Of a stretch of 64,000 nucleotides of DNA, positions 1-64,000 are shown one piece after another. Position 1 is the first letter of the stretch; each line of letters begins with the position of its first letter. Position numbers and translations under genes: made by a program. The notes below the pieces were generated by a model. The model had not been told where the DNA came from, did no database searches, and saw only the letters and a list, made by a program, of their open reading frames with translations. Origin of the DNA: Candidatus Peribacteria bacterium (GTDB taxonomy: Bacteria > Patescibacteriota > Gracilibacteria > Peribacterales > Peribacteraceae); the NCBI GenBank assembly GCA_023245935.1, contig JAHFJM010000001.1, forward strand, positions 310,001-374,000, read 5' to 3'.

Positions 1-62
1 TCGCATGCAGCAAGCAGGAGGAGTAGAGAGAGCAGCGCGATGATGGGTCGTTTCGATTGCAT
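1..62 (-). CDS. Lipoprotein, N-terminal fragment (runs off the left edge)
   Basis: Only the first 20 codons are in the window. They read as a classical lipoprotein signal peptide: a basic start (MQSKRP), a run of Ile/Leu/Ala, then the lipobox LAAC, so the mature protein should be lipid-anchored at Cys19. The ATG at 62 lies 8 nt after a -10-like box CACAAT (71-76 on the minus strand). It is divergent from the glycosyltransferase gene at 104. The function of the mature part cannot be judged. Confidence 0.6.
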   Translation of the reverse strand, partial: MQSKRPIIALLSLLLLLAAC

Positions 63-103
63 TCGTTTCCATTGTGCTGCCTTTTTCTGGATAATGAAAC
101 TCC

Positions 104-838
104 ATAGCCTCTCGCGTCTCCATCTTCGGCGTTCCTCTTGATGCCGTCACTTTGCCTGAGGCGTGTGATCGAATCCGTGCGATGATTGCAAGTACCGGTC
201 AGCATCATGTTCTCACGCCGAACCCCGAGATGCTTCTCGCTTCGCGGTCGAATCCGGCATTTCGATCCGTCCTTCAGTACTCATCCCTCAATGTTCCGGA
301 CGGCGTCGGGCTTCTCCTTGCTTCGATGTTTCTGGGGAATCCGATCCGGGAGCGAGTCTCCGGCATTGATCTGATCACAGCACTCTGTCGAGTGACCGAT
401 CAGCCGGTGTTCTTGCTCGGAGCAGGTCCGGGCGTCGCTGAGCGTGCGGCAGAAGTATTGCATAAACAGAATCCCTCACTCTTCATTGCGGGAACCTATG
501 GCGGATCGCCTAATGCTGCAGAGGAAGCTGCGATCATCGAACGAATAAACCAATCCGGTGCAAAAATTCTCTTCGTCGCGTACGGTGCGCCGAGACAGGA
601 TCTTTGGATTGCGAGGAACCTGAAGCGCATGCCGGGCGTCGGAGTCGCCATGGGAGTCGGCGGTTCGTTTGATTTTCTCGCCGGCGTACTGACGCGTGCG
701 CCAAAGTGGATGCGTTCGATCGGGCTTGAGTGGCTATTTCGTCTGCTGCAACAACCGAGTCGCATCGGAAGAATCTTCAATGCCGTTGTCGTGTTTCCTT
801 TGATTGTTCTGCTCACCGAAAAGAGGCAAGGATCTTGA
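104..838 (+). CDS. WecG/TagA/CpsF-family glycosyltransferase
   Basis: This family transfers a ManNAc-type sugar (ManNAc or ManNAcA) onto a lipid-linked acceptor during surface polysaccharide or teichoic acid synthesis. The protein shows the family's N-terminal GVPLDAVTL stretch, the TPNPEML motif, PDGVGLL, and the C-terminal PKWMRSIGLEWLFRL signature. The first good start codon, TTG at 152, would cut off GVPLDAVT, so translation must begin upstream. The in-frame stop at 95-97 leaves only ATA at 104 (giving MASRVSIFGVP) or other rare codons. A GATAAT box ends 8 nt before that ATA. A sequence error is the alternative: an ATG at 94 is one frame off. The nearby epimerase at 2392 would supply UDP-ManNAc. 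The family call is safe; the exact start is not. Confidence 0.85.
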   Translation: MASRVSIFGVPLDAVTLPEACDRIRAMIASTGQHHVLTPNPEMLLASRSNPAFRSVLQYSSLNVPDGVGLLLASMFLGNPIRERVSGIDLITALCRVTDQPVFLLGAGPGVAERAAEVLHKQNPSLFIAGTYGGSPNAAEEAAIIERINQSGAKILFVAYGAPRQDLWIARNLKRMPGVGVAMGVGGSFDFLAGVLTRAPKWMRSIGLEWLFRLLQQPSRIGRIFNAVVVFPLIVLLTEKRQGS

Positions 839-863
839 GAGCGATATGCACGGAATCTCCGTC

Positions 864-1235
864 CTACTCTCCGTGCAATTTTTCGAACCGTTCCAGCGTC
901 CACTTTGCAGACGGCGCATCAAAGACCAAGCGTGCGAAGTAATCGCTCTGGTCAGATGTTTGAACATGGTAGGTATAGTTTGATTTTGTATGATCCACGC
1001 TTGTTTTTTCCTCCCTGAGGAACCGGACATCGGTGATGTGGATGCCTTTCTCCAATTTCGGTTCCGTCAGTGCGATGACGGTGACTGGTGTCGGGACATC
1101 GAGAAAAAGCGATCCTCGCAGATTCAGCGTCCCCCGACCGATGAGCGATGCCAGCGTGACGATCATCGCCGACAGGACGAGTGCGATCACGAGCGACAGT
1201 CGCTGACTCCGATGCGTGAGGTATTCGAGATCCAT
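864..1235 (-). CDS. Small single-pass membrane protein of unknown function
   Basis: The 123-residue product begins MDLEYLTHRSQR, followed by one hydrophobic helix at about residues 13-34, then a soluble domain of about 85 residues rich in beta-prone stretches and facing outward if the helix is a signal anchor. I do not recognise the domain. The start at 1235 is chosen over upstream ATGs because GGGGAG lies 4 nt before it, one of very few purine-rich sites in the window. A TATAAT box overlaps the same region (1246-1251 complement). It is convergent with the glycosyltransferase gene. Confidence 0.6.
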   Translation of the reverse strand: MDLEYLTHRSQRLSLVIALVLSAMIVTLASLIGRGTLNLRGSLFLDVPTPVTVIALTEPKLEKGIHITDVRFLREEKTSVDHTKSNYTYHVQTSDQSDYFARLVFDAPSAKWTLERFEKLHGE

Positions 1236-1315
1236 AATTCTCCCCATTATAGAGTATTTTCCGGATTTTTGCATCAGCAATTTTCTTCGGTCCTGCTTGG
1301 TGTTACGATGCACGC

Positions 1316-1981
1316 ATGTCAACGCTCGTCCTTATCCGTCACGGTCAATCGCAATGGAACCTTGAAAACCGATTCACGGGGTGGAGTGATGTGCCGCTCA
1401 CGGAGCAGGGTCGCAAGGATGCGGCAACGGTCGGGGCGGCGCTTCGTGATCTGACATTCGACTCTGCGTGGACGTCGCGCCTGCAGCGTGCGCAGGAGAC
1501 ACTTTCGACGATTCTCAAAACGTTGAAGCAGGATATCCCCACCGAGTTCGATTCCGCTCTGAACGAACGTCACTACGGCGATCTCCAGGGGCTGAATAAA
1601 GCGGAAACTGCGGAGAAGTACGGTCAGGAGCAGGTGAAACTCTGGCGCAGGAGTTATGGAACCCGTCCGCCGAACGGCGAAAGCATGGAAGACTGCGAAC
1701 GCCGCACGACGCCGTTCTTCCTGCAGTACATTCTTCCGCAGGTGGTGAGTGGCAAGAATGTGATCGTCGCGGCGCACGGCAACAGTCTCCGACCGATGAT
1801 CAAATTTCTTGAGAAGTTAACCTCCGAACGTGCCGGCAGCATGGAGATCGGGCTCTGTACCCCGTACGTTTACCATTTCAAGGGTGAGCTGATGGTGAAG
1901 AACGAGGTGCGCGAAGTCCCCGGCATCATCACGCTCGGTGCGTCGACGACGCAGGCGAAGGTGGAGGGAGGACGCGTGTAG
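1316..1981 (+). CDS. gpmA: 2,3-bisphosphoglycerate-dependent phosphoglycerate mutase
   Basis: Interconverts 3- and 2-phosphoglycerate in lower glycolysis. The N-terminus has the phosphohistidine motif LIRHGQSQWN (His at residue 8), followed by FTGWSDVPLTEQG, the substrate-loop ERHYGDLQGLNK, and the second catalytic His in VAAHGNSLR, all typical of the cofactor-dependent GpmA type. At 221 residues it is slightly shorter than the E. coli enzyme (250), with a short C-terminal tail. The -10-like box TACGAT (1304-1309) ends 6 nt before the ATG, so the mRNA is probably leaderless. It is divergent from the small membrane protein gene. Confidence 0.95.
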   Translation: MSTLVLIRHGQSQWNLENRFTGWSDVPLTEQGRKDAATVGAALRDLTFDSAWTSRLQRAQETLSTILKTLKQDIPTEFDSALNERHYGDLQGLNKAETAEKYGQEQVKLWRRSYGTRPPNGESMEDCERRTTPFFLQYILPQVVSGKNVIVAAHGNSLRPMIKFLEKLTSERAGSMEIGLCTPYVYHFKGELMVKNEVREVPGIITLGASTTQAKVEGGRV

Positions 1982-2049
1982 GAAGTTCAAGAAAATCCCT
2001 TGCATTGTCGTAAATGACAGTGTACTGTTGTACCAGTACATCATTCTCT

Positions 2050-2346
2050 ATGTCACTTCTTGAAATCACCTGCTGTTTGGATGGGAAGCCTCGTAAGGAG
2101 AGCGTTGCATTCAGTTCAAAAGACGCCGTTTCCACGATTGCGGCGGATGTTCGATCCAAGCTTGCAGAGATGGGTTTTCAGGACATGGCTGATGCAGTTT
2201 CTGAGGTAATCATGAAAACAACGTATGAGCAGCTTCTTCGTTTTTCATGTCAGTGTGAACAAGGCAGAAATTCTGTTTCTATTGCAACTTTTCAACGTAC
2301 TCCAGTCGCAACAGGTTCTAAAAATACCGTCGGAGGATGGGGATGA
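2050..2346 (+). CDS. Hypothetical protein, 98 residues
   Basis: An open frame of 98 codons between gpmA and the epimerase gene. The predicted protein starts MSLLEITCCLDGK and ends in a Gly-rich tail; it has several Cys residues but no CxxC pair spacing that suggests a metal site, and no signal peptide or membrane helix. I recognise no family. Position and strand fit a real small gene, but codon use is less biased than in its neighbours, so it may be spurious. Confidence 0.4.
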   Translation: MSLLEITCCLDGKPRKESVAFSSKDAVSTIAADVRSKLAEMGFQDMADAVSEVIMKTTYEQLLRFSCQCEQGRNSVSIATFQRTPVATGSKNTVGGWG

Positions 2347-2391
2347 AGAGGGTGTTTTTGGTTGTAGAATTCGCTACACTGACGATTGTTG

Positions 2392-3765
2392 ATGAGTGCC
2401 ATTACTTTTCTCCGGCCAGATTTCTTCGAGGCAATCGGAGCACTGTCTCACAAGAATATTCACATCATCCTGATTGCAACGAAGCCCGATATTATCAAAC
2501 AGATTCCCCTCTATCGTGAGCTTCAGTCCCGAGGGCACACGGTGCTCCTCGGTCACACCGGTCAGCACTACGACGAGAATCTGAGCGGCGGAATGCTCAA
2601 AGAATTCGGCGTGGAGCCGGATTTCAATCTGAACGTTCGCGGCAACATGTGCGAAGTCGTCAGTCAGATTATCGAACGATTCGGGTTTGTGATCGGGGAG
2701 CTGAAAGCCAAAGGTAAGATCGTGATTCCGTACGTGCACGGCGATACGACGACTGCCATGGCGGCGAGTAATGCGGGTTACTGTCACGGGTTCGCTTCGG
2801 TGCACGTCGAGGCGGGGATACGGACGCTGACGCCGGAGTACGAGGATTTTGGGTTAGGGATGGGGGATGGGAACTCAAAAAGAAAATTCGATCCGGTTGC
2901 ATGGAGAGAGTTTCTCATGCAGCGCAAGAATTGGCAGAGGGGGAGTCAGGAACCGTACCCTGAGCAGTTCTGCACGCGATGTTCAGAGGCTGCGACGGGT
3001 GTGCATCTTGCCCCCGTGGAACTTGACCGAGAATTCATGCTCTCGGAAGGTTTCGCCGACGACAGAATTTTCGTTGTTGGAAACTCTGTGGTGGATGCGA
3101 CGGAAGAGGCACTCGAAAAATCCAAAAACCAAACAACAAAGTCCAAAATCTTTGAGAAGTATCCTGAGTTGGAGAAGGGTGATTTCGTTCGTTTCTGCAT
3201 TCACCGACGCGAAAATTGCCTGTCGGAATCACGTTTCCGTGCGATCTACGGTGCGATGAAACTGCTGATCGAAGAGGGGAGGAACGTGCTTTTCATCAAC
3301 ATGATTCAGACCACTCTCGCCTTCGAACGTTTCGGACTCAAGTCCGAAGTCGAGCTACTCGCGAAGAAACACAAGAACTTCATTCTTTCACCCGTGTGGT
3401 CGGAGTACGGCGATGTCATCGCCGCGATGAGCCGTAGTGCCGTGTGTGCAACCGACTCGGGCTCGATGCAGGAGGAGATGAACGTGCTTAGTGTGCCGTG
3501 CGTGACGCTGCGCTTCGGCTCCGACCGCAGCGAATCAGCAATCAACGGCGGCAATATCATCGCTCCGCCTATCGATTCGAAGATCATCAAGCACATGATC
3601 GAGTTTGCATGGAATAATCAGGACATGCGCAAGGCTCCGAAGCTGTATGGCAAGAACGTGAGCGCAAAGTGCATCGATGCTGTGGAGCAAGTCTTGAAGA
3701 CCGGGAATATTTTCAGGAGTGATGAGGAGAGGCTTGGCTTCGCGCAGAAGCCAAAGAAGAAGTAA
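2392..3765 (+). CDS. UDP-N-acetylglucosamine 2-epimerase (WecB-like)
   Basis: Converts UDP-GlcNAc to UDP-ManNAc, the donor for WecG/TagA-type transferases such as the one at 104. Family features include the N-terminal sugar-nucleotide fold (IHIILIATKPDI), GHTGQHYDENLSGGM, VHVEAGIRTL, FCIHRREN and the C-terminal ATDSGSMQEEMNVL and CVTLRFGSDR. At 457 residues it is about 80 longer than typical WecB. The extra length sits around residues 150-180 (coded by a G-rich stretch near 2843-2876) and around residue 245 (KSKNQTTKSK, coded by an A/C word repeat near 3118-3145). ATG 2392 is preferred over two in-frame TTG codons. It is 3 nt upstream of the ligase gene, so they are probably co-transcribed. 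Confidence 0.88.
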   Translation: MSAITFLRPDFFEAIGALSHKNIHIILIATKPDIIKQIPLYRELQSRGHTVLLGHTGQHYDENLSGGMLKEFGVEPDFNLNVRGNMCEVVSQIIERFGFVIGELKAKGKIVIPYVHGDTTTAMAASNAGYCHGFASVHVEAGIRTLTPEYEDFGLGMGDGNSKRKFDPVAWREFLMQRKNWQRGSQEPYPEQFCTRCSEAATGVHLAPVELDREFMLSEGFADDRIFVVGNSVVDATEEALEKSKNQTTKSKIFEKYPELEKGDFVRFCIHRRENCLSESRFRAIYGAMKLLIEEGRNVLFINMIQTTLAFERFGLKSEVELLAKKHKNFILSPVWSEYGDVIAAMSRSAVCATDSGSMQEEMNVLSVPCVTLRFGSDRSESAINGGNIIAPPIDSKIIKHMIEFAWNNQDMRKAPKLYGKNVSAKCIDAVEQVLKTGNIFRSDEERLGFAQKPKKK

Positions 3766-3768
3766 AGT

Positions 3769-5139
3769 ATGTCTATGTCCCTCCCGCGTCTCCGAGAATC
3801 GCTCACCCTCGCATTGATCGGCCTCCTGCCATTCCATGCGTTTTTTGTGACGGTTTTGACGAAGATGATTGCCGGATCGAATCATGCGCCGTTGCCTGCG
3901 CTTGCTGCATGGAAAGAGCTTCTTTTGGCATTGATACTGCTTTTGGCGCTTGTGGAGATCGCACAGGAGTGGAAAGTGGAAAGTGGAAAGTGGAAAGTAG
4001 ATTGGATCGACGCATGCATCCTCACTCTTTTTTTACTGTCACTTTTAATTTCTAACTTTCAACTTTCAACAGCCAAATTTCTTCTCGGTTTCAAATACGA
4101 TCTCCTCCCCCTCATCGCTTTCCTGATTCTCCGCCGCGTGCCGTGGTCGCATCATTTTCAATTCGCACTTATTCGAATCCTGATCGCTGTCGGCTGCATT
4201 GTCGCAGCGTATGGAATTCTCGCAGAGTTTCTCCCGCTTCGGTTTTTTGTGTGGCTTGGGTACTCCGATCTCCACTCGCTCTATATCGCAAATGCACCTC
4301 TTGCCCCGTATCAGGAACTCGAAGGCGGCATGATGCGGCGAGCGCAGAGCTTCATGAGCGGACCGAATCAGCTTGGGCTGTGGCTTCTGATTCCGCTTGG
4401 AGTGTTGTTAAGCCAAAGCAATGTCGAAGAGACAAAGAAGTGGAAACGCTTTGCAAGAATGGCGATCATTTTTCTTGCTTTGCTTTATACATTTTCCCGC
4501 GCTGCATGGATCGCCGCTGCGGTCATGATGATTGTGACGTTCGTCAGGTCTACGATTGCTGTGCACGCAAAAAAACTTTGCATAACGATTCTCGGATTTA
4601 TCGCTTGTTTTGGAATTGCTCTCGCTCTTTTGTTCCCGTCCGTCTTTTTCCGCATTCATTCATCATCGGATCATCTCCGAAAACCGGTTGAAGCAGTGAA
4701 GATCATGATAGCCCATCCTTTTGGCTTGGGCTTGGGCTCCGCAGGTCCTGCGAGCAATCACTTCAGTGACACGTGCGTTGCGCTTCCGAAAAATTCCGAT
4801 TGGTCATGGGCGAAAAATCGCAGCGATCTCTGCGTGTTCGTCGACTCGGTTCAGGTTCAGCCGACTGATCGCACATGCTCGTGTCCTCTCCTCACCGAGA
4901 ACTGGTATTTGCAGATTGGTGTAGAGCTTGGGGTGATCGGATTTGTGTTGTATTTGGTTCTCACGATTCTTGTACTGAAGCGACTCTTACTAACCACTAA
5001 CCACTTATCACTAACCACTTCTCTTTCGTTTCTCGGTCTCTCCATCGCCGCTCTCTTCCTGCATGCGTTTGAGGATAGTGCGGTGGCGTATACGATGTGG
5101 ATTTTGATAGCGATCGCCTTACAGAATCTACGAAAGTAA
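3769..5139 (+). CDS. O-antigen ligase / Wzy-like polymerase, integral membrane protein
   Basis: A 456-residue polytopic membrane protein with about ten predicted helices and the large loop typical of the O-antigen ligase family (PF04932-type). The family joins or polymerises lipid-linked oligosaccharides on the outer face of the membrane. The motif SGPNQLGLWLLIPLG followed by FSRAAWIAA in the next helix is the recognisable core. Two in-frame repeat insertions are visible: KVESGKWKVDW at about residue 70 (bases 3968-3999) and TTNHLSLTTSLS near residue 410 (4987-5020). It follows the epimerase gene by 3 nt. Ligase and polymerase roles cannot be told apart from sequence. Confidence 0.8.
   Translation: MSMSLPRLRESLTLALIGLLPFHAFFVTVLTKMIAGSNHAPLPALAAWKELLLALILLLALVEIAQEWKVESGKWKVDWIDACILTLFLLSLLISNFQLSTAKFLLGFKYDLLPLIAFLILRRVPWSHHFQFALIRILIAVGCIVAAYGILAEFLPLRFFVWLGYSDLHSLYIANAPLAPYQELEGGMMRRAQSFMSGPNQLGLWLLIPLGVLLSQSNVEETKKWKRFARMAIIFLALLYTFSRAAWIAAAVMMIVTFVRSTIAVHAKKLCITILGFIACFGIALALLFPSVFFRIHSSSDHLRKPVEAVKIMIAHPFGLGLGSAGPASNHFSDTCVALPKNSDWSWAKNRSDLCVFVDSVQVQPTDRTCSCPLLTENWYLQIGVELGVIGFVLYLVLTILVLKRLLLTTNHLSLTTSLSFLGLSIAALFLHAFEDSAVAYTMWILIAIALQNLRK
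3968..3999. repeat. In-frame tandem word repeat (GTGGAAA)n
   Basis: Four copies of the 7-base word GTGGAAA lie inside the ligase-like gene and keep the frame. A related inverted form with the word CTTTCAA occurs twice at about 4056-4070 in the same gene. The encoded stretch is a hydrophilic loop between membrane helices. Confidence 0.8.
4987..5020. repeat. In-frame degenerate word repeat (TAACCACT)n
   Basis: Three to four imperfect copies of the word CTAACCACT lie near the 3' end of the ligase-like gene, coding for TNHLSLTT. The same word, in both orientations, recurs between genes at 60281-60345, 55 kb away. Confidence 0.8.
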
Positions 5140-5520
5140 GTTTTCTGAAGATAATCGTGTTGCAGTTGTGACAAGCACGGATTGATTCTGACGAAATTTT
5201 TCGCAGGATTTCCTTCTTCCTTCCTCTACTTCTATCAAGACCAACAATCCACGAAGTGCAAAATTTGCATCCTCCGCATGACCATGATCAACCATGATGA
5301 AAGAAGGATCGTAGACAGTGATCTCGAGAAGACGGTTCATGACCACCGTGGCATTTCTTACACTTGCCATGGTTGCCCGATCACTTGCAATTATTTGTTG
5401 TATCCAGGTTTCAAGTTCAGTGATCGTCTCACAATGGGGAGGAATTTCTGAGGCAGGATCTGAGAATTGGTCGTTTGTGACAAGTGTACCTTCACTATTT
5501 TGCACAATGAGTTCTGTCAT
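5128..5520 (-). CDS. Hypothetical protein, 130 residues
   Basis: The product is soluble, acidic and rich in Thr, Glu and Val, with no recognisable motif. The gene is supported by a good promoter: TTGCAT (5549-5554) and TACACT (5527-5532) on the minus strand, separated by 16 bp, with TACACT ending exactly 6 nt before the ATG. Its 3' end overlaps the ligase gene end by 12 bp (convergent). It is divergent from guaA, with 73 bp between the two starts. Confidence 0.65.
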   Translation of the reverse strand: MTELIVQNSEGTLVTNDQFSDPASEIPPHCETITELETWIQQIIASDRATMASVRNATVVMNRLLEITVYDPSFIMVDHGHAEDANFALRGLLVLIEVEEGRRKSCEKFRQNQSVLVTTATRLSSENLLS

Positions 5521-5526
5521 GCTTCG

Positions 5527-5554
5527 AGTGTATGCCGGTGACTTTTAGATGCAA
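5527..5554 (-). promoter_or_regulatory. Sigma-70 promoter for the 130-residue protein
   Basis: -35 TTGCAT and -10 TACACT with a 16 bp spacer. The expected transcription start coincides with the A of the ATG at 5520, which implies a leaderless mRNA. Confidence 0.65.
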
Positions 5555-5581
5555 GTAAATGCTCTCTCTGTCCAATCTTGC

Positions 5582-5587
5582 TACACT
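5582..5587 (+). promoter_or_regulatory. Extended -10 promoter for guaA
   Basis: TGCTACACT carries the TGn extension and has no clear -35 box. The -10 ends 6 nt before the guaA ATG. The octamer GCTACACT recurs just upstream of genes at 2392, 7461, 21669 and 42738. Confidence 0.6.
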
Positions 5588-5593
5588 CCATCT

Positions 5594-7444
5594 ATGTCCT
5601 CGTCCGCCCAGCCGATTGCAGGCTCCATCGTCATCCTCGACTTTGGCGGGCAGTACGCGCACCTGATTGCGAGCCGTATCAGGCGTTTTGGGTTCAAAGC
5701 GTATATTTTGCCGGCTGATACTAAGGCGCAGAAACTGCAAAATGTTGCGGGCATCATTCTTTCAGGCGGTCCGCAGAGCGTGTATGAGAAGGGAAGTCCG
5801 CAGGCGGATCCTGCAGTTCTTGATCTTGGCATTCCGGTACTCGGTCTTTGCTATGGTCATCAGTGGGTGGCGCAGACGCTGGGAGGAAAAGTGGCGCCTG
5901 GAATCGTTAAAGAATACGGACCGGTCGACATCGAACGAGTGGACAGCGATCTTTTTTCAGGTTTACCGAAACGATTCATGGTGTGGATGTCGCATGGAGA
6001 CGAAGTGAAAGAATTGCCGAAGGGATTTGTGACAATCGCAAGTTCCAGGAATTGCATCCATGCGGCGATGATGAATGAGGCGCGGAACATCTTCGGGATT
6101 CAGTTTCACATCGAAGTCGTCCACACGGAGCATGGGATGGAAATTCTCAGGCGCTTCGTCGATCTCTGCAGTCCGGAATCGTGGTCAATCGAAAGCTACG
6201 CAGCGCATGTCGGTGAGGAAATTTTGAAAGAAGTAGGGGAGAAAAAAGTGTTTATGCTCGTCTCCGGGGGCGTCGATTCGACGGTTGCGTTCACGCTCCT
6301 CAATAAAGTTTTGGGAGAAGATCGCGTGCAGGGATTGCTCGTCGATACGGGACTGATGCGCAAGGGGGAAGTTGCGGCGATTCAGAAAGCATTTGTGCCG
6401 CTTGGCATCAGGAATCTGCAGATCGAAGATGCGTCGGAGAAATTTTTCGCAGCTCTGAAAGACGTATACGAACCGGAAGCGAAGCGTGCGGTGATCGGCA
6501 GAACATTTCTCGACGTTCAACGTGAAGTAAGTGAGCGCATGGGGCTTCGGATGATGGAAGGCAGCCCTTCGACTCGCTCCGCTCGCTCAGGACAATCGCC
6601 GATTGGTGATTGGATGCTGGGGCAGGGGACGATCTATCCCGATACCATCGAGACCGGTGGGACGCAGCACTCGGACAAGATCAAAACGCACCATAATCGT
6701 GTGGAATTGGTGCAGAAAATGATCGAAGAAGGGCTCGTTATCGAACCGCTGAAAGAACTCTACAAAGATGAAGTACGTCAGCTTGGGGAAGAGCTCGGAC
6801 TTCCGCATGAACTTGTCTGGAGACATCCGTTTCCGGGTCCCGGTCTCGGAGTTCGTATTTTATGTGCGGAAAAACCTGCGGTGTTGGAAAAAATTTCCAA
6901 TTCCCAATTCCCAATTTCCAATTCACTTGTTCTCCCCGTTCGCTCCGTCGGTGTGCAGGGTGACGGCAGAACGTATCGGCATGCACTCGCACTGTTTGCC
7001 AACAATCACTCGTGTCCGACGGATCAGCATTACGAACTTGCATCGTCGATTCCGAACGAGAGCAAGACGATCAATCGCGTGCTTTTCTGCCTTTCGCATG
7101 CAAAACCTTTTGAGATTACATTTACGCCGACGTACATCGAGAAAGGCAATGCAGATCTTCTTCGCGAAGCAGATGCAATCGTGACGGATGCGATTCGAGA
7201 GTCGAATTTGTACGAGACAATTTGGCAATTCCCCGTCGTGCTTCTTCCGTTCGGAGAGAAGAAAGACATGCGATCGATCATCCTCCGTCCGATCGAATCG
7301 ACCGATGCGATGACGGCTGCTGCGTACAGACTCCCGAAAGATGTGCTCCAGAACATCACGAAGTCAATCCTCAAACTCAAGGGTATCGATGCAGTGTTCC
7401 TCGATCTTACGAATAAGCCGCCGGGGACGATTGAGTGGGAATAA
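5594..7444 (+). CDS. guaA: GMP synthase (glutamine-hydrolysing)
   Basis: Makes GMP from XMP, ATP and glutamine in purine nucleotide synthesis. Residues 1-200 form the glutamine amidotransferase (nucleophile Cys86 in GLCYGH; FHIEVVHTEHG carries the His and Glu, with Ile where Pro is usual). Then follow the ATP-pyrophosphatase domain (LVSGGVDST) and the C-terminal dimerisation domain ending in KPPGTIEWE. At 616 residues it exceeds the usual 510-525. Part of the excess is the long C-terminal variant known from some bacteria. Two short stretches look like repeat DNA read in frame: STRSARSGQ at about residue 325 (6564-6594) and SNSQFPISNS at about residue 435 (6893-6925). ATG 5594 is chosen because the TACACT box ends 6 nt upstream and the following residues match the family start. 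Confidence 0.95.
   Translation: MSSSAQPIAGSIVILDFGGQYAHLIASRIRRFGFKAYILPADTKAQKLQNVAGIILSGGPQSVYEKGSPQADPAVLDLGIPVLGLCYGHQWVAQTLGGKVAPGIVKEYGPVDIERVDSDLFSGLPKRFMVWMSHGDEVKELPKGFVTIASSRNCIHAAMMNEARNIFGIQFHIEVVHTEHGMEILRRFVDLCSPESWSIESYAAHVGEEILKEVGEKKVFMLVSGGVDSTVAFTLLNKVLGEDRVQGLLVDTGLMRKGEVAAIQKAFVPLGIRNLQIEDASEKFFAALKDVYEPEAKRAVIGRTFLDVQREVSERMGLRMMEGSPSTRSARSGQSPIGDWMLGQGTIYPDTIETGGTQHSDKIKTHHNRVELVQKMIEEGLVIEPLKELYKDEVRQLGEELGLPHELVWRHPFPGPGLGVRILCAEKPAVLEKISNSQFPISNSLVLPVRSVGVQGDGRTYRHALALFANNHSCPTDQHYELASSIPNESKTINRVLFCLSHAKPFEITFTPTYIEKGNADLLREADAIVTDAIRESNLYETIWQFPVVLLPFGEKKDMRSIILRPIESTDAMTAAAYRLPKDVLQNITKSILKLKGIDAVFLDLTNKPPGTIEWE
6564..6594. repeat. In-frame copy of the CTTCGACTCGCT-type repeat inside guaA
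   Basis: The stretch CCTTCGACTCGCTCCGCTCG and the bases after it closely match the arm of the palindromic element beside the GIY-YIG gene (27146-27175). It also resembles a short copy at 36956-36974. Here it codes for STRSARSGQ within GMP synthase. Confidence 0.7.
6893..6925. repeat. In-frame word repeat (CCAATTC)n inside guaA
   Basis: Four imperfect copies of CCAATTC/CCAATTT code for SNSQFPISNS, just after the conserved GPGLGVR motif and before LPVRSVGVQGDG. No expected catalytic residue is removed. Confidence 0.75.
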
Positions 7445-7460
7445 GCTACACTGTGAGCTC

Positions 7461-8033
7461 ATGGCTCAGACCGATCCGCTCTCACCGAAGGAACTCGCTG
7501 CACTCGTCCTCAAGGCACAGGACGGTGATACCGATGCATTCGGGAACATCTACGATGCGTTCCTGACACCGGTATACCGCTACGTCGTGTTCCGCTTTCC
7601 GGCGGACCTCACGGAAGATCTCGTTGCGGATATTTTCGTGAAGGCATTCGAGAAATTGCACAGTTATCGTCCGATCTTCGGTGTTCCGTTCTCCGCATGG
7701 CTCTTCCGCATCGCGCGCCATACGCTCATCGATGCCTACAGGAAAAATCGTGGATTCGAAGAACTCAGCGAGGAACTGATCGACGAGAGCCGCGAGAGCG
7801 ATCCGAAGCTCAGAACCGAACAAGCTCTCTCGGTCGGTCGCGTGCGGCAGGCGATCATGAAACTTCCGGAAGACTATCGGGATGTCATTCTCCTGCACTA
7901 CATTTCGGGGCTCGGGCATCGCGAAGTGGCAAAAGCACTCCACATGACGGAAGGGTACGTTCGCATCCTCAAATTTCGCGCTCTCAAGAAACTGGAAGGG
8001 CTTCTCGGTGTTTCCACTCTTTCGAATGATTGA
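7461..8033 (+). CDS. ECF-type RNA polymerase sigma factor
   Basis: A 190-residue sigma-70 family protein with only regions 2 and 4. Region 2 (about residues 25-95) includes DAFGNIYDAFLTPVYRYV and FSAWLFRIARHTLIDAYRKN. Region 4 (about 125-185) contains LPEDYRDVILLHYISGLGHREVAKALHMTEGYVRILKFRALKKL, quoted here only as its span 135-177 with the helix-turn-helix HREVAKALHMTEGYVR. It directs RNA polymerase to a special promoter set. The gene starts 17 nt after guaA; TACACT (7447-7452) ends 8 nt before its ATG. The FecR-like membrane gene that follows is a likely regulatory partner. Confidence 0.9.
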   Translation: MAQTDPLSPKELAALVLKAQDGDTDAFGNIYDAFLTPVYRYVVFRFPADLTEDLVADIFVKAFEKLHSYRPIFGVPFSAWLFRIARHTLIDAYRKNRGFEELSEELIDESRESDPKLRTEQALSVGRVRQAIMKLPEDYRDVILLHYISGLGHREVAKALHMTEGYVRILKFRALKKLEGLLGVSTLSND

Positions 8034-8133
8034 CTTTTCCAAAATTTGGCTTCATTTCTCTATAATTTTTCAGTTCTTTCCTGTAACGCAATTGCTTCTT
8101 TTCCGTTTTAACAAGCGATAATAGCCACTTTTC

Positions 8134-10044
8134 ATGCTCGATGAATCTCTCCTGCATCGGCTCGCAGCAGACATCACTCCCAGTGATGCCGTCCGGTTGC
8201 GCCTCAAGAAGCGTTTGCAGCGCTCCATCGAGCCAACGGCACTTCTCCGGAGCGTTGAGGCGGTGAAGCCGTCTTCGGCAATTCGTCTGACCCTGAAAGA
8301 GCGTATTCTCGGTGCTCTTCCTTCCGCATCGCTTGCGGAAGATCTGCGGAGAATCAAAGAGAGTATCTCTCTTCCCGCCTCGCGCATCTTCTCGCTTCGG
8401 CAACTCATTCTCGGACGATTGGCTCCGGAGAACGATGAGCCGTTCATGCACGGCAGTCTGAAGTGGGTGGCTTCCTTCGCCGTGTTCCTGCTCGCGATTC
8501 GTGCGATGCCACTGGTGTTTCTCGTTCCGCCGACGAAGGCGGATATCGGTGTGCAGCTGATTCCGAGCGGAGAGGATGTCTCCGTCTTCGTCGGAGGGCT
8601 GTGGAGAAATGTTCCTTCCGCAGAAGTGATTCATGGACCGCTGATGATCCGCACGGCGGGAGACTCGAAGGCGACGGTCATTCTCAATGATGACGGCGTG
8701 ATACGTCTGGGGACCGATACGACATTCAAACTTCATGACATCGGTGATCGTCCGCAGTTTGCGCTCTCCGGTCCGACTGCCACACTCGTCCGCGGACAGG
8801 TCTGGGTTCTCGGTCTCCTCCCCCCTGTCGTCGAAGGCATCTCCGTTGAAACGCTGCATGGCACCGTCGACATCAACTCCGGAAGTGCCTCGGTTCGGGA
8901 AGACGGTCGCAACATGACGATCACGCTCTTCGATCGCGGTGCGACGTTCCATCAAGGATCACGCACGGCATTCCTCGTCTCCGGCGAGAAGGGCATTGCC
9001 AATGCTTCCGATACGCTCTCCATCCTCAAACTGTCGGCGAATGCTTTCTCCGATCCGTTCGTGAGTCAGAATCTCGAGCAGGATGCGGTGCACAGAGCGG
9101 AGATCGGGAAACTTCAGCAGGAGCGAAGGGCGCGCATGGCGGGCATTCTTCCAACATCCATTCTGTACTCGGCGAAGCGTATTGCGGAGCAAGTCGATGT
9201 GCTCTTCACGCTCACGCATGACGGTCGTACCGAGAAGCGCATCCAGCAGGCTGATACGAGGCTCAGCGAAGCTCTCGCTCTGGTGAAAGAAGGTCAGAAT
9301 ACCGAGGCTGTCATTCCGCTCACCGAATACCGCGATTCGCTCGTTGCGATGGCGGGCGGAACCGGCGACAACCTCGTGAAGTATCTCCTCAGAAAGCAGA
9401 TCGCGGATGCGAGTTCTTCCATCGATCCTGCGACGTCGTCGGGGAAGATTCAGTTGGTGCGCACGGCGATTCTCGATGTCAGCGCTTCCATTCCGGATAC
9501 GGCGCTCCAGTCGAAAGATATCGAAGGATACGTGCTCGTCAGCAAATTGACGGAAATCAACCACATGCTCTCCGCTCAGAGTGATCTCAGCGGTGCTCTC
9601 CTCGCGTACGCCGATGTAAGCCCGTACATCAAAGCACTGCTCTCGGAGAAAGACGGCGCACATCCGCTCCTGCAGAAGGAGGCACGGTCTCTCCTCGTTT
9701 CCACGTCGTCACTCATCAAAGATGCCGCGAAGGGAAGCCAGAATTCCATCATCGTGGCTGCGGAGACCGATCTCAGTCAGTACGTTCCGGTCGAGCCGAG
9801 CGGCGCACTCGTGAGTGAGGCGGAGCTGAATGCGACAATCGATGCCATCGTGCAGCGCATCTTCATCTTCAAGGCTCCGCTCAGTCGCTACAACCAGCTG
9901 ATCCATGAGATGGGTGAACTGAAAGGCAATCCGAATCGCGGGACGCTCCTTCGAAGGCTGTACCGCGCGCTTCCGGAGCTTGGACTCGGGGAATACGTTC
10001 TGACGGAGATTAAGAGTTTCGGGGATGAGCTGAAGGGAAGGTAG
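8134..10044 (+). CDS. FecR-domain membrane protein, possible anti-sigma partner
   Basis: A 636-residue protein. Residues 1-105 are cytoplasmic and Arg/Leu rich, and they contain three similar segments (PSDAVRLRLKKR, PSSAIRLTLKER, PASRIFSLRQLI). A single membrane helix lies at about 108-128. An outer FecR-like beta domain follows (about 150-300: GPLMIRTAGDSKATVIL, LVRGQVWVLG, VETLHGTVDI). The rest is a long alpha-helical region. FecR domains often transmit signals to ECF sigma factors, and the sigma gene lies 100 bp upstream on the same strand, so a sigma/anti-sigma pair is inferred. GATAAT ends 11 nt before the ATG. Confidence 0.7.
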   Translation: MLDESLLHRLAADITPSDAVRLRLKKRLQRSIEPTALLRSVEAVKPSSAIRLTLKERILGALPSASLAEDLRRIKESISLPASRIFSLRQLILGRLAPENDEPFMHGSLKWVASFAVFLLAIRAMPLVFLVPPTKADIGVQLIPSGEDVSVFVGGLWRNVPSAEVIHGPLMIRTAGDSKATVILNDDGVIRLGTDTTFKLHDIGDRPQFALSGPTATLVRGQVWVLGLLPPVVEGISVETLHGTVDINSGSASVREDGRNMTITLFDRGATFHQGSRTAFLVSGEKGIANASDTLSILKLSANAFSDPFVSQNLEQDAVHRAEIGKLQQERRARMAGILPTSILYSAKRIAEQVDVLFTLTHDGRTEKRIQQADTRLSEALALVKEGQNTEAVIPLTEYRDSLVAMAGGTGDNLVKYLLRKQIADASSSIDPATSSGKIQLVRTAILDVSASIPDTALQSKDIEGYVLVSKLTEINHMLSAQSDLSGALLAYADVSPYIKALLSEKDGAHPLLQKEARSLLVSTSSLIKDAAKGSQNSIIVAAETDLSQYVPVEPSGALVSEAELNATIDAIVQRIFIFKAPLSRYNQLIHEMGELKGNPNRGTLLRRLYRALPELGLGEYVLTEIKSFGDELKGR

Positions 10045-10087
10045 TGGGAAGCCGCGCGAAGCATCGCGCTCCCTTGTGCTTGCCGCG

Positions 10088-10116
10088 TTGACTATCCAGA
10101 GCCCTTCCAGTACCTT
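10088..10116 (+). promoter_or_regulatory. Sigma-70 promoter for efp
   Basis: -35 TTGACT and -10 TACCTT with a 17 bp spacer. The expected start is near 10123, giving a 17-nt leader made almost only of C and T. Confidence 0.6.
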
Positions 10117-10139
10117 TTCCCAGCTTTCTCCTCTTTCCT

Positions 10140-10703
10140 ATGTACACCATTACCGATCTCAAGCCCGGTCGCGCCATCACGCTCGACGGCGAACCGTTCA
10201 TCGTTCTTGCCTCGCAGTTCGGACGAAAGAGTCAGAGTCAGGCGAATATGCAGTGCAAACTCAAAAATTTGAAAACCGGTGCCATTGTTGCAAGAAACTT
10301 CCAGGGATCGGAGAAGATCGCTCCGGCGGACGTCGGGTACCGTCACGTGCAGTACTTGTACAAGAATCAGGGCAACCTTTCGTTCATGGATCTCGAGAGT
10401 TATGACCAGTTCGATCTTCCGGAGGAGATGATCGGGGAGGGCGTGAAATTTCTCGTGGATGGACTGGAGGTCGATGCGCTCATGTACGAAGAGAAACCGA
10501 TCGGCATCAAGCTGCCCGTGACGGTGATTCTTCAGGTCGTCGAAACGTCCCCCGGTGTTCGCGGTGACACGGCGACGGGTGGCGGAAAACCTGCAACGTT
10601 AAACAGTGGTGCGGTGATCAACGTTCCTCTCTTCGTCAACGAAGGCGACAAGATTAAAGTGAATACCGAGAGCGGATTGTATGTGGAGCGGGCGAATGGG
10701 TAA
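10140..10703 (+). CDS. efp: Translation elongation factor P
   Basis: Relieves ribosome stalling at polyproline. The 187-residue protein shows the N-terminal KOW-like domain (DLKPGRAITLDGEPFIV, LKNLKTG) and two OB domains (DLESYDQFDLPEEM, TGGGKPATLNSGAVINVPLFV). The C-terminal signature is complete and length is typical. The tip of domain I, which in E. coli carries the modified Lys34, aligns to Gln32 here (GRKSQSQAN), so neither lysylation nor rhamnosylation at that position is possible. It sits alone, with its own promoter, upstream of an unknown gene. Confidence 0.93.
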   Translation: MYTITDLKPGRAITLDGEPFIVLASQFGRKSQSQANMQCKLKNLKTGAIVARNFQGSEKIAPADVGYRHVQYLYKNQGNLSFMDLESYDQFDLPEEMIGEGVKFLVDGLEVDALMYEEKPIGIKLPVTVILQVVETSPGVRGDTATGGGKPATLNSGAVINVPLFVNEGDKIKVNTESGLYVERANG

Positions 10704-10715
10704 GAGGGCATATAT

Positions 10716-10744
10716 TTGACTATATATCAATATAGGTTAATAAT
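10716..10744 (+). promoter_or_regulatory. Sigma-70 promoter, leaderless
   Basis: -35 TTGACT (10716-10721) and -10 AATAAT (10739-10744) with a 17 bp spacer. The -10 ends 6 nt before the ATG at 10751. Confidence 0.65.
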
Positions 10745-10750
10745 ACATAC

Positions 10751-11413
10751 ATGGACAATCGTTTCGAATGGAACGGCGGAGTCTCCTCTGCCAAACGCAA
10801 AAAGGAACGGCACACGTTCCGACCTGTGGAATTCTTCGGACATGCAGTCGATATTGCGCCGGGAGAGCTTTTTGTTCCGGAACGGGGATTTAAGGTATTG
10901 AACTATATGCCGGCTCGTTCCGAACTGCAGCCCGCACCCTCGTCGATGCCGATCTATTCGATTGCCGTGGAACAGGCTCGGGCATTCGACCTTTTCACCG
11001 ATCTTCTCGAGCCGCTCGGAGAAGAACTCTCGGTTGTGCTTGAATCGACGCACGATTCGACGGTCTCGAACAGGAGCCGAGATTACTGGTCCGTCGGACA
11101 TGATGCGATTTCTTTGCAGAGCGCTCTCGTTGACTATGAAGATTTGCTTACGAAAGACGGCTGTACGGGGCTCTCCATTCTGGACGAAAATCAACACTGC
11201 GAGGTGATGTACACCGAAGACAAGTCGTTGCATTGTTACGGCACACCCGGAATCATGGGAAAATTCCAAAGAATTCTTCATCGACACAACGTGTTGCACC
11301 GTCCGGAGATGAAGATGCTTTTTGATCAGGTTGCCCATATTCATCGAACGACCGTCGAGTATTGCGATCGCTTCCATGAGCTTGTGGAGCGCGTCGGTGC
11401 TCTCAGCGCGTGA
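10751..11413 (+). CDS. Hypothetical soluble protein, 220 residues
   Basis: No family recognised. The product is soluble, with a basic N-terminus (SSAKRKKERHTFRPVEFFG), a middle part rich in acidic helices (FDLFTDLLEPLGEELSVVLES) and several His and Cys residues scattered in the C-terminal half. No signal peptide or membrane helix is seen. A strong promoter with the -10 box 6 nt from the ATG supports it as a real gene. It is convergent with gatB. Confidence 0.6.
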   Translation: MDNRFEWNGGVSSAKRKKERHTFRPVEFFGHAVDIAPGELFVPERGFKVLNYMPARSELQPAPSSMPIYSIAVEQARAFDLFTDLLEPLGEELSVVLESTHDSTVSNRSRDYWSVGHDAISLQSALVDYEDLLTKDGCTGLSILDENQHCEVMYTEDKSLHCYGTPGIMGKFQRILHRHNVLHRPEMKMLFDQVAHIHRTTVEYCDRFHELVERVGALSA

Positions 11414-11431
11414 GTGTGCTGATCGGTAGCA

Positions 11432-12871
11432 TCAGGCGATTTCTTTCAAGAGCAGCGCATTCACTTTCGCGGCGTCTGCCTGCCCTTTCGTCAGCTTCAT
11501 TACCGCACCGACGATCGCGCCGAGTGCGGCGGTTTTTCCTTCTTTGAACGACGCAACCGCTTTCGGGTTTGCGGCAATCGCTTCGGTGATGAATTTCTTG
11601 AGTGTCGCATCGTCCGATACCTGCCCCATTCCCTCATCTTTGATGATCACGCCTGCAGATTTTCCACTGAGGATCATTTTCTCCAGCACATCCTTCCCGG
11701 CATTCACATTGATTGCTCCCGAGTGAATCGCTTTTGCGAGCTCGACCATGTCGGCGATCGATGGAGCATTGCTGAGAGACTTTCCGTGCTGCGTGAGGAA
11801 GCCGGGCATTTGCGTCAGCACGAGTGACGATGCACGTTTCGGTTCTCCGATCGCCGCCTGAATCGCATCGAAACGCGCTCGAAGCGGCTCTTGATCTACG
11901 AGCATTGCGGCTTCTGCTTCCGTCAGCCCCAGTGCGGTGTACTGCGCTTTCATCTCGGAAGGCAGTTTTGCGAGTCCCGCGGTGACTGCGGCAATGAACG
12001 CATCGCTCACCTCCAGCGGCGGAATATCCGGTTCGGGGAAGTAGCGGTAGTCTGCGGCAGATTCTTTGTCGCGGAGCAACACGGTTTTCTCCTCATCGTC
12101 GATCCAGCCGACCGTGGTTTCTCCCGTCGGTTGCTTGCTTTCGCTCCAGAGTTTTCTGAGGATTTTCTCCTGATACTGCAGCGCTTTCTCGAGAGATTTG
12201 AACGAGTTCAGGTTTTTGATCTCCACGCGCGGATACAGCTTCTCTTCGCCCTTCGGTCGGAGCGAAATCGATGCATCGAAGCGCATCATCCCTTTGTACA
12301 TGTCCGCCTCACTCGTTCCCGCATTGATCAGAATGCGACGGAGTTCTTCCGCGAACGCGCTCGCCTGTTTCGGGGATCGCAGATCCGGCTCGGTGACGAT
12401 TTCCATGAGCGGAGTCCCCGCGCGGTTGTAATCGCAAAGCGTGTGATTTGCCCGGTGCATCAATTTCCCCGCATCGTTCTCGATGTGCAGACGGTGGATG
12501 CGGCACTCAGCGGCTTCGCTCGTGTTCGTTTTCGGGTCTGTCACCGAAAATTTCACGATGCCGTGTGAAGCGAGCGGATGTTTGTACTGCGAGATCTGGT
12601 AGCCGGCGGGGAGATCCGGGTAGAAGTAGTTCTTGCGGTCGAAATGACTGTCGTGATTGACGGTGCAGCCGAGCGCGACCGATGAGCGCACGGCTTTCTC
12701 GAGAACGGCTTTGTTGACGACCGGAAGCGTTCCGGGGTGGCCCATGCAGACGGGGCAGACGGTCGTGTTCGGTGCCTTCTCCCACGCATCATTGTCGCAC
12801 GCGCAGAACATCTTCGTCTTCGTGTTCATTTGGGCGTGGACTTCCAAACCGATGATGACGTCGAATTCCAT
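11432..12871 (-). CDS. gatB: Asp/Glu-tRNA amidotransferase subunit B
   Basis: Part of the GatCAB complex, which turns misacylated Glu-tRNA(Gln) or Asp-tRNA(Asn) into the correct Gln- or Asn-tRNA. The kinase-like domain contains IIGLEVHAQMNTKTKMFC, the zinc-site cysteines (CACD, CPVCMGHPG), and GTPLMEIVTEPDL with ASAFAEELRRIL. The C-terminal helical and YqeY-like tail domain (about 330-479) is complete. Length (479) is normal. gatA and gatC are not in the window. TAAGAT ends 6 nt before the ATG. The gene follows def by 9 nt on the same strand. Confidence 0.96.
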   Translation of the reverse strand: MEFDVIIGLEVHAQMNTKTKMFCACDNDAWEKAPNTTVCPVCMGHPGTLPVVNKAVLEKAVRSSVALGCTVNHDSHFDRKNYFYPDLPAGYQISQYKHPLASHGIVKFSVTDPKTNTSEAAECRIHRLHIENDAGKLMHRANHTLCDYNRAGTPLMEIVTEPDLRSPKQASAFAEELRRILINAGTSEADMYKGMMRFDASISLRPKGEEKLYPRVEIKNLNSFKSLEKALQYQEKILRKLWSESKQPTGETTVGWIDDEEKTVLLRDKESAADYRYFPEPDIPPLEVSDAFIAAVTAGLAKLPSEMKAQYTALGLTEAEAAMLVDQEPLRARFDAIQAAIGEPKRASSLVLTQMPGFLTQHGKSLSNAPSIADMVELAKAIHSGAINVNAGKDVLEKMILSGKSAGVIIKDEGMGQVSDDATLKKFITEAIAANPKAVASFKEGKTAALGAIVGAVMKLTKGQADAAKVNALLLKEIA

Positions 12872-12880
12872 GCCCCTATC

Positions 12881-13336
12881 TTACATCACATTTTCACTGC
12901 GGTGATCCACAATCAGCACGCCTTCCAAATGATCCACTTCATGCTGGACGACGCGGGCGTCGAAGCCCGAGAGCTTCAGTTCCCGTTCCCGACCTGTGAG
13001 GCTTCGGTAGCGGACGACGATCTCCCGTGGACGCGTCACTTGAATCCAAATCTCCGGAAGGCTCAGACATCCTTCCTCCATTGTTTCCTTATCGCTGCTT
13101 CGCCACAGAATTTCCGGGTTCACCAGAGGCGTGAGTTTCTTGGCAATCAGTGCGATGCAAATGCGTTCGGTTCGATTCACCTGCGGTGCGGCAAGACCGG
13201 CGCCGTTTGCCGCAACCGTTGTTTCTTTCATGTTGTCGACGAGCACTTTGATTTCTTTCGTTATTTTCTTCACCTGCTGCGTCTTCGCACGAAGAATGGG
13301 ATTGTCTTTCCCGGTGACGATTTTCAGGACGGGCAT
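12881..13336 (-). CDS. def: Peptide deformylase
   Basis: Removes the formyl group from the N-terminal Met of new proteins. All three family motifs are present: GAGLAAPQ (residues 45-52), EGCLSLP (metal ligand Cys90) and QHEVDH (His132, Glu133, His136). Length (151) is at the short end of the bacterial range, typical of type 1 enzymes without a C-terminal extension. A perfect TATAAT box (13343-13348 complement) ends 6 nt before the ATG, inside the end of the dnaQ-like gene. It lies between dnaQ and gatB in a minus-strand cluster. Confidence 0.96.
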   Translation of the reverse strand: MPVLKIVTGKDNPILRAKTQQVKKITKEIKVLVDNMKETTVAANGAGLAAPQVNRTERICIALIAKKLTPLVNPEILWRSSDKETMEEGCLSLPEIWIQVTRPREIVVRYRSLTGRERELKLSGFDARVVQHEVDHLEGVLIVDHRSENVM

Positions 13337-13343
13337 GGGAGCA

Positions 13344-13925
13344 TTATACCCTCACTGCGACTCCGCAGATTGCCTGCAGATCTTCGATCGTCGCGATCTC
13401 TCCGATCTCGATCATCTTGAGAAGTGCGTGCGCGGTGAGAAGAACGTCCGGGAGGGCTCTGTGACGCGCTTGCGGGATCGTCAGTTTCAAGCGGCGCGCG
13501 ACGGCGTCGAGGCTGTGACCGAACTCCGTCGGGAAGATCGCGCGACTGAGGCGCATCGTGCAGAGGCACTCCGGCAGATCGACGTATCCCCAGCAGAGTT
13601 GCTTCTCGATTTCCATGAATCCCATGTCGAATATCGCGTTATGTGCGACGAGGATGGATCCATGGCTGAACTCCAGAAATTTGGGCAACACTTCTTCAAT
13701 GCCCGGCGCATCCCGCACCGCTTCATCGCTGATTTTATTCACCTGCTTCGCTTCCCACGGAATCGTGCGCTCCGGATTGACGAGTGACACGAACGACTTC
13801 GTCTCATCGATCTCACCATTCTCGATTCTGATTCCTGCGATTTCGATGATTTTGTGCCCTCTGCGAGGGTCCAAACCGGTCGTTTCCACGTCGAAGACGG
13901 TGAGCGGGGGGAGGGGGGTGGACAT
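13344..13925 (-). CDS. DnaQ-like 3'-5' exonuclease (DEDD family)
   Basis: A 193-residue exonuclease of the DNA polymerase III epsilon type. Exo I is FDVETTGLDPRRGHKIIEIA (catalytic Asp and Glu near residues 11-13), Exo II lies at IEEVLPKFLEFSHGSILVAHNAIFDMGFME (shown by VAHNAIFD), and Exo III is RHRALPDVLLT, placing it in the DEDDh subgroup. It could proofread for the replicative polymerase or act in repair; no polymerase gene lies nearby. A TATAGC box ends 11 nt before the ATG. It heads the cluster dnaQ-def-gatB. Confidence 0.9.
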   Translation of the reverse strand: MSTPLPPLTVFDVETTGLDPRRGHKIIEIAGIRIENGEIDETKSFVSLVNPERTIPWEAKQVNKISDEAVRDAPGIEEVLPKFLEFSHGSILVAHNAIFDMGFMEIEKQLCWGYVDLPECLCTMRLSRAIFPTEFGHSLDAVARRLKLTIPQARHRALPDVLLTAHALLKMIEIGEIATIEDLQAICGVAVRV

Positions 13926-13956
13926 GGGAGGCGGAGGCTATACCTTTCCTGCGAAA

Positions 13957-13984
13957 TGGTGAATGTAAAATGGAGAATGTAGAA
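13957..13984. repeat. Degenerate word repeat (AATGTAGAAT-type)
   Basis: Imperfect repeats of AATGT.GAAT/AATGGAGAATG between the dnaQ-like gene and nth. The same word occurs at 50737-50798. Confidence 0.65.
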
Positions 13985-14033
13985 TTGATTCCTCAGTGCT
14001 TTCTGTTGAGATTCTACAGAGTAGAATGATCGC

Positions 14034-14693
14034 ATGCAGAAACTCAGTGTTGATGTCGTGCTCAGGAAGCTGAAGAAGCTCTATCCCGATGCGAAGTGCA
14101 GTCTCGATTTCACCACACCTCTCGATCTCCTCGTCGCGACGATTCTCTCCGCGCAGTGCACGGACAAGCGCGTCAATATCGTCACGAAGTCGCTCTTCAA
14201 AAAATACAGATCACCGAAAGACTACGCTTCGGTTCCCGTCTTGGAATTGGAAGGCGATATCCATTCCTGCGGTACGTTTCGAATGAAAGCGAAAGCGATT
14301 CAGACGAGTTGCAGACTGATTCTTGATCAATTCCACGGCGATGTACCGAGAACGATGAAAGAGATGCTGATGCTCCGGGGAGTCGGCAGGAAAACCGCTG
14401 CGATCGTGCTCTCGACCGCCTACGGCATCATCGAAGGAATTCCCGTCGATACGCATTGCATACGACTGAGTCATCGTATGGGGCTGACGAACGAGACCGT
14501 GCAGGGAAAAATCGAAGCGGATCTGATGAAGAAAACTCCACGTAAAGATTGGGCGATGCTCTCGCACCTCTTCGTCGCACACGGTCGAAATATTTGCATT
14601 GCACGGTCACCGAAGTGCTCCGAATGTGTTCTTCGTGCGATGTGTCCGCGGAAAGGAGTCAAAGGAATAAAAAGAAAGAAAGGAACCAAGTGA
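14034..14693 (+). CDS. nth: Endonuclease III (DNA glycosylase/AP lyase)
   Basis: Removes oxidised pyrimidines and cuts the abasic site in base excision repair. The helix-hairpin-helix LRGVGRKTAAIVL carries the catalytic Lys120. The second catalytic residue is Asp139 in VDTHCIR. The C-terminal [4Fe-4S] loop is complete (Cys188, Cys195, Cys198, Cys204). Length (219) is typical. The -10 box TAGAAT (14022-14027) ends 6 nt before the ATG. Confidence 0.96.
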   Translation: MQKLSVDVVLRKLKKLYPDAKCSLDFTTPLDLLVATILSAQCTDKRVNIVTKSLFKKYRSPKDYASVPVLELEGDIHSCGTFRMKAKAIQTSCRLILDQFHGDVPRTMKEMLMLRGVGRKTAAIVLSTAYGIIEGIPVDTHCIRLSHRMGLTNETVQGKIEADLMKKTPRKDWAMLSHLFVAHGRNICIARSPKCSECVLRAMCPRKGVKGIKRKKGTK

Positions 14694-14721
14694 AGCAAGA
14701 AAATAAGCTACAATTCGTTCG

Positions 14722-15282
14722 ATGCAACAGCTGAAACTTTTCTTGCTCTGCGGCGGAGCGATCCTTACGGTGATTGTTCTCTTCAACGTGCTCTTTTCCG
14801 TGTCTCCGTCTCCCGCGAGTGTGATCGATGTGGAGCAGGGTGCGCAGGCACCTTCCGGTGGAGGAATTTCTTCATCACTCAATCTCATCGTTCGCGTCTC
14901 TCCGCGTCTTGCGGTCGGCAAGAAGATGACGTCTGCTTCTCTCGCTTCAAGCTCTGCCCCTGTGGTCGAGAACAACACGCTCTATCAGCCGTATCGACCG
15001 GGCATTTCTTTCACCGGGCAAAGCACGCTTCTGTTCTTCTCGCAGTCGAATGATCCATTCTCTCTGGAACACGAAGATGTTCTTCATTCGTTTGCGGCTT
15101 CGGGTAAGCTCCGCATCCGAACATACCGTATCGATTTCAACAATACATCGATGAAGCTGCAGTACGGTGTCGTCGTACCCGACACGTTCATTCTTCTCGA
15201 TGCAACGGGACAGCGCATTCAGTCGATCATCCATCCGAGCGAAGCGGAACTTCGACTCTTACTCACCTCCAATCCCCGGTAA
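14722..15282 (+). CDS. Membrane-anchored thioredoxin-fold-like protein without CxxC
   Basis: A 186-residue protein with one N-terminal helix (about residues 5-28) acting as signal anchor, a low-complexity linker, and a C-terminal domain (about 85-186). The pattern STLLFFSQSNDPFSLEHEDVL..., then RIDFNNTSMKLQYGVVVPDTFILLD resembles a thioredoxin fold, including the cis-Pro-like VVPDTFILLD strand, but the active-site CxxC is absent. It lies 4 nt upstream of the DipZ-like gene, so a role as a partner in extracytoplasmic thiol chemistry is plausible. TACAAT (14709-14714) ends 7 nt before the ATG. Confidence 0.6.
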   Translation: MQQLKLFLLCGGAILTVIVLFNVLFSVSPSPASVIDVEQGAQAPSGGGISSSLNLIVRVSPRLAVGKKMTSASLASSSAPVVENNTLYQPYRPGISFTGQSTLLFFSQSNDPFSLEHEDVLHSFAASGKLRIRTYRIDFNNTSMKLQYGVVVPDTFILLDATGQRIQSIIHPSEAELRLLLTSNPR

Positions 15283-15286
15283 TTCT

Positions 15287-17134
15287 ATGGCTCTCTACGT
15301 CACACTCTTCGTCGCCGGGGTTCTCACCATTCTCCTGCCGTGCATTCTCCCGCTGCTGCCGATCGTTCTTGGCGTGAGTATCGCGGGACGGAGCAAGTGG
15401 AGACCGCTTCTGGTCGTTCTTGGCATGATTGTGAGTTTCGTCGGATTCACATTTCTGCTGACCGTCGTCCTCGGGCAATTCGTTGAACTTGCGGATACCA
15501 TTCAGATTGCGACGAACTACATTCTCCTCCTGTTCGGTATTGGTTTTGCGATCCACGATCGAACGCTAGCAATGGCGGGTGCCGTTCTCGGATCGTTCTT
15601 CTTCATGGACAAGGGTCCGGTTGCCGTCGTGATTGCAGCGGTTGTCGGCATTGTTCTTCTCCTCGTTGGTGCGCGCGTTGCGACCAAAATTCAGCAGTTT
15701 GGGACGGATGCGCAAGTCGCGGCACGCGAGGAATTCGGTGCGGATTCGCCGTTCACCGCATTTCTGATCGGTCTCACGCTCGGCTTAGTCTGGGTTCCGT
15801 GCGCGGGTCCCGCACTGAGCTTCGCGCTGACACTCGTTCGGGAGAAACCCGGGATTGAAGCAGCTCTTGCGCTCACCGCGTACGCAGCCGGTACCGGTCT
15901 TCCACTTTTGATCATCGGCTACGGCGGACAGGCAGTGACGCACTCGGTGCGATCATTGAACCGGTACACGGGAATCGTAAAGACGGTTGCAGGTTGGCTG
16001 TTCATCGTCACGGCAGTGGCTCTGCAGCTTCATCTCTTCCAGAATTTTCAGGTCTGGCTGACAAACAATACAAGTTTCGGTGACATAGGGACGAGGATTG
16101 AGGAGAAGATTTTTAAGAATCCCGACGTTCCCTCTTCAGCTTCATCACCTCTGTCCTCATCCTCTTCTATGACTCTCCCAACACTTCCCCGTCTCATCCG
16201 TGCTCCGGAATTCACTGGGCTTGGACCTTGGCACAACAGTCCGCCACTAACACTCGCAAGTTTGAAGGGCAAAGTCGTCCTCGTCGACTTCTGGACGTAT
16301 AGCTGTATCAATTGCATCCGCACGCTTCCCTATATTCAGGGCTACTGGGACAAGTTTGGTTCGACGCGGCTCACCACAGGCGCCCCAGCATTTGTTGTTG
16401 TGGGAGTGCACACCCCGGAATTCACGTTCGAGAAGAGCGAGAAGAACGTCGCAATGGCACTCAAAGAACACGGACTTACGTATCCTGTTGCACAGGATAA
16501 TGACTACGGCACGTGGTCTGCATTCGCCAATCAGTACTGGCCTGCGAAGTATTTGATCGATGCCGATGGGTACGTTCGGTACACGCACTTCGGGGAGGGG
16601 AATTATGAGGCGACCGATGTGGCGATCCAGAGTTTACTGAAGGAGGCGGGCGTTGATCTTGATTCGCTGAAAGCAGGCAATGTCGCTTCTTCGGAAACTG
16701 CGAGCGGTCAGGGTTCGATCAGTCCAGAGACGTACGTCGGATCAAGAAACTGGCCGTCGTTTGGGAATAGCGTCGGCGATCCTGATTCAGAAATTCATGT
16801 GTACAAAGCTCCGGCGATCATGACGCTCAACAAATACTATCTCTCCGGTTCTTGGCAGCTTGCTTCCGATCAGGAATCGCAGATTCTGCGCAGCACAACC
16901 GGTGATATCCGCATGAAGTTCCAGGGCGGCGAGATCAATCTTGTTCTTGGCTTGGAGGATGGCGCAAAGCCCGTGCAGGCAACGATCATGATTGACGGCA
17001 AAGCAGGTAAAACATTCACGATCGATCGGCATGATCTCTATAATTTATTCAAGGGTGCGTACGGAGTGCACGATATTGTGCTCACGCTCAAAGGCACCGG
17101 TGCCGAAGCATTTGCGTTTACGTTTGGAGGGTAG
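15287..17134 (+). CDS. DipZ-like protein: CcdA membrane domain fused to thioredoxin-like domain
   Basis: Carries electrons from cytoplasmic thioredoxin across the membrane to extracytoplasmic thiols. Residues 1-255 are a CcdA/DsbD-type membrane domain with the paired helical cysteines (LLPCILPLLP and WVPCAGPALS). After a Ser/Pro linker comes a TlpA-like thioredoxin domain (about 300-450) with the redox motif YSCINCIRTLP. A C-terminal beta domain (about 490-615: YYLSGSWQLASDQ, INLVLG, GVHDIVLTLKG) matches the carbohydrate-binding-like domain of mycobacterial DipZ. At 615 residues it is close to the DipZ family size. ATG 15287 is chosen because upstream codons overlap the previous gene. Confidence 0.88.
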   Translation: MALYVTLFVAGVLTILLPCILPLLPIVLGVSIAGRSKWRPLLVVLGMIVSFVGFTFLLTVVLGQFVELADTIQIATNYILLLFGIGFAIHDRTLAMAGAVLGSFFFMDKGPVAVVIAAVVGIVLLLVGARVATKIQQFGTDAQVAAREEFGADSPFTAFLIGLTLGLVWVPCAGPALSFALTLVREKPGIEAALALTAYAAGTGLPLLIIGYGGQAVTHSVRSLNRYTGIVKTVAGWLFIVTAVALQLHLFQNFQVWLTNNTSFGDIGTRIEEKIFKNPDVPSSASSPLSSSSSMTLPTLPRLIRAPEFTGLGPWHNSPPLTLASLKGKVVLVDFWTYSCINCIRTLPYIQGYWDKFGSTRLTTGAPAFVVVGVHTPEFTFEKSEKNVAMALKEHGLTYPVAQDNDYGTWSAFANQYWPAKYLIDADGYVRYTHFGEGNYEATDVAIQSLLKEAGVDLDSLKAGNVASSETASGQGSISPETYVGSRNWPSFGNSVGDPDSEIHVYKAPAIMTLNKYYLSGSWQLASDQESQILRSTTGDIRMKFQGGEINLVLGLEDGAKPVQATIMIDGKAGKTFTIDRHDLYNLFKGAYGVHDIVLTLKGTGAEAFAFTFGG

Positions 17135-17531
17135 GAGTAGATGTTGCTGTTTCAGGTCGTGGGAGCGACCGCACATCTTCGATCATTTGCACGATTCTCT
17201 CGGCAGCGGAGAAATCCGTATTCTGATCAATAGTGCAAATGCCTCTTTTTGCGAATTCTCTTATTTGTAGATACCGACTGGAATTGCCAAGGAGTCCTTG
17301 TAGCCACGTAGCTACTTGATGACGCTGCCATGTGCTCGAGGTAATTTTTTGCAATTCAATTGCCCCTAACGCATATGCAAGTGCTTCGTGATAATGCGGG
17401 GTGTTGAAATCAATCGGGTCTTCTGGTTCTGTTTTTTTGCAGATATCAGTCAGCTCGGTGAGAAGTTTTCCTGCTTCAGGCCAGTGTTTTAAGACTGTCG
17501 ACCAATGGTCATGATGTTCTTCAACGCTCAT
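17118..17531 (-). CDS. Hypothetical soluble protein, 137 residues
   Basis: Not recognised. The protein is all-helical in appearance, His-rich at the start (EEHHDHWSTVLKHW) and ends in a Thr/Pro tail that overlaps the DipZ gene by 17 bp (convergent). It has one of the clearest promoters of the window, TTGACT-17 bp-TACAAT, with TACAAT ending 6 nt before the ATG, so transcription from here is very likely. Confidence 0.65.
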   Translation of the reverse strand: MSVEEHHDHWSTVLKHWPEAGKLLTELTDICKKTEPEDPIDFNTPHYHEALAYALGAIELQKITSSTWQRHQVATWLQGLLGNSSRYLQIREFAKRGICTIDQNTDFSAAERIVQMIEDVRSLPRPETATSTPTLQT

Positions 17532-17537
17532 TATCCA

Positions 17538-17566
17538 ATTGTATCGGCATAGAGTTGCTTAGTCAA
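17538..17566 (-). promoter_or_regulatory. Consensus-like sigma-70 promoter, leaderless
   Basis: TTGACT (17561-17566) and TACAAT (17538-17543) on the minus strand with exactly 17 bp between; 6 nt to the ATG at 17531. Confidence 0.75.
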
Positions 17567-17606
17567 TAAATTATTTTATAATATTTTCTCTATCACAGCA
17601 TCCGGT

Positions 17607-17722
17607 CCTCACCCCTAACCCCTCTCCTTCTGTAGGAGAGGGGTAACTCGTGCTTCTCCGAATACGGACATTCCTCTCTTCGCCGCAGCGGAGAGAGGTG
17701 GCGCATCAGCGCCGGAGTGAGG
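17607..17722. mobile_element. 116-bp hairpin element (MITE-like), related to DUF559-flanking repeats
   Basis: Bounded by CCTCAC and GTGAGG. Inside are hairpin 1 (CCCCTCTCC...GGAGAGGGG), a linker that includes ACTCGTGCTTCTCCGAATAC, hairpin 2 (CCTCTCT...AGAGAGG) and hairpin 3 (GGCGC...GCGCC). It has no coding capacity. The same arrangement occurs at 58758-58875, and its left half flanks the DUF559 gene at 54043. It sits between the 137-residue gene and amt. Confidence 0.8.
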
Positions 17723-17726
17723 ATTG

Positions 17727-18923
17727 CTATTCATACGCCTCCTCTCCATGCAACACTTTGTCTATCATCTGCTGATCGTGAGGATCAACCGTGATCTTCA
17801 TGCAGGCTTTCATGATCAGAAGAAGGACGTACGTTGCGACGAAGGCGTAGACGACGGAGATTGCAGTGCCTTCGAGGTTCGAGATGAATTGTGCGGGATT
17901 GCCTTCGAGCAGCCCTGAGAATCCTCCGACTTCTTTCGCTGCGAAGACGCCGGTGAGGATCGAACCGACGATGCCGCCGATGCCGTGGCAGCCCCAGACA
18001 TCGAGCGCGTCATCCCATTTCATGGCAGCGCGGAATTTCATGGCGAAGAAGCAGGCGACAGCGGCGACAACGCCGATGATCATCGCTCCGATTGGTTCCA
18101 CGTATCCCGCTGCCGGCGTGACGGCGACCAGTCCGACAACGGCACCGACGAGGGGTCCGACCACGCTCGGTTTTCCGTCGACGATCCACGCGAGGAAGAG
18201 CCATGCGATCATCGCAGCAGCAGGTGCGACCTGCGTATTCACGAATGCCGCAGCCGCCTGACCGTTTGCGGCAAGTGCGCTTCCCGCATTGAAGCCGTAC
18301 CAACCGAACCAGAGCAGTGCAGTGCCGAGAGCGACGAACGGAATATTATGCGGGCGAACCGACGTCTGTTGCCTTTTCCCGAACACGAAGACCGATGCGA
18401 GTGCCGCCATGCCCGCGCTGATGTGGACGACCGTTCCTCCAGCGAAGTCGATGGCACCGAGCTTCGCGATGAACCCCCCGCCCCACACCCAGTGCGCAAG
18501 CACGGCATAAACGACGATGCTCCAGAGAATCAGGAAGACGAGATAGGCTTTGAAATTCATGCGATCGACGAATGCCCCTGTAATGAGCGCCGGAGTGATC
18601 ACGGCGAACATCATCTGGAAGACGAAGAATGCCAGAAACGGCACTTCGGGACCATACACGGTTGATGGCGTGAGACCGACACCGTGCATGAAGGCGAATT
18701 CCAGACTGCCGATGATGCCGTTCACGTCACTGCCGAATGCGAGTGAGAACGTGAGGAGGGACCAGAGGACGGAAACGATTCCCATTGCGATCATGCTCTG
18801 CATCATCACGGTCAGGACATTGTTGCGTTTCACGAGCCCTCCGTAGAAGAAGGCGAGTCCGGGTGTCATGATCGCGACGAGGCCGGATGAGAGGAGGACG
18901 AAGGCAGTGCTTCCTGAGTTCAT
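17727..18923 (-). CDS. amt: Ammonium transporter (Amt/AmtB family)
   Basis: An 11-helix channel that brings NH4+/NH3 into the cell. The N-terminal helix pair has GLVAIMTPGLAFFYGGLVKRNN, and the ADFAGG-like signature appears as IDFAGGTVVHISAG. The twin His pore positions are in YAVLAHWVWG and WGCHGIGG. At 398 residues it is a full-length AmtB core, without the cleaved signal seen in E. coli. ATG 18923 fits the family start; the longer reading frame before it lies in word-repeat DNA. It is 107 bp downstream of glnA on the same strand. No glnK/glnB gene is adjacent, which is unusual for amt. Confidence 0.94.
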   Translation of the reverse strand: MNSGSTAFVLLSSGLVAIMTPGLAFFYGGLVKRNNVLTVMMQSMIAMGIVSVLWSLLTFSLAFGSDVNGIIGSLEFAFMHGVGLTPSTVYGPEVPFLAFFVFQMMFAVITPALITGAFVDRMNFKAYLVFLILWSIVVYAVLAHWVWGGGFIAKLGAIDFAGGTVVHISAGMAALASVFVFGKRQQTSVRPHNIPFVALGTALLWFGWYGFNAGSALAANGQAAAAFVNTQVAPAAAMIAWLFLAWIVDGKPSVVGPLVGAVVGLVAVTPAAGYVEPIGAMIIGVVAAVACFFAMKFRAAMKWDDALDVWGCHGIGGIVGSILTGVFAAKEVGGFSGLLEGNPAQFISNLEGTAISVVYAFVATYVLLLIMKACMKITVDPHDQQMIDKVLHGEEAYE

Positions 18924-18956
18924 AGAGAGAGTTGGGGAAGTGTGGGGAGAGGAGAA

Positions 18957-19024
18957 AATGAGCAAGCTGTGAGCTTTGAGTCTTGAGTTCTGAGCAATTC
19001 TCATAGCTCAAAGCTCACCACTCA
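18957..19024. repeat. Degenerate word repeat with inverted halves (GAGCTTTGAG / CTCAAAGCTC)
   Basis: Copies of GAGCTTTGAG, TCTTGAG and TTCTGAG are followed by the inverted forms CTCATAGCTCAAAGCTC and CTCATAGCT. The block fills the glnA-amt gap and could fold as a hairpin in the transcript. Confidence 0.65.
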
Positions 19025-19030
19025 TAGCTG

Positions 19031-20443
19031 TTACACGTCGTAATACTTGAAGAACTCACTCGGTGTCGGACGCTTCCGCTCGTCTGCGACTTCATCACGT
19101 TTCACCGCAATGAAATCAGTGAGGAAACGTTTTCCGAAGACTGCGCCTTCGAGGAGGAATGCGTGATCGGCTTCGAGCGCATCAAGTGCTTCGGACAAAT
19201 CTTCCGGTGCATGTGGAATACGAGCGAGCTTCGCTGCGTCCATGTGGTATAAGTTCTCATCGGTCGGGTTTCCCGGCTCCAGCTTGCGGCGAATGCCGTC
19301 GAGCCCCGCCATGAGCATCGCGGCGAACGCGACGTACGGATTGCACGCGGCATCCGGCGAGCGGAACTCCACGCGTTTCGCTTTCGGATTCTCCGAGTAC
19401 ATCGGAATACGAATCGCCGCGGAGCGGTTGCGTGCGGAGTAAATGAAATTCACCGGTGCCTCGAAGCCCGGAACGAGGCGCTTATAGCTATTCGTACTCG
19501 GATTGCAGATCGCGCAGAGTGCTCTAGCGTGCTTGAGGATCCCGCCCATGTAGTACATTGCCATCTTACTGAGTCCCGCATACTCGCTGCCGGCAAACAG
19601 CGGCTTGCCCGCCTTCCAGAGACTCTGGTGCGTGTGCATGCCCGAGCCGTTGTCCCCAAAGATCGGCTTCGGCATAAACGTAACGGACTTTCCGTACTGC
19701 TTCGCGACGTTCCTGGTGATGTACTTGTACCGCATGAGTTTGTCGGCACTTCGCAGGAGCGTGTCGAACTTCATATCGATTTCGGCTTGCCCTGCCGTTG
19801 CCACCTCGTGATGGAATGTTTCGATCTCGATGCCGGCTTTCTCCATTTCACTGACCATCGTTGCGCGGAGGTCCTGCTGCGTGTCGAATGGAGATGCCGG
19901 GAAGTATCCTTCCTTGTGTCTGATTTTGTAGCCGAGATTCGGGCACTCGCCGCAATCTTCCCCCGAATTCCATATCGCTTCTTCGCTGTCGACTCTGTAG
20001 TGCGCGGAGCCGACGCCCGCTTCGTAACTCACATGGTCGAAGATGAAGAACTCGGCTTCGGGACCGAAGAATGCCGTGTCTGCGATGCCGCTTTTCTTCA
20101 AGTATGCCATCGCGCGCTTCGCAAGTGTTCTCGGACTTCTCTCGTACAAATCTTTCTTCATCGGTTCACGGACGTCGCAGAGAAGCGAGAGTGTCGGACG
20201 TTCCGTAAACGGATCGAGAATCGCAGTCTCGGTGTCCGGGATGAGGAGCATGTCGGATTCCTGAATCTGCTGGAATCCTCTGATGCTGCTGCCATCGAAG
20301 CCCGCACCGTCCTTCAGGACATCTTCCAATTGATGAATGGGCTTGCTGGTGTGGTGCAGCGTGCCGGGGACATCCACGAAGGTGAGATCCATCATTTCAC
20401 ATTTGCTCTTCTTCGCGAGAGCGATCACGTCTTTGGCGGTCAT
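19031..20443 (-). CDS. glnA: Glutamine synthetase, type I
   Basis: Condenses ammonia with glutamate using ATP. The 470-residue length and motifs are those of [13 protein letters not shown] (N-terminal), [33 protein letters not shown] (ammonia/ATP site, seen as NGSGMHTH), VPGFEAPVN, and RSAAIRIP. Near the C-terminus ENLYHM matches the adenylylation loop of the GSI-beta type (Tyr equivalent to Tyr397), so adenylylation is possible, though no adenylyltransferase is in view. ATG 20443 follows a C-rich stretch and matches the family start. It is divergent from a TrmB-type regulator, and amt is downstream. Confidence 0.95.
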
Positions 20444-20690
20444 ACGGGGTGGGGGGAACGAAATTGAAAATTGATGATCGGAAGTTTCAGGTTCTCTATA
20501 CGTGACACGGATGATCTTTCTCAACATATTTTTGACGACAATTTTTCGTCTGTTTCTTTTTTCAACAACAGAGCAATATCCTGAAATTATGGCTTAAAAT
20601 CAATGTTTTTTATGAAATAGTTCTCCTGTCTATTTCTCACAATCTTTGAAGTTGTACGAACCATGAACAAGTTGCTATGCTGATTTCGTT

Positions 20691-21506
20691 ATGGCGAAAG
20701 ACATCATTCATGTGCTGCAGGCGGTCGGACTCGACAGCAAGCAATCCCAACTCTACGTCGCGGGTTTGCAGCTCGGGACCGCTCCGGCATCGGAGTATGC
20801 AAAATCGACGGGGATCAATCGCATCACGACCTACAACTTGCTTGAGGAGATGGTTCACCGCAGTTATTTCACGGTGATCAAGAAGATGCGTGCGAAGTGG
20901 TACTCGCCGGTTGCACCAGAATTCGTGGCTCTGGAAGCGAGAAAAAACGCAGAGGCACTGGAGCGCGTTCTTCCGGAACTGCGATCGCTCCAAGGCTCGA
21001 AGTATCGCAAGCCGCGCGTTCGTTTCTTCGAAGGATGGGAAGGCGTGAAACATGTGTACGAAGACACGTTGACGGCAAGCGGGGAGCTCCTCAACTTTGC
21101 GAACTCCGCCGTCGTCCGAAAATTTTGGCCTCAGTACGACGAGGAGTATGTCGATGAGCGCGTGAAGCGCGGCATTCATCTTCGCGGGATCGCTCCGAAT
21201 GATACGGCAGGTCGAACGGTACACGGTGAAGACCGCGAACGCCTTCGCGAAATTCGTCTGGTGCCCGTCTCGGACTTCGATTTCACGAATGAGATCAACA
21301 TCTACGATCATAAAGTCGCCATCTGCTCGTTCGACTCGGGGCTGCGCGGCGAGAAAGACATGTTCGGGGTGATCATCGAGAGCAAGGAGGTGGCAAAAAC
21401 CCAGAAGCAGATCTTCGAGATGGCATGGCGTTTCGCTTCAACGACAACGCCGAAGGAGGGCGTGCAGAAGAAAGGGAATACGTTTAAGCGGAGGTTGATT
21501 GCTTGA
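20691..21506 (+). CDS. TrmB-family transcriptional regulator
   Basis: Residues 1-75 form a winged helix-turn-helix (LQAVGLDSKQSQLYVAGLQLG, EYAKSTGINRITTYNLLEEMV) typical of TrmB regulators. They are followed by a coiled linker (about 85-100) and a C-terminal effector-like domain (FFEGWEGVKHVYEDTLTA... as in many TrmB relatives). TrmB proteins usually sense sugars in archaea; the ligand here is unknown. It is transcribed divergently from glnA across 247 bp, so control of the glnA-amt unit is a reasonable guess. TATGCT ends 9 nt before the ATG, with TTGTAC 18 bp upstream. Confidence 0.8.
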   Translation: MAKDIIHVLQAVGLDSKQSQLYVAGLQLGTAPASEYAKSTGINRITTYNLLEEMVHRSYFTVIKKMRAKWYSPVAPEFVALEARKNAEALERVLPELRSLQGSKYRKPRVRFFEGWEGVKHVYEDTLTASGELLNFANSAVVRKFWPQYDEEYVDERVKRGIHLRGIAPNDTAGRTVHGEDRERLREIRLVPVSDFDFTNEINIYDHKVAICSFDSGLRGEKDMFGVIIESKEVAKTQKQIFEMAWRFASTTTPKEGVQKKGNTFKRRLIA

Positions 21507-21668
21507 GAAACATCTGAAAAATGCAGTCTGCTTCGTCAGCTTCATCAAAATTTTATTCAACGTACATGTGTACGCCTCATCAAATTTTGATTCGCTTTCT
21601 CGCATCCTGCTATTTTTGAGGTGTTTCTTCAGATTTTGGTCATATTTTCCTGCTACACTGCGATTTTC

Positions 21669-23315
21669 ATGCCGCAATCCGCCACTCAATTTCGGCTCAC
21701 ATCTTGCCAAGAAAAAGCCTTGGATATTCTGCAGAGGCAGGGAAATGTCTTCCTGACGGGTGCTGCCGGAACGGGCAAAAGTTTCCTTCTCGATCACTAT
21801 CTGCGTGGGAAATCGTCGGAGGATTTTCCGATCGTTGCGAGCACCGGCGCCGCGGCGGTCATCGTGGGAGGTCGAACATTCCACAGCTTCTTCGGACTTG
21901 GAATTCTGGAAGGAGGGCTCGAAGCGACGATCACGCGTGCGATGCGCAGCAAGAGACTGATGAGGCGTCTGCAGCGTGCATGCTGCGTCGTCATCGACGA
22001 AGTCTCGATGCTCCCCGGGTCAACGCTTCGCGCAGCGGAACATATTTCGAGAATCGCGAGAGGAAGCCCCGAGCCGTGGGGAGGGCTTCGCATCATCGCT
22101 GTCGGGGATTTTGCACAGCTTCCGCCGATCACGCCAAGCGGAACCGAAAAAGATTGGGCATTCCTCCATCCTGTGTGGCAGGAGAGCGATTTCGAGCCGG
22201 CTCTCCTCACAACAGTGATGAGAACACAGGACGTGAGTTTCCTTGAAATTCTGAATTTTGTTCGTGAAGGTATTGTGAACGACAGGGTACATGCATTTCT
22301 GAATGAACGAACCGTGCAGTCCTCACATGAGGCAGAGGGGACGCGGCTCTACCCGCACCGTGCGCAAGCCGAACAGTACAATCTGCGTCGACTGGAAGCA
22401 TTGCCGGAGGTGGTGCAGAGGTTTCCGACCGAGTACATCGGACAGGAAAAATATATTGATACCGCGAAACGGATGGTTCCGATTCCGGATACGCTCCTGC
22501 TCAAGAAAGATGCACTCATCATGATGCGCAAGAACGATCTCTCGGGAGAGAATCGCTACGTGAACGGCAGTCTTGGGCATATCCGGAGTTTCAGTGAGGA
22601 AGCACTGCATATTCGTTTGCTTTCCGGTCAGGAAATTGACGTCGTGAAGGACAAATTCACGTGTCTCGACGGCGACGGAAACGAAGTGGCTGCCGCGTGG
22701 AATTTCCCCGTCACGCTCGCGTGGGCGACGACGATCCACAAGGCGCAGGGAGCATCGCTCGATCGCATGATCGTCGATCTGCATCACCTCTGGGAACCGG
22801 GGCAGGCGTACGTTGCTCTGAGTCGTGTTCGATCCGGTGCGGGTCTGATGATCGAACGCTGGAGTCCCGAGTCGATCCGTGCGGAGCGGATCGTGACGTC
22901 TTTTTATGACACACTCAGTGACAGAGCGAAGAAGTACAAACCGCAGCCGTTCTTCGAGCCGCCGATTCCCGCTCCTGAGGAAGACAAGAAGCTCAAGAAA
23001 CACTCGCTGTCGCAGCATGAAAAACTTCGGAGAACGAAGCAACTTCTCTCGGATGGTGCGGGACTTTCGCTCATTGCCGAAGCCTGCTCGGTCACACAGA
23101 GTACGGTGCTCAATTACATCGAGAAGCTGATCGCGCTCGGCGACGTCCCGAGTCTCGCGTACCTGATTGATGATCTTCCCGAGAGCAATGAAATTCGATC
23201 TCTCTACGAAGAACACGGATTGCAGTTCATGAAGCCTGTCTTCGAGGCGCTCGACGGACGCGTGCCGTACGATAACCTGAAACTGGTGCGGATGGTCTTG
23301 ATGTCGAACGTGTAA
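21669..23315 (+). CDS. PIF1-like 5'-3' DNA helicase
   Basis: A superfamily 1B helicase. Walker A is GAAGTGKSFLLD, followed by ASTGAAA (motif Ia), VVIDEVSML (Walker B), VGDFAQLPPI (motif III), and late motifs FPVTLAWATTIHKAQGASLDRM (shown by TIHKAQG) and YVALSRVRS. After about residue 430 there is an added helix-turn-helix region (LSDGAGLSLIAEACSVTQSTVLNYI), like the C-terminal HTH found in some bacterial PIF1/RecQ-type helicases. Likely roles are replication-fork restart or unwinding of G-rich structures. ATG 21669 is chosen from TACACT (21654-21659), 9 nt upstream with a TGn extension. Confidence 0.9.
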   Translation: MPQSATQFRLTSCQEKALDILQRQGNVFLTGAAGTGKSFLLDHYLRGKSSEDFPIVASTGAAAVIVGGRTFHSFFGLGILEGGLEATITRAMRSKRLMRRLQRACCVVIDEVSMLPGSTLRAAEHISRIARGSPEPWGGLRIIAVGDFAQLPPITPSGTEKDWAFLHPVWQESDFEPALLTTVMRTQDVSFLEILNFVREGIVNDRVHAFLNERTVQSSHEAEGTRLYPHRAQAEQYNLRRLEALPEVVQRFPTEYIGQEKYIDTAKRMVPIPDTLLLKKDALIMMRKNDLSGENRYVNGSLGHIRSFSEEALHIRLLSGQEIDVVKDKFTCLDGDGNEVAAAWNFPVTLAWATTIHKAQGASLDRMIVDLHHLWEPGQAYVALSRVRSGAGLMIERWSPESIRAERIVTSFYDTLSDRAKKYKPQPFFEPPIPAPEEDKKLKKHSLSQHEKLRRTKQLLSDGAGLSLIAEACSVTQSTVLNYIEKLIALGDVPSLAYLIDDLPESNEIRSLYEEHGLQFMKPVFEALDGRVPYDNLKLVRMVLMSNV

Positions 23316-23321
23316 GGGCGC

Positions 23322-23789
23322 TTATTTCTGCTCTCCCTTCTCGATTGCCATCGTGATCGTCGTCTGACCCTCGGCGGAGGCGATCAGGAGAGAGATCGTT
23401 CGACCTTCTTTCGTTGCGGAGAAAATGGATGTTCCTCCGGCTTCCATTGCGGTGTCGACTTTCCAACCTCTCGAAGCGAGTTCGGTCTTATAGTAGGTCG
23501 CAGCCGCAGCCATCGTATCTTTTGTCGAGAGCACCACCGCCAGAGTGGGCTTGCCGGTTTCCGGATTCGTCGATGCCGAGTACGCAACCGTTGATCCGGG
23601 ATACGTCGGTGCATCCTCCGGCCAGTCTGCGGGCATGCTCTGTGTTCCGATCGTTGCCGTCCCTTCCGATGTGTTCACCTTCATCGATCCGTCCACATTC
23701 GTCTTGACGCTCGTCGTGCTGCCGCATCCGGACAGGAGTGCAAGGGCTGCAAAAGAAGAAATGAGAGTTCCGGCAGAGGTGCGTGACAT
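23322..23789 (-). CDS. Small lipoprotein, 155 residues
   Basis: The signal peptide SAGTLISSFAALALLSGC ends in the lipobox LLSGC, so the mature protein begins at Cys23 or so. The mature part has a Thr/Ser-rich segment and a compact alpha/beta domain (about 85-150: TYYKTELASRGWKV... TTITMAIEKG) like small extracytoplasmic proteins that bind or scaffold at the membrane. Function unknown. ATG 23789 follows the C-rich leader CTTCCCCCCACATCTC. It is convergent with the helicase gene, 6 bp apart. Confidence 0.75.
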   Translation of the reverse strand: MSRTSAGTLISSFAALALLSGCGSTTSVKTNVDGSMKVNTSEGTATIGTQSMPADWPEDAPTYPGSTVAYSASTNPETGKPTLAVVLSTKDTMAAAATYYKTELASRGWKVDTAMEAGGTSIFSATKEGRTISLLIASAEGQTTITMAIEKGEQK

Positions 23790-23865
23790 GAGATGTGGGG
23801 GGAAGATGTGCGGGAGATGATAAGTGATTTTTTGCGGCAGAGCCAATGTTCAGAAGCGCGTATGT

Positions 23866-24660
23866 TCAATTTGTCTCGTCAGCCCAGAGAACGAATGTGA
23901 AGATCTTCTGTCCTTTCCCAAGATCGCGCTCATGAAGTGACGGACGACCATGTGAGTCTTTCTTGAGAACCTTGCCCCACTTCGACGGATCGGTCGTATC
24001 TTCATTCGTCTGATTTGCAGCTCCCTGCGATTTCGAAGCAATGAGCGTGGTTGTACTGTCGAGATGTCCATAGATAATCCCGAGTTCTTCGTAGTCGTGC
24101 GCATTCGGATGCTGATTGGTTGTCGGGTCATTCGTGTAGTCCATGCATGTACCGAGATTTGAGTTCGAGAAATTTTCATCCTGATGATCGAGACCGAAGG
24201 TGTGTCCGACTTCCTGACACATCACGAGATTTTTCCATGCGGAAGTGTTGTATTTCGCCGTCGCGAAGTACGTGTCATTCATTTTGACCGTTCCTTGGGT
24301 GATATGCGTGCCATTCGCCCAAACAGAAGCGATACCCAACCATCCATTATTTCCATATTTTGCATTGCAGACTTCCACCCGTCCGAGGGTTGGCTGACAA
24401 TTTCCTTTGGATTTTCCCGTGACGACTTTTGCGTCCAGTACGGTCGAAACACTCCAGTCAGTCGCTGTTGTCGAGAGGTACGGCGTCCATGCGTTGGTGA
24501 CATTATTCCCCACATCGACCGTGAATGGATTATTTGTACGTGCCCAGTGGTATCCACCCCATGAGTGGCTTGCGAGCGCGATGCCTGTGAAGGAGGTTGT
24601 TGCAAGTGCTACGGAAAGCACCGAAAGTGAATGCCTGCGGATGGTTTGTGAAAGAATCAT
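23866..24660 (-). CDS. Secreted metzincin-like protein with altered zinc motif
   Basis: A 264-residue exported protein: signal peptide at residues 1-30 (ending about TGIALASHS), then a domain resembling matrixin/metzincin zinc peptidases. The expected HExxHxxGxxH appears as QEVGHTFGLDH (CQEVGHTFGLDHQDE), followed by a Met-turn-like LGTCMDYTND. The first zinc His is Gln, which should weaken classical metal binding, although two His and nearby acidic residues remain. Two Cys around the site may form a disulfide. The C-terminal 70 residues are hydrophilic. ATG 24660 is preferred to GTG 24666. Protease activity is uncertain. Confidence 0.7.
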   Translation of the reverse strand: MILSQTIRRHSLSVLSVALATTSFTGIALASHSWGGYHWARTNNPFTVDVGNNVTNAWTPYLSTTATDWSVSTVLDAKVVTGKSKGNCQPTLGRVEVCNAKYGNNGWLGIASVWANGTHITQGTVKMNDTYFATAKYNTSAWKNLVMCQEVGHTFGLDHQDENFSNSNLGTCMDYTNDPTTNQHPNAHDYEELGIIYGHLDSTTTLIASKSQGAANQTNEDTTDPSKWGKVLKKDSHGRPSLHERDLGKGQKIFTFVLWADETN

Positions 24661-24730
24661 AGGCACTTAGCCTCTTCCCGTACCGATTTTTTGTCAAGAA
24701 TCGATGCTTTTTATCCGTTGGACTATTCGT

Positions 24731-26155
24731 CTAGATTCCGTGTGACGGTGCGTGCACCGCAGAACCGGATTTCTTCGCATCCTTGATCATCACGGCGCCG
24801 ATCATCGTTGCGACGATGATGAATAGCACGCCTGTCAGAAATGCCCGGTCGTATCCCATCACGAGTGCTTCCATCGAACCGAGAGAGGCGTGGCTTGCCG
24901 TCACGGATGCCGCGACACTCGAGAGAATCGCAAGCCCGATGGCTCCTCCCATCTGTTGAGACGTGTTGATCAGCCCTGATGCAAGCCCTGCTTCGTTCTC
25001 ACCGACACCCGACGTTGCAGCCACGATGAGCGGCATGAACGTCATCGCCATACCGATCGGCATCAGGATCACGTTCGGCAGAATATCAGTGAAATAGTTC
25101 CCGTCGACCGGCAAGCGAATGAGCCATGCCATGCTGCTTGCGACAATCAGAGGACCGGCGATCAGAAACGGTTTGTATCCGTACTTCGTCACACCCCGCG
25201 CCATCCGTTGCGAGAGCGAACCAAGGATGATTGGAAAGGGCAGAAAGCTCAGTCCCGCCATCAGAGGGGAGTAGTGCAGCACACCTTGAATGTAGAGAGA
25301 AATCAGAAAGAACATTCCGAATGCTCCCGCTGTGATCGGTGCGCTCATGAGATTTGCTCCGCTTATATTGCGATTTCTGAAAATCGACAGCGGCATGAGC
25401 GGATGGCTGCTCCTCGATTCATTCCACACGAATGCGATGAGCAGGAGCACGGAGAGCGCGCCGTACATCAGTGTCGATGTACTCTGCCAACCCCACTGCG
25501 GTGCCCGACTCACGACGAAGACGAGGAGAACAAGACCGCTTGTGACGAGCAACGCACCGGGGAGATCCAGATCGTGATGTTTCGTTTCCTGTTCTTCATG
25601 CGGAAGAAGCTTCTCGATCGCCATCGAGATGCCGATGCCGATCGGGACATTGACGAAGAAGTTCCATCGCCAGTTCAAAAATTGCGTGAGAATGCCGCCG
25701 AGCAAGAGTCCGACCGCGGCGCCTCCCGTCGCAACCGTTGTCCAATGACCGAGCGCGCGGTTTCGTTCCTTCCCCTCCGGAAATGTGATGAGCACGATCG
25801 AAAGGGCGGATGGCGACATGAGTGCGGCAGCGATTCCCTGCAGTGCCCGAAGTACGATGAGCATCGTCGGCGATACCGAAAGACCGATCAGAAGCGACAA
25901 GATCGTGAAGCCGCCGAGTCCGACGAGCAGGATTTTCCGATGCCCGAAAATGTCTGCGGCTCTTCCTCCGAGGAGCAGGAAGCCGCCGAAGGTGAGTGCG
26001 TAGGCAGTGACGACCCACTGGAGCGTGTGCGGATCGAAGTGCAGGGATTCCCGAATGGCGGGCAGCGCGACATTGGTAATGCACACATCGAGCACGACCA
26101 TGAACTGCGCTACGGCAACGAGCACGAAGATGAGCCACGGGGATTTCGGTTGCAT
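24731..26155 (-). CDS. MFS drug/solute exporter, DHA2 (14-helix) type
   Basis: A 474-residue polytopic transporter with about 14 predicted helices. The family's LDVCITNVALPAI (motif D1) is at residues 20-32, GGRAADIFGHRKILLVG (motif A) follows, and GIGIGMSMAI-like motif C appears as GLLLGGILTQF. These features place it in the EmrB/QacA-type drug:H+ antiporter group. The substrate cannot be inferred. TACACT ends 24 nt before the ATG at 26155; the intervening leader is pyrimidine-rich. A terminator for the upstream gene lies just before it. Confidence 0.88.
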   Translation of the reverse strand: MQPKSPWLIFVLVAVAQFMVVLDVCITNVALPAIRESLHFDPHTLQWVVTAYALTFGGFLLLGGRAADIFGHRKILLVGLGGFTILSLLIGLSVSPTMLIVLRALQGIAAALMSPSALSIVLITFPEGKERNRALGHWTTVATGGAAVGLLLGGILTQFLNWRWNFFVNVPIGIGISMAIEKLLPHEEQETKHHDLDLPGALLVTSGLVLLVFVVSRAPQWGWQSTSTLMYGALSVLLLIAFVWNESRSSHPLMPLSIFRNRNISGANLMSAPITAGAFGMFFLISLYIQGVLHYSPLMAGLSFLPFPIILGSLSQRMARGVTKYGYKPFLIAGPLIVASSMAWLIRLPVDGNYFTDILPNVILMPIGMAMTFMPLIVAATSGVGENEAGLASGLINTSQQMGGAIGLAILSSVAASVTASHASLGSMEALVMGYDRAFLTGVLFIIVATMIGAVMIKDAKKSGSAVHAPSHGI

Positions 26156-26204
26156 GAGAAATAGTTGAGAACTGAACCAGTGTAGGGGGTTTGTGTTGCA
26201 AAGA

Positions 26205-26229
26205 AAAGCCCCGCACATTGCAGAGCTTT
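26205..26229 (-). terminator. Rho-independent terminator after the 115-residue gene
   Basis: A 10-bp stem (two G-U pairs) with a 5-nt loop, followed on the minus strand by a T-rich tract. It separates the gene at 26241 from the exporter gene. Confidence 0.6.
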
Positions 26230-26240
26230 TCATTTTCTTT

Positions 26241-26588
26241 TCAGGCAACGAGCAATTCCGAGATGCCGCTTCGCAGTTTCGCAATGCCTTCGATGATGCC
26301 TTCTTCCTGATTTTTCGTCAGCGCCGGTGCTTCGAGACCGCCTGAGCTCGGATAGTAATTGAGCGTCCTGATCTGTAACTCCCGAAGCAGCATCATGATC
26401 TTCCGAACGCCATTCATGATCGCGAGAGTCTCTTGGAGCTGACGACTGTCAATCGTCGCCCCGAGCGTTCGTACCGCTATGCCATAGGCAAAATCTTCGA
26501 GTTCGAGTCCGTTCCAATCGCGATGTGTCGATGCAATGGTGGCGGCAAGATCGTTGCCGGTGTCAATGAGTGTTGTCGAGGTGTTCAT
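26241..26588 (-). CDS. Hypothetical helical protein, 115 residues
   Basis: A small soluble protein rich in Ala, Leu, Ile and Arg, probably all-helical (LQETLAIMNGVRKIMMLLRELQIR). I recognise no family. The ATG follows the pyrimidine-rich leader TTCACCCTCATTCCC. A micro-ORF transcript with its own promoter and terminator lies 170 bp upstream on the same strand and could be its leader. A terminator follows it. Confidence 0.55.
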   Translation of the reverse strand: MNTSTTLIDTGNDLAATIASTHRDWNGLELEDFAYGIAVRTLGATIDSRQLQETLAIMNGVRKIMMLLRELQIRTLNYYPSSGGLEAPALTKNQEEGIIEGIAKLRSGISELLVA

Positions 26589-26710
26589 GGGAATGAGGGT
26601 GAAGAGAGAAATAAAGTTGTGGTGCGTGGAGAGTTGCAGGCAGATGCCCGCAGACTCTCCGCTCTACAGCTCTGCCGACGATGGAATGAGATCATCATGA
26701 GATGGAACTG

Positions 26711-26737
26711 CAAAAACTCCCTCAGGGTGCTGAAGGG
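26711..26737 (-). terminator. Rho-independent terminator after the micro-ORF
   Basis: On the minus strand, the stem CCCTTCAG/CTGAGGG (one bulge) with loop CACC is followed by AGTTTTTG. It lies 23 nt after the micro-ORF stop. Confidence 0.65.
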
Positions 26738-26759
26738 CGATACGCAATCTCTTCTCCTC

Positions 26760-26831
26760 TTATGCGCAAATACCCTCCGACCACGGGCAGCAGCAGGAGC
26801 AGGAAGCGGAGGAAGAGAAGCTAGAAGTCAT
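26760..26831 (-). CDS. Leaderless Cys-rich micro-ORF, 23 residues
   Basis: The sequence is MTSSFSSSASCSCCCPWSEG plus ICA: Ser-rich, then five Cys including CCC, then PW. It sits under the strongest promoter of the window (TTGACA-16 bp-TACAAT, 7 nt to ATG) and is followed by an intrinsic terminator, so a transcript of about 115 nt is expected. It may be a free microprotein, a cysteine- or tryptophan-sensing leader peptide for the gene at 26588, or a by-product of a small RNA. No purine-rich ribosome site is present. Confidence 0.4.
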   Translation of the reverse strand: MTSSFSSSASCSCCCPWSEGICA

Positions 26832-26838
26832 TGAGTGC

Positions 26839-26866
26839 ATTGTAGTAGAGATTGTAAAGATGTCAA
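26839..26866 (-). promoter_or_regulatory. Consensus sigma-70 promoter of the micro-ORF transcript
   Basis: -35 TTGACA (26861-26866) is a perfect match and overlaps the stop codon of the GIY-YIG gene. -10 TACAAT (26839-26844) lies 16 bp away. Confidence 0.75.
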
Positions 26867-27132
26867 GAAAGAGACACCTTCGTTGGATGTTTCCCATCAA
26901 CAAGATTTTCTTTCTTGATTCTGCTCCATTTTTTCACCTGTAACTCCCGCCTTCGTGTTTCTACTAGTGTCTCGTATTGCTCAGAATAGATGATTGTTAT
27001 CGGTCTCCGATTCCGTGTGTATTTCGCTCCTCTTCCATCATTATGTCTCGCTTCACGTTCTAGCAAGTCATGACAAGAACCGACATACAGAGATCCATCA
27101 CTGCATCGGGCGATGTAGAAATATTGAAACAT
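26863..27132 (-). CDS. Solitary GIY-YIG endonuclease domain protein (UPF0213-like)
   Basis: An 89-residue single-domain nuclease. It shows FYIARCSDGSLYVGSC (the GIY and YIG positions), the conserved Arg in LEREARHN, and Glu in RRRELQVKKWSR. Proteins of this small class are of unclear function; some may act on branched or repeat DNA. A TATAAT box (27140-27145 complement) ends 7 nt before ATG 27132, so that start is preferred over the ATG 9 nt upstream. Directly upstream lies a 102-bp palindromic element that abuts tRNA-Glu. Confidence 0.88.
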   Translation of the reverse strand: MFQYFYIARCSDGSLYVGSCHDLLEREARHNDGRGAKYTRNRRPITIIYSEQYETLVETRRRELQVKKWSRIKKENLVDGKHPTKVSLS

Positions 27133-27145
27133 GCGTTTCATTATA

Positions 27146-27247
27146 GCCCCTCGGCTCGCTAGGCTCGCTCGGGGCACTCGATTCGGTGGAAGTAGGTCGA
27201 AGACCACGAGTGAGCCCTGTGAACGCAGTGAACAGGGCGAATCGAGT
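27146..27247. mobile_element. 102-bp palindromic element between the GIY-YIG gene and tRNA-Glu
   Basis: Three nested or adjacent hairpins: GCCCC (27146) with GGGGC (27171); outer arms ACTCGATTCG (27176-27185) and CGAATCGAGT (27238-27247); and an inner CCCTGT (27215) with ACAGGG (27232). The outer arm ends exactly where the encoded CCA of tRNA-Glu begins. The left hairpin resembles the repeat inside guaA (6564-6594). Confidence 0.7.
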
Positions 27248-27322
27248 GGCAGCCCCAGGGAGAATTGAACTCCCGTTAACGGATTGAAAACCCGCTGTCC
27301 TAACCATTAGACGATGGGGCCG
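27248..27322 (-). tRNA. tRNA-Glu (UUC)
   Basis: Reads GGCCCCATCGTCTAATGGTT at its 5' end and folds as a cloverleaf. The 7-bp acceptor stem GGCCCCA/TGGGGCT has one G-U pair. The anticodon loop TTTTCAA gives anticodon TTC, the T arm contains GTTCAATTC, and CCA is encoded (27248-27250). It lies alone between the palindromic element and a promoter for the gene at 27421. Confidence 0.96.
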
Positions 27323-27384
27323 AAGGATCTCGTTGCGCGATTCTACATTCGAGAGGCTACATTCTCAATGTACGCCTCTGTCTA

Positions 27385-27413
27385 TTGTTAATTTTCTCCG
27401 GTTCTTCGACAAT
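27385..27413 (+). promoter_or_regulatory. Sigma-70 promoter, leaderless
   Basis: -35 TTGTTA and -10 GACAAT with a 17 bp spacer; 7 nt to the ATG at 27421. Confidence 0.6.
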
Positions 27414-27420
27414 AGCGCCC

Positions 27421-27822
27421 ATGGCTCTCTCCAGTTTCTCCCTCATCCTCAGCGTGTTCTTCTACGTGTTCGGGTTTCCGCTCGTATTCCATGATGAACG
27501 CTTCGCCGCGTGGAGAAAGAAAATCCTGAAAGACGGAAACATGGTGCGGATCATCGGGATGGCATTCGTGATGATTGCCGCGGTGACGCTCCGGCGACAG
27601 TGGCAGATCAGTCGTGACGGGGAAGGGGTTGTGGTTGCGACCGCATGGATCGTGCTCCTCAAGAGCCTTTTCATGGCATGGTGGCCGAAGTATTACGATG
27701 GATTCCGCGCATATTTTGAAGATGAGTTTTTAGCGATTCCTGCAGTGAGTGTTTTTGCAGGATGCGTGATGGTTCTCCTCGGTGCACTTTTCCTGTACCT
27801 TGGGATCCTCCTCCCTCAGTAA
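27421..27822 (+). CDS. Small membrane protein, 133 residues
   Basis: Four hydrophobic segments: about residues 4-22, 40-56, 67-84 and 108-130, with basic loops (RFAAWRKKILKD). I do not recognise the family. Its stop codon overlaps the ATG of the methyltransferase gene (TAATG), so the two are translationally coupled and may act together at the membrane. Confidence 0.65.
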   Translation: MALSSFSLILSVFFYVFGFPLVFHDERFAAWRKKILKDGNMVRIIGMAFVMIAAVTLRRQWQISRDGEGVVVATAWIVLLKSLFMAWWPKYYDGFRAYFEDEFLAIPAVSVFAGCVMVLLGALFLYLGILLPQ

Positions 27823-28376
27823 TGGCAATCCTGTCCTACGTCGTCATCAGCATTCTCGTTATTTTTTTCGTTCTCCTCATTGCGAGCACATCGGTGCAGG
27901 CATTTTGGAGAGTGCCTTTTATTCCCACTCCAAAGCCGATCATCGACGGGATGCTCGATCTTGCCGACCTGCAACCGAACCAAGTTGTCTACGATCTCGG
28001 TGCCGGTGACGGACGCATTCTGTTTGCCGCGGAGAAGAGGCAGCCGACAATTCGGGGGATCGGTTACGAAGGTGCCATCGGTGTGTGGTTGCTTGCGAAG
28101 ATTCGCATCTTCATGCTCGGAAGCAAGATCGACATGCGATGTGAGGATTTCACGAAGATTAATTTCTCGGATGCCGACGTCATCTTCACCTACCTTTCCA
28201 TGGCAACGATGAAGAAGCTGAAACCGAAGTTCGATGCCGAACTGAAAAACGGTGCGAAAGTCGTGACGCATGCTTTTCGTGTGCCGGAGATGCAACCCGA
28301 AAAAGAGAAAATGGTCGCAATGCCGATGGGAAAAGGCAGCACGGTGTACAGCTACGTGTGGCGGAAAAAATCATAA
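27822..28376 (+). CDS. Membrane-anchored SAM-dependent methyltransferase (FAM173-like)
   Basis: One N-terminal helix (about residues 5-27) is followed by a short conserved lead-in VPFIPTPKPIIDGML and a class I methyltransferase domain: motif I VVYDLGAGDGRILF, then VIFTYLSMATMKKLKPKF and VVTHAFRVP. This architecture matches the FAM173 family, whose mitochondrial members methylate a Lys of the ATP synthase c subunit; a similar membrane-protein substrate is possible but unproven. It overlaps the upstream membrane gene by one base, and its 3' end overlaps comEC by 6 bp. Confidence 0.75.
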   Translation: MAILSYVVISILVIFFVLLIASTSVQAFWRVPFIPTPKPIIDGMLDLADLQPNQVVYDLGAGDGRILFAAEKRQPTIRGIGYEGAIGVWLLAKIRIFMLGSKIDMRCEDFTKINFSDADVIFTYLSMATMKKLKPKFDAELKNGAKVVTHAFRVPEMQPEKEKMVAMPMGKGSTVYSYVWRKKS

Positions 28377-29639
28377 CGGTATCACCGCAAACGGCAGATG
28401 CGCGCAGGTTTGTGCAATGAGAATAATCGCATGCAGAAGCGCGAAACACAGGTAGCCGACGAGAAGCCCGAGCGGCGGGTAGAGCATGCCGAGCATCGTC
28501 GCGATGAATCCAAGGAGCATCGCAATCGGGATGATCGGAGCGACGAGGAGGTTCGTGACGGGAGCGATCAGCGAAATCTGTCTGAAGAGAACCATCGTGA
28601 GCGGGAGCGTTGCGATTTGCGCGGCGAGTGTCGCGATCAGTGACTCACGCAGTGCAAGAGTTTCTGGGACTCTGCGCAGAAGTTTCTTGAGTGGTGTTGA
28701 AAGCTCGGCGATGCCGATCACCGCAAGGAAGCTCAGCTGAAATCCTGCGTCGTACCAGAGGGTGAGAGGGTTCCAGAGCAGCATGAAGAATGCCGTCCAG
28801 AGAATTGTGAGTCTCACGGTCGTCTGCCTCCCCGTCTGCAGCGCAAGGAGACCGAGGACGCCCATGATGGCGGCGCGAACGACCGATGCACTCGCACCGA
28901 CGAAGAAAGTGAAGATGACGACAGCTGCGATCAGAAACGGAAAACGTTTCTTCAGGGGAATCCAAAAAAGCAGCCCCGAGAGCAGTGTCAGGATGATCGT
29001 CACGTTGTACCCTGATATCGCGATGATGTGGGTGATGCCCGCCATTCGGAAATCATCGGTGAGATGCGCGGGGATGCCGCGACGCGAACCGGTGAGAAGC
29101 CCAGCGAGAAGCGATGCATGCGGTTCCGGGAAGATGCGGTTGATCTCAAATTCGAATGCTGCGCGAAGTGAGAAGAGGCTGCGGAAGAAATGGTCGCTGA
29201 CGGTCAGAGCACGATTGCTTCTCTCTTGTTCGATATGCGCACGCGGCATAATCGCATAGATTCCTCGCACGCTCAGGTACTCGTCGTAAGCGAAATTATC
29301 GATGGGTTCGGGTTTCATCAGTTTGCCGCTGACGGTGACGGAATCACCGTACTCATATTCGGGCCAGCCGCCCATATCACTGACGAGCACTTTGCCTGTG
29401 ACGTTGATTTCTTTCTTTCCCACTATGATGGAATTCGCGAGTACCGTGTACTTCGTGACGGTCGGTCTGGTGTCCGGTGCATCGACGATCTTGCCGCGAA
29501 CCGTGACTGTCTGATCGGCAGCATAGAAATCAATATCCGAAGACGTCGTGACGTGGTTCGGTCCTCCAAAAAAGTGTTGCACGGTGATGAAGGCAAAGAA
29601 CAGCCCCAGGAAGCCGTAGCTGATTTTTGACATTTTCAT
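28371..29639 (-). CDS. comEC: ComEC/Rec2 DNA-uptake channel, lacking the nuclease domain
   Basis: The inner-membrane channel for DNA entry during natural transformation. Residues 20-165 are an N-terminal extracytoplasmic OB-like domain (DUF4131 type: VRGKIVDAP, GDSVTVSGKL). They are followed by the competence helices with the signature GLLTGSRRGIPAHL, ITHIIAISGYNVTII and GFQLSFLAVIGI. At 422 residues it stops after the membrane domain; the C-terminal metallo-beta-lactamase domain of larger ComEC proteins is absent. The ATG overlaps the ksgA stop (ATGA), so it is coupled to ksgA. Competence fits an organism that may rely on external nucleic acids. Confidence 0.9.
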   Translation of the reverse strand: MKMSKISYGFLGLFFAFITVQHFFGGPNHVTTSSDIDFYAADQTVTVRGKIVDAPDTRPTVTKYTVLANSIIVGKKEINVTGKVLVSDMGGWPEYEYGDSVTVSGKLMKPEPIDNFAYDEYLSVRGIYAIMPRAHIEQERSNRALTVSDHFFRSLFSLRAAFEFEINRIFPEPHASLLAGLLTGSRRGIPAHLTDDFRMAGITHIIAISGYNVTIILTLLSGLLFWIPLKKRFPFLIAAVVIFTFFVGASASVVRAAIMGVLGLLALQTGRQTTVRLTILWTAFFMLLWNPLTLWYDAGFQLSFLAVIGIAELSTPLKKLLRRVPETLALRESLIATLAAQIATLPLTMVLFRQISLIAPVTNLLVAPIIPIAMLLGFIATMLGMLYPPLGLLVGYLCFALLHAIILIAQTCAHLPFAVIPL

Positions 29640-30466
29640 ACACGTTTCGATCGAATGTTTTGCAAGGCATTGTCGAGTGTGATCCATTCATCGATCGAGA
29701 GTGTCTGCGGACGGCGCATGGGATCGATGGTCGCTTGCATCATCGCTTCGGTCCCGCCCGGCGTTTCTCCGATGGTGTTTCGAAGCATTTTTCTGCGCTT
29801 GCTGAAGGCAAGTTTCGCAAGTTTCAGAATGCGTTGTATGGTTTCAGGATCCGCTTTCGGCTGCGCAAAACACTCGATGTGGATCACGGCGGAATCGACT
29901 TTCGGAGGCGGGAGGAAGCAGTGCGGTGGAACGAGGCGAACCAGCGACGGTGTACCGAACAGCCGAACGAGGATTGTCAGGATGCTGTCGCTCTCCACCG
30001 AGCAGATGTTCTCCGCGACTTCACGTTGGATCAGGAGAGTCAGAGACGTCGGATTCTGCGGCGATTCCAAAAGCACATGGGCGAGCAGGGGAGACGTGAT
30101 GTGGTACGGGATATTCGCGACGATTTTGTACTTCTCCGTCGGCATTGGTGCCTGCAGTGCGTTCGCTTCGATGACTTCCAGATTCTTTGGTATTTTGGCA
30201 TCTGCATCCATCGTGAAGATCCTCAGGAGCGGAATCATTCTCGGATCAATCTCGATTGCGGTGACGTGCTTGGCACGACTGATGAGTTCACGAGTGAGGA
30301 CGCCGATTCCGGGACCGATTTCGACGACGGAGTCCGATGTTTGAATATCGGCAACCGTGACAATATCTTCCAGCACGGACTCATCGATCAGGAAGTGTTG
30401 CCCTTTGTTCGTATCGAGCCATATGCCATTCTTATGCAAGAATTGGCGGATAGTGTCTGCAAGCAT
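29636..30466 (-). CDS. ksgA: 16S rRNA (adenine1518/1519-N6) dimethyltransferase
   Basis: Dimethylates two adjacent adenosines in the 3' hairpin of 16S rRNA. The protein has QHFLID near the N-terminus, motif I VVEIGPGIGVLTREL, motif IV NIPYHITSPLLAHVL (NIPY where NLPY is commonest) and the C-terminal helical domain (FSKRRKMLRNTI). Length (276) is normal. TACTGT (30473-30478 complement) ends 6 nt before ATG 30466. The promoter region is shared with the divergent gene at 30507: the two starts are 40 bp apart. Confidence 0.95.
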   Translation of the reverse strand: MLADTIRQFLHKNGIWLDTNKGQHFLIDESVLEDIVTVADIQTSDSVVEIGPGIGVLTRELISRAKHVTAIEIDPRMIPLLRIFTMDADAKIPKNLEVIEANALQAPMPTEKYKIVANIPYHITSPLLAHVLLESPQNPTSLTLLIQREVAENICSVESDSILTILVRLFGTPSLVRLVPPHCFLPPPKVDSAVIHIECFAQPKADPETIQRILKLAKLAFSKRRKMLRNTIGETPGGTEAMMQATIDPMRRPQTLSIDEWITLDNALQNIRSKRV

Positions 30467-30506
30467 ACCTGTACAGTATGCCTGCACTCTGGCACTATTG
30501 CTCCCT

Positions 30507-31691
30507 GTGAAAGTTCTTCTGCCGCTCATCATTATCGGAGCACTTCTCGGGTCGCAAATTGTGTTTGCTCAGGATCGTGTGCCCTCTCTTCACGTATGCA
30601 TGACGCGCGCTCAGGAGAGACGAGCCGTTCGCTTGCTGCGCGCGCATCGCGCGCCGAATTGTCAGCCGAAAACACTCACCGGTTCATCATCGAGCAGTTC
30701 TTCCACATCATCCGTTTTTTCGAGAGCATCGATTTCTTCTTCGGTGTCCTCGTCAATCCAAAGCGATCCTCTCGCCGATGTTTCCATTCGTTCGCAGTTT
30801 CTTCTCCTTGGAGAAGTGGGACCGGTTCTCGGTGCCGCATCGATTTTCATCGAAGAGGAACCGCTGCAGGTGACATCCATTTTCGTCAACCTCACACAAG
30901 AAGTCCCGACGGTGGATGCCGTCCTCGTCTACGACGACCAGCGCCACTTTCTCGGAACTGCATTCCTCGATCCGTCAACGTCGACCAATCGAACATACAA
31001 GCTGACACTTGCGTCGAATATCTTCGCCGTTGATAAACGTGATGAACGCAGCATCTACGTGCGACCGAGACTCCAGAGCAAAGACAACGGAGGGCAGAGC
31101 AACCAGCTCGTGCAGATCAGTTCGGTGACCGTGAAAGGCAATGGTGAGTGGAGCAGCCAGCCGTACACGAAAGTATCGTCTGTAAGCGACACGTTTCCGG
31201 AGTTTGTGACGGCGAGGTCAGCCATCACGTCCGTGAAGCGACTCGGTGAAGCGACTTCGTCACTCGTGACGGGAACAGCACGCAATCTCGGAAGCTTCGA
31301 GTTTGCGGGTCGCATCACGGACTCTAGTGCCCATATCGATATGACGCGTCTCACCTTCGATATCGGTCAGACGGGAGGCATCACTCTCTCGAATGTGAGT
31401 CTCGGTTCCGTCGGCATCAACGAACGGTTCCCGTGTACGGCGAGTGCTTCACAGATCGTATGTTCTGCAATCCCCGATTCGTATGGTTCACTGACTGATG
31501 CTCCGCGAAGGCTGACGATCTACGGCGACATTGCCGCGTCCGATCCGTCTCATGCGTCGCTGAGACTCACGCTCAACAGCGCCGGTGATCCGAGCACCGA
31601 CGGTGCGATCACGTGGAGCGACGGTTCGGCGAGTTTCGGGTGGGTGAGCGTTCCGGAACCGATTGCGGAGGGAACGTACTTTAAGTACTAG
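30507..31691 (+). CDS. Secreted surface protein with Ser-rich linker
   Basis: Start is GTG 30507, giving VKVLLPLIIIGALLGSQIVFAQ, a clean signal peptide with cleavage after FAQ or VFA. The mature 370 residues hold a short basic region, a Ser/Thr-rich linker (about 55-90), then an all-beta region (about 95-394: FLLLGEVGPVLGAAS, ITLSNVSLGSVGINERFPC). No known domain is recognised. A CACTAT box ends 8 nt before the GTG. It is convergent with the thioredoxin-like gene, with a 4-bp overlap. Confidence 0.65.
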   Translation: MKVLLPLIIIGALLGSQIVFAQDRVPSLHVCMTRAQERRAVRLLRAHRAPNCQPKTLTGSSSSSSSTSSVFSRASISSSVSSSIQSDPLADVSIRSQFLLLGEVGPVLGAASIFIEEEPLQVTSIFVNLTQEVPTVDAVLVYDDQRHFLGTAFLDPSTSTNRTYKLTLASNIFAVDKRDERSIYVRPRLQSKDNGGQSNQLVQISSVTVKGNGEWSSQPYTKVSSVSDTFPEFVTARSAITSVKRLGEATSSLVTGTARNLGSFEFAGRITDSSAHIDMTRLTFDIGQTGGITLSNVSLGSVGINERFPCTASASQIVCSAIPDSYGSLTDAPRRLTIYGDIAASDPSHASLRLTLNSAGDPSTDGAITWSDGSASFGWVSVPEPIAEGTYFKY

Positions 31692-32254
31692 GGTTTTGGT
31701 GCTTTCTTCTTCTTTGTCTTCTCATGCCTCGCGATGAGGCGTTCCAGGCGAAGACGAATGATCTCTTTCTTTTCTGCCCCGGTGCTGGAATCAGTTGCTT
31801 CTCCGTACGTGAAGTAGAGGCAGTAGGGGATAGTCCTCCCCTTTTCCTTTCCTCTGAATCGCTTGTCGGTTGTATTGTCATCGATATCCATGCGCAGAAT
31901 GATTGTTTGCTTCTCAAATTCTTTCTGCAGCTCCTTGAGAACCGGGATCATTCCCAGACAGGCGCCGCACCAGTCTGTATGAAAAACCAAGAGAATCGGC
32001 TCCTGTGATTTCAGCACTTCTTCATCAAATGTGTCATCTGTGATGTCCCGAAGGGGCTTCTCGGCTTCTTTCGGTTTCCCCGTTTCTTTTTCCGGAGCTT
32101 TTGCGGGGCTTTCGTCGGCAGAGAGGCTCGGTGTCACGAAAAGTCCTGCGACTGTTCCTGCAATCCCTATACCAAAATTCCGTCGCGAGAGCATCTCCTC
32201 TCCTATCGCATTATCCGCTCTATGTTCACCGACGGAAAAATCAACTTTTTCCAT
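31688..32254 (-). CDS. Exported thioredoxin-like protein with probable Tat signal
   Basis: A thioredoxin domain (about residues 85-170) with the active site HTDWCGACLGMIPVL (CGAC) and cis-Pro near RTIPYCLYF. The N-terminus contains LSRRNFGIGIAGTVAGLFV, a twin-arginine type signal at residues 22-40; alternatively translation starts at the internal ATG 32194. ATG 32254 is chosen because a promoter (TTGTAC-17 bp-TACGTT) ends 7 nt upstream. The C-terminus is very Lys-rich (KTKKKKAPKP). It follows uvrD on the same strand. Confidence 0.8.
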   Translation of the reverse strand: MEKVDFSVGEHRADNAIGEEMLSRRNFGIGIAGTVAGLFVTPSLSADESPAKAPEKETGKPKEAEKPLRDITDDTFDEEVLKSQEPILLVFHTDWCGACLGMIPVLKELQKEFEKQTIILRMDIDDNTTDKRFRGKEKGRTIPYCLYFTYGEATDSSTGAEKKEIIRLRLERLIARHEKTKKKKAPKP

Positions 32255-32261
32255 TGGATAA

Positions 32262-32290
32262 AACGTACGCTTTTCACACGGTTTGTACAA
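32262..32290 (-). promoter_or_regulatory. Sigma-70 promoter of the thioredoxin-like gene
   Basis: TTGTAC (32285-32290) and TACGTT (32262-32267) on the minus strand, 17 bp apart, overlapping the uvrD stop region; 7 nt to the ATG. Confidence 0.55.
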
Positions 32291-34592
32291 TTTTTATCGG
32301 TGCGATGCCGATTGCGAGCCTCTTGATCTGCCCGGAATCGAACCGCACTTCGATGATATCTCCGCTACGACTGAGCACTAATCCCTCCCCGAGCGTCTTG
32401 TGTCCGATACGCATTCCTTCGGATAATTCTTCTTCCACGTGTTCGAGGAAACTCTCGTCGTTTCCCGCATCCTGGTTAAAATCATCACGCTGGATGAATG
32501 GTTGTACCGTGCTTTTTCTGTAACTCTCGCTCGGTCGTGATGGTGATGATGCTTGCAGCCATCCGAATTTGTTTTCAAGATCGCGGCCTGGAAGGCCGCC
32601 CTGAAGAATGTCACTCTTCACCTCAAGCACCGCATGCGGAATGTCGTCGAGGAACCGGCTGCGTGCGTTGCTTTGCGTCGATCCCCACAGCATGCGGCTG
32701 CTTGCATGCATGAGTGACAAGAAGTCTTTCGCCCGTGTCATGCCGACGTAGAGCAGGCGCCGCTCTTCCTCAAGCTGGCTCCGATCGAGCTGTGACGCAC
32801 TGTGCGGCAGGATGCCTTCTTCGCAGCCGACGATCGTGACTGAACTGAATTCAAGCCCTTTGCAGAGATGCAGCGTCATCAGCGTCAGCGCATCGGTTGC
32901 CTGGTCGTTGAGTTTGTCGACTTCGGATACGAGTGCGACTTCTTCGAGGAAACTCATGAGGGATTCCTGTGGAGGCAGATGGTCGTACTTCTTCGTTACG
33001 GATAAAAGTTCCAGAATGTTTTCCCATCTTGTTTCACCCTCATCTGTGTCATCGCGTACCCACTTCTCAAGACCAGTACTCGTGATCACTCGTTCAGCAA
33101 TCGAGCTCACAACCGCAGTCTCCGAGAGAGTTTTCAAATTCTGCAGCAGCGAAACGAATCCGCCGATGCGTTTCTTCACGCCGTCGTTCAATTCGTCGAC
33201 CATCTCGATGTGCTTCATGGCGTCGTAGAGGCTGATATTCCGGTTGTTGCAGAAATTCTGCAGATGCCCGAGCGTTGTGTCGCCTATTTTTCTCGATGGA
33301 ACGTTGATGATGCGAAGCAACGACAACGTATCGTTCGGATTCAGGATCGCGTAGAGGTATGCGAGCACGTCTTTCACTTCCCGACGTGCGTAGAATTTCA
33401 TTCCCCCCAGAATCCGGTAGGGAATTCCCGCTCGCAGACACGCTTCTTCGAATTGTCGTGATTGTGCATTTGTTCGGTACAGAATGACTTGGTCTTTGAG
33501 AGATGTGCCGGTTTTTTTTCGTTCCAGCACGCCTCGGATTGCCTCTTCCGCTTCACGCCGTTCATCGATCACTTCTTCCAGCTTCACTTTTGCCCCGTCT
33601 TTCCGATCCGTCCACATCTTCTTCTCGGGTCGACCGGGGTTCGCCGCAATCACGCCGTCCGCGGCATCGAGCACCTGTTGCGTGGAACGGTAGTTCCGCT
33701 CGAGTTTGATGCTCACAGCATCGGGATACTCGGTACGGAACTCCAGAATGTTTCTGATGTCTGCCCCTCTGAATGCGTAAATCGATTGATCAGGATCACC
33801 AATGACGCAGAGATTTTTGTCGCGCTTGCTTAGCAGGCTGATGAATTGGTACTGCACGTGGTTCGTGTCCTGGTACTCGTCGACATGAAGAAAGCGCCAC
33901 GTGTTCTGGTAGCGTTCGAGAATCTGAGGACATTCGGTGAAGAGTCGCACCGTCTCAAGGAGCAGATCGTCGAAGTCGAGCGCGTTCGCTTCCCGAAGTT
34001 TCTTTTGATAGTTCCCGTAAATTTCCGCCATGCGCTGATGCGTGTACGTCGCAGCCGCTCGCCTTGCCTGATCCACCGTCACTGCTTCGCTCTTCCATGC
34101 ACTGACGTGTGAGATCGCCGTCTTCGGTTTCAGTTCTTCAGGCACAATCTTCATGTCTTTGAGAACCGAGAGCATCAGTTTCTCCTGGTCATCCGTGTCG
34201 TAGATCACGAATGTTTTGTTTCTGCCGATCGCTTCGATGTCTCTGCGGAGGATGCGGACGCAGATGGAGTGGAAGGTGCCGGACAGTGGGAGAGAGTGAT
34301 GGGGACGAGAGTCAGGGTTGGGGGTTACGGTTGGGGATGGATCATTTCCTGTCGAGATATGCAAAATTCTCGCGATGCGTTCTTTCAGTTCATTTGCCGC
34401 TTTGTTCGTGAACGTCACGGCGAGAATTTGCCACGCAGGCACGCCTTGCGAGATCAGATTTGCGATGCGATGCGTGATTGTCCGTGTTTTCCCCGACCCC
34501 GCTCCTGCTAGGATCAGCAGCGGTCCCTTCAGCGTTTCCACCGCGCGTTTTTGCTCGGGGTTGAGGGTTGCGAAGATGGGGTCATCCGACAT
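32274..34592 (-). CDS. uvrD: UvrD/PcrA-type 3'-5' DNA helicase
   Basis: A superfamily 1A helicase for nucleotide excision repair, mismatch repair and fork clearance. Motifs: QKRAVETLKGPLLILAGAGSGKT (Walker A at about residue 31), VTFTNKAANEL (Ia), FLHVDEYQDTN (II), VIGDPDQSIYAFRGA (III), LERNYRSTQQ (IV), LMTLHLCKGLEF (V) and LLYVGMTRAKDFL (VI). The C-terminal tail (about 720-772) resembles a PcrA-type Tudor segment. An insertion STGNDPSPTVTPNPDSRPHH at about residues 82-104 is coded by word-repeat DNA between motifs Ia and Ib. TACAAT ends exactly 6 nt before the ATG. Confidence 0.95.
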   Translation of the reverse strand: MSDDPIFATLNPEQKRAVETLKGPLLILAGAGSGKTRTITHRIANLISQGVPAWQILAVTFTNKAANELKERIARILHISTGNDPSPTVTPNPDSRPHHSLPLSGTFHSICVRILRRDIEAIGRNKTFVIYDTDDQEKLMLSVLKDMKIVPEELKPKTAISHVSAWKSEAVTVDQARRAAATYTHQRMAEIYGNYQKKLREANALDFDDLLLETVRLFTECPQILERYQNTWRFLHVDEYQDTNHVQYQFISLLSKRDKNLCVIGDPDQSIYAFRGADIRNILEFRTEYPDAVSIKLERNYRSTQQVLDAADGVIAANPGRPEKKMWTDRKDGAKVKLEEVIDERREAEEAIRGVLERKKTGTSLKDQVILYRTNAQSRQFEEACLRAGIPYRILGGMKFYARREVKDVLAYLYAILNPNDTLSLLRIINVPSRKIGDTTLGHLQNFCNNRNISLYDAMKHIEMVDELNDGVKKRIGGFVSLLQNLKTLSETAVVSSIAERVITSTGLEKWVRDDTDEGETRWENILELLSVTKKYDHLPPQESLMSFLEEVALVSEVDKLNDQATDALTLMTLHLCKGLEFSSVTIVGCEEGILPHSASQLDRSQLEEERRLLYVGMTRAKDFLSLMHASSRMLWGSTQSNARSRFLDDIPHAVLEVKSDILQGGLPGRDLENKFGWLQASSPSRPSESYRKSTVQPFIQRDDFNQDAGNDESFLEHVEEELSEGMRIGHKTLGEGLVLSRSGDIIEVRFDSGQIKRLAIGIAPIKIVQTV
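34280..34342. repeat. In-frame G-rich word repeat inside uvrD
   Basis: On the plus strand it runs through imperfect words of the type GGTTGGGG/GGGTTACGG and AGTGATGGGGACGAGAG, encoding a Pro/Ser/Thr-rich insertion in the helicase. It resembles the G-rich stretch in the epimerase gene at 2843-2876. Confidence 0.6.
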
Positions 34593-34634
34593 GCGTGCAT
34601 TGTAGCGGTTTCATTCGGCTCACTTCTGCAGATT

Positions 34635-34850
34635 TCATTTGAAGATCTCAGATCCCTTCTTTTGAGGATTATTCTGTGCCTCAATCGCCTGGATTTTCTG
34701 CCGTAATTCATTGGCAATTTCTCTGAAATTTTCGTCAAGATCCGGGTTGCCGTCGATGCTACTCTTTTCAACTGCATGCAGCCGAATTCTGAGGTCTCTG
34801 CTTGCGGGGCTACCTTTCATGATCGGTATGTCGTTATTTTCCTGTGCCAT
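34635..34850 (-). CDS. Small hydrophilic protein, 71 residues
   Basis: A highly charged, probably helical protein (ENFREIANELRQKIQAIEAQNN) without signal peptide or known motif. The ATG follows a pyrimidine-rich leader (CTCCCCACTCTCACT). It lies between the 226-residue gene and uvrD on the same strand, 39 bp from the former. Function unknown. Confidence 0.5.
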   Translation of the reverse strand: MAQENNDIPIMKGSPASRDLRIRLHAVEKSSIDGNPDLDENFREIANELRQKIQAIEAQNNPQKKGSEIFK

Positions 34851-34889
34851 AGTGAGAGTGGGGAGAATAAATAAAAAGATTTTGGATCT

Positions 34890-35570
34890 CTAGGAGAGTG
34901 CATTGACGATTATTTCTTCGATCGCTTTCCTCAATTCTTCCCGAAGCATGCGTTGTGGACCTGTCGGGAATGTTGTGACACCGAATGTCAGCCCATCGTT
35001 CAGTTCACGAGGATCGGGCATCAAGCCGTCTTCCATAATTTCTCCGTGCATACTCCAGTCTTGCGACTTCTCTAACACTGCAATGGACAAGCGATTGGCA
35101 AAATGACCGATCACTTCCTGTATGACCATTTCACGCTCCTCCTGTTTCAACACATCAAGCATCGCGCGTTTCTGCGACAGCGCGATGCCGAGAATGCGAC
35201 CGAATTCATGAGGAACAAGCGTTGTATCTTTCCCTGATTCGATCACTGATGCATAGAGTGTCCAACACGCTTCCCACTGTCTATCTGACAGCAGTTTCAT
35301 GTAGAGCGGTTGCTTTTGACGATGAGGATGCAGTTGCTGTCCGATTACTTCTCTGGGGCTGGCTGCACGCCATGGTTGACTATCGAGAGCACGGACACAT
35401 TTTTCGAGATCTTCGAATGTCCACACTTCTAAATTTTCCGGAAGTCCAATTCTTTCCACAAATGCTTCATATTCTTCCATAGGAATGTGTGGGAGAATAA
35501 ATTCTATGCAAGCATCGATGGGACTCATCCCTGTCTTTTGCGCCAGTTCTGTGAGTTGTTCGAATTCCAT
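34890..35570 (-). CDS. Hypothetical soluble protein, 226 residues
   Basis: An acidic, mostly helical protein (PMEEYEAFVERIGLPENLEV, FEDLEKCVRALD) with no recognisable domain, signal or membrane segment. The ATG follows the leader CTCCTCGTTCTCCC. A terminator lies 27-50 bp upstream, so it either has its own promoter or is reached by read-through past that terminator, as in an attenuated operon. Confidence 0.55.
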   Translation of the reverse strand: MEFEQLTELAQKTGMSPIDACIEFILPHIPMEEYEAFVERIGLPENLEVWTFEDLEKCVRALDSQPWRAASPREVIGQQLHPHRQKQPLYMKLLSDRQWEACWTLYASVIESGKDTTLVPHEFGRILGIALSQKRAMLDVLKQEEREMVIQEVIGHFANRLSIAVLEKSQDWSMHGEIMEDGLMPDPRELNDGLTFGVTTFPTGPQRMLREELRKAIEEIIVNALS

Positions 35571-35597
35571 GGGAGAACGAGGAGAAAAGAAATAATC

Positions 35598-35619
35598 AAA
35601 AAACCCGCTTCGCGCGGGA
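35598..35619 (-). terminator. Rho-independent terminator
   Basis: On the minus strand CCCGC-GCGAA-GCGGG is followed by TTTTTTG. It ends the transcript from the RmuC-like gene and/or a short transcript starting near 35715. Confidence 0.75.
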
Positions 35620-35759
35620 GAGGTAGGGCACTGCTCTCTGCGCGATCAGGTGAGGCTGACGACGACGAGGACGGTGCCGGAGGCGATGAGACGATTTCTC
35701 AAAACAGAGTCAGCTTATTATTGCCTTGGAGATTGTGTCAAGGATTTCTCCCGGTTCAA

Positions 35760-36932
35760 TTACGGCAACCTCTGCGAAATTACCTCCTCCACCTTCTGCA
35801 GATGCTTTTTTCGTATCGCCGCTTTCGGTGACGTGAGTTGCTGCATTTCCATATTTTGCTCGGAAAGGCTCGTTGCAAGGCGCTTGATCTCCGACGGTGC
35901 GAGTTGCGAGATTTTTTTCTCGTTCTTCTTCTGTTCAACGTCACCGGCAATGTCCGGATCGATCTGTGAGACGCGTTCCAAGGTCACTGCCCCCATCTTC
36001 GTGAGCAGGATTTCGTGTGCGTTCCGGTAACTGATGTGTGCTGCGAGCTCCGCGATCATATTGATGATGTTCTCGCGCTTCTGCGGATCCAGAGTTTCCG
36101 CAAGTTCGTAGGTTGAGATGCGGCGGAGAGAAGCGAGGATCGGTGCGAGTGCTTCTCTGGAGACAATGTAGAAGTAATATTCGTCCTTCGCATAAATTAG
36201 TTTCTTCAGCTCACCAATCGCCTCCGTCGGCACGACGAGGAACACGTGCGGATAAATCTTCGCGTTCTTCCGGATCTTGTCCGCGGTCTTCTTCACTGCC
36301 TCGTCGATGTAGGTCTGCAGGCTCTGTGCCTTACTCGCCTTCGCATCGAAGATCACATACTGATCCAGAAATTCGATCAGAAAATCCGGCTTCAGAGAGC
36401 CGTCGAAATCATCGGGAAGATTGTTGTTGCTGTACGAAGTGAATTGCAGATGTGGAAGTTTGCAGAGATCGGTCAGTGTTGCGATCACCGTGTTCTCATG
36501 ATCATTCCACAAACGGTCTCTCTCTTCTTCTGCGATCTGCTTCGCTTTCACTTCACTCTCAAGCACTCGCTGACGCTCCTCCTTTAATGCACGTTCCGCC
36601 GCATCGATCTTCTCAAGCCCGCGCGCATGCTCTCGCTCGCGTTCTTCGTTCTTCGTTTCCATCTTTGTCAGAGTTTTCTGGAGCCCATCACGTTCCTTAC
36701 CCGTTGCATCCAATTTTGCTTTCGTCTGCTCAAGTTCGATGAAGAGGCGCTTGCTCTTGCCCGAGTTCTCTGCGAGTTCCTGCTTCGCCGTACTCAAATC
36801 TTTCTCAACCCTCGCAAGATCGTTACTTCTATCCACTTGCGCAGCGTTCTGGGGTTTCTTCAGTTGCAGCACAAGGTTTGCAAGAATGCCGAGAGCACAG
36901 AGAACGCCGATGGCGATCAGAACGGTATTCAT
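35760..36932 (-). CDS. RmuC-like membrane-anchored nuclease-fold protein
   Basis: A 390-residue protein: N-terminal membrane helix (about residues 3-22), a long coiled coil (about 35-145), then a nuclease-like domain (about 150-290) with KPDFLIEFLDQYVIFDAKAS, the D-(x)n-DAK pattern of the PD-(D/E)XK fold. This order matches RmuC (DNA recombination protein family), thought to limit inversions between repeats, although overall similarity appears modest. A genome with so many repeats makes such a role attractive. TACTAT (36939-36944 complement) ends 6 nt before the ATG. Confidence 0.7.
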   Translation of the reverse strand: MNTVLIAIGVLCALGILANLVLQLKKPQNAAQVDRSNDLARVEKDLSTAKQELAENSGKSKRLFIELEQTKAKLDATGKERDGLQKTLTKMETKNEEREREHARGLEKIDAAERALKEERQRVLESEVKAKQIAEEERDRLWNDHENTVIATLTDLCKLPHLQFTSYSNNNLPDDFDGSLKPDFLIEFLDQYVIFDAKASKAQSLQTYIDEAVKKTADKIRKNAKIYPHVFLVVPTEAIGELKKLIYAKDEYYFYIVSREALAPILASLRRISTYELAETLDPQKRENIINMIAELAAHISYRNAHEILLTKMGAVTLERVSQIDPDIAGDVEQKKNEKKISQLAPSEIKRLATSLSEQNMEMQQLTSPKAAIRKKHLQKVEEVISQRLP

Positions 36933-36955
36933 ATCCGGATAGTATCAGGGTTTAC

Positions 36956-36974
36956 GCCGAGCGTAGTCGAAGGG
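36956..36974. repeat. Short copy of the CTTCGACT-type repeat
   Basis: GCCGAGCGTAGTCGAAGGG is the inverted relative of the repeat in guaA (6564-6594) and of the arm beside the GIY-YIG gene. It lies between the RmuC-like gene and rpsO. Confidence 0.55.
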
Positions 36975-37027
36975 TGGACGGTTGTCCACTATCTCGAAGG
37001 AAATCGGGGAGAGGGAGTAGCCAACTC

Positions 37028-37055
37028 TTGACATTTTACTCCCCGCGAGTACCAT
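37028..37055 (+). promoter_or_regulatory. Sigma-70 promoter for rpsO
   Basis: -35 TTGACA and -10 TACCAT with a 16 bp spacer. The leader is about 78 nt, long enough for the S15 autoregulation seen in other bacteria, and ends in a C-rich stretch before the ATG. Confidence 0.65.
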
Positions 37056-37138
37056 GCCGCAGCACTCGCGCTTTCCCGTCTAGCACTGCTTACGGAGAGG
37101 CCCGAAGATTTGTTTCTGCTGTGTTTCCCCCATTCCGT

Positions 37139-37408
37139 ATGGCTCTCAAGCGTTCCACCAAGAAGAAAATCATCACCAAGCACCGCACGCACGAGAAGGA
37201 TACCGGCTCGCCCGAGGTGCAAGTGGCACTTCTGACGAAGAAGATCGATGAGGTGACGAAGCACTTGAAGGAGCACAAGAAGGACAACTCCGCGCGTCGC
37301 GGGCTGCTTGCCAACGTTGCACACCGACGGAAACTTCTCACGTACCTCAAGATGAACAAGCCGGATGCGTACCAGAAGTTGATCGATGCGCTGGATCTGA
37401 AGAAATAA
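37139..37408 (+). CDS. rpsO: 30S ribosomal protein S15
   Basis: A primary 16S rRNA-binding protein of the small subunit platform. The 89-residue sequence has the usual pattern: DTGSPEVQVALLTKKIDEVT, LKEHKKDNSARRGLLANVAHR (seen as SARRGLL) and LLTYLKMNKPDAY. Length is exactly typical. ATG 37139 is preceded by TTTCCCCCATTCCGT, not by a purine-rich site. In many bacteria rpsO is followed directly by pnp; here a toxin-antitoxin pair lies between them. Confidence 0.97.
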   Translation: MALKRSTKKKIITKHRTHEKDTGSPEVQVALLTKKIDEVTKHLKEHKKDNSARRGLLANVAHRRKLLTYLKMNKPDAYQKLIDALDLKK

Positions 37409-37420
37409 TCTGCAATTTCA

Positions 37421-37449
37421 TTGCTTTTTCATTTCATTTGTACTACAAT
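37421..37449 (+). promoter_or_regulatory. Sigma-70 promoter of the toxin-antitoxin pair
   Basis: -35 TTGCTT and -10 TACAAT with a 17 bp spacer. The perfect palindrome ATGCTTTAGCAT follows at 37454-37465, over the expected transcription start. Confidence 0.65.
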
Positions 37450-37453
37450 TGTC

Positions 37454-37465
37454 ATGCTTTAGCAT
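37454..37465. promoter_or_regulatory. Palindrome, candidate operator for the RelB-type antitoxin
   Basis: ATGCT-TT-AGCAT overlaps the start of the toxin-antitoxin transcript. Ribbon-helix-helix antitoxins of this kind normally repress their own operon from such sites; binding here is inferred. Confidence 0.45.
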
Positions 37466-37480
37466 TTCATCTTATTTTCC

Positions 37481-37774
37481 ATGTCTACCATTCAGGTACG
37501 CGTTTCGGATAAGAACAAGAAGAGCGTCGAAAAAATCCTCGAGTCGCTCGGTCTTGATATCACCACCGCGGTGCGCATGTTTCTCTGTCGCATTGAAATG
37601 GATCACGGTTTACCTTTTCCCGTTACTCAAAAAAGAAATTTGACTGTGAACGGGTTCACGTCGGAATTTGAAGCGGAGGTTCTTGCAGCAGCAAACGATA
37701 CTGAAGGCAGTATGGAGTTTGAGAATGCTGACGATGCAGTGCAGTATTTGCGTGACCTTACCAAGAAAAAATGA
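37481..37774 (+). CDS. RelB/DinJ-family antitoxin
   Basis: A 97-residue ribbon-helix-helix protein: the strand STIQVRVSDKN and helices around KILESLGLDITTAVRMFL are the RelB/DinJ DNA-binding module. The C-terminal half (NGFTSEFEAEVLAAANDTEG) is the acidic toxin-binding tail. Its last codons overlap the toxin ATG (ATGA), the usual coupling. It should neutralise the downstream toxin and repress the operon. The pair is inserted between rpsO and pnp. Confidence 0.88.
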   Translation: MSTIQVRVSDKNKKSVEKILESLGLDITTAVRMFLCRIEMDHGLPFPVTQKRNLTVNGFTSEFEAEVLAAANDTEGSMEFENADDAVQYLRDLTKKK

Positions 37775-38031
37775 GGATCATCTATCGCAAACAGTTTTTG
37801 AAGCAATTTAACAAGCTTGAACGCAGAAGACAGGAAGTTGTGGAAGAAACAGTTGATCTGTTCCGTAAAAATCCTCTCGACCTGACGCTCAGGAATCATG
37901 CTTTGAAAGGAGCAATGTCAGGTCGGCGTTCAATTTCTGCAGGATTTGATCTTCGGTTGATTTTCGAGGAACGCGACGGATATGCGATTGTAATCATGAT
38001 CGCAGTTGGGAAACATGAGGAGGTGTATTAA
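37771..38031 (+). CDS. RelE/YafQ-family mRNA interferase toxin
   Basis: An 86-residue ribosome-dependent ribonuclease-type toxin. The RelE fold is visible as IIYRKQFLKQFNKLERRRQE, HALKGAMSGRRSIS, DLRLIFEERDG, and the C-terminal GKHEEVY, the conserved ending of the YafQ-like subgroup that includes the catalytic His. It overlaps the antitoxin by 4 bases. Both key basic and His positions look intact, so it should be active when freed from the antitoxin. Confidence 0.88.
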   Translation: MRIIYRKQFLKQFNKLERRRQEVVEETVDLFRKNPLDLTLRNHALKGAMSGRRSISAGFDLRLIFEERDGYAIVIMIAVGKHEEVY

Positions 38032-38117
38032 GGCTTCCATATTTGTGATACACTCGCCGTACGCTCTTTCCTCGCACCAATCGATTTTTGTCTGGATTTA
38101 CGTACCAGTGTTTTGCT

Positions 38118-38140
38118 GCCGCAGGCAGGATGCCTGCCCC
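38118..38140. repeat. Short palindrome in the pnp leader region
   Basis: GCAGGCA-GGA-TGCCTGC (7-bp arms) lies 90 bp before pnp. In the transcript it would form a hairpin, reminiscent of the processed hairpin in other pnp leaders. A TGATACACT promoter-like box lies at 38046-38054. Confidence 0.5.
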
Positions 38141-38227
38141 TGTGAATAAACATTGATGTGTACGTCCAGATCAACGCAAAAATCACTGATGATGAGGGGA
38201 AAGCACTATTTTCTTCCCCCACTTCCC

Positions 38228-40438
38228 ATGTTGAAAGAATATTCCATGACGCTCGGATCCGAGCAGATGATCATTCGTACCGGACAACTTGCGACGCAAG
38301 CGAACTCGTCCGTGATCTGCCAAATGGGCGACACGGTCGCGCTCGGCAACTGTACCATTTCGGCGAAGGCACGCGCAGGCGTCGACTTCCTGCCATTGCA
38401 GGTCGTGTATCAGGAAAAGTACTACGCCGGCGGCAAGATTGCAGGCAGTCGCTTCCGCAAGCGCGAAGGTCGTCCCGGTGACGATTACGTTCTGCTTGCA
38501 CGCGTGATCGATCGCGGGCTTCGTCCGATGTTCCCGAAGTATCTCCGCAGAGATATTCAGGTCTTCGCGACGGTGATGTCATATGACTTCGAGCACGGAC
38601 ATGACATCGTGTCTGCGAATGCGGCGAACTTGTGTTGCTCGCTTTCGGATTGTCCTTTTGAGGGTCCTCTTGGCACGGTGCGCGTGGGGCTCATCGGCGG
38701 CGAATTGGTACTGAATCCTTCCGTCGAAGCCAGAACGAAGAGTGAACTCGACATGTTTGTCACGGCATCGCTTGAGCGCGTCGTCATGATCGAAGCAGGA
38801 GCGAATCAGGTCTCCGAGGAAGACATTCTTCGCGGCATTGAGTTCGGAAAGAAGTGGGCGCAGAAGATTGCCAAGTTCTTCGAAGGCATTCAGAAAGAGA
38901 TTGGAAAGAAGAAGTTTGAAGTCGAAGCACCGTTTACTCCAAAGGACGAAGATATGAAATTCCTGAAGGACTGGACGCTTCCGATCATCATGAAGGCGAT
39001 CAAAGATCCGCTTCCGAAACTCGAGCGCAGAGCGATCTTCAATGATCTGATGGCGACTGCTGCCGAGAAATTGGAAGAGAAAAAAGGTCCTGCTGGCGAA
39101 GACGAATACCTGATCAATCTCTACGCAGGAGCTTCTGCAGCAGTCGATACGATCATCAAGAAGGAAATGCGTCGCCTCGTCCTCGAGGAAGGCATCCGCA
39201 TGAGCAGCCGCAAAGTCGACCAGATCCGACAGCTTTCCGCCATCGTCGATATTCTCCCGAATCGCGTCCACGGTTCCGCGCTCTTCCAGCGTGGAGAGAC
39301 GCAGGGCTTGGTCACGTGCACGCTCGGATCTCCGGGCAGCAAGCAGCTCGTCGAAGGAATGGAAGGGGAGCACGAGCTCCGGTACATGCATCACTACAAC
39401 TTTCCGCCGTTCTCCGTCGGTGAGACGAGCAATCGTCTGTTCGTCGGGAACCGCGAGATCGGTCACGGCAACCTCGCGCAGCGCGGGCTCGAGCCGGTGC
39501 TTCCGGATGTCGAGTCATTCCCGTATACCATTCGCACTGTCACGGAAATTCTTGAGAGCAACGGTTCTTCGTCGATGGCTGCAACGTGCGGATCGACCCT
39601 CGCGCTCATGGCTGCAGGCGTCCCCATCACGGCTCCCGTTTCCGGTATCGCACTCGGACTGATTTCCGATGAGGAGAAAGGCAAGTACATCATTCTTTCG
39701 GATCTTCAGGACGAGGAAGATTTCGGCGGCGACATGGACTTTAAACTCGCCGGCACCGCAAAAGGCGTTACGGCTATCCAGATGGACATCAAGATCAAGG
39801 GACTTCCGGATTCCGTCTTCAAGGAAGCACTCGATCGTTCGAAGACAGGCAGAGCGGAAATCTTAAAAATCATGCTTGCGGCAATCCCGGAGCCCAGAAA
39901 AGAGCTCTCACCGTACGCACCGAGAATCGAGACAATCCACATTGATCCGGCAGACATCCGTCTCGTCATCGGCAAAGGCGGCGAGATGATTCAGAAGATC
40001 ACGAAAGATCTCGGTGTCGAAATCGACATCGAAGACAGCGGCATGGTCTTCGTCACCGCGCCGAACGGGGATGTCATGGCGAAAGCCAAAGAGTGGATTC
40101 TTGGTATCGTCGAGAAACCCGAGGTCGGTAAAGTCTACGACGCGAAGATCATGCGCATCATCGACGGGGTCGGTGCGATTGCGGAATTCGGTCGCGGCAA
40201 GGACGGCATGATCCACATCTCCGAGCTTGCGTGGTCCCGTACCGAGAAAGTCGAGGATGTCGTGAAAGTCGGTCAGGAACTGAAAGTGAAGTGCGTCGAG
40301 TTCGATGCCGCGGAAGGCAAGACGCGCCTTTCGCTCAAGCAGATGACCGCACCGCCCGCAGGCTGGGTCGCTCCACCGCCGCGTCCGAGTTTCGGCGGCA
40401 GGAGCGGAGGAGGATTCAGAGGACCGCCGCGACGGTAG
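38228..40438 (+). CDS. pnp: Polyribonucleotide nucleotidyltransferase (PNPase)
   Basis: A 3'-5' phosphorolytic exoribonuclease in RNA turnover. The 736-residue protein has the complete order: RNase PH domain 1 (about 1-215), helical domain, RNase PH domain 2 (about 295-530; FPPFSVGETSNR, MDFKLAGTAKGVTAIQMDIK seen as GTAKGVTA), KH (about 540-600; RLVIGKGGEMIQKI) and S1 (about 610-680; GVGAIAEFGRGKDGMIHISE), with a Gly/Arg/Pro-rich tail. ATG 38228 follows the leader TTCTTCCCCCACTTCCC. Confidence 0.97.
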   Translation: MLKEYSMTLGSEQMIIRTGQLATQANSSVICQMGDTVALGNCTISAKARAGVDFLPLQVVYQEKYYAGGKIAGSRFRKREGRPGDDYVLLARVIDRGLRPMFPKYLRRDIQVFATVMSYDFEHGHDIVSANAANLCCSLSDCPFEGPLGTVRVGLIGGELVLNPSVEARTKSELDMFVTASLERVVMIEAGANQVSEEDILRGIEFGKKWAQKIAKFFEGIQKEIGKKKFEVEAPFTPKDEDMKFLKDWTLPIIMKAIKDPLPKLERRAIFNDLMATAAEKLEEKKGPAGEDEYLINLYAGASAAVDTIIKKEMRRLVLEEGIRMSSRKVDQIRQLSAIVDILPNRVHGSALFQRGETQGLVTCTLGSPGSKQLVEGMEGEHELRYMHHYNFPPFSVGETSNRLFVGNREIGHGNLAQRGLEPVLPDVESFPYTIRTVTEILESNGSSSMAATCGSTLALMAAGVPITAPVSGIALGLISDEEKGKYIILSDLQDEEDFGGDMDFKLAGTAKGVTAIQMDIKIKGLPDSVFKEALDRSKTGRAEILKIMLAAIPEPRKELSPYAPRIETIHIDPADIRLVIGKGGEMIQKITKDLGVEIDIEDSGMVFVTAPNGDVMAKAKEWILGIVEKPEVGKVYDAKIMRIIDGVGAIAEFGRGKDGMIHISELAWSRTEKVEDVVKVGQELKVKCVEFDAAEGKTRLSLKQMTAPPAGWVAPPPRPSFGGRSGGGFRGPPRR

Positions 40439-40470
40439 AATTATGAATCAGGAATTATGAATTAAGGAAT
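40438..40470. repeat. Degenerate word repeat (GAATTATGAATTA)
   Basis: Three imperfect copies of AATTATGAAT(TA/CA) follow the pnp stop codon. Confidence 0.6.
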
Positions 40471-40502
40471 CCTTGTAGTATGTATTACTGGGACTCTTAA
40501 TT

Positions 40503-41360
40503 CTATATTTTCTTCCCTACTTCCTTCTCCAACTCCGCAATCTTCTTCTCGATGTCCAAAAAATTCTCCGGTAATCGATTTGGGGATTTCCGCTTCCACC
40601 GTTCGGTGGTCTTCTTCGTCGCATGCAACAATTTCACGAGCCTCTTCATCGGTTCCTTCTGTCCGCGCCAGTCGATCTCGCGGATATCGAAGGCTTCGAA
40701 CATCGAGTCGAGGCGATCCAGTGTTCGTTCCACGGCTTCCAGCAGGAGAATTTCTCGATGCTTGTCGATTTTGTAGAGACCGCCTTCCGAGCTGAGCATC
40801 TTCGACACGTCTTCGATCAAAACCTGCATGTGACGGTACGTCGTTTCGAGTCTCTGCCATGTCACCTCGCTGATGCTGCCCCGTTTCTCGGCTTCGGCGA
40901 GGACGGTTTCGAAATCGCGCCGCACGATGTACATGCCTTCGCGGAGACTTGAGAACGTGTTGTCGAAGGCAAGGCGGTGCATCGTGAAGAGTGCCTGTTC
41001 CTGCTTTGTTGAAATCGGTTTCGTCACGAAGATCGCAGCGAGCAGGAGTGACAGGAAGCTCTGAATCGACGCAATCACCTTCGAGAATCCGTGCGGCTCG
41101 AACTCTCCGTATCCGACGGACGTTGCCGTAATCGTCGAGAAGAAGAGACTGTTCAAAAATCCGTAGATCGGCGAGCTGTGCACGTCCGGCACCGGACCTT
41201 CCGGCGGCATCACCCAGCTGAGTGCGAAATAAATAATGGCGAAGAAGATCACGGACCCGAGGTAGATCAGTACGATCGTGCGGTAACTTCTCTCGCTGAG
41301 TTTCACGATCCAGTCGTGCAGCGCACCCTCCTTCAGCCTGCGGGGTTTGCCGATGATCAT
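40503..41360 (-). CDS. Two-helix potassium channel protein
   Basis: A 285-residue ion channel of the KcsA-like two-transmembrane type. TM1 is at about 27-48, the pore helix and filter are in STITATSVGYGEFEP (the K+ filter TSVGYG is intact), and TM2 is at about 92-114. A long cytoplasmic helical region (about 120-285) ends in Lys-rich coiled coil and holds no recognisable RCK nucleotide-binding domain. ATG 41360 overlaps the end of the FmdB-type gene, so the two are co-translated. Confidence 0.88.
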   Translation of the reverse strand: MIIGKPRRLKEGALHDWIVKLSERSYRTIVLIYLGSVIFFAIIYFALSWVMPPEGPVPDVHSSPIYGFLNSLFFSTITATSVGYGEFEPHGFSKVIASIQSFLSLLLAAIFVTKPISTKQEQALFTMHRLAFDNTFSSLREGMYIVRRDFETVLAEAEKRGSISEVTWQRLETTYRHMQVLIEDVSKMLSSEGGLYKIDKHREILLLEAVERTLDRLDSMFEAFDIREIDWRGQKEPMKRLVKLLHATKKTTERWKRKSPNRLPENFLDIEKKIAELEKEVGKKI

Positions 41361-41626
41361 GCAGGCTTTGCGGGAGGAGGAGCTTGCGGTGTTGGTGTGG
41401 GAGCCGGTGCTACGGGTGCGGAAGCGTTCTCTTTCTTTTCAGCAGTCTTGACAGCACTGTCCGTTTTATAGAACCCGCTTCCTTTGAAGTGCACCATCGG
41501 CGGCGTGATGAGACGCTTCGTCATTCCTTTGCAGACGGGACACGGCGGAGAGTCTTTCGTCCCGAACGGCAGGGATTTCAAAAATTGCTTACCGCAGCTC
41601 TGGCATCGGAATTCATAGTTTGGCAT
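41357..41626 (-). CDS. FmdB-family zinc-ribbon protein
   Basis: An 89-residue protein. The N-terminal 45 residues are the FmdB putative regulatory zinc ribbon: MPNYEFRCQSCGKQF with CxxC and PPCPVCKG with the second CxxC, then FKGSGFYKTD as in most family members. The tail is an Ala/Pro-rich low-complexity stretch. Function is unproven; some relatives are thought to regulate nearby genes. TACAAT (41635-41640 complement) ends 8 nt before ATG 41626. It overlaps the channel gene by 4 bases. Confidence 0.88.
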   Translation of the reverse strand: MPNYEFRCQSCGKQFLKSLPFGTKDSPPCPVCKGMTKRLITPPMVHFKGSGFYKTDSAVKTAEKKENASAPVAPAPTPTPQAPPPAKPA

Positions 41627-41672
41627 ACGGCAAGATTGTAGTCGTGCTACTTTCTTCTGCAACTATTCCATT

Positions 41673-41897
41673 CTATGCAACCATTTTTTCGATGATTTTC
41701 GGCGGATGACCGACGACGGTCTTCAGCCCCCAGTATGCGAGCGCAACTCCAAGAGCAGGTCCTGCAAGAGGTCCGACAAATCCTGCAACTTTATCGACGC
41801 ATGCCCCTGCAACTCCTGCAGCAGTATTCGGTGCAGCACTCACTGCATTACCGAGCATCGGTACTTCAGCCGTCGGTATTTTTGGTATTTCAGCCAT
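41673..41897 (-). CDS. Small Ala/Gly-rich membrane-associated protein, 74 residues
   Basis: A hydrophobic, Ala/Gly/Pro-rich stretch (AAGVAGACVDKVAGFVGPLA, then GPALGVALAYWGLK) could form one or two weak helices. No family recognised. It is downstream of two other small genes (42611 and 42105) on the same strand, with a perfect 21-bp palindrome and a TATAAT-rich segment just before its ATG. Confidence 0.5.
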   Translation of the reverse strand: MAEIPKIPTAEVPMLGNAVSAAPNTAAGVAGACVDKVAGFVGPLAGPALGVALAYWGLKTVVGHPPKIIEKMVA

Positions 41898-41911
41898 AGG
41901 TTCTTTTTGTA

Positions 41912-41932
41912 TTTATGTATATTATACATAAA
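41912..41932. promoter_or_regulatory. Perfect 21-bp palindrome upstream of a small gene
   Basis: TTTATGTATA-T-TATACATAAA, with 10-bp arms, lies 15 bp upstream of the 74-residue gene and overlaps TATAAT-like boxes on the minus strand. The position fits a repressor operator. No regulator gene is adjacent. Confidence 0.55.
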
Positions 41933-41946
41933 ATATTATATTTTGT

Positions 41947-42105
41947 CTATGAAAATATTTTCCTGTAGAGATAGCGGAAACCTCCGATGAGAATCGCGGC
42001 GCCGAGAAGTACTTCGCCTCCGACAAGCAGCCCATGCCCAAGCGCATGATGAGGATGCAGGAGAGGAGTTCCGCTGACCGGAGTTGTGACGGTTTCAAGG
42101 CTCAC
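41947..42105 (-). CDS. Tiny membrane protein, 52 residues
   Basis: The frame starts with GTG at 42105, overlapping the stop codon of the upstream gene (GTGA), and codes for a His-containing N-terminal part (HPHHALGHG) and one membrane helix (LLVGGEVLLGAAILIGGF) ending in a basic tail (RYLYRKIFS), which orients the tail to the cytoplasm. The coupled overlap is the main argument for its reality. Function unknown. Confidence 0.5.
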   Translation of the reverse strand: MSLETVTTPVSGTPLLHPHHALGHGLLVGGEVLLGAAILIGGFRYLYRKIFS

Positions 42106-42611
42106 GCTGCGAGGGTGGATTGCACCGAATGGCGTACACGATTTTGATGACCGAAGACTCCGGAACCGACATCAAGCACGGGATCGAAGAAAACAATGTC
42201 CACACCGTCAAAGCCGGCTTTCACAAGATTTCCTGCCGCACGCAGGGGATGCAAGGTGACCAGATTCTTTCCTGCAGCGAAAAGATTTCTTCCCGCAGAT
42301 CGAATATCTCTCGAGATGTACTTCAGCCCTCCGTCGCGGAGCGGCTCTGCTTGTTCATCGCTGAATTCACCGGCAATCGCATTGCCGATCTTCGCAAAGG
42401 CGACCGCAGGTGCCATGATCACCGAGCCCACTGCAGGAAGGACACCATCTCCGCGGATGTGAAAATCAGCGATGTCGCGCCCGAACTGATCGATATCATT
42501 TTTCGCGATCAGTCGCTCTTCTTTCGCCGACCATGAGAAGTGATTGTTCATCAGATCGTCATTATACAACTTTGCAGACGCGGGAAAGAGAAATTCCTTA
42601 CTTTTTTCCAT
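42102..42611 (-). CDS. Hypothetical protein, 169 residues
   Basis: Not recognised. The sequence begins MEKSKEFLFPASAKLY and has an Ala/Gly/Val-rich middle (LPAVGSVIMAPAVAFAKIGNAI) and helical segments with regular Ala/Asn/Leu (AGRNLFAAGKNLVTLHPLRAAGNLVKAGFD is at about 105-135; core AAGKNLVTL). No clear signal peptide. It heads the cluster 42611-41673 of three small genes; its 3' end overlaps the 52-residue gene. It is divergent from valS. Confidence 0.55.
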   Translation of the reverse strand: MEKSKEFLFPASAKLYNDDLMNNHFSWSAKEERLIAKNDIDQFGRDIADFHIRGDGVLPAVGSVIMAPAVAFAKIGNAIAGEFSDEQAEPLRDGGLKYISRDIRSAGRNLFAAGKNLVTLHPLRAAGNLVKAGFDGVDIVFFDPVLDVGSGVFGHQNRVRHSVQSTLAA

Positions 42612-42737
42612 GTCGGCTACTGTTACTTTTCCGCTTTCACTTCGACGTATTCTCTATTCTCATGACATCGCATCACTTTTCGCTTGGTTCCATCTCCTCC
42701 GCTACACTTTCCGTATACTTCGATTCCCTCAGTATAA

Positions 42738-45425
42738 ATGCTTGAGAAAGCGTACGACCCAAAGGCAGTGGAGGATCAGATCTATGAGATGTGGGAGGAG
42801 AGCGGTGCGTTCAAACCGGAATCGTGTCCGAAAGATGGTGAGCCATTCACCATCAGTATGCCGCCGCCGAATGCGACGGGGCAGCTGCATCTCGGGCATG
42901 CCGTGATGCTTGCGCTCGAGGATATCTTCATCCGTTTCGCGCGCATGAACGGGAAACGTGCGCTCTGGGTGCCGGGTACCGATCATGCGGCAATCGCGAC
43001 GGAGAACGTTGTCATCAAGAAACTCAAGGAGCAGGGGATGAAGGATCCGCGCAAGGAACTGGGTCGTGAGAAATTAATCGCAAAGATTGCCGAATTCGTC
43101 GAGGAGAGCAAATCGACGATTCGCTCACAGATTCGGAAAATGGGCAGCAGCTGCGACTGGTCTCGTGAGCGGTACACATTCGAGCCGTCGCTGAATCGTT
43201 GCGTGAACGAAGTGTTCTGCCGAATGAAGAATGACGGGCTGATTTATCGCGGACACCGCATCGTGAATTGGGATCCGAAACTGCAGACGACCGTGTCGGA
43301 TGATGAAGTTGTGTATAAGGAAGAGAAATCCGCATTCTTCACGTTCAAGTACGGTCCGTTCGAGATTTCCACCGCGCGTCCCGAAACGAAGTTCGGCGAC
43401 AAGTACGTCGTGATGCATCCGAAAGACACACGGTATAAAAAATATAAGCATGGCGATACGTTTGAAGCGGAGTGGATCAACGGTTCCGTGCGCGCGACGG
43501 TGATCAAAGACGAGTCGGTCGATCCGGAATTCGGTACGGGCGTGATGACCATTACGCCGTGGCATGATCACATCGATTTTGAGATCGCGGAGCGCCACGG
43601 GCTGGAGAAAGAGCAGATCATCGGTTTCGACGGGCGACTGCTCGAGATTGCCGGTGAGTTTGCGGGTATGACGATCGAGAAAGCTCGTCCGCTGATCGTC
43701 GAGAAACTGAAGACGAAGGGCTTACTCGTGAAGGTCGATGAAAATTACGTTCACAATAAAGCAGTCAGTCAGCGCGGAGGAGGCGCCATCGAGCCGCAGA
43801 TAAAACTGCAGTGGTTCATCGATGTGAATAAGGAAATCGTGCCATGGAAATCCAAAGGTTCAAAGAAAGCTGCAAACATGAGCCTGAAGCAGATCATGCA
43901 CTCGGTCGTGCATCATGGAGACATCGACATTATTCCGGATCGCTTCGGTAAAACGTACTTCCACTGGATCGATAACCTGCGTGATTGGTGCATTTCTCGG
44001 CAGATTTGGTGGGGACACAGAATTCCGGTGTGGTACAAAGGTGATGAGACATACACGGGAGCGAACGCACCTGATGGAAAAGACTGGAGGCAGGATGAGG
44101 ACACTCTCGATACATGGTTCTCTTCGGCAATGTGGACATGGTCGACGCTTGTCGATCAGAAGAAGGCACAAGATATGAGTCTGTCTCTCAAGGAAATCCT
44201 TGAAAAGAGTCCGGATTTTCAGACTTTCCATCCGACCGCCGTGATGGAAACGGGTTACGACATTCTCTTCTTCTGGGTAGCGCGCATGATTCTGATGACG
44301 ACGTATGCGACCGGTCAGATTCCATTCAAGACGGTTTACCTGCACGGACTGATCCGCACGCGTGACGGTAGAAAGATGAGCAAGTCCGACCCGGAGACGA
44401 TGATCGATCCGCTCGATATGATTTCGAAGTACGGTGCCGATGCGCTCCGTCTCAGCATGATCGTCGGTCAGAGTGCGGGAGCGGATTCTCGGCTGTACGA
44501 AGAGAAAATCGCCGGATATCGAAACTTCATCAACAAACTCTGGAACGCATCACGCTTTGTGCTTTTACAGTGCGAGCAAGCAGGCATTGATCCGAAAACC
44601 ATCGACAAACTCCCGGAGAATGCATCGCTCTCACTTGCCGATCGTGCGGTGCTGCATGCATCGGAATGTCTCATCGAAGACATCACCAAAAATCTGTCTA
44701 CGTACAGTCTCAGCGAAGCGGGAGACAGGCTCTACAGTTTCGTGTGGGATTACTTCTGCGATTGGTATCTGGAGTTCTCGAAAGGAACAGCGAACCATGC
44801 CGTACTCGTGCATGTGCTTCGAAGAATCCTGAAGCTTCTGCATCCGTACTGTCCGTTCGTTACTGAGCAATTATGGTCGCAGGTGAAGAAAACAGGAGAC
44901 AGCGCACTTATTTCCGAAACGTGGCCCAAAATTCACGCGAAACGGAAGGATGCGAAGGCATTTGCGGATCTGCAAATCCTCATCGATGTTGTGTCTGCGA
45001 TCCGAAAGCTTCGAACGGATCAGAATGTCGAACCGGGGAAAGAGATCATGGTGACGATCGTGAGTCGAGGACACACCGGAGAGGTGCTCGAGTCCCAGGA
45101 AGCACACATGCGACGCATGTGCAAAGTGGGAAGCCTCACATTCACGACGGATGCCGTCAAGATCGAGAATGCCGCCAGCACTTTTCTCCCCGAGATCGAG
45201 ATTCATTTGTCGCTTGCCGGTCTCTTCGATGCGGACAAGTTGAAGGAAAGCTTGTTGAAAGAACAGGCAGAACTGACGAAGTACGTTGCAGGTCTAGAGA
45301 GCAAGCTCTCGAATAAGAGCTTTGTCGATAGGGCTCCGAAAGCGCTTGTGGATGAGCAAAAATCGAAACTGGCTGAGGCGGAGGAGAAGTTGAAGAAAAT
45401 AGAGGAGAGAATGCAGCAGCTTTGA
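42738..45425 (+). CDS. valS: Valyl-tRNA synthetase
   Basis: Charges tRNA-Val. An 895-residue class I synthetase with PPPNATGQLHLGHA (HIGH box at about residues 50-56), the editing domain (about 180-330), and the catalytic KMSKS in RDGRKMSKSDPE. The anticodon-binding helical domain follows, with the C-terminal coiled coil arm (about 830-895; LSLAGLFDADKLKESLLKE and SFVDRAPKALVDEQKSKL). All expected parts are present. Two -10-like boxes, TACACT (42703-42708) and TATACT (42714-42719), precede it; the ATG has no purine-rich site. Confidence 0.97.
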   Translation: MLEKAYDPKAVEDQIYEMWEESGAFKPESCPKDGEPFTISMPPPNATGQLHLGHAVMLALEDIFIRFARMNGKRALWVPGTDHAAIATENVVIKKLKEQGMKDPRKELGREKLIAKIAEFVEESKSTIRSQIRKMGSSCDWSRERYTFEPSLNRCVNEVFCRMKNDGLIYRGHRIVNWDPKLQTTVSDDEVVYKEEKSAFFTFKYGPFEISTARPETKFGDKYVVMHPKDTRYKKYKHGDTFEAEWINGSVRATVIKDESVDPEFGTGVMTITPWHDHIDFEIAERHGLEKEQIIGFDGRLLEIAGEFAGMTIEKARPLIVEKLKTKGLLVKVDENYVHNKAVSQRGGGAIEPQIKLQWFIDVNKEIVPWKSKGSKKAANMSLKQIMHSVVHHGDIDIIPDRFGKTYFHWIDNLRDWCISRQIWWGHRIPVWYKGDETYTGANAPDGKDWRQDEDTLDTWFSSAMWTWSTLVDQKKAQDMSLSLKEILEKSPDFQTFHPTAVMETGYDILFFWVARMILMTTYATGQIPFKTVYLHGLIRTRDGRKMSKSDPETMIDPLDMISKYGADALRLSMIVGQSAGADSRLYEEKIAGYRNFINKLWNASRFVLLQCEQAGIDPKTIDKLPENASLSLADRAVLHASECLIEDITKNLSTYSLSEAGDRLYSFVWDYFCDWYLEFSKGTANHAVLVHVLRRILKLLHPYCPFVTEQLWSQVKKTGDSALISETWPKIHAKRKDAKAFADLQILIDVVSAIRKLRTDQNVEPGKEIMVTIVSRGHTGEVLESQEAHMRRMCKVGSLTFTTDAVKIENAASTFLPEIEIHLSLAGLFDADKLKESLLKEQAELTKYVAGLESKLSNKSFVDRAPKALVDEQKSKLAEAEEKLKKIEERMQQL

Positions 45426-45435
45426 TTCTTTGTTC

Positions 45436-46632
45436 TTACTCAGCTAAAGAAAAATCTAAATCTAATTTCGTTCCGGATTGTACCTGCAATGCCGTTGCTC
45501 TTGTTACACTATCTCTTCCGAAGCGCGTTTGTATCTCATCAAGTGCTGCTTGCACGCGTTCATCGTTCATCATTGTCATTGGATCTTCGAACATCGACGG
45601 TTGCGTCATCCCGACGGGGCGGAGACCGGAGAGCGCAAGCCCGACTTGGTTCCATCGGCTCTTGTGATGGCTCAGTTCTTCCAATGCAGACAAAGCGCAA
45701 GGCAGCATCTGCGATGCAGTCGAGCAGGGTTGCTCGAATCTCCGGTGCGCACCGGCATAGGCGTACTCAGCCGTCCGGAGATGGACGAACAAATCTCTGC
45801 AGACGAGATGCTGTCTGCGCATTTTCATCGTGCAGTACTCCAGATGCTTGAGGAGGTGTGCCTTCAGGAGATCCTTGTCCGTCGTTGCGCGGAACGTTCT
45901 GCAGCGCGAAATTGATTGCGGTGGACGAGTGTCTTCCCGTACCGGGAACAGCCGCTGCCCCAGTAATTCCCGTTTCATCTCGATGCCCTGCTTCCCGCAC
46001 ATGCGGAGCAGATGTTCGTCTGTTCTTTGCGTGAAATCCCATGCAGTGACGATTCCTGCCGCATCGGTTTTCATACTTCGCTGTCTCCCGATGCCGGGAA
46101 TAGCCGCTGCGGGACGATCTTTCAGGAATTGTTCGATATTTCTTTTTTCTACGACAGTGATTCCTCCCGGCTTTCGGTACTCACTCGCCATCTTCGCAAG
46201 CAATTTGCTCGGGGCGACGCCGACGGACATGGAGAGATCGGTTTCTCGCAGAATTTTTTCACGTGTCTCTTTCGCCCACAGATCCGGATTTTCCGGAATG
46301 CCTCCGACTCTCGAAGAGAGATCCAGGAACCACTCATCGATCGACATCTGTTCGACGACAGGACAGATATCCTTTAAGGCAGATTCAATCTGTGCCGAGG
46401 CTATGCCTGTTTCGCGGAAATCGGCAGGCATTTCGATGGCACTGGGAACGAGTATTCGCGCGTCACGCAGACGCATTCCGGTCTTCACGCCGTAGGCTTT
46501 CGCTTCGTAGCTTGCGGCAATAACACAGCCGCCGCCCATGCCCACGGCAAGCAGAGGTTTTCCTCGCAGGTTCGGATGTTTTCGAACAAGCACCGATGCA
46601 AAGAACGAATCTGCATCAAGATGTGCAATCAT
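45436..46632 (-). CDS. dinB: DNA polymerase IV (Y-family translesion polymerase)
   Basis: Copies past damaged bases. The catalytic palm shows HLDADSFFASVLV, YEAKAYGVKTGM and MSIDEWFLDLS (metal-binding Asp-Glu). The thumb helix-hairpin-helix (KDRPAAAIPGIGRQ) and little finger domain follow. The C-terminus KLDLDFSLAE resembles a sliding-clamp binding motif. Length (398) is typical. It starts one base after the lexA stop, so the two form an SOS operon. It is convergent with valS. Confidence 0.92.
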   Translation of the reverse strand: MIAHLDADSFFASVLVRKHPNLRGKPLLAVGMGGGCVIAASYEAKAYGVKTGMRLRDARILVPSAIEMPADFRETGIASAQIESALKDICPVVEQMSIDEWFLDLSSRVGGIPENPDLWAKETREKILRETDLSMSVGVAPSKLLAKMASEYRKPGGITVVEKRNIEQFLKDRPAAAIPGIGRQRSMKTDAAGIVTAWDFTQRTDEHLLRMCGKQGIEMKRELLGQRLFPVREDTRPPQSISRCRTFRATTDKDLLKAHLLKHLEYCTMKMRRQHLVCRDLFVHLRTAEYAYAGAHRRFEQPCSTASQMLPCALSALEELSHHKSRWNQVGLALSGLRPVGMTQPSMFEDPMTMMNDERVQAALDEIQTRFGRDSVTRATALQVQSGTKLDLDFSLAE

Positions 46633-46633
46633 G

Positions 46634-47242
46634 TTAGTAGTACTTCCGAACTGTCCCGGTCACTACGCCTGCTATCTTCAATTCTTCCATCGCAAAGAGA
46701 TCCGGATACTCGGGATTCTCCGCCTGCAGATAGAACTTCCCCTGTCCTTTCTTCAGACGCTTCAGCGTGAATTCTCCATCCATGATGCCGACGACGATGT
46801 CTTCGGGTTTCGGTTGGCGGCTGCGACTGACGATCACGAGATCACCTTCGCGGATGCCGGCGTTGATCATGCTGTCGCCTTTCACGCGCAGCAGGAATGT
46901 TGAGGATTTGTCTTTCACGAGATAATGCTCCAACGTGATCTTCTCCTCGGCATGTTCTTCGACGGGAGCGGCAAAGCCTGCGGCGATCGGTCCGAAGAGC
47001 GGGAGAATCATGGGGGAAAATCCGGAGTCGTTCTGGGGCATGGAGACGATCTTGATGCGACCTTTCGGATCCTTCTCGATCTGCTTCTCACTGACGAGCG
47101 TATTCACGACCTTCGCGACGGAGTTTTTGCTCCGCACGCCGAACGCGACGGCGAGATCGGCAAGGGAAGGGGAATACCCGCGCTTATTCTGGAATTCGGT
47201 GATGTAGTTCAGAACAGTTCTCTGGTGAGGAGTGAGGGTCAT
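46634..47242 (-). CDS. lexA: LexA repressor
   Basis: The SOS repressor, which self-cleaves on RecA filaments. The N-terminal winged helix (residues 1-65: TPHQRTVLNYITEFQNKRGY, PSLADLAVAFGVRSKNSVAKV) is followed by the S24 peptidase domain with the cleavage bond Ala88-Gly89 (GPIAAGF), nucleophile Ser124 (KGDSMINAG) and general base Lys161 (GEFTLKRL). All key residues are present. A 22-bp palindrome that overlaps its -10 box (47261-47282) is a candidate auto-operator. dinB follows in the operon. Confidence 0.95.
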   Translation of the reverse strand: MTLTPHQRTVLNYITEFQNKRGYSPSLADLAVAFGVRSKNSVAKVVNTLVSEKQIEKDPKGRIKIVSMPQNDSGFSPMILPLFGPIAAGFAAPVEEHAEEKITLEHYLVKDKSSTFLLRVKGDSMINAGIREGDLVIVSRSRQPKPEDIVVGIMDGEFTLKRLKKGQGKFYLQAENPEYPDLFAMEELKIAGVVTGTVRKYY

Positions 47243-47260
47243 GAAAGGTGGGGAAACAAT

Positions 47261-47282
47261 CGTACACCATAATAGGTGGACG
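47261..47282. promoter_or_regulatory. Candidate LexA operator overlapping the lexA -10 box
   Basis: CGTACACC-ATAATA-GGTGGACG: 8-bp arms with one mismatch. The centre read on the minus strand is TATTAT, a -10 box 20-25 nt upstream of the lexA ATG. It differs from the E. coli and Bacillus SOS boxes. Confidence 0.5.
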
Positions 47283-47302
47283 AATGTACACGGTCAAGTG
47301 CT

Positions 47303-48205
47303 TCACCCGATTTTGTCCAGCTCTTTCTCTTTGATCAGTTCCATGTACATGATCGTCCAGACGGCTTGCTTGAAGATGTGCAGGTAGGCGAAGAAGTACG
47401 CAGCGACGAGTGTCAGGAGAAGTCCGATGACACCGGCAATCGAGTAGCTGACAATCGGCTGGAAGACGTACGTCAGTCCGATGCCGATGCCGAGCATCGC
47501 AAGCGGGACGAGGACGATCACGAGCGTATTGATGAAGATGCGAATGGAGATGACGATCAGGAGCAGGAACAGGAACATCACGTGCGGCATGTATCCCATC
47601 ATCAATTTCACGCTCTTGGCACCGGCGGCGAAGATGTTGAGTTTCTCGACGACGATCCCCGGTTCGGTGAAACTGCTGAAGAATTTAATGACGTTCGAGA
47701 TGACCCAGATGATCGACACGACGACGATCATCATGGTTTTCAAGCCCGCTCCGTAGCGGAGAATCACCGAGATGGAGGTGATGAAGATCGAGAGGCTCGA
47801 GAAGAGAAAGACTTCGTGCACTGCGAGAATCGGGAAGAAATTATACAGCGCGAGCACGAAGCCGCCGCTCACTTTCTCTTTGCCATGCGATTTTGCGGTT
47901 AAGCCGATAATGGCGCCGTCGGCGAGACTGGGAACGAACAGTTCGATGATCACGAGGAGAATGAAACTTCCGGCGAGCAGAAAAAACAGCCAGAACGGAA
48001 TGGCGTTATACAGCATGATCTCGATATCGAAGAGTCCGCCGCCCTCGCCTCGCATGTAACTGTAGAGAAAGTAAATCTGGTACACGAGGAGCTTCACATC
48101 GAGCAGGATCTCGAAGAAGGCGCCGAAGAATCCCCAGCGCTTCAGATCCGGCTCGGTCGTTGTGACGGCCCACGCGTGTGCGATGATCTCTCTGGGAGTG
48201 AGCAT
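47303..48205 (-). CDS. Multi-pass membrane protein, 300 residues
   Basis: About six to seven hydrophobic helices (about 75-95, 115-150, 160-180, 205-250, 255-280) with the N-terminal amphipathic stretch TPREIIAHAWAVTTTEPDLK. The arrangement recalls glycerophosphodiester-phosphodiesterase-type membrane domains, or unknown-function families common in CPR bacteria, but no catalytic motif is visible. It starts 17 bp after the LCP-family gene and is probably co-transcribed with it. Confidence 0.7.
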   Translation of the reverse strand: MLTPREIIAHAWAVTTTEPDLKRWGFFGAFFEILLDVKLLVYQIYFLYSYMRGEGGGLFDIEIMLYNAIPFWLFFLLAGSFILLVIIELFVPSLADGAIIGLTAKSHGKEKVSGGFVLALYNFFPILAVHEVFLFSSLSIFITSISVILRYGAGLKTMMIVVVSIIWVISNVIKFFSSFTEPGIVVEKLNIFAAGAKSVKLMMGYMPHVMFLFLLLIVISIRIFINTLVIVLVPLAMLGIGIGLTYVFQPIVSYSIAGVIGLLLTLVAAYFFAYLHIFKQAVWTIMYMELIKEKELDKIG

Positions 48206-48222
48206 CGAAGGTGCAGAGTCGA

Positions 48223-49779
48223 TTAATGGATGAGATCTTGGAAAGCAGTGTAGTGATAATCCTTCCCGAGGACGATGACAAGATCGGGTTGCTCTTCGGC
48301 GAATGCAGCGGGATCCGGAGTTTTATTGTCGGTCATGCCGAGGAGCGTCTGCAGAAGCGAGACTGATGTGCTCACATTCGCGGCGATCTTCTCATTCGAT
48401 GTATTCGGACGAACGGCGATCCATGAATGATCGAAGGAGGGGTTCTTGGTTTTGCTGAAATTGCGAGTCTTGATCACATTGAAACCGTACCGGACCATCT
48501 CATCGCCAAGCAGGCGTGCAGAGCCGGATTTTGCACCGGCATTGAGAATCAGAACGCTTGGAGGATGAATGAATGTTTCACGATTGTTGATCAGCAGCTG
48601 CACGAATTTCTGGATCTGTGTCCATGTGACCGGGAATTCCGGAATCGAAACGGGGAGGAGAACCGACGCACCGTCGAACTGTTCCCGTGGCGGAGAGTAC
48701 AGGAAGCCGCCGGGAGCACTCAGCCCTCCGTAGAGAGCGTTCTGATCCGAGAGTTGATCACTCACCACTTTTTCCCGATCAATCGTTTTCCCGAGTTCCG
48801 TGAGCCCGAGAAGTTCACGCGTTTCAAATGTCGTCTGCATGTTCCGCGCGATGATGCTCATGATCTCGCTCACCTTGCTGAGATTCTTCAGGAATCCCAT
48901 GCTTTTGGCTTTCTCCGATGCGGCAAGGATGATCTGCTGCTGCCTGCCCGAGCGGGAGAAGTCACTGGTCGAGTGACGGCTTCGCGCATACTTGAGCGCA
49001 GTGGCACCACCCAGATGCTGCGGTCCCTTCGCGATCGAAAAGGTTTCGTAGGTGTAGTTTTGTCCCGGGTACTCGGGATCGACGAGATCTTCGGGAACGA
49101 CGATGTCGATGCCGCCGATCGCGTCGATCGCCTGCTCGAAGCCGGAGAAATTGAGCATGATCGCTCCTTGAATCCGGATTCCGAGGAAAGTGCCGACTTC
49201 TTTTGCAAGTTGTCTCATGGATTCTTCGGCTGCGTCTCCTTCCTTCATCCCGCCTCGCCGAAGTTGGTTCTTGTAATCACGGTAGAGACTGTTGATGCGT
49301 CCCGCGCCCATCTTCTCGGTGGAGAGCGCGTAGAGATCGCGCGGGAGAGAGACGAGTACCGCACTCTTCGTCTTCACCGGATCCAGACTTGCCACCATGA
49401 GGGTGTCTGTCAGATCGACGCCGTCGTGGTCCTTGTCTCCTTCTCCGAGGAGCAGAACGTTGGTGAACCCGTGTTCATCCTGACCCGGAGAACTGCTGAC
49501 GGCGGAGACCATGCTCCCAAGGGAGATCGCCTTCAGCCGGACGAGAATCTTCAGTGCACCGATCAGAAGCATCAGAATCAGGAGACCGGAGAGAAGAACG
49601 GCAATCGTGCGCTTCAACATTCGAACGCGCTTCTGCCCCTTCTCTTCGTCTTCCTCGCGGTGTTTCGCTTGGTGGTAGAGATGGACTGCGGCTTCGAGAA
49701 TACCCGTGCCGATCATGGCAAATTTCCGGAATCTGTTCGGTTTCTTCTCCTGGCGGATAGGTCTGGAGACAAAAGACAT
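48223..49779 (-). CDS. LytR-CpsA-Psr (LCP) family protein with LytR_C domain
   Basis: LCP proteins transfer lipid-linked polymers onto peptidoglycan or other envelope acceptors. This 518-residue protein has a basic cytoplasmic part, one membrane helix (about 58-80), the LCP domain (about 105-285: NVLLLGEGDKDHDG, DTLMVASLDP, LVSLPRDLY, RINSLYR, YARSRHSTSDFSRSGRQQ with the conserved Arg pair), and a C-terminal LytR_C domain (about 405-515: PSVLILNAGAKSGSARLL). It could attach the glycan made by the WecG/epimerase/ligase genes. TAGAAT ends 7 nt before the ATG. Confidence 0.92.
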   Translation of the reverse strand: MSFVSRPIRQEKKPNRFRKFAMIGTGILEAAVHLYHQAKHREEDEEKGQKRVRMLKRTIAVLLSGLLILMLLIGALKILVRLKAISLGSMVSAVSSSPGQDEHGFTNVLLLGEGDKDHDGVDLTDTLMVASLDPVKTKSAVLVSLPRDLYALSTEKMGAGRINSLYRDYKNQLRRGGMKEGDAAEESMRQLAKEVGTFLGIRIQGAIMLNFSGFEQAIDAIGGIDIVVPEDLVDPEYPGQNYTYETFSIAKGPQHLGGATALKYARSRHSTSDFSRSGRQQQIILAASEKAKSMGFLKNLSKVSEIMSIIARNMQTTFETRELLGLTELGKTIDREKVVSDQLSDQNALYGGLSAPGGFLYSPPREQFDGASVLLPVSIPEFPVTWTQIQKFVQLLINNRETFIHPPSVLILNAGAKSGSARLLGDEMVRYGFNVIKTRNFSKTKNPSFDHSWIAVRPNTSNEKIAANVSTSVSLLQTLLGMTDNKTPDPAAFAEEQPDLVIVLGKDYHYTAFQDLIH

Positions 49780-49824
49780 CGCAAGGATTCTACCCGTGAT
49801 GATGGAAAACTTCTACCGTGTGCA

Positions 49825-49852
49825 TAAAAAAGACCCCGCTTCTGCGAGGTCT
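49825..49852 (-). terminator. Rho-independent terminator after the zinc-ribbon gene
   Basis: Minus strand: AGACCTCGC-AGAA-GCGGGGTCT followed by TTTTTT; 9-bp stem with one mismatch. Confidence 0.8.
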
Positions 49853-49871
49853 CTTGATGTCGACTGGAAGC

Positions 49872-50165
49872 TTACATTGCTCCACCCGTACCCTTCTCTG
49901 CCTTGAAGCAGTTGAGGCACAGAACCGGACGACCGCCCTCGGACTCCGGGCGTGGCTTGAATGGAACCTCGCATGCCGTGCCGCACTTGGCGCAGGTTGC
50001 GGGGAACATCTGCCTCGTGGCATTGCGGTCCTGCTTGCGCTTGTCGCGACAGTCCTTGCACCGTTGAGGAGCAGCGAGACCGCGCTCTGCGTAGAAGGCT
50101 TGTTCACCCTCGGTGAACGTAAAGGCTGCGCCGCAATCGCGGCAGGTGATCTGTTGATCAGCCAT
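49872..50165 (-). CDS. Zinc-ribbon protein with four Cys pairs
   Basis: A 97-residue basic protein with two zinc-ribbon units: ITCRDCGAAF...RCKDCRDKRK and ATCAKCGTAC...VLCLNCFKAE. The first unit (FTFTEGEQAFYAERGLAAPQRC) matches a CxxC-x(n)-CxxC domain often seen in CPR and cyanobacterial proteins of unknown role, possibly binding nucleic acid. It has two minus-strand promoters (TACAGT with TTGACG 17 bp up; TACAAT at 50226-50231) and a terminator, so it is a single-gene transcript. Confidence 0.8.
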   Translation of the reverse strand: MADQQITCRDCGAAFTFTEGEQAFYAERGLAAPQRCKDCRDKRKQDRNATRQMFPATCAKCGTACEVPFKPRPESEGGRPVLCLNCFKAEKGTGGAM

Positions 50166-50274
50166 AAAAAGAAAGAAAGAAAGGAAGTAAATTGCACACG
50201 TTCCTTCTTTTCTAGCTTCTTCGGGATTGTATTCCGCGGGTCAGACTATTCGAGAGAGGTCGTTTTGCACTCTC

Positions 50275-50303
50275 ACTGTATTCCTTTGACACGGTTTCGT
50301 CAA
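50275..50303 (-). promoter_or_regulatory. Sigma-70 promoter upstream of the zinc-ribbon gene
   Basis: TTGACG (50298-50303) and TACAGT (50275-50280), 17 bp apart on the minus strand. It gives a leader of about 100 nt. Confidence 0.55.
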
Positions 50304-50317
50304 TAGAACTTGACAGT

Positions 50318-50731
50318 TCAGCTCACCCAAATCCCCAGCACCGTCACCGCTGCTCCGAACAGAATGCCGCCGATGACTTCTTTCAGAGAGTGTCCGATGC
50401 GTTCCGAGAGATGTGTTTTCTTCTGGAGCAAGTTGATGATCTTCGCCTGCTCGCCGATGGCATGACGTGAAGAGACTGCGTCGTAACACACGAGACATGC
50501 GAAGACGAAACTGATGGCAAATTCCACCGATTCAAGTCCGGTCTTCCAGCCGACGACCATCAGGAGCGAGGTCACGAATGCCGCGTGACTGCTTGGCATG
50601 CCGCCCGGACGAAACAGTCCCTCGTGCCATGCACCGCGTTCGATGCCTTCCGTGAAAATTTTCAGCAGCTCGGCGGAGAGTCCGACTGCGAGAGGGATGA
50701 GGAAGAGGTAGTGGCTGAGGAGGAAGTGCAT
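50318..50731 (-). CDS. Divergent PAP2-family membrane protein (DUF212 type)
   Basis: A 137-residue membrane protein with four helices. The GGMPSSHAAFVTSLLMVV and YDAVSSRHAIGEQA motifs match the DUF212 group of acid phosphatase/vanadium haloperoxidase-related proteins. Typical members are 140-150 residues. A role in dephosphorylating lipid carriers such as undecaprenyl diphosphate is possible but unproven for this group. The ATG is followed upstream by word-repeat DNA. Confidence 0.85.
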   Translation of the reverse strand: MHFLLSHYLFLIPLAVGLSAELLKIFTEGIERGAWHEGLFRPGGMPSSHAAFVTSLLMVVGWKTGLESVEFAISFVFACLVCYDAVSSRHAIGEQAKIINLLQKKTHLSERIGHSLKEVIGGILFGAAVTVLGIWVS

Positions 50732-50736
50732 AACGA

Positions 50737-50798
50737 AATGTAGAATTTAGAATGTATAATGTAGAATTACTGTCATTCTACATTCTTCATTCTACATT
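50737..50798. repeat. Word repeat with inverted copies (AATGTAGAAT / ATTCTACATT)
   Basis: Two to three direct copies of AATGTAGAATT and two inverted copies ATTCTACATT. The inner pair can form a 10-bp hairpin with a 7-nt loop. The same word lies at 13957-13984. Confidence 0.7.
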
Positions 50799-50832
50799 AA
50801 AAAAAGAGCGCCGATTGCTCAGCACTCTCTTT
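50799..50832 (-). terminator. Rho-independent terminator after rplL
   Basis: Minus strand: a stem of the type AAAGAGaGTGC...GCGCTCTTT followed by seven T. It lies 14 nt after the rplL stop. Confidence 0.75.
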
Positions 50833-50845
50833 AAGATTCCAAAAA

Positions 50846-51238
50846 CTACTTCAAGGTTACTTTCCCTCCCGCTGCTTCGATCTTCTTCTTCATATCGTCT
50901 GCAGCTTCCTTGGCAACACCTTTCTTGAGGATGGACGGAGCCTTGTCGACCAAGTCTTTGGCTTCGCCAAGTCCGAGCTGCGTGAGTTCGCGAACGACTT
51001 TGATGATCGCGATCTTCTGTGCGCCGGTGTCCGTGAGTTCGACGTCGTAGCTGGACTTCTCTTCTGCGGCTGCTGCGGCAGGGGCAGCTGCTGCGGCTGC
51101 GGCAACGGGAGCGGCGGCGGAGATGCCGTACTGCTTCTCCATGAATTTCACGACGTTATTGAGCTGGATGACATTCAGCTTCTCGAGTGCGTCGATCACT
51201 GCTTGTTCCTCTTTTACGAGGGTGAGTGCGTCTGACAT
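50846..51238 (-). CDS. rplL: 50S ribosomal protein L7/L12
   Basis: The stalk protein that recruits translation factors. The N-terminal dimerisation helix pair, an Ala-rich hinge (about 40-60) and the C-terminal globular domain (YDVELTDTGAQKIAIIKVVRE at about 66-86, LGLGEAKDLVDKAPSILKKG) are all typical. Length 130. The ATG follows TTTTTCCCCTCATTCCT. It is 33 bp downstream of rplJ. Confidence 0.97.
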   Translation of the reverse strand: MSDALTLVKEEQAVIDALEKLNVIQLNNVVKFMEKQYGISAAAPVAAAAAAAPAAAAAEEKSSYDVELTDTGAQKIAIIKVVRELTQLGLGEAKDLVDKAPSILKKGVAKEAADDMKKKIEAAGGKVTLK

Positions 51239-51271
51239 AGGAATGAGGGGAAAAAGAGGGGATAAAATGGA

Positions 51272-51859
51272 TTACACGGTTGGTGCTGCTGCCGGAGCGG
51301 CTTCAACAGGAGCAGCGGCAGATACAGGAGAAGCACTCGCTTTGTTCTTTGCGATCTCGCTGAGCAGTCTTGCAAATCCGGTGAGCGGGCTGCTGCAAGC
51401 GGAGGCGAATGAAACGAGCGGGCTTCGGCACATCGAGGCGAACGTTGCGAGGAGAACAAGCTTGCTCGGGATGACGGCGAGATCATTGGCTTCGGTCTTG
51501 CTGAGAATGCTTCCCGAGAAGACACCGCCGACCAGTTTTACCTGAGCGTGCGTCTTTGCGAACGCGAAGGCAATCGATGCTCCTGCGGTCGGCTCCTTCA
51601 TGCTGAACAGACAGGCAACGGCGCCTGGGAGCATGGCATCGGAAATTTCAGGAAGTTTGGCTTCTTTTGCGGCAATCTGAATGAGAGATTTCTTTGCGAC
51701 TTGCATCTCCGCATGTTCTTTCTTCAGTTCGCTGCGAAGCTTCGTGATGTCGGCGACCGTCAGTCCGATGTACTGCGTGAAGATGACGGAGGATGCTTTG
51801 CTCATCTTCTCCTTCAAATCGGTGATTTGGGCTGCCTTCTGCGACCTTGAGAGTGCCAT
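51272..51859 (-). CDS. rplJ: 50S ribosomal protein L10
   Basis: Anchors L7/L12 to the 23S rRNA. The 195-residue protein has the L10 core (LKEKMSKASSVIFTQYIGLTV, ELKKEHAEMQVAKKSLIQIA, KLVGGVFSGSILS, LLATFASMCRSPLVSFASAC) and an Ala/Pro-rich C-terminal tail longer than usual. ATG 51859 follows TTTGGTCCCCCACTCCCGT. Upstream is an L10 leader with attenuator; downstream is rplL. Confidence 0.95.
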   Translation of the reverse strand: MALSRSQKAAQITDLKEKMSKASSVIFTQYIGLTVADITKLRSELKKEHAEMQVAKKSLIQIAAKEAKLPEISDAMLPGAVACLFSMKEPTAGASIAFAFAKTHAQVKLVGGVFSGSILSKTEANDLAVIPSKLVLLATFASMCRSPLVSFASACSSPLTGFARLLSEIAKNKASASPVSAAAPVEAAPAAAPTV

Positions 51860-52020
51860 ACGGGAGTGGGGGACCAAAAAAAAGCTGATCTCCGTCCGGG
51901 AGACCAGCGAGGAACACGGCACGATCCACCAAGCCGGAGCCGGGTGAGCGCTGCTGTACTCCTCGGGAGGGTTTACGTTCAGCCTGGGGCCTAGTACCTC
52001 CGGTCTTCGGACTTGAGCCA
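51860..52020 (-). ncRNA. L10 (rplJ) leader RNA
   Basis: The leader between the promoter and rplJ contains the conserved-looking core CCGAAGACCGGAGGTACTAG, and later CCTCCCGAGGAG, which match the L10-binding leader that controls rplJL in many bacteria. Its last 32 nt form an intrinsic terminator, so control by attenuation is likely: free L10 binding would favour termination. Confidence 0.75.
51876..51907 (-). terminator. Attenuator terminator in the L10 leader
   Basis: Minus strand CTGGTCTCC-CGGAC-GGAGATCAG (one G-U pair) is followed by eight T, 17 nt before the rplJ ATG. Confidence 0.75.
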
Positions 52021-52048
52021 AGTATACTCAGAAGATCGGAGATGTCAA
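52021..52048 (-). promoter_or_regulatory. Sigma-70 promoter for rplJ-rplL
   Basis: TTGACA (52043-52048, perfect) and TATACT (52021-52026), 16 bp apart on the minus strand. It is back-to-back with the relA promoter. Confidence 0.75.
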
Positions 52049-52061
52049 ATGGTTTTTCTGT

Positions 52062-52067
52062 TATACT
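52062..52067 (+). promoter_or_regulatory. Extended -10 box of the Rel gene
   Basis: TGTTATACT has the TGn extension and ends 10 nt before ATG 52078. Confidence 0.55.
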
Positions 52068-52077
52068 CGGTTTTCCC

Positions 52078-54021
52078 ATGTCTTCCGCTTCCACTTCCAT
52101 TGAGGCGATGCTGGAACCGCTTCGGAAGGTCATTCCGTCGCTCGATGACGTGCGCCTTCGCAAGGCTTTTTCCTCTGCACAGACTGCCTACGGTGATCGT
52201 CAGTACGAACTGATGGACGGGGTGACGCTTCTGTCCCATGCCGTCGCAACGACGGAGCGACTCGCCGAATTCTGTCCGGATGAGGACGCGCTGATCGCCT
52301 GCTTGCTGCAGCACACCCTTCGAGTACCCGACTGTTCGCTGGATTCCATCGCGAAGGAATTCGGTCGCGGGGTTCGGGATATGGTCAGCCGCATTCACCT
52401 CCTCTCCCACCTGAGCACCAGTGACTGGCGGAAGTCCGTCGATGACATGAAGATCATGCTCGTGTCGGTGTCCGATGACGTGCGCATTCTCCTGATCACG
52501 CTCACGGTCACCGCGTATGCTGTATCGCATATTGCTCTTGTGAAGTCGAAGTACCGAAGCCGTTTATGCCGTCAGTCGCTCCAGCTCTTCGCACCGGTTG
52601 CGGCGAGACTCGGTATTTATGCTCTCAAGTACCGATTGGAACGGGATGCATTCCCCGAGTGCTACGCGACGGATGCCGAGCACATTGCGAATCAACTCGC
52701 GTCACTTCAAGACGAGCACGGCTCGTTTCTTCCGAGAACCGTTGCCGATCTGAAGCAGTTTCTTTCGGGAGAGGGGATCGATGCCGAACTGATGGGTCGT
52801 GAGAAACAGCCGTACAGCATCTTCCGGAAGATGCGCACGAAGAGCATCACGGGGCTCACGAAGATCACCGATCTCTTCGCGATTCGCGTGATTGTGCCGA
52901 CCGTGGGTGATTGCTACCAAGTGCTCGGGCTCCTGCATCGCATCGGCACGCCGATCTCGCATCGCTTTAAAGACTACATCTCGTTTCCGAAGCCGAACGG
53001 ATACCAGAGTCTGCATACGAGTCTGATCGGTCTTCCGAATGCTCCGAAGAACGTGATCATCGAGATCCAGATTCGCACGCGCGACATGCACCGCGAAGCC
53101 GAGTACGGCGTCGCCGCACACTGGCACTACAAAGAAGTGGGCAAGCAGGGAGGAGAAGTGCTTCGCTCGGCAAGCCATCTGCACATGAGCGATGTGCTGC
53201 TCCGGCAGCAGAGTGTCGGGTCGGTTGTGGAGACCGGAGAGAAATCCCGCAGCCGTCTGGTCAACGACATCTACGTGCTCACGCCGCGCGGGGACATCAT
53301 CGAGCTCCCGGAAGGCGCCTCTCCGCTGGATTTCGCGTTCATGCTCCATACGGATCTTGGACTCAAGTTCAAAGCCGCGCGCGTGAACGGACACATCGTT
53401 CCGATTGCCTACAAACTCGAGAACGGGGATGTCGTCGAGATCCAAACCCACAAGCATCCGCGTCCGTCCCTCCAGTGGATCGAGGAACTCGTGACACCGT
53501 CGGCGCGTTCGAAGCTGAAGGCGTATTTCTTCTCTCACAATCGTCCGCAGTTTCTGGAGAAAGGCAGAGAGAATGTGAATGCCGAGCTGATGACCCGCGG
53601 TCTCCCCGTGCTCGACAACGATTACACGTCGATCGGCACGTTCGACGGGAAAGTTCTGAGCGTGCGTCAGCGTGAGGATCTCCTCGTGAAGGTCGGTATG
53701 GGCTCCGTTCGTACTTCATCGATCCTCCGTCATCTGCCGATGACGGTGCCGAAAAAACCGAATGGTCGCGCAGCGAAAGCAACGACGAAGCAGCCCGGAC
53801 TCAAGCAGAAGTCGAGGAACGACCTTGTGTTGTTTGAAGATAAAAATCTCCAGATGCCGTACCGCTTCGCGAAGTGCTGCAGTGTCGACACCGCGATTCC
53901 GAAGCCGAAAGACATTCTTGGCATCGTTACCCGCGCAGGCATCGTGAGCGTGCACCGGAAAGATTGTGGGATGACGAAAGCGGCGAACAGCGAGAGGAAG
54001 GTGAAGATGAGGTGGGCTTGA
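52078..54021 (+). CDS. RelA/SpoT-type (p)ppGpp synthetase with degenerate hydrolase site
   Basis: Makes the alarmone (p)ppGpp. Residues 40-170 are the HD hydrolase domain, but the HDxxED signature is replaced (QHTLRVPD at about 79-86), so hydrolysis is doubtful. The synthetase domain (about 215-370) is intact: MRTKSI, DLFAIRVIV, SFPKPNGYQSLHTSL, EIQIRTRDMHREAEYGVAAH (seen as QIRTRDMH). A TGS domain follows (about 395-455: DIYVLTPRGDIIELPEGASP), then helices and a zinc-finger-like CCS...DCGM segment at the end. The C-terminal ACT domain of long Rel proteins is absent. ATG 52078 is chosen over 52042 because the -10 box lies between them. Confidence 0.9.
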   Translation: MSSASTSIEAMLEPLRKVIPSLDDVRLRKAFSSAQTAYGDRQYELMDGVTLLSHAVATTERLAEFCPDEDALIACLLQHTLRVPDCSLDSIAKEFGRGVRDMVSRIHLLSHLSTSDWRKSVDDMKIMLVSVSDDVRILLITLTVTAYAVSHIALVKSKYRSRLCRQSLQLFAPVAARLGIYALKYRLERDAFPECYATDAEHIANQLASLQDEHGSFLPRTVADLKQFLSGEGIDAELMGREKQPYSIFRKMRTKSITGLTKITDLFAIRVIVPTVGDCYQVLGLLHRIGTPISHRFKDYISFPKPNGYQSLHTSLIGLPNAPKNVIIEIQIRTRDMHREAEYGVAAHWHYKEVGKQGGEVLRSASHLHMSDVLLRQQSVGSVVETGEKSRSRLVNDIYVLTPRGDIIELPEGASPLDFAFMLHTDLGLKFKAARVNGHIVPIAYKLENGDVVEIQTHKHPRPSLQWIEELVTPSARSKLKAYFFSHNRPQFLEKGRENVNAELMTRGLPVLDNDYTSIGTFDGKVLSVRQREDLLVKVGMGSVRTSSILRHLPMTVPKKPNGRAAKATTKQPGLKQKSRNDLVLFEDKNLQMPYRFAKCCSVDTAIPKPKDILGIVTRAGIVSVHRKDCGMTKAANSERKVKMRWA

Positions 54022-54040
54022 TTGATTTGCTTCTCACGGT

Positions 54041-54083
54041 CCTCATCCCCCGTCCCCTTCTCCATCGGCTGGAGAAGGGGTGA
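54041..54083. repeat. Terminal half-repeat of the DUF559 unit (left)
   Basis: CCTCATCCCCCGTCCCCTTC and the bases up to GGGGTGAC form the same hairpin as the left end of the 116-bp element. The C-terminal codons of the DUF559 protein (TPSPADGEGDGG) lie in it. Confidence 0.75.
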
Positions 54084-54501
54084 CTTCAGTTATACAAATT
54101 TTAGGGATATGAATAATTTCTTCTGAAATTTTTTGTAAAACATTCGATAATTCTTCAAGAACTTCTTCGTTTTTGAAACGAATCACACGATATCCGTATA
54201 CGTTGATGATGTCCGTTCGCAGTTGATCGTATTCCTGCTGGGTTTCATGAACTCCGCCATCGACTTCAACAATCAATTTGTGTTCTTTACATAGAAAATC
54301 AGCGATGAACTGCCCGATGGTATCTTGCCTCTTCCATTTCGTACCCAATAATTTTCTATTTCTCAACTCCTGCCACAAAACATGTTCCGCACGCGTGAGA
54401 TTCTTACGCAAGTCTCTCTTGAATTTAAGTTTTTCTCTGTGCCGAAGAGCCTCACTTATACGCATAAGGATGAGTCTATCAGACATTTCTACTCTCTTCA
54501 T
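54043..54501 (-). CDS. DUF559-domain endonuclease (Vsr-like), copy 1
   Basis: A 152-residue protein of the DUF559 family, related to very-short-patch-repair and other PD-(D/E)XK nucleases. Core: LTRAEHVLWQELRNRKLLGTK, FIADFLCKEHKLIVEVDGG (the D and ExD positions), H near residue 105, then YRVIRFKNEEVLEEL. The gene is bracketed by inverted half-repeats (54041-54083 and 54507-54559). Its stop codon lies inside the left one, and its 5' region continues into the right one. Start could be ATG 54501 or 54486. Substrate unknown. The arrangement, TIR-nuclease-TIR, looks like a mobile unit. Confidence 0.85.
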   Translation of the reverse strand: MKRVEMSDRLILMRISEALRHREKLKFKRDLRKNLTRAEHVLWQELRNRKLLGTKWKRQDTIGQFIADFLCKEHKLIVEVDGGVHETQQEYDQLRTDIINVYGYRVIRFKNEEVLEELSNVLQKISEEIIHIPKICITEVTPSPADGEGDGG

Positions 54502-54506
54502 ACTTG

Positions 54507-54559
54507 GAGAAGCACGAGTCACCCCTCTTCGCCTCAGCGGAGAGGGGATGGGGGTGAGG
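54507..54559. repeat. Terminal half-repeat of the DUF559 unit (right), overlapping the tig stop
   Basis: Inverted relative to the left copy: GGAGAAGCACGAGTCACCCC, hairpin, then GGGGATGGGGGTGAGG. Reading on the minus strand, its first 26 bases supply the last codons and the stop codon of trigger factor. Confidence 0.75.
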
Positions 54560-55835
54560 ATTGGATCATTCCTTCCACCAACTTCTGCATCGTCTTCTCC
54601 CATTTTATGCGTTCATACGCCGAGCCGCCCTCTTTCTGATCCTCATCTGACAGAGGATGCCTGTGCTCCTTGGCATGTGCGATTTCGGCTTTCATCGCGA
54701 GGTGGATGTCGGTCGGGTCGACGTCGATCTTCTTCGCTTCCGCGAGCGCCTGCATGCCGAAGCGCAGCACGATGCGACTGTTTGCGATTTCTTTCATCTC
54801 ATCGATCACGGCTTTCTGATCTTTGTTCGTTGATTTCAGCCATTCTTCGACCGTCGTGTTCTGCTGCTTGAGGCGCTCCTGCAAATCGAAAACCATCTCC
54901 TGCACTTCCGCGTCGACGAGCTCCGGTGCGAGGTCGATCTTCGTTGCCGCTTTCACTTTTTCATAGAGCTCTTCCTCACGACGTTTCATCTCCTGACTTT
55001 TTCTCTGATTCGTCAGCATGTGTCCGATCTCTTTCCGAAGCGCTTCCGGCGTTCTTTCCGCTCCGAGACGCGACTTGATGTATTCCGTATTGAGTTCGGG
55101 CAGCTTCACCTCCGCGACGTCGGTCGCTTCGAGATCGATCGTCACTTTCTTTCCGCGAATTGCCGGAATGTCGTGATCTTTCGGGAATTCGATCGTTGCA
55201 GTTTTCTTGTCGCCTTTCTTCATGCCAAGCACGTGCGGCTCCAGCTCCGAGAGCAGATCTTCGTGCCCGAGCAGAATCGCATAACGACCGACGGTGAGTT
55301 CGTCGATCTGCTTTCCCGATTTGTCTTTCGCAGCCATGCTGAGTTTCACGCTGTCTCCCTTCTTCGCTTCGCGATCCACAGGCGTTTCGATGCTGTCCTG
55401 CATCAGCAGTTTCCGGAGGAAGTCTTCGATGTCTTTCGGTGTCGCGTCAGCGATCGTTTTCTTCTCGACTTTGATGCTGTCCGGCTTTCGCAGTTCCGCC
55501 GTCGGACGTTCGACGAAGACGATGCTGATCGTGAGAGGATCGAGCGAGACGACGCCGGCAGCCGGACGGATGATCGGTTTTGCTTCGCTGAGTTTCAGTG
55601 CATCTTTCATCACCTCCGGCAGGATTTGGCGAACGGTCTCCTCTGAAATGTGCTCTGGCTTCACTTGTTCACGTACGAGATGTGCCGGAGCCATCCCCTC
55701 GCGGAATCCCTTGATGTTCACGCGGTGTGCCAGTGCCTTGAGCGCACGGTCTTCCGCGGATTTCTTTTCCTCAGCCGAAACGACGGTGGTGGTTTTGATG
55801 CGGGCTTGTTTCAGTTTCTCAACCGTTGTTTCCAT
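54534..55835 (-). CDS. tig: Trigger factor (ribosome-associated chaperone/PPIase)
   Basis: Binds the ribosome exit site and helps new chains fold. The N-terminal ribosome-binding domain contains KGFREGMAPAHLVREQ (GFRxGxxP signature). The FKBP-like PPIase domain lies at about 155-245 (GDSVKLSMAAKDKSG, LLSELEPHVLGMKKGDKK). The C-terminal arm helices fill 250-425. Length (433) is typical. The last residues SSPPSPLR and the stop are coded by the DUF559-unit repeat, so the original C-terminus has been replaced. The ATG follows AACTCTCCCACTCGCC. secF lies upstream on the same strand. Confidence 0.93.
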   Translation of the reverse strand: METTVEKLKQARIKTTTVVSAEEKKSAEDRALKALAHRVNIKGFREGMAPAHLVREQVKPEHISEETVRQILPEVMKDALKLSEAKPIIRPAAGVVSLDPLTISIVFVERPTAELRKPDSIKVEKKTIADATPKDIEDFLRKLLMQDSIETPVDREAKKGDSVKLSMAAKDKSGKQIDELTVGRYAILLGHEDLLSELEPHVLGMKKGDKKTATIEFPKDHDIPAIRGKKVTIDLEATDVAEVKLPELNTEYIKSRLGAERTPEALRKEIGHMLTNQRKSQEMKRREEELYEKVKAATKIDLAPELVDAEVQEMVFDLQERLKQQNTTVEEWLKSTNKDQKAVIDEMKEIANSRIVLRFGMQALAEAKKIDVDPTDIHLAMKAEIAHAKEHRHPLSDEDQKEGGSAYERIKWEKTMQKLVEGMIQSSPPSPLR

Positions 55836-55849
55836 GGCGAGTGGGAGAG

Positions 55850-56743
55850 TTATTTCCGGTCATTCCAGTAGACCAAGAGCGGTGTTGCAACGAAGATCGA
55901 TGAGTACGTGCCGAGGATGATGCCGATGATCAGTGCGAGGACGAACCAGTGGATGCTGGTGCTGCCGAGGAAGAAGAGGGAGAAGAGCATGATCAGCGTG
56001 GAGCCCGAGGTGTAACACGAGCGCTTCCATGTCTGGTTCACCGCTTTATTGGAGGTGATGCCGAAGTCTTCCTTCCGTTCCTGGATTGCGAGATTGTCGC
56101 GGATGCGGTCGAAGATGATGATCGTGTCATTCACCGAGTAGCCGAGGATCGTGAGGAGCGCCGTCACGAAGAGCGTGTCCACCTCGAACGTCGTGTAGTA
56201 ACTGAGGATCACGAAGACACCGACGGTCACCATGACGTCATGCAGAAGCGTTGCAACGGCGACGACGCCGAACTTCCACGGGCTGTACCTGCGTGGAATT
56301 TTGCGGAAGGCGAATGCCAAGTACAGGATGATGCCGAGCGATGCGGTGATGATTGCGTACGCGGCACGGATCTTGAGCGTATGTCCGACCGTGGGACCGA
56401 TCGTTGTGTACTGCACCTGCTCAAGTTCACCGAGTTTCTCTGTGAGGTGAGCGATCAATGCTTTATGCGTGTCATCATTGATCTCCTTGATGCGGACGAG
56501 GAAGTTGCCGTTTTTAAGTTTGTTCACGGTCGGGACGAGGTCTTCGCCTTTGAATGCTTTGATCGCCGAAATCACGGTGTCTGCCGTTTGTACTGACGAT
56601 GCGGTCTTCAATTCCATTCGCGTACCGCCCGTGAACTCAATCGAGAGGCGCGGACCGGGTACGAACACGAGCACGATCGAGAGAATCGTGAGTGTGGTCG
56701 ACAGGATGAAGAAGTACTTTGCCGGCTTGAGAAAATCAGTCAT
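55850..56743 (-). CDS. secF: Protein translocase subunit SecF
   Basis: Part of SecDF, which uses the proton gradient to help export. The 297-residue protein has six helices, the first periplasmic domain after TM1 (PGPRLSIEFTGGTRME), and the RND-type core with motifs DVMVTVGVFVILSYY and ILGYSVNDTIIIFDRIRDNL. secD is not in the window. It lies between tig and a hypothetical gene (56786) on the same strand, 14 and 42 bp away. Confidence 0.96.
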   Translation of the reverse strand: MTDFLKPAKYFFILSTTLTILSIVLVFVPGPRLSIEFTGGTRMELKTASSVQTADTVISAIKAFKGEDLVPTVNKLKNGNFLVRIKEINDDTHKALIAHLTEKLGELEQVQYTTIGPTVGHTLKIRAAYAIITASLGIILYLAFAFRKIPRRYSPWKFGVVAVATLLHDVMVTVGVFVILSYYTTFEVDTLFVTALLTILGYSVNDTIIIFDRIRDNLAIQERKEDFGITSNKAVNQTWKRSCYTSGSTLIMLFSLFFLGSTSIHWFVLALIIGIILGTYSSIFVATPLLVYWNDRK

Positions 56744-56785
56744 GCGCGAATGAGGGTAGCGGGAATGAAGAGGGGATTCCAGTGG

Positions 56786-57823
56786 TTATTGCGTGTGCCG
56801 GACCCTCACGGTGAGCGCATCTCTGCCATCCTCGGCATCGAAGCGGATGGTCTCCGTCTTCTTTTCGCTCACGGACTCCAGAAACGAAGATTCTTTCGCG
56901 GTAAGAAAACTTCCCCCCGGATGTTGCAGAAGCCACGGAATGTTCGCCGTTCCGACGAAAATCCCTCTCAATTCCTTGTCGGAGGTCGGATGATCGATCC
57001 GGCGCATTCCCTCTTCCAGAAGGTCGCTGTCGTTGCCGATGACAATGATCTTCCCTTTCGTTGCCATCAGAAGCTGCAGTTGGCTTCCCGAGCCTGCGCT
57101 CGTTTTCTCCCAACCGTTTTCCGTTCGTACGATTTCCTCTCCCATGGGTGCTGCCGTGATATCGATGCGACGATCGCCATGGAGGAATGTTTGGGAGCGA
57201 ATGATTGCGGGGGTGGCGTGCGACCGTATGCTTTGGATCCATGCCTGCATTGCCTGAGTGCTTGTTGCTTTTCCCTCAACCAGAAAACGCGGGCTGCCCG
57301 GGCTTGCCGCGATCATCATGCTCATGCCGTTTCCAAAGAGATCGGAGACCATCTTCTCGATCTCTGTCCTGCCCGTGGCACTGTGCAGCCGCTCCTGCGC
57401 GATTCCTCTCATTCCCTCAAGCAGTGACGGATCGCTCTTGCTGAGAGCATCTTCGAAAGAGGCAAGCAGTGTGAGCGGATCGCTCACTGCGATCGCAAAG
57501 AAAGGAGCAGTGTCTCCAGGCAGTAGTGGCAGCAGAGGAGCATTCGCCGTGAAGAGCGTTGCCTCCCTCTTCTTCAGTATCCATTTGGTTTCGGTCGTAC
57601 TCTCGAGCATCAGTGCGCTCGCGAAAGGACGGAGCATGGCATTAGACAGGCTCGAGCCGGATATGGATAGCATGAACGTTTCCCTGTGAACGGCGAGACC
57701 GGATGTTTTCGGACCGACCGATCGAATCGTCATTCCGATCAAGAGAGCGCTGCAGAGTGCGATGAAGAGTCCGATCCCCGCGACGAGTGCGGAGCGTTGC
57801 CAGTGGTGGTGGGAAGAGGTCAC
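56786..57823 (-). CDS. Membrane-anchored hypothetical protein, 345 residues
   Basis: A signal-anchor helix (about residues 11-32) is followed by an outer domain of about 310 residues with alternating strand/helix stretches (FLVEGKATSTQAMQAWIQSI, IIVIGNDSDLLEEGMRRI). The pattern recalls DUF3352-like extracytoplasmic proteins, but this is a weak resemblance. Start is GTG 57823, chosen because TATCAT (57831-57836 complement, with a TGn extension) ends 7 nt upstream. It is upstream of secF on the same strand. Confidence 0.65.
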   Translation of the reverse strand: MTSSHHHWQRSALVAGIGLFIALCSALLIGMTIRSVGPKTSGLAVHRETFMLSISGSSLSNAMLRPFASALMLESTTETKWILKKREATLFTANAPLLPLLPGDTAPFFAIAVSDPLTLLASFEDALSKSDPSLLEGMRGIAQERLHSATGRTEIEKMVSDLFGNGMSMMIAASPGSPRFLVEGKATSTQAMQAWIQSIRSHATPAIIRSQTFLHGDRRIDITAAPMGEEIVRTENGWEKTSAGSGSQLQLLMATKGKIIVIGNDSDLLEEGMRRIDHPTSDKELRGIFVGTANIPWLLQHPGGSFLTAKESSFLESVSEKKTETIRFDAEDGRDALTVRVRHTQ

Positions 57824-57915
57824 TATGGGGATGATAACACAGGGATCTTGTCATTTTTCTTGAACTACTAATTTGATCAAATAAAATATTTCCTGATTTT
57901 TTCCAGTGCAACTTC

Positions 57916-57943
57916 TTGCGCGAATTTCTTAGATGAGTACAAT
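57916..57943 (+). promoter_or_regulatory. Promoter of the candidate structured RNA
   Basis: -35 TTGCGC and -10 TACAAT with a 16 bp spacer. The expected start is near 57950. Confidence 0.5.
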
Positions 57944-57949
57944 GACATG

Positions 57950-58392
57950 ATTTCTTCCAAACAAAGAAATCAATCAAACCAAGACAAACAGAAACAGGCT
58001 CCGGAGCCACCATACAAACAAGAGAGATCTGTTCATTCACATCACAGCCCGAAAACGTAGAGAGGACAGCAGGCACTATCTTGCGCTGCCCCTAGCGCCC
58101 GCCGTCCTCTCTGCTCTGCAATGTCGCCCCTTCACTGAGAGTGAGCTTGAGGGGGTGCGCCCCCTTTCTCCCCAGTGTTCTCCCGGAGCTTTCAGCACCG
58201 CGCGATGAACCGGTACGGGGACTTCGTCTAGTCACGAGGAGAAACAAGAGACTGTAGCAAGGCAGAGTTCCGGGCTCCTCCCCATGTAGACCCTCCGCAC
58301 GAAGGCTCAGTGGAAGTTTCCAACCCATTCATCCATTGATAGCCGAGGAGGCGAATACAAACACAAAAAGGCCGGAAACGGTCTTTTTGTTT
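57950..58392 (+). ncRNA. Candidate structured non-coding RNA, about 440 nt
   Basis: No gene-length ORF covers this 590-bp gap. The putative transcript has a promoter at one end and an intrinsic terminator at the other, and contains strong hairpins: GATTTCTT/AAGAAATC at its 5' end, GGCTCCGGAGCC, a long stem AGAGAGGAC...GTCCTCTCT (about 58058-58115), and GGGGGTGCGCCCCC. I looked for tmRNA, RNase P, SRP and group I/II intron signatures and found none. A 36-codon frame (57947-58057, MISSKQRNQSNQDK...) lies at the 5' end, but its ATG is only 3 nt after the -10 box. The minus strand is also possible. Confidence 0.45.
58365..58388. terminator. Strong bidirectional-type terminator
   Basis: AAAAAGGCCG-GAAA-CGGTCTTTTT: 10-bp stem with one G-U pair and U-tracts on both strands. 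It separates the candidate RNA from DUF559 copy 2. Confidence 0.8.
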
Positions 58393-58414
58393 ATGGGTGG
58401 TAGAATACGAAACT

Positions 58415-58798
58415 ATGGATAATGCAAAACCTCTCTACGATTTTCGTAAATTAGAACTGAAAAGGGCGCTGCGGAGGCAACAAACACCTACTGAAAAGGT
58501 TTTATGGGAGGCGTTGCGCAATAGAAAATTGCAAGGCATGAAATGGAGAAGACAGGCGAATATTGATATCTACATTGCAGATTTTCTTTGTGTGGAGCAT
58601 CGGCTAATAATTGAGGTAGATGGGGGAATACACGATGGTCGACAGGAGCAAGATCATTTGCGAACAGAAGTCATCGGAGATCATGATTACAAAGTGATTC
58701 GTTTCCGCAACGAAGAAATTCTTCAAGGATTGCCGGAGGTATTGCGTCGCATTACAGCCCTCACCCCCAGCCCCTCTCCAACGATTGGAGAGGGGTGA
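58415..58798 (+). CDS. DUF559-domain endonuclease (Vsr-like), copy 2
   Basis: A 127-residue relative of the gene at 54043: TPTEKVLWEALRNRKLQGMK, IYIADFLCVEHRLIIEVDGG, H near residue 82, YKVIRFRNEEILQGL. Its final residues ALTPSPSPTIGEG and stop codon are coded by the first hairpin of the 118-bp element that follows (58758-58875). No repeat copy is found upstream, unlike copy 1. TAGAAT (58401-58406) ends 8 nt before the ATG. The two copies are clearly homologous but not identical, so they did not arise by a very recent duplication. Confidence 0.88.
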   Translation: MDNAKPLYDFRKLELKRALRRQQTPTEKVLWEALRNRKLQGMKWRRQANIDIYIADFLCVEHRLIIEVDGGIHDGRQEQDHLRTEVIGDHDYKVIRFRNEEILQGLPEVLRRITALTPSPSPTIGEG

Positions 58799-58875
58799 CT
58801 CGTGTTTCTCTGAGTACGGACATTTCTCTCTCCAGATCGCTGGAGAGAGATGTCGCTTCAGCGACAGAGTGAGGG
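58758..58875. mobile_element. 118-bp hairpin element (MITE-like), second full copy
   Basis: CCCTCAC...GTGAGGG ends, hairpin CCCCTCTCC/GGAGAGGGG, a linker with ACTCGTGTTTCTCTGAGTAC, hairpin CTCTCTCCAG/CTGGAGAGAG and a third TCGCTTCAGCGA hairpin. It is about 80 percent identical by eye to the copy at 17607. It overlaps the 3' end of DUF559 copy 2. Confidence 0.8.
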
Positions 58876-58891
58876 CTGTTTTCGGAGATGA

Positions 58892-60241
58892 TTACTTTGT
58901 TTTCTCCACCACCGCTTCCACCTCCAACGCTTTCGGGTTTCTCGAATCTATCCTGAGTGCGCTCTGGAGATAGTTCTTCGCATCATCGATCGCACCAGCA
59001 GCGAAGGAGGCTTTTGCGGCGAGGGCGAGGGCGGAGGCGTCGTTCGGGAATCGTGCTAGTGCGGTTTTCGAGAGTGCCACTGCGTCCTGCAGATGATTCT
59101 CCAGCGTGATCGCAAGTGTTACGTACTGTTCGAAAGTTTTCAGTTCGCTGTCTTTCGCTTCGGCGAGAATTTTCAACTGCTCAAGTGCGAGATCGTTGTT
59201 CCCGAGTTCGCGCGCATACTCGACGAGGAGTTCTCTCGCATCCTGCTCCGGACTGAAGCCGTTGAGGATTGCATACTGCAGGAAGGTGACGGCATTCTGC
59301 GGATCACCGAGAGCTTCGTGCGTGCGTGCGAGGAAGTACTGAACTTCCGGCTTCTCGGGATCGAGTGAGTACGCTTCCTCGAGAGAGGTGAGTGCGTCTT
59401 TTAAGCGTTCCGAGACGAACTCGCAGTACCCCTTCACGATCCATGCATCGCGGTAGCGTTCCTGCTTCAGGATTACGGTTTGCAGCAGCGGCAATGCCGT
59501 TTCACACTCGTTCACCTGCGCGAGTGCGCGAGAGACAAGCGTGAGGAGATGAATGTCCTGACCGTTCGGGAAGAGAGAGAATTCGTCGTAGGCGGCGAGA
59601 ATCACTTTCGCGTACGTTCGGATGGTCGGGTCGTTTCCGGAAGCGGCGAGTGTCAGTTCTTTCTTCGCCGTCTCATGATCGTTCTGAGAGATCGCGACCA
59701 ATGCAAGACCGTACTGCGATTGTGGCAAATTCGGCGAGCGCCCGAAGATTGCCGACGCTTCCTGGGTGTTCCCGCTCCGCAGCGCGAGGATCCCCTCAAG
59801 GAGGACGATGTCACCGGTGTTGGGGTTCGCTTCTTTCAGCGACGCGATCGTCTTCTTCGCTTCGTCGAATTGCCGGCGTTGCAACTGAATGCTTGCAAGT
59901 TTTTTGAGCGCCGGAGAGCCGCCGCCGGTCGTCACACTCTTCCCGTAGTGATCCTGCGCCTGCTTCCACTCGCCCCGAAGTTCGAAGATCTCGCCCTGAC
60001 GGAGTTCCATCAGCGCTTCGGACTGATTCACGTTTTCCAAGGGAGATCCCGTCCGCGTCGGGAGGATTTTTTTCAGGAGATCCGTCGTGCCGCCTTGCGC
60101 CTGAAACGACGATTCAATCGTTCTGACTGACGAGTGGATTTGCCAAAGGAAGACTGCGGCGGAAGCCCCGCCCAGTGCGAGTGCGATGAGAACCGGAACG
60201 GCGATACGGGGAGAGATCTTCACGGAGGTGGAGGGTACCAC
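58892..60241 (-). CDS. Membrane-anchored TPR-repeat protein
   Basis: About 445 residues. After a basic start (VKISPRIAVP) comes one membrane helix (about 14-34), then about ten TPR-like helix pairs (AKKTIASLKEANPNTGDIVLLEG, YSLDPEKPEVQYFLARTHEALGDPQNAV seen as LDPEKPEVQYFLARTHEALG, and the final AKNYLQSALRIDSRNPKALE). TPR stacks scaffold protein complexes; here on the outer or inner membrane face. GTG 60241 or GTG 60223 is the start; the latter gives a cleaner signal anchor. Confidence 0.8.
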   Translation of the reverse strand: MVPSTSVKISPRIAVPVLIALALGGASAAVFLWQIHSSVRTIESSFQAQGGTTDLLKKILPTRTGSPLENVNQSEALMELRQGEIFELRGEWKQAQDHYGKSVTTGGGSPALKKLASIQLQRRQFDEAKKTIASLKEANPNTGDIVLLEGILALRSGNTQEASAIFGRSPNLPQSQYGLALVAISQNDHETAKKELTLAASGNDPTIRTYAKVILAAYDEFSLFPNGQDIHLLTLVSRALAQVNECETALPLLQTVILKQERYRDAWIVKGYCEFVSERLKDALTSLEEAYSLDPEKPEVQYFLARTHEALGDPQNAVTFLQYAILNGFSPEQDARELLVEYARELGNNDLALEQLKILAEAKDSELKTFEQYVTLAITLENHLQDAVALSKTALARFPNDASALALAAKASFAAGAIDDAKNYLQSALRIDSRNPKALEVEAVVEKTK

Positions 60242-60280
60242 GCGAGTCAGAGGATGGCTATTTTCAGATACGAGAAAAGT

Positions 60281-60345
60281 GGTTAGTGATCAGTGGTTAG
60301 TGGCTAGAATTTCTTGCATCACTAACCACTACTCACTACCTACGA
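60281..60345. repeat. Word repeat with inverted halves (TTAGTGG / CCACTAA)
   Basis: GTGGTTAGTGATCAGTGGTT is followed by inverted words CACTAACCACTACTCAC. It fills the gap between the 219-residue gene and the TPR gene and shares its word with 4987-5020. Confidence 0.75.
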
Positions 60346-60353
60346 GCCACTCG

Positions 60354-61013
60354 TCAATCCATCTTCGGATTCAGCTCCCCGTCGTCACTCTTCTTGCTTT
60401 TCGTCGTTCGTGTTTTCGTTTTCGGTTGCTCGTCCGTGTCCACGCCGACGGTGACGCGTGCGGCGGCTTCCACGATGTGACGCGGGATGATCGCTTCGAC
60501 TGTGCCCCATGTTGCGCTGTCGGTCTTCGGCACAAGGATCGTCACCTGATCGCCGATTTCCGCGCGGTAGAACGTGACTGATGCCAGGAGCAAGCGATAC
60601 GCTTTCCCCTCCGCCAATACTTTGTACTGACCGTCTTCCTGAATCAGCACGCCGACCATCGTCCGGCGTGGGATAGGTGCGATCTGCTTGTAGATGAATT
60701 TTCCTTCGTCGGTGATGCTGAGCTTCATGCCGTCACCCTCGACCAGTTTGCTCTTTGACGCGTAGTTCGCCGGAATCGGATACGTCTGACCGAGCGAGTC
60801 GACCATGTTCTGTCCGTCGAACACGCCCTCGATGATCTTCGATGTGCTCGGGTTGAAGGCACTCATGCCGATCGATCCGGCTTTGGAGCTTAAGCGCTCG
60901 CGCGAAGGATCGCTGATACCCGTCATCTCCCGAAGGAGACTGTTCGCGGTCTTGAGAGAGCTCATCGCGGAGTCGATGAGTTCTTGGATGGAGAGCAGAT
61001 TGTCGTCCGACAT
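60354..61013 (-). CDS. Conserved-looking hypothetical protein, 219 residues
   Basis: Soluble. It has an N-terminal helical part (IQELIDSAMSSLKTANSLL), a middle beta-rich domain with GVFDGQNMVDSLGQTYPIPA, YASKSKLVEGDGMKLSITDEG and FIYKQIAPIPRRTMVGVL, and a basic Lys/Thr tail (TKTRTTKSKKS). I recall similar proteins from CPR genomes, without a known function; this is memory, not a search. It is downstream of pfkB by 12 bp in the same unit. Confidence 0.65.
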   Translation of the reverse strand: MSDDNLLSIQELIDSAMSSLKTANSLLREMTGISDPSRERLSSKAGSIGMSAFNPSTSKIIEGVFDGQNMVDSLGQTYPIPANYASKSKLVEGDGMKLSITDEGKFIYKQIAPIPRRTMVGVLIQEDGQYKVLAEGKAYRLLLASVTFYRAEIGDQVTILVPKTDSATWGTVEAIIPRHIVEAAARVTVGVDTDEQPKTKTRTTKSKKSDDGELNPKMD

Positions 61014-61025
61014 GGTATGAGATTG

Positions 61026-62033
61026 TTAGGAAATTATTTCCACATCGAGAAGGTTTAAAGCAATCTGTTCTCTGATGGAAGTTTCTGTCAGCAGTCCTGC
61101 TTGAGCACCGATTGCTCCAACAACACTTGCAGCATTCAGTGTACCCGAGACGAGCGCTTTTTGCAACGACTCTCCTTGGAGCAGCGACCAGAATGCCGCC
61201 GTGCCGAAGGCATCTCCGGCGCCGGTTGTGTCGACCACGGTGACATTTTTCAGAATCGGGCAACGGTAAATATTTGTGCCGTCCGAGGCAATCGTTCCGT
61301 TCTTCCCGTCCGTGATGCAGACATTCTTCGCTCCTGCGGCAATGAGTTTCTTCAGTGCTTCGTCGATCGTTTTTGACTTCGAGAACAGAAGCGCTTCCTC
61401 CTTATTAAGGAGGAGAAGATCGGTTGCTTTCAGCAGTGTCGAAGCATCGTGCTGCTTCATTCCGGCACCGATCTGGCTGCCTCCCGGGTTCCATGCCAGC
61501 ATGCTTCTCTTTCCTTTCCTTGTCAGCGCGTCGACGATGTCGTCTTGGATCATGCACGATGTTTCGCAGAGATGATTCAGGTAGACCGCATCGGTTTCGA
61601 GAATCGCGGCTCTGTCGAACGTCGTGTCGTGCAGATGCTCGTTCACTCCGGGTGCATAGAGGATTGTTCGTTCGCCGTTCTGCAGAGAGAGGATGATCGA
61701 AAAGCTACTGGTTTCATGTTCGACGACTGTTGCGGAAGCGGTGTTCACGCCTTCTTTCTGGAGATTCTTCAGAAGTTTCTCTCCCCACTGATCCGATCCG
61801 ACGATGCCGCAGAATGATGCGGAGAGTCCGAGTCTCGAGAGACCGACTGACGTATTGCTCGCTCCTCCTCCGCAGCACTCGATCACGTTCTTCACTTGCA
61901 ACTTTCCCCCGATCTCGAGACGAATCGATTCACTTTCTTTGAGTGCCTCGTGCATCGTCAAGAACAGATCGTAGGTTGCCCCTCCGATGGAGAGCGTGCG
62001 CAGCGCCGCGGATGATTTTTTTGTGTCAGCCAT
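61026..62033 (-). CDS. PfkB-family sugar/nucleoside kinase
   Basis: A 335-residue ribokinase-fold enzyme: N-terminal IGGATYDLFLTM, GGGASNTSVGLSRLGLSASFCG (substrate lid), LLLNKEEALLF, and the C-terminal PfkB signature DTTGAGDAFGTAAFW with catalytic Asp. It phosphorylates a sugar, nucleoside or sugar phosphate; the closest look is to ribokinase/adenosine kinase-like members, but the substrate cannot be fixed. It is 6 bp after the surface-protein gene. The ATG follows AAGTTCCC. Confidence 0.88.
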   Translation of the reverse strand: MADTKKSSAALRTLSIGGATYDLFLTMHEALKESESIRLEIGGKLQVKNVIECCGGGASNTSVGLSRLGLSASFCGIVGSDQWGEKLLKNLQKEGVNTASATVVEHETSSFSIILSLQNGERTILYAPGVNEHLHDTTFDRAAILETDAVYLNHLCETSCMIQDDIVDALTRKGKRSMLAWNPGGSQIGAGMKQHDASTLLKATDLLLLNKEEALLFSKSKTIDEALKKLIAAGAKNVCITDGKNGTIASDGTNIYRCPILKNVTVVDTTGAGDAFGTAAFWSLLQGESLQKALVSGTLNAASVVGAIGAQAGLLTETSIREQIALNLLDVEIIS

Positions 62034-62039
62034 GGGAAC

Positions 62040-64000
62040 TTACGAAAGGTAGCGCTCTCCGATGGCTTGCAGAAAAGCGTCGACGCGTGCTTTCTCTTTC
62101 CGTGCCCTGTGCCAGTAGACGCCGAAGATTGTTGCCAGAACGAGGAGCATTCCGGTCATGATGGAGGGAATGCCGCTGTCGGTATTCGACGGAACGTTGC
62201 GAATGGACGGTTCGAGCGGTGCGCCAGGGTGACCGATCATATTGGTTGGCACCGTCTCGGAATTTCCCGCGACGAAACCGTCACTCGTCGGAGTGCCGTG
62301 AGCGATGCTCGCAAGTTCCGTCAGTTCTTTTCCGGTTACCGCAACGGGCGTCAGCTTCACTTCGTACGACACGCCGCCGATCAGATCTTTGAGGACGGTC
62401 GACATGGACTGACCGTTCACCGACCGACGTTCCGAGTAGTCACCGGGTGCGGTACCGTATTGGAGGACATAGTGATCGAGCGGCAGAGACGACATCGGCG
62501 TCCATTCGAGGAGCAGGCTGTCTTTGCCGGGAGTGACACGGAGAGCGATGCCGAGTGGCGTTGCTGCTGCCGGCTGACTCTTCACAGGGCTTTCGGTGCC
62601 GTCCGCTGCGACGACGGTGAGTGAGAAGAGATACGTTTTCCCGAGTGGAAGATCGCGAACGATCGCCTTCGTCACGGGTCTTTTCGTCCCGATGCTGTAG
62701 AGGATATTGAGAGGATCACTTTGATCTGCGATATAAATTTTATATTCGCCGACGGACACGCCGACTGTGCTCTGCCAACCAACGGCAACCGCACCCTGCT
62801 GTCCCTGCGCGGTGACACCCTGCACGGTAGGGAGCACCGTCGCTCCTACTTTCCACTTCATCAGCATCTGCGAGGCATTGTCCGCACCGTCTTTCGCCGT
62901 GACAGTGATGTCATAGATTCCCGCAACCGGAGGAGTTGCCAGCTGTCCCGTATAGAGACCGCCCGACCCTTCCGTGAGTGTCACGGTTTTATCCAGCACT
63001 GTTGCGATCACCGCATTCAGTCCTGCTTCGGATTTCACCGTGATCGTCGCCGGTTGACCGGCTTTCGCTTCAACGGGATCGAGCGTGATCGTTTGAATGC
63101 CGGGAGGAGTGTTGTCGATGATGATATGCACGGGCTTCGATTCGTACGAACCGTTCTCACTCGTGACGAACAACGTGATTTCCTTATCGAGCGGATTGAC
63201 CGGCACGTTGATGCGAAAGACTCCCTCGGCATCACTCTCCCCCATAATCTCGCTGCTTCCGCCTTTCACTTTCAGATTGATGAGACTCGGTGCGTGACCC
63301 TGGAGCAGAATCGGTCCTCCGTGAACATACGAACGATCTTTCGGATCGAGGATCGTGATCTTGCTGTCTTCCGCCGATCCTCCTTGTGAGACGACGTTCA
63401 GCGTGATTTTCCCGGAGAATGTCGGATCGTTCATGTCGCTCACTTCAATCGTCTGGAGACCGCCGTTTCGAAGCATGAACGCGAGTGCCACTTTCCGTTC
63501 ACCCTGATCGACGCTGCGCATTTCAACGGAGCCGAAGAGGGGATTCTTCGGATCCTGACCCTGCTTCGGCAGCATGGCATCCGGATCGGAACTCTTCACG
63601 ACGAGTGAACCGATATAGCCTCTCGAGATGTCGGATCCGTGCATTGCCCGGATCGTGAGTCCGAAGAGTTCGTTCCCTTTCACTTCGGTTGCGTCTTGCG
63701 GGAGCGAGAGCTCGAAGTGATCGATGGTCTCACTCGCAAGATCCGCGCTGTCGCCGCCCTGCGCGAGTGTGGTCAGTGATCCTCGGAACGTCGATAGCAT
63801 CGAACTTTTGCCGACCGTCAACGTCGTCTTCAGTTTCATCTGCCGTCCTCCTGCGATGTCGTAGACCGTGAGACTCGTCGTCCCTTGTTCGGTCGAACGT
63901 ATCGTCCAGAGGAACCGACCTGTTGCATCGGTTTGCTTCGATTCGGAAGAAATTTCATCCGTGAGACGGCTTGCGATCAACGCGAGCGGGCGACCCGTAA
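62040..64000 (-). CDS. Large surface protein with Ig-like/FN3 domains, C-terminal part
   Basis: The frame is open to the right edge, so the N-terminus is outside the window. The visible 650 residues contain repeated beta domains (RSYVHGGPILLQGHAPSLIN-like segment near 220; KAGQPATITVKSEAGLNAVI; a build-up of two fibronectin type III-like units such as VAVGWQSTVGVSVGEYKIYI and LLLEWTPMSSLPLDHYVLQY). A C-terminal membrane helix (GMLLVLATIFGVYW) and basic tail follow, giving a C-terminally anchored cell-surface protein, plausibly for adhesion or attachment to a host. Confidence 0.75.
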   Translation of the reverse strand, partial: TGRPLALIASRLTDEISSESKQTDATGRFLWTIRSTEQGTTSLTVYDIAGGRQMKLKTTLTVGKSSMLSTFRGSLTTLAQGGDSADLASETIDHFELSLPQDATEVKGNELFGLTIRAMHGSDISRGYIGSLVVKSSDPDAMLPKQGQDPKNPLFGSVEMRSVDQGERKVALAFMLRNGGLQTIEVSDMNDPTFSGKITLNVVSQGGSAEDSKITILDPKDRSYVHGGPILLQGHAPSLINLKVKGGSSEIMGESDAEGVFRINVPVNPLDKEITLFVTSENGSYESKPVHIIIDNTPPGIQTITLDPVEAKAGQPATITVKSEAGLNAVIATVLDKTVTLTEGSGGLYTGQLATPPVAGIYDITVTAKDGADNASQMLMKWKVGATVLPTVQGVTAQGQQGAVAVGWQSTVGVSVGEYKIYIADQSDPLNILYSIGTKRPVTKAIVRDLPLGKTYLFSLTVVAADGTESPVKSQPAAATPLGIALRVTPGKDSLLLEWTPMSSLPLDHYVLQYGTAPGDYSERRSVNGQSMSTVLKDLIGGVSYEVKLTPVAVTGKELTELASIAHGTPTSDGFVAGNSETVPTNMIGHPGAPLEPSIRNVPSNTDSGIPSIMTGMLLVLATIFGVYWHRARKEKARVDAFLQAIGERYLS

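Follow-up and report, generated by a model that had tools for sequence, protein, structure and literature searches.

The stretch of DNA analysed here (64,000 nucleotides, hereafter the window) carries a small DUF559 gene between two inverted half-repeats, which raises the question of whether gene and repeats form one mobile unit and whether the encoded nuclease is what spreads the repeats. The original prediction described this bracketed gene, a second DUF559 gene ending within a hairpin element and a third, gene-less copy of that element, and noted that the stop and last codons of both genes fall within the repeat; all of this was confirmed.

DUF559 genes and hairpin elements in the window and its genome

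DUF559 gene 1 (54043–54501, minus strand; PF04480, E 9.4e-37) encodes 147 or 152 aa, depending on whether the start is taken at 54486 or 54501, and is flanked by half-repeats of ~40 nt each at 54041–54080 and 54522–54559. The left half (plus strand), which is the 3′ end of the unit in gene sense, reads as a head (CCTCATCCC), a linker and a 10-bp stem with loop and holds the stop of the gene, while the right half (minus strand), a head and hairpin forming the 5′ end of the unit, is its inverse. The whole unit (54036–54567, minus strand; locus L001, converted coordinates) is delimited by its homology with the genome's second unit and stands between a gene of the relA/spoT type and one for trigger factor. 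DUF559 gene 2 (58415–58798, plus strand; 127 aa; PF04480, E 4.5e-35) ends inside a full element on its 3′ side (58754–58879, plus strand; alignment row L025) made of two inverted halves with the outer stem ACAGCCCTCAC/GTGAGGGCTGT; no half-repeat was detected within 260 nt upstream of its domain (locus L003). The translations of the two genes finish inside the repeat as VTPSPADGEGDGG and LTPSPSPTIGEG, each followed by the stop, with ORF ends at 54043 and 58798. The gene-less full element lies at 17602–17727 (plus strand, outer stems counted; alignment row L023), and its spacer is identical to that of the DUF559 unit at 20/26 positions. Imperfect inverted repeats of AATGTAGAATT-type sequence are also seen at 50737–50798 and are unlike the hairpin element.

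The genome to which the window belongs (1.22 Mb, 8 contigs) has three DUF559 genes, all three at repeats, and the stem arm CTCACCCCNNNCCCCTCTCC occurs in it in 26 exact copies, with 4 more at two mismatches and 9 at three. This proximity of DUF559 and repeat is beyond chance; a reversed-pattern control for the arm count is invalid because the arm itself is nearly a mirror repeat. From 30 arm loci, after setting aside 4 without the end motif, 2 DUF559 units and 2 odd cases (L013 and L022), 22 full inverted hairpin pairs were obtained, of which 21 are gene-less and one is the element at gene 2.

Comparison of the window unit with the second unit (contig C5, 115 kb) gave 82.7% identity over 533 alignment columns. 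The homology runs from GATCCAATCCTCACC to GGGGGATGAGGACCGT, that is, from the outer end of one half to the outer end of the other; beyond these columns one half briefly matches the inverted other and nothing else aligns, and the genes around the two units are unrelated. The nuclease of gene 1 and its paralogue (G000:C5:115702) are 88% identical with a dN/dS of ~0.06, a rough value since synonymous sites are near saturation (pS 0.56), which indicates that selection has maintained the nuclease since the two copies diverged.

The gene-less elements are related to these units. The 26-nt non-hairpin spacer after the unit's 5′ hairpin is common to 14 of the 22 elements at 16/26 identity or better, a level reached by 5e-5 of random places, and 2 of the remaining 8 match the 3′ end of the unit at 43/45 (identity at this level with the window unit's 45-nt 3′ end is found in elements L021 and L028). 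Because they have spacer or end in common with the unit, many gene-less elements resemble units that have lost their interior. No target-site duplication of at least 3 bp was found at any of the 22 elements when no shift was allowed; with shifts of up to 2 bases there were three duplications of 3 bp (2.05 expected) and one of 4 bp (0.14 expected). We favour the reading that the DUF559 gene and its inverted halves form one mobile unit of ~530 bp, that many of the 116–150 bp pairs are its non-autonomous derivatives and that the nuclease drives their spread, and put its probability at about 0.6.

Fold and triplex code of the half-repeats

Each half is built from a head, a short linker, a stem arm, a loop and the complementary arm. 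An alignment of 19 full elements supports three inner hairpins enclosed by an outer stem. In this structure 94.6% of cells are paired, as against 48–61% with the partners slid, and both sides have changed in 12 of 36 stem pairs, as against 7.4 in shuffles, where the structure model was taken from one aligned sequence, which favours the paired percentage and, to a lesser degree, the double changes. The linker between head and stem measures 3 nt in 141 of 176 halves and is sometimes replaced by a small hairpin (L041, L094, L110, L120 and window H3, 58852–58865); in the window's own genome this linker hairpin shows compensatory changes (helix 4 of the alignment). Tandem runs of similar short hairpin pieces stand beside the half-repeat at the DUF559 loci L064, L068, L074 and L089.

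The head mirrors the stem arm. Over the 176 halves a mean of 7.05 of 8 positions agree, compared with 6.39 after shuffling (z 15.7), and the direct-repeat control gives z 1.25; with one half per distinct arm (41 halves) the mirror z is 7.9 (0/1000 shuffles) and the direct z 2.1. Opposite the 313 arm T positions the head has T in 206 cases, A in 86, C in 14 and G in 7, and opposite arm C it has C in 1034, T in 30, G in 17 and A in 7. Reverse-Hoogsteen pairing allows G.GC, A.AT and T.AT, so that an arm T with a head A amounts to T opposite A on the other strand. The halves thus show the pattern of a class II purine motif, with a third block that mirrors the arm and has A or T opposite A, and each half can be read as carrying a purine-motif fold-back triplex code. 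A canonical G-quadruplex could form in 105 of the 176 halves, yet the 71 without such a motif obey the mirror rule as well (z 10.1); a G-quadruplex is thus not needed to explain the symmetry, though one may still contribute to it. Judged by their base order, the window halves are predicted intrastrand-triplex motifs, a point that the original prediction had missed.

The repeat itself is already known. Holder (2015; PMC4666352) described it as an intrastrand triplex motif (TM, TMECO) in more than 260 genomes, and the parts of that paper considered here report a stable triplex of the E. coli motif in vitro and in solution, with a stable triplex in vivo unsupported; citing Hoyne 2000, they trace triplex repeats back more than two decades, to the earlier PIT motifs of Hoyne and Maher. 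Entries of its Table 1 such as CCCTCTCCC-loop-GGGAGAGGG-TTA-GGGTGAGGG correspond to the half found here, the motif is likewise of the class II purine type, and five inverted pairs are given for E. coli MG1655. Archaea have related repeats, with a fold of triplex or G-quadruplex type, according to the portion of PMC8044849 considered.

One of the E. coli copies is of direct interest here. Copy 9 of Table 1 (1,351,204–1,351,239, from the same part of PMC4666352) lies 168 bp from ycjD (1,351,407–1,351,760), which is the DUF559 gene of E. coli K-12 (PF04480, 167 bits) and has an apparent degenerate half at its end. As ycjD stands beside one of the 23 triplex motifs of K-12, the link between DUF559 and the repeat is testable in this strain. 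Of 5,426 E. coli genomes, 3,364 carry the gene with a coverage of 80% or more, and 2,061 have no near match to it. A clean empty ycjD site was sought without success: the two ycjD-free strains examined both carry efflux genes beside fabI, a larger replacement. The literature searched, mostly open access, yielded no paper linking DUF559 to the triplex repeat and, at the level of titles and the beginnings of abstracts, no report of a tested DUF559 activity.

Association of DUF559 with the repeat across bacteria

The flanks of DUF559 genes were examined with an automatic detector at 111 loci, namely 3 from the window's own genome, 29 best matches from its phylum and 79 from many phyla, the last being the best 80 of at least 531 confirmed matches minus L067, a duplicate of L034. 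Because the loci were drawn from best matches, the sample leans towards close query matches. Covering 260 nt on either side of the domain, the detector found a half-repeat upstream in 101 loci and downstream in 103; 93 have halves on both sides and all 111 on at least one, compared with 364 of 2273 control windows from the same loci. (An earlier detector, which found halves on both sides in 83 of 112 loci, was replaced after nine misses had been inspected, some with a hairpin linker or an ambiguous stem.) In the 71 loci scored automatically for orientation, 46 have the heads facing in, 11 have them facing out as in the window and 14 are mixed. The two halves within a locus differ at 3.6 of 16 positions, as against 5.3 between loci (71 loci). 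The expectation that the repeat covaries with the nuclease held weakly overall (Mantel r 0.22 and 0.17) and within the window's phylum reached 0.15 and 0.09, but elsewhere it was not borne out, the correlations (0.03 and 0.05) not being significant.

Hairpins near both ends of a gene, with the upstream one often some tens of bases from the domain, could also serve as terminators or attenuators and so insulate the nuclease gene. We regard this as very improbable: many copies lie away from any DUF559 gene, the halves are mutually inverted in 57 of the 71 scored loci, and the E. coli motifs had neither promoter nor terminator activity in earlier work as cited in the part of PMC4666352 considered.

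Repeat number was compared with the presence of DUF559 among genomes by means of the pattern CTCWCCCN{3,5}CCCTCTCC, which covers one branch of the repeat sequences and includes the copies flanking DUF559. The phylum sample of 239 genomes contains 58 with a DUF559 match (in 15 of these, partial or weak matches only), 38 with the repeat pattern and 29 with both. Genomes with at least three copies have DUF559 in 22 of 24 cases, compared with 36 of the 215 others (Fisher p 1.6e-13), and when only full-length DUF559 is counted the figures are 21/24 and 22/215 (p 2e-15). Likewise, in 274 genomes of Gammaproteobacteria, with a DUF559 cut-off of E 1e-15 or better, the gene was found in 37 of 58 repeat-rich genomes and in 23 of 216 others (p 1e-15). 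These statistics count genomes rather than independent events, and kinship is considered through within-group comparisons only. Within the window's family, two DUF559-free genomes have 0 copies and six others 5 to 27; in genus g28, three genomes with DUF559 have 15, 32 and 18 copies and the one without has 0. In Microbulbifer (48 genomes), DUF559 was matched in 12 genomes and at full length in 4. Copy numbers in these four are 12, 68, 1 and 195; among the remaining 44, numbers of 52, 9 and 5 occur once each and all other genomes have at most one copy. Repeats that were equally frequent with and without DUF559 would have spoken against the original prediction, and the two samples (239 and 274 genomes) left the association standing.

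The association is not complete in either direction. DUF559 was not detected in 2 of the 24 repeat-rich phylum genomes and in 21 of the 58 repeat-rich Gammaproteobacteria; 16 genomes of the latter sample have at least five copies with no DUF559 found, and the pattern is missing in 13 of its 60 DUF559 genomes. The richest genome of the phylum sample (G068, 70 copies) has a partial DUF559 match only, and the Microbulbifer genome with 52 copies (G316) has none detected. Conversely, 15 of 43 genomes with full-length DUF559 lack the repeat pattern; other repeat sequences fall outside it. An E. coli control strain gave no match in the family search, although YcjD of MG1655 scores 167 bits against PF04480; either this strain lacks ycjD or the search misses genes, and absences of DUF559 are therefore not certain. 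Repeats with no full DUF559 found were noted in G299, G316 and G323, in G372, G374, G420 and G600, and in G143 and G145. Such genomes may have lost the nuclease recently, or the repeat may have another carrier.

Y1_Tnp (PF01797), the Y1 HUH transposase, is the enzyme of RAYT and IS200. It has 0 matches in the window's own genome and occurs in 113 of the 239 phylum genomes, with no significant link to three or more repeats (14/24 versus 99/215, p 0.29) and a weak trend at one copy or more (23/38 versus 90/201, p 0.08). RAYT was consequently rejected as mobiliser for the window's own genome, and in the phylum sample its presence is not significantly linked to repeat number. The likeness drawn by the original prediction, of a nuclease paired with palindromic repeats in the absence of a transposase, is strongly supported as a pairing and reaches far past the genome in which it was noticed.

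Insertion sites, the predicted nuclease and known systems

Presence and absence of the unit could be followed at two sites. In one genus of Gastranaerophilales a DUF559 unit lies in frame inside PriA, directly before the Walker A motif; PriA from 11 of 13 genomes comprises 4 filled and 5 empty alleles, one collapsed to joined ends and one with a piece of one end. In Microbulbifer, where 31 of 48 genomes yielded nuoJ and 29 nuoI–nuoJ regions were read, 4 regions are filled, one has hairpins without the gene and 24 are without an evident unit, one of which (L219) may hold a degenerate hairpin. Empty sites were among the checks proposed with the original prediction; filled and empty alleles were recovered at both sites, but the exact junction of the unit is unreadable because the empty alleles have diverged. 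With two homologous units of exact ends at unrelated loci, and presence and absence at PriA and nuoI–nuoJ, the earlier idea of a mobile unit is supported. In-frame units were seen in PriA and in a zinc-peptidase-like gene of Gastranaerophilales (L073, 7281–9926; L122, 7191–9941; L082, 7734–8855), with the host frame open, and several further strong DUF559 matches lie in open frames of ~400 to 1240 codons. The open frame of L073 contains PriA domains together with DUF559; in the two fusions, L073 with PriA and L082 with the peptidase, a search for an intein family found none at E 0.001, the matches being to DUF559, related or host domains.

The model of the DUF559 protein (pLDDT 87) is predicted to have a homing-type nuclease fold. 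Its best structure match is 3hrl, a putative endonuclease-like protein of Neisseria (E 1.2e-8, 40% identity), followed by the homing endonuclease I-Bth0305I (3r3p, E 2.4e-4) and then Vsr (E 8.5e-3). Vsr-like homing endonucleases of the I-Bth0305I type belong to the EDxHD family. A role in defence was considered and set aside, the window protein having no PADLOC family except a marginal DpdF (E 0.007).

With I-Bth0305I as the nearest solved fold after 3hrl, the repeats might be the target of a homing nuclease rather than its product, such that DUF559 cuts gene-less pairs, repair copies the gene into the spacer and the repeats multiply by other means. The position of the gene in the spacer between inverted halves fits this, as does the coexistence of empty and filled alleles within a genus. 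Against it, the empty PriA and nuoI–nuoJ alleles are mostly without an evident repeat and repeat number follows DUF559; the unit spacer in 14 of the 22 elements of the window's genome fits internal deletion, although a gene inserted at the centre of such a pair would produce the same pattern. We think homing unlikely and retain the mobile unit as the preferred reading.

Recent insertions were sought in Microbulbifer by comparing 40 repeat regions of G257 with ~1.98 Mb of G316, species 95–96% alike at the nuoI–nuoJ locus, and a counterpart was found for 19 of the 40. A clean insertion of a 123-bp inverted pair in G257 (L231, 605–727, contig C1) ends in GTAACTAC terminal repeats and, relative to G316, is accompanied by a duplication of 8 bp (GATTTGGC), which makes a classical transposase look likely for that copy; the ends and the length of the duplication presumably recall IS66. 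The insertion at L237 has one GTAACTAC end. Several solitary halves of G257 have other small repeats at the same place in the sister genome, and G316 holds a gene-less remnant at a site where G257 has a DUF559 gene.

Such cases suggest that halves and pairs could be spread by other transposases, for example as a MITE with GTAACTAC ends, or by triplex repair errors, with DUF559 as cargo. The Microbulbifer insertion with its 8-bp duplication, the solitary halves in the places of other small repeats and the instability around the motif published in PMC4666352, as far as the part considered goes, all point in this direction. The same gene family is nevertheless bracketed in many phyla, the 22 elements of the window's own genome have no target duplication, and Y1_Tnp, the sole transposase family examined, has no significant link to the repeat, so that we rate a mere passenger role for the gene as decidedly unlikely.

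Returning to the mobile unit, we infer that the folded repeat is the substrate of the nuclease and is mobilised by it. The Vsr-/I-Bth0305I-like enzyme would recognise the hairpin in its folded state, whether extruded or in single-stranded DNA at replication forks, and would nick at the head or nearby; as the break is repaired, either the unit or a gene-less pair could be copied to a new site with no target duplication, and gene-less pairs would relate to the unit as MITEs or REPINs do to their transposase. DUF559 is a strong candidate for the missing enzyme of a very widespread bacterial repeat. A wider proposal makes DUF559 the enzyme of a further class of mobile elements beside DDE and HUH/Y1, one that would read the triplex fold of its own ends and spread itself, also in frame in priA, along with gene-less hairpins (the TM/PIT motifs of E. 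coli, cyanobacteria and many others); this we hold tentatively and with some doubt. If true, the DUF559 family, whose function is unknown, would gain a candidate role, the triplex repeats a candidate spreader and intramolecular triplex DNA a natural protein partner.

Set against known systems, the halves match the motif of Holder (2015) as described above and the difference lies in the gene: the motif was published without a mobility gene, the part of PMC4666352 considered reports no mobility-giving activity around the E. coli sites, and its main text lacks the words "nuclease", "endonuclease" and "DUF". The predicted domain fold is shared with I-Bth0305I and Vsr-like homing endonucleases, but DUF559 differs in being flanked by triplex-type hairpins, with no intron seen and no intein family in two in-frame cases. 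As in MITEs, gene-less copies have their ends in common with a coding unit; unlike MITEs of DDE transposons, they show target-site duplication in 0 of 22 elements of the window's genome, with one Microbulbifer copy having 8 bp. The REP/REPIN system with RAYT (TnpA-REP), whose REP head is of GTAG type, likewise has short hairpins, often in inverted pairs, that are tied to one small nuclease gene and have gene-less copies more numerous than the gene, whereas the enzyme here is Vsr-like and not Y1 HUH, and the head mirrors the stem.
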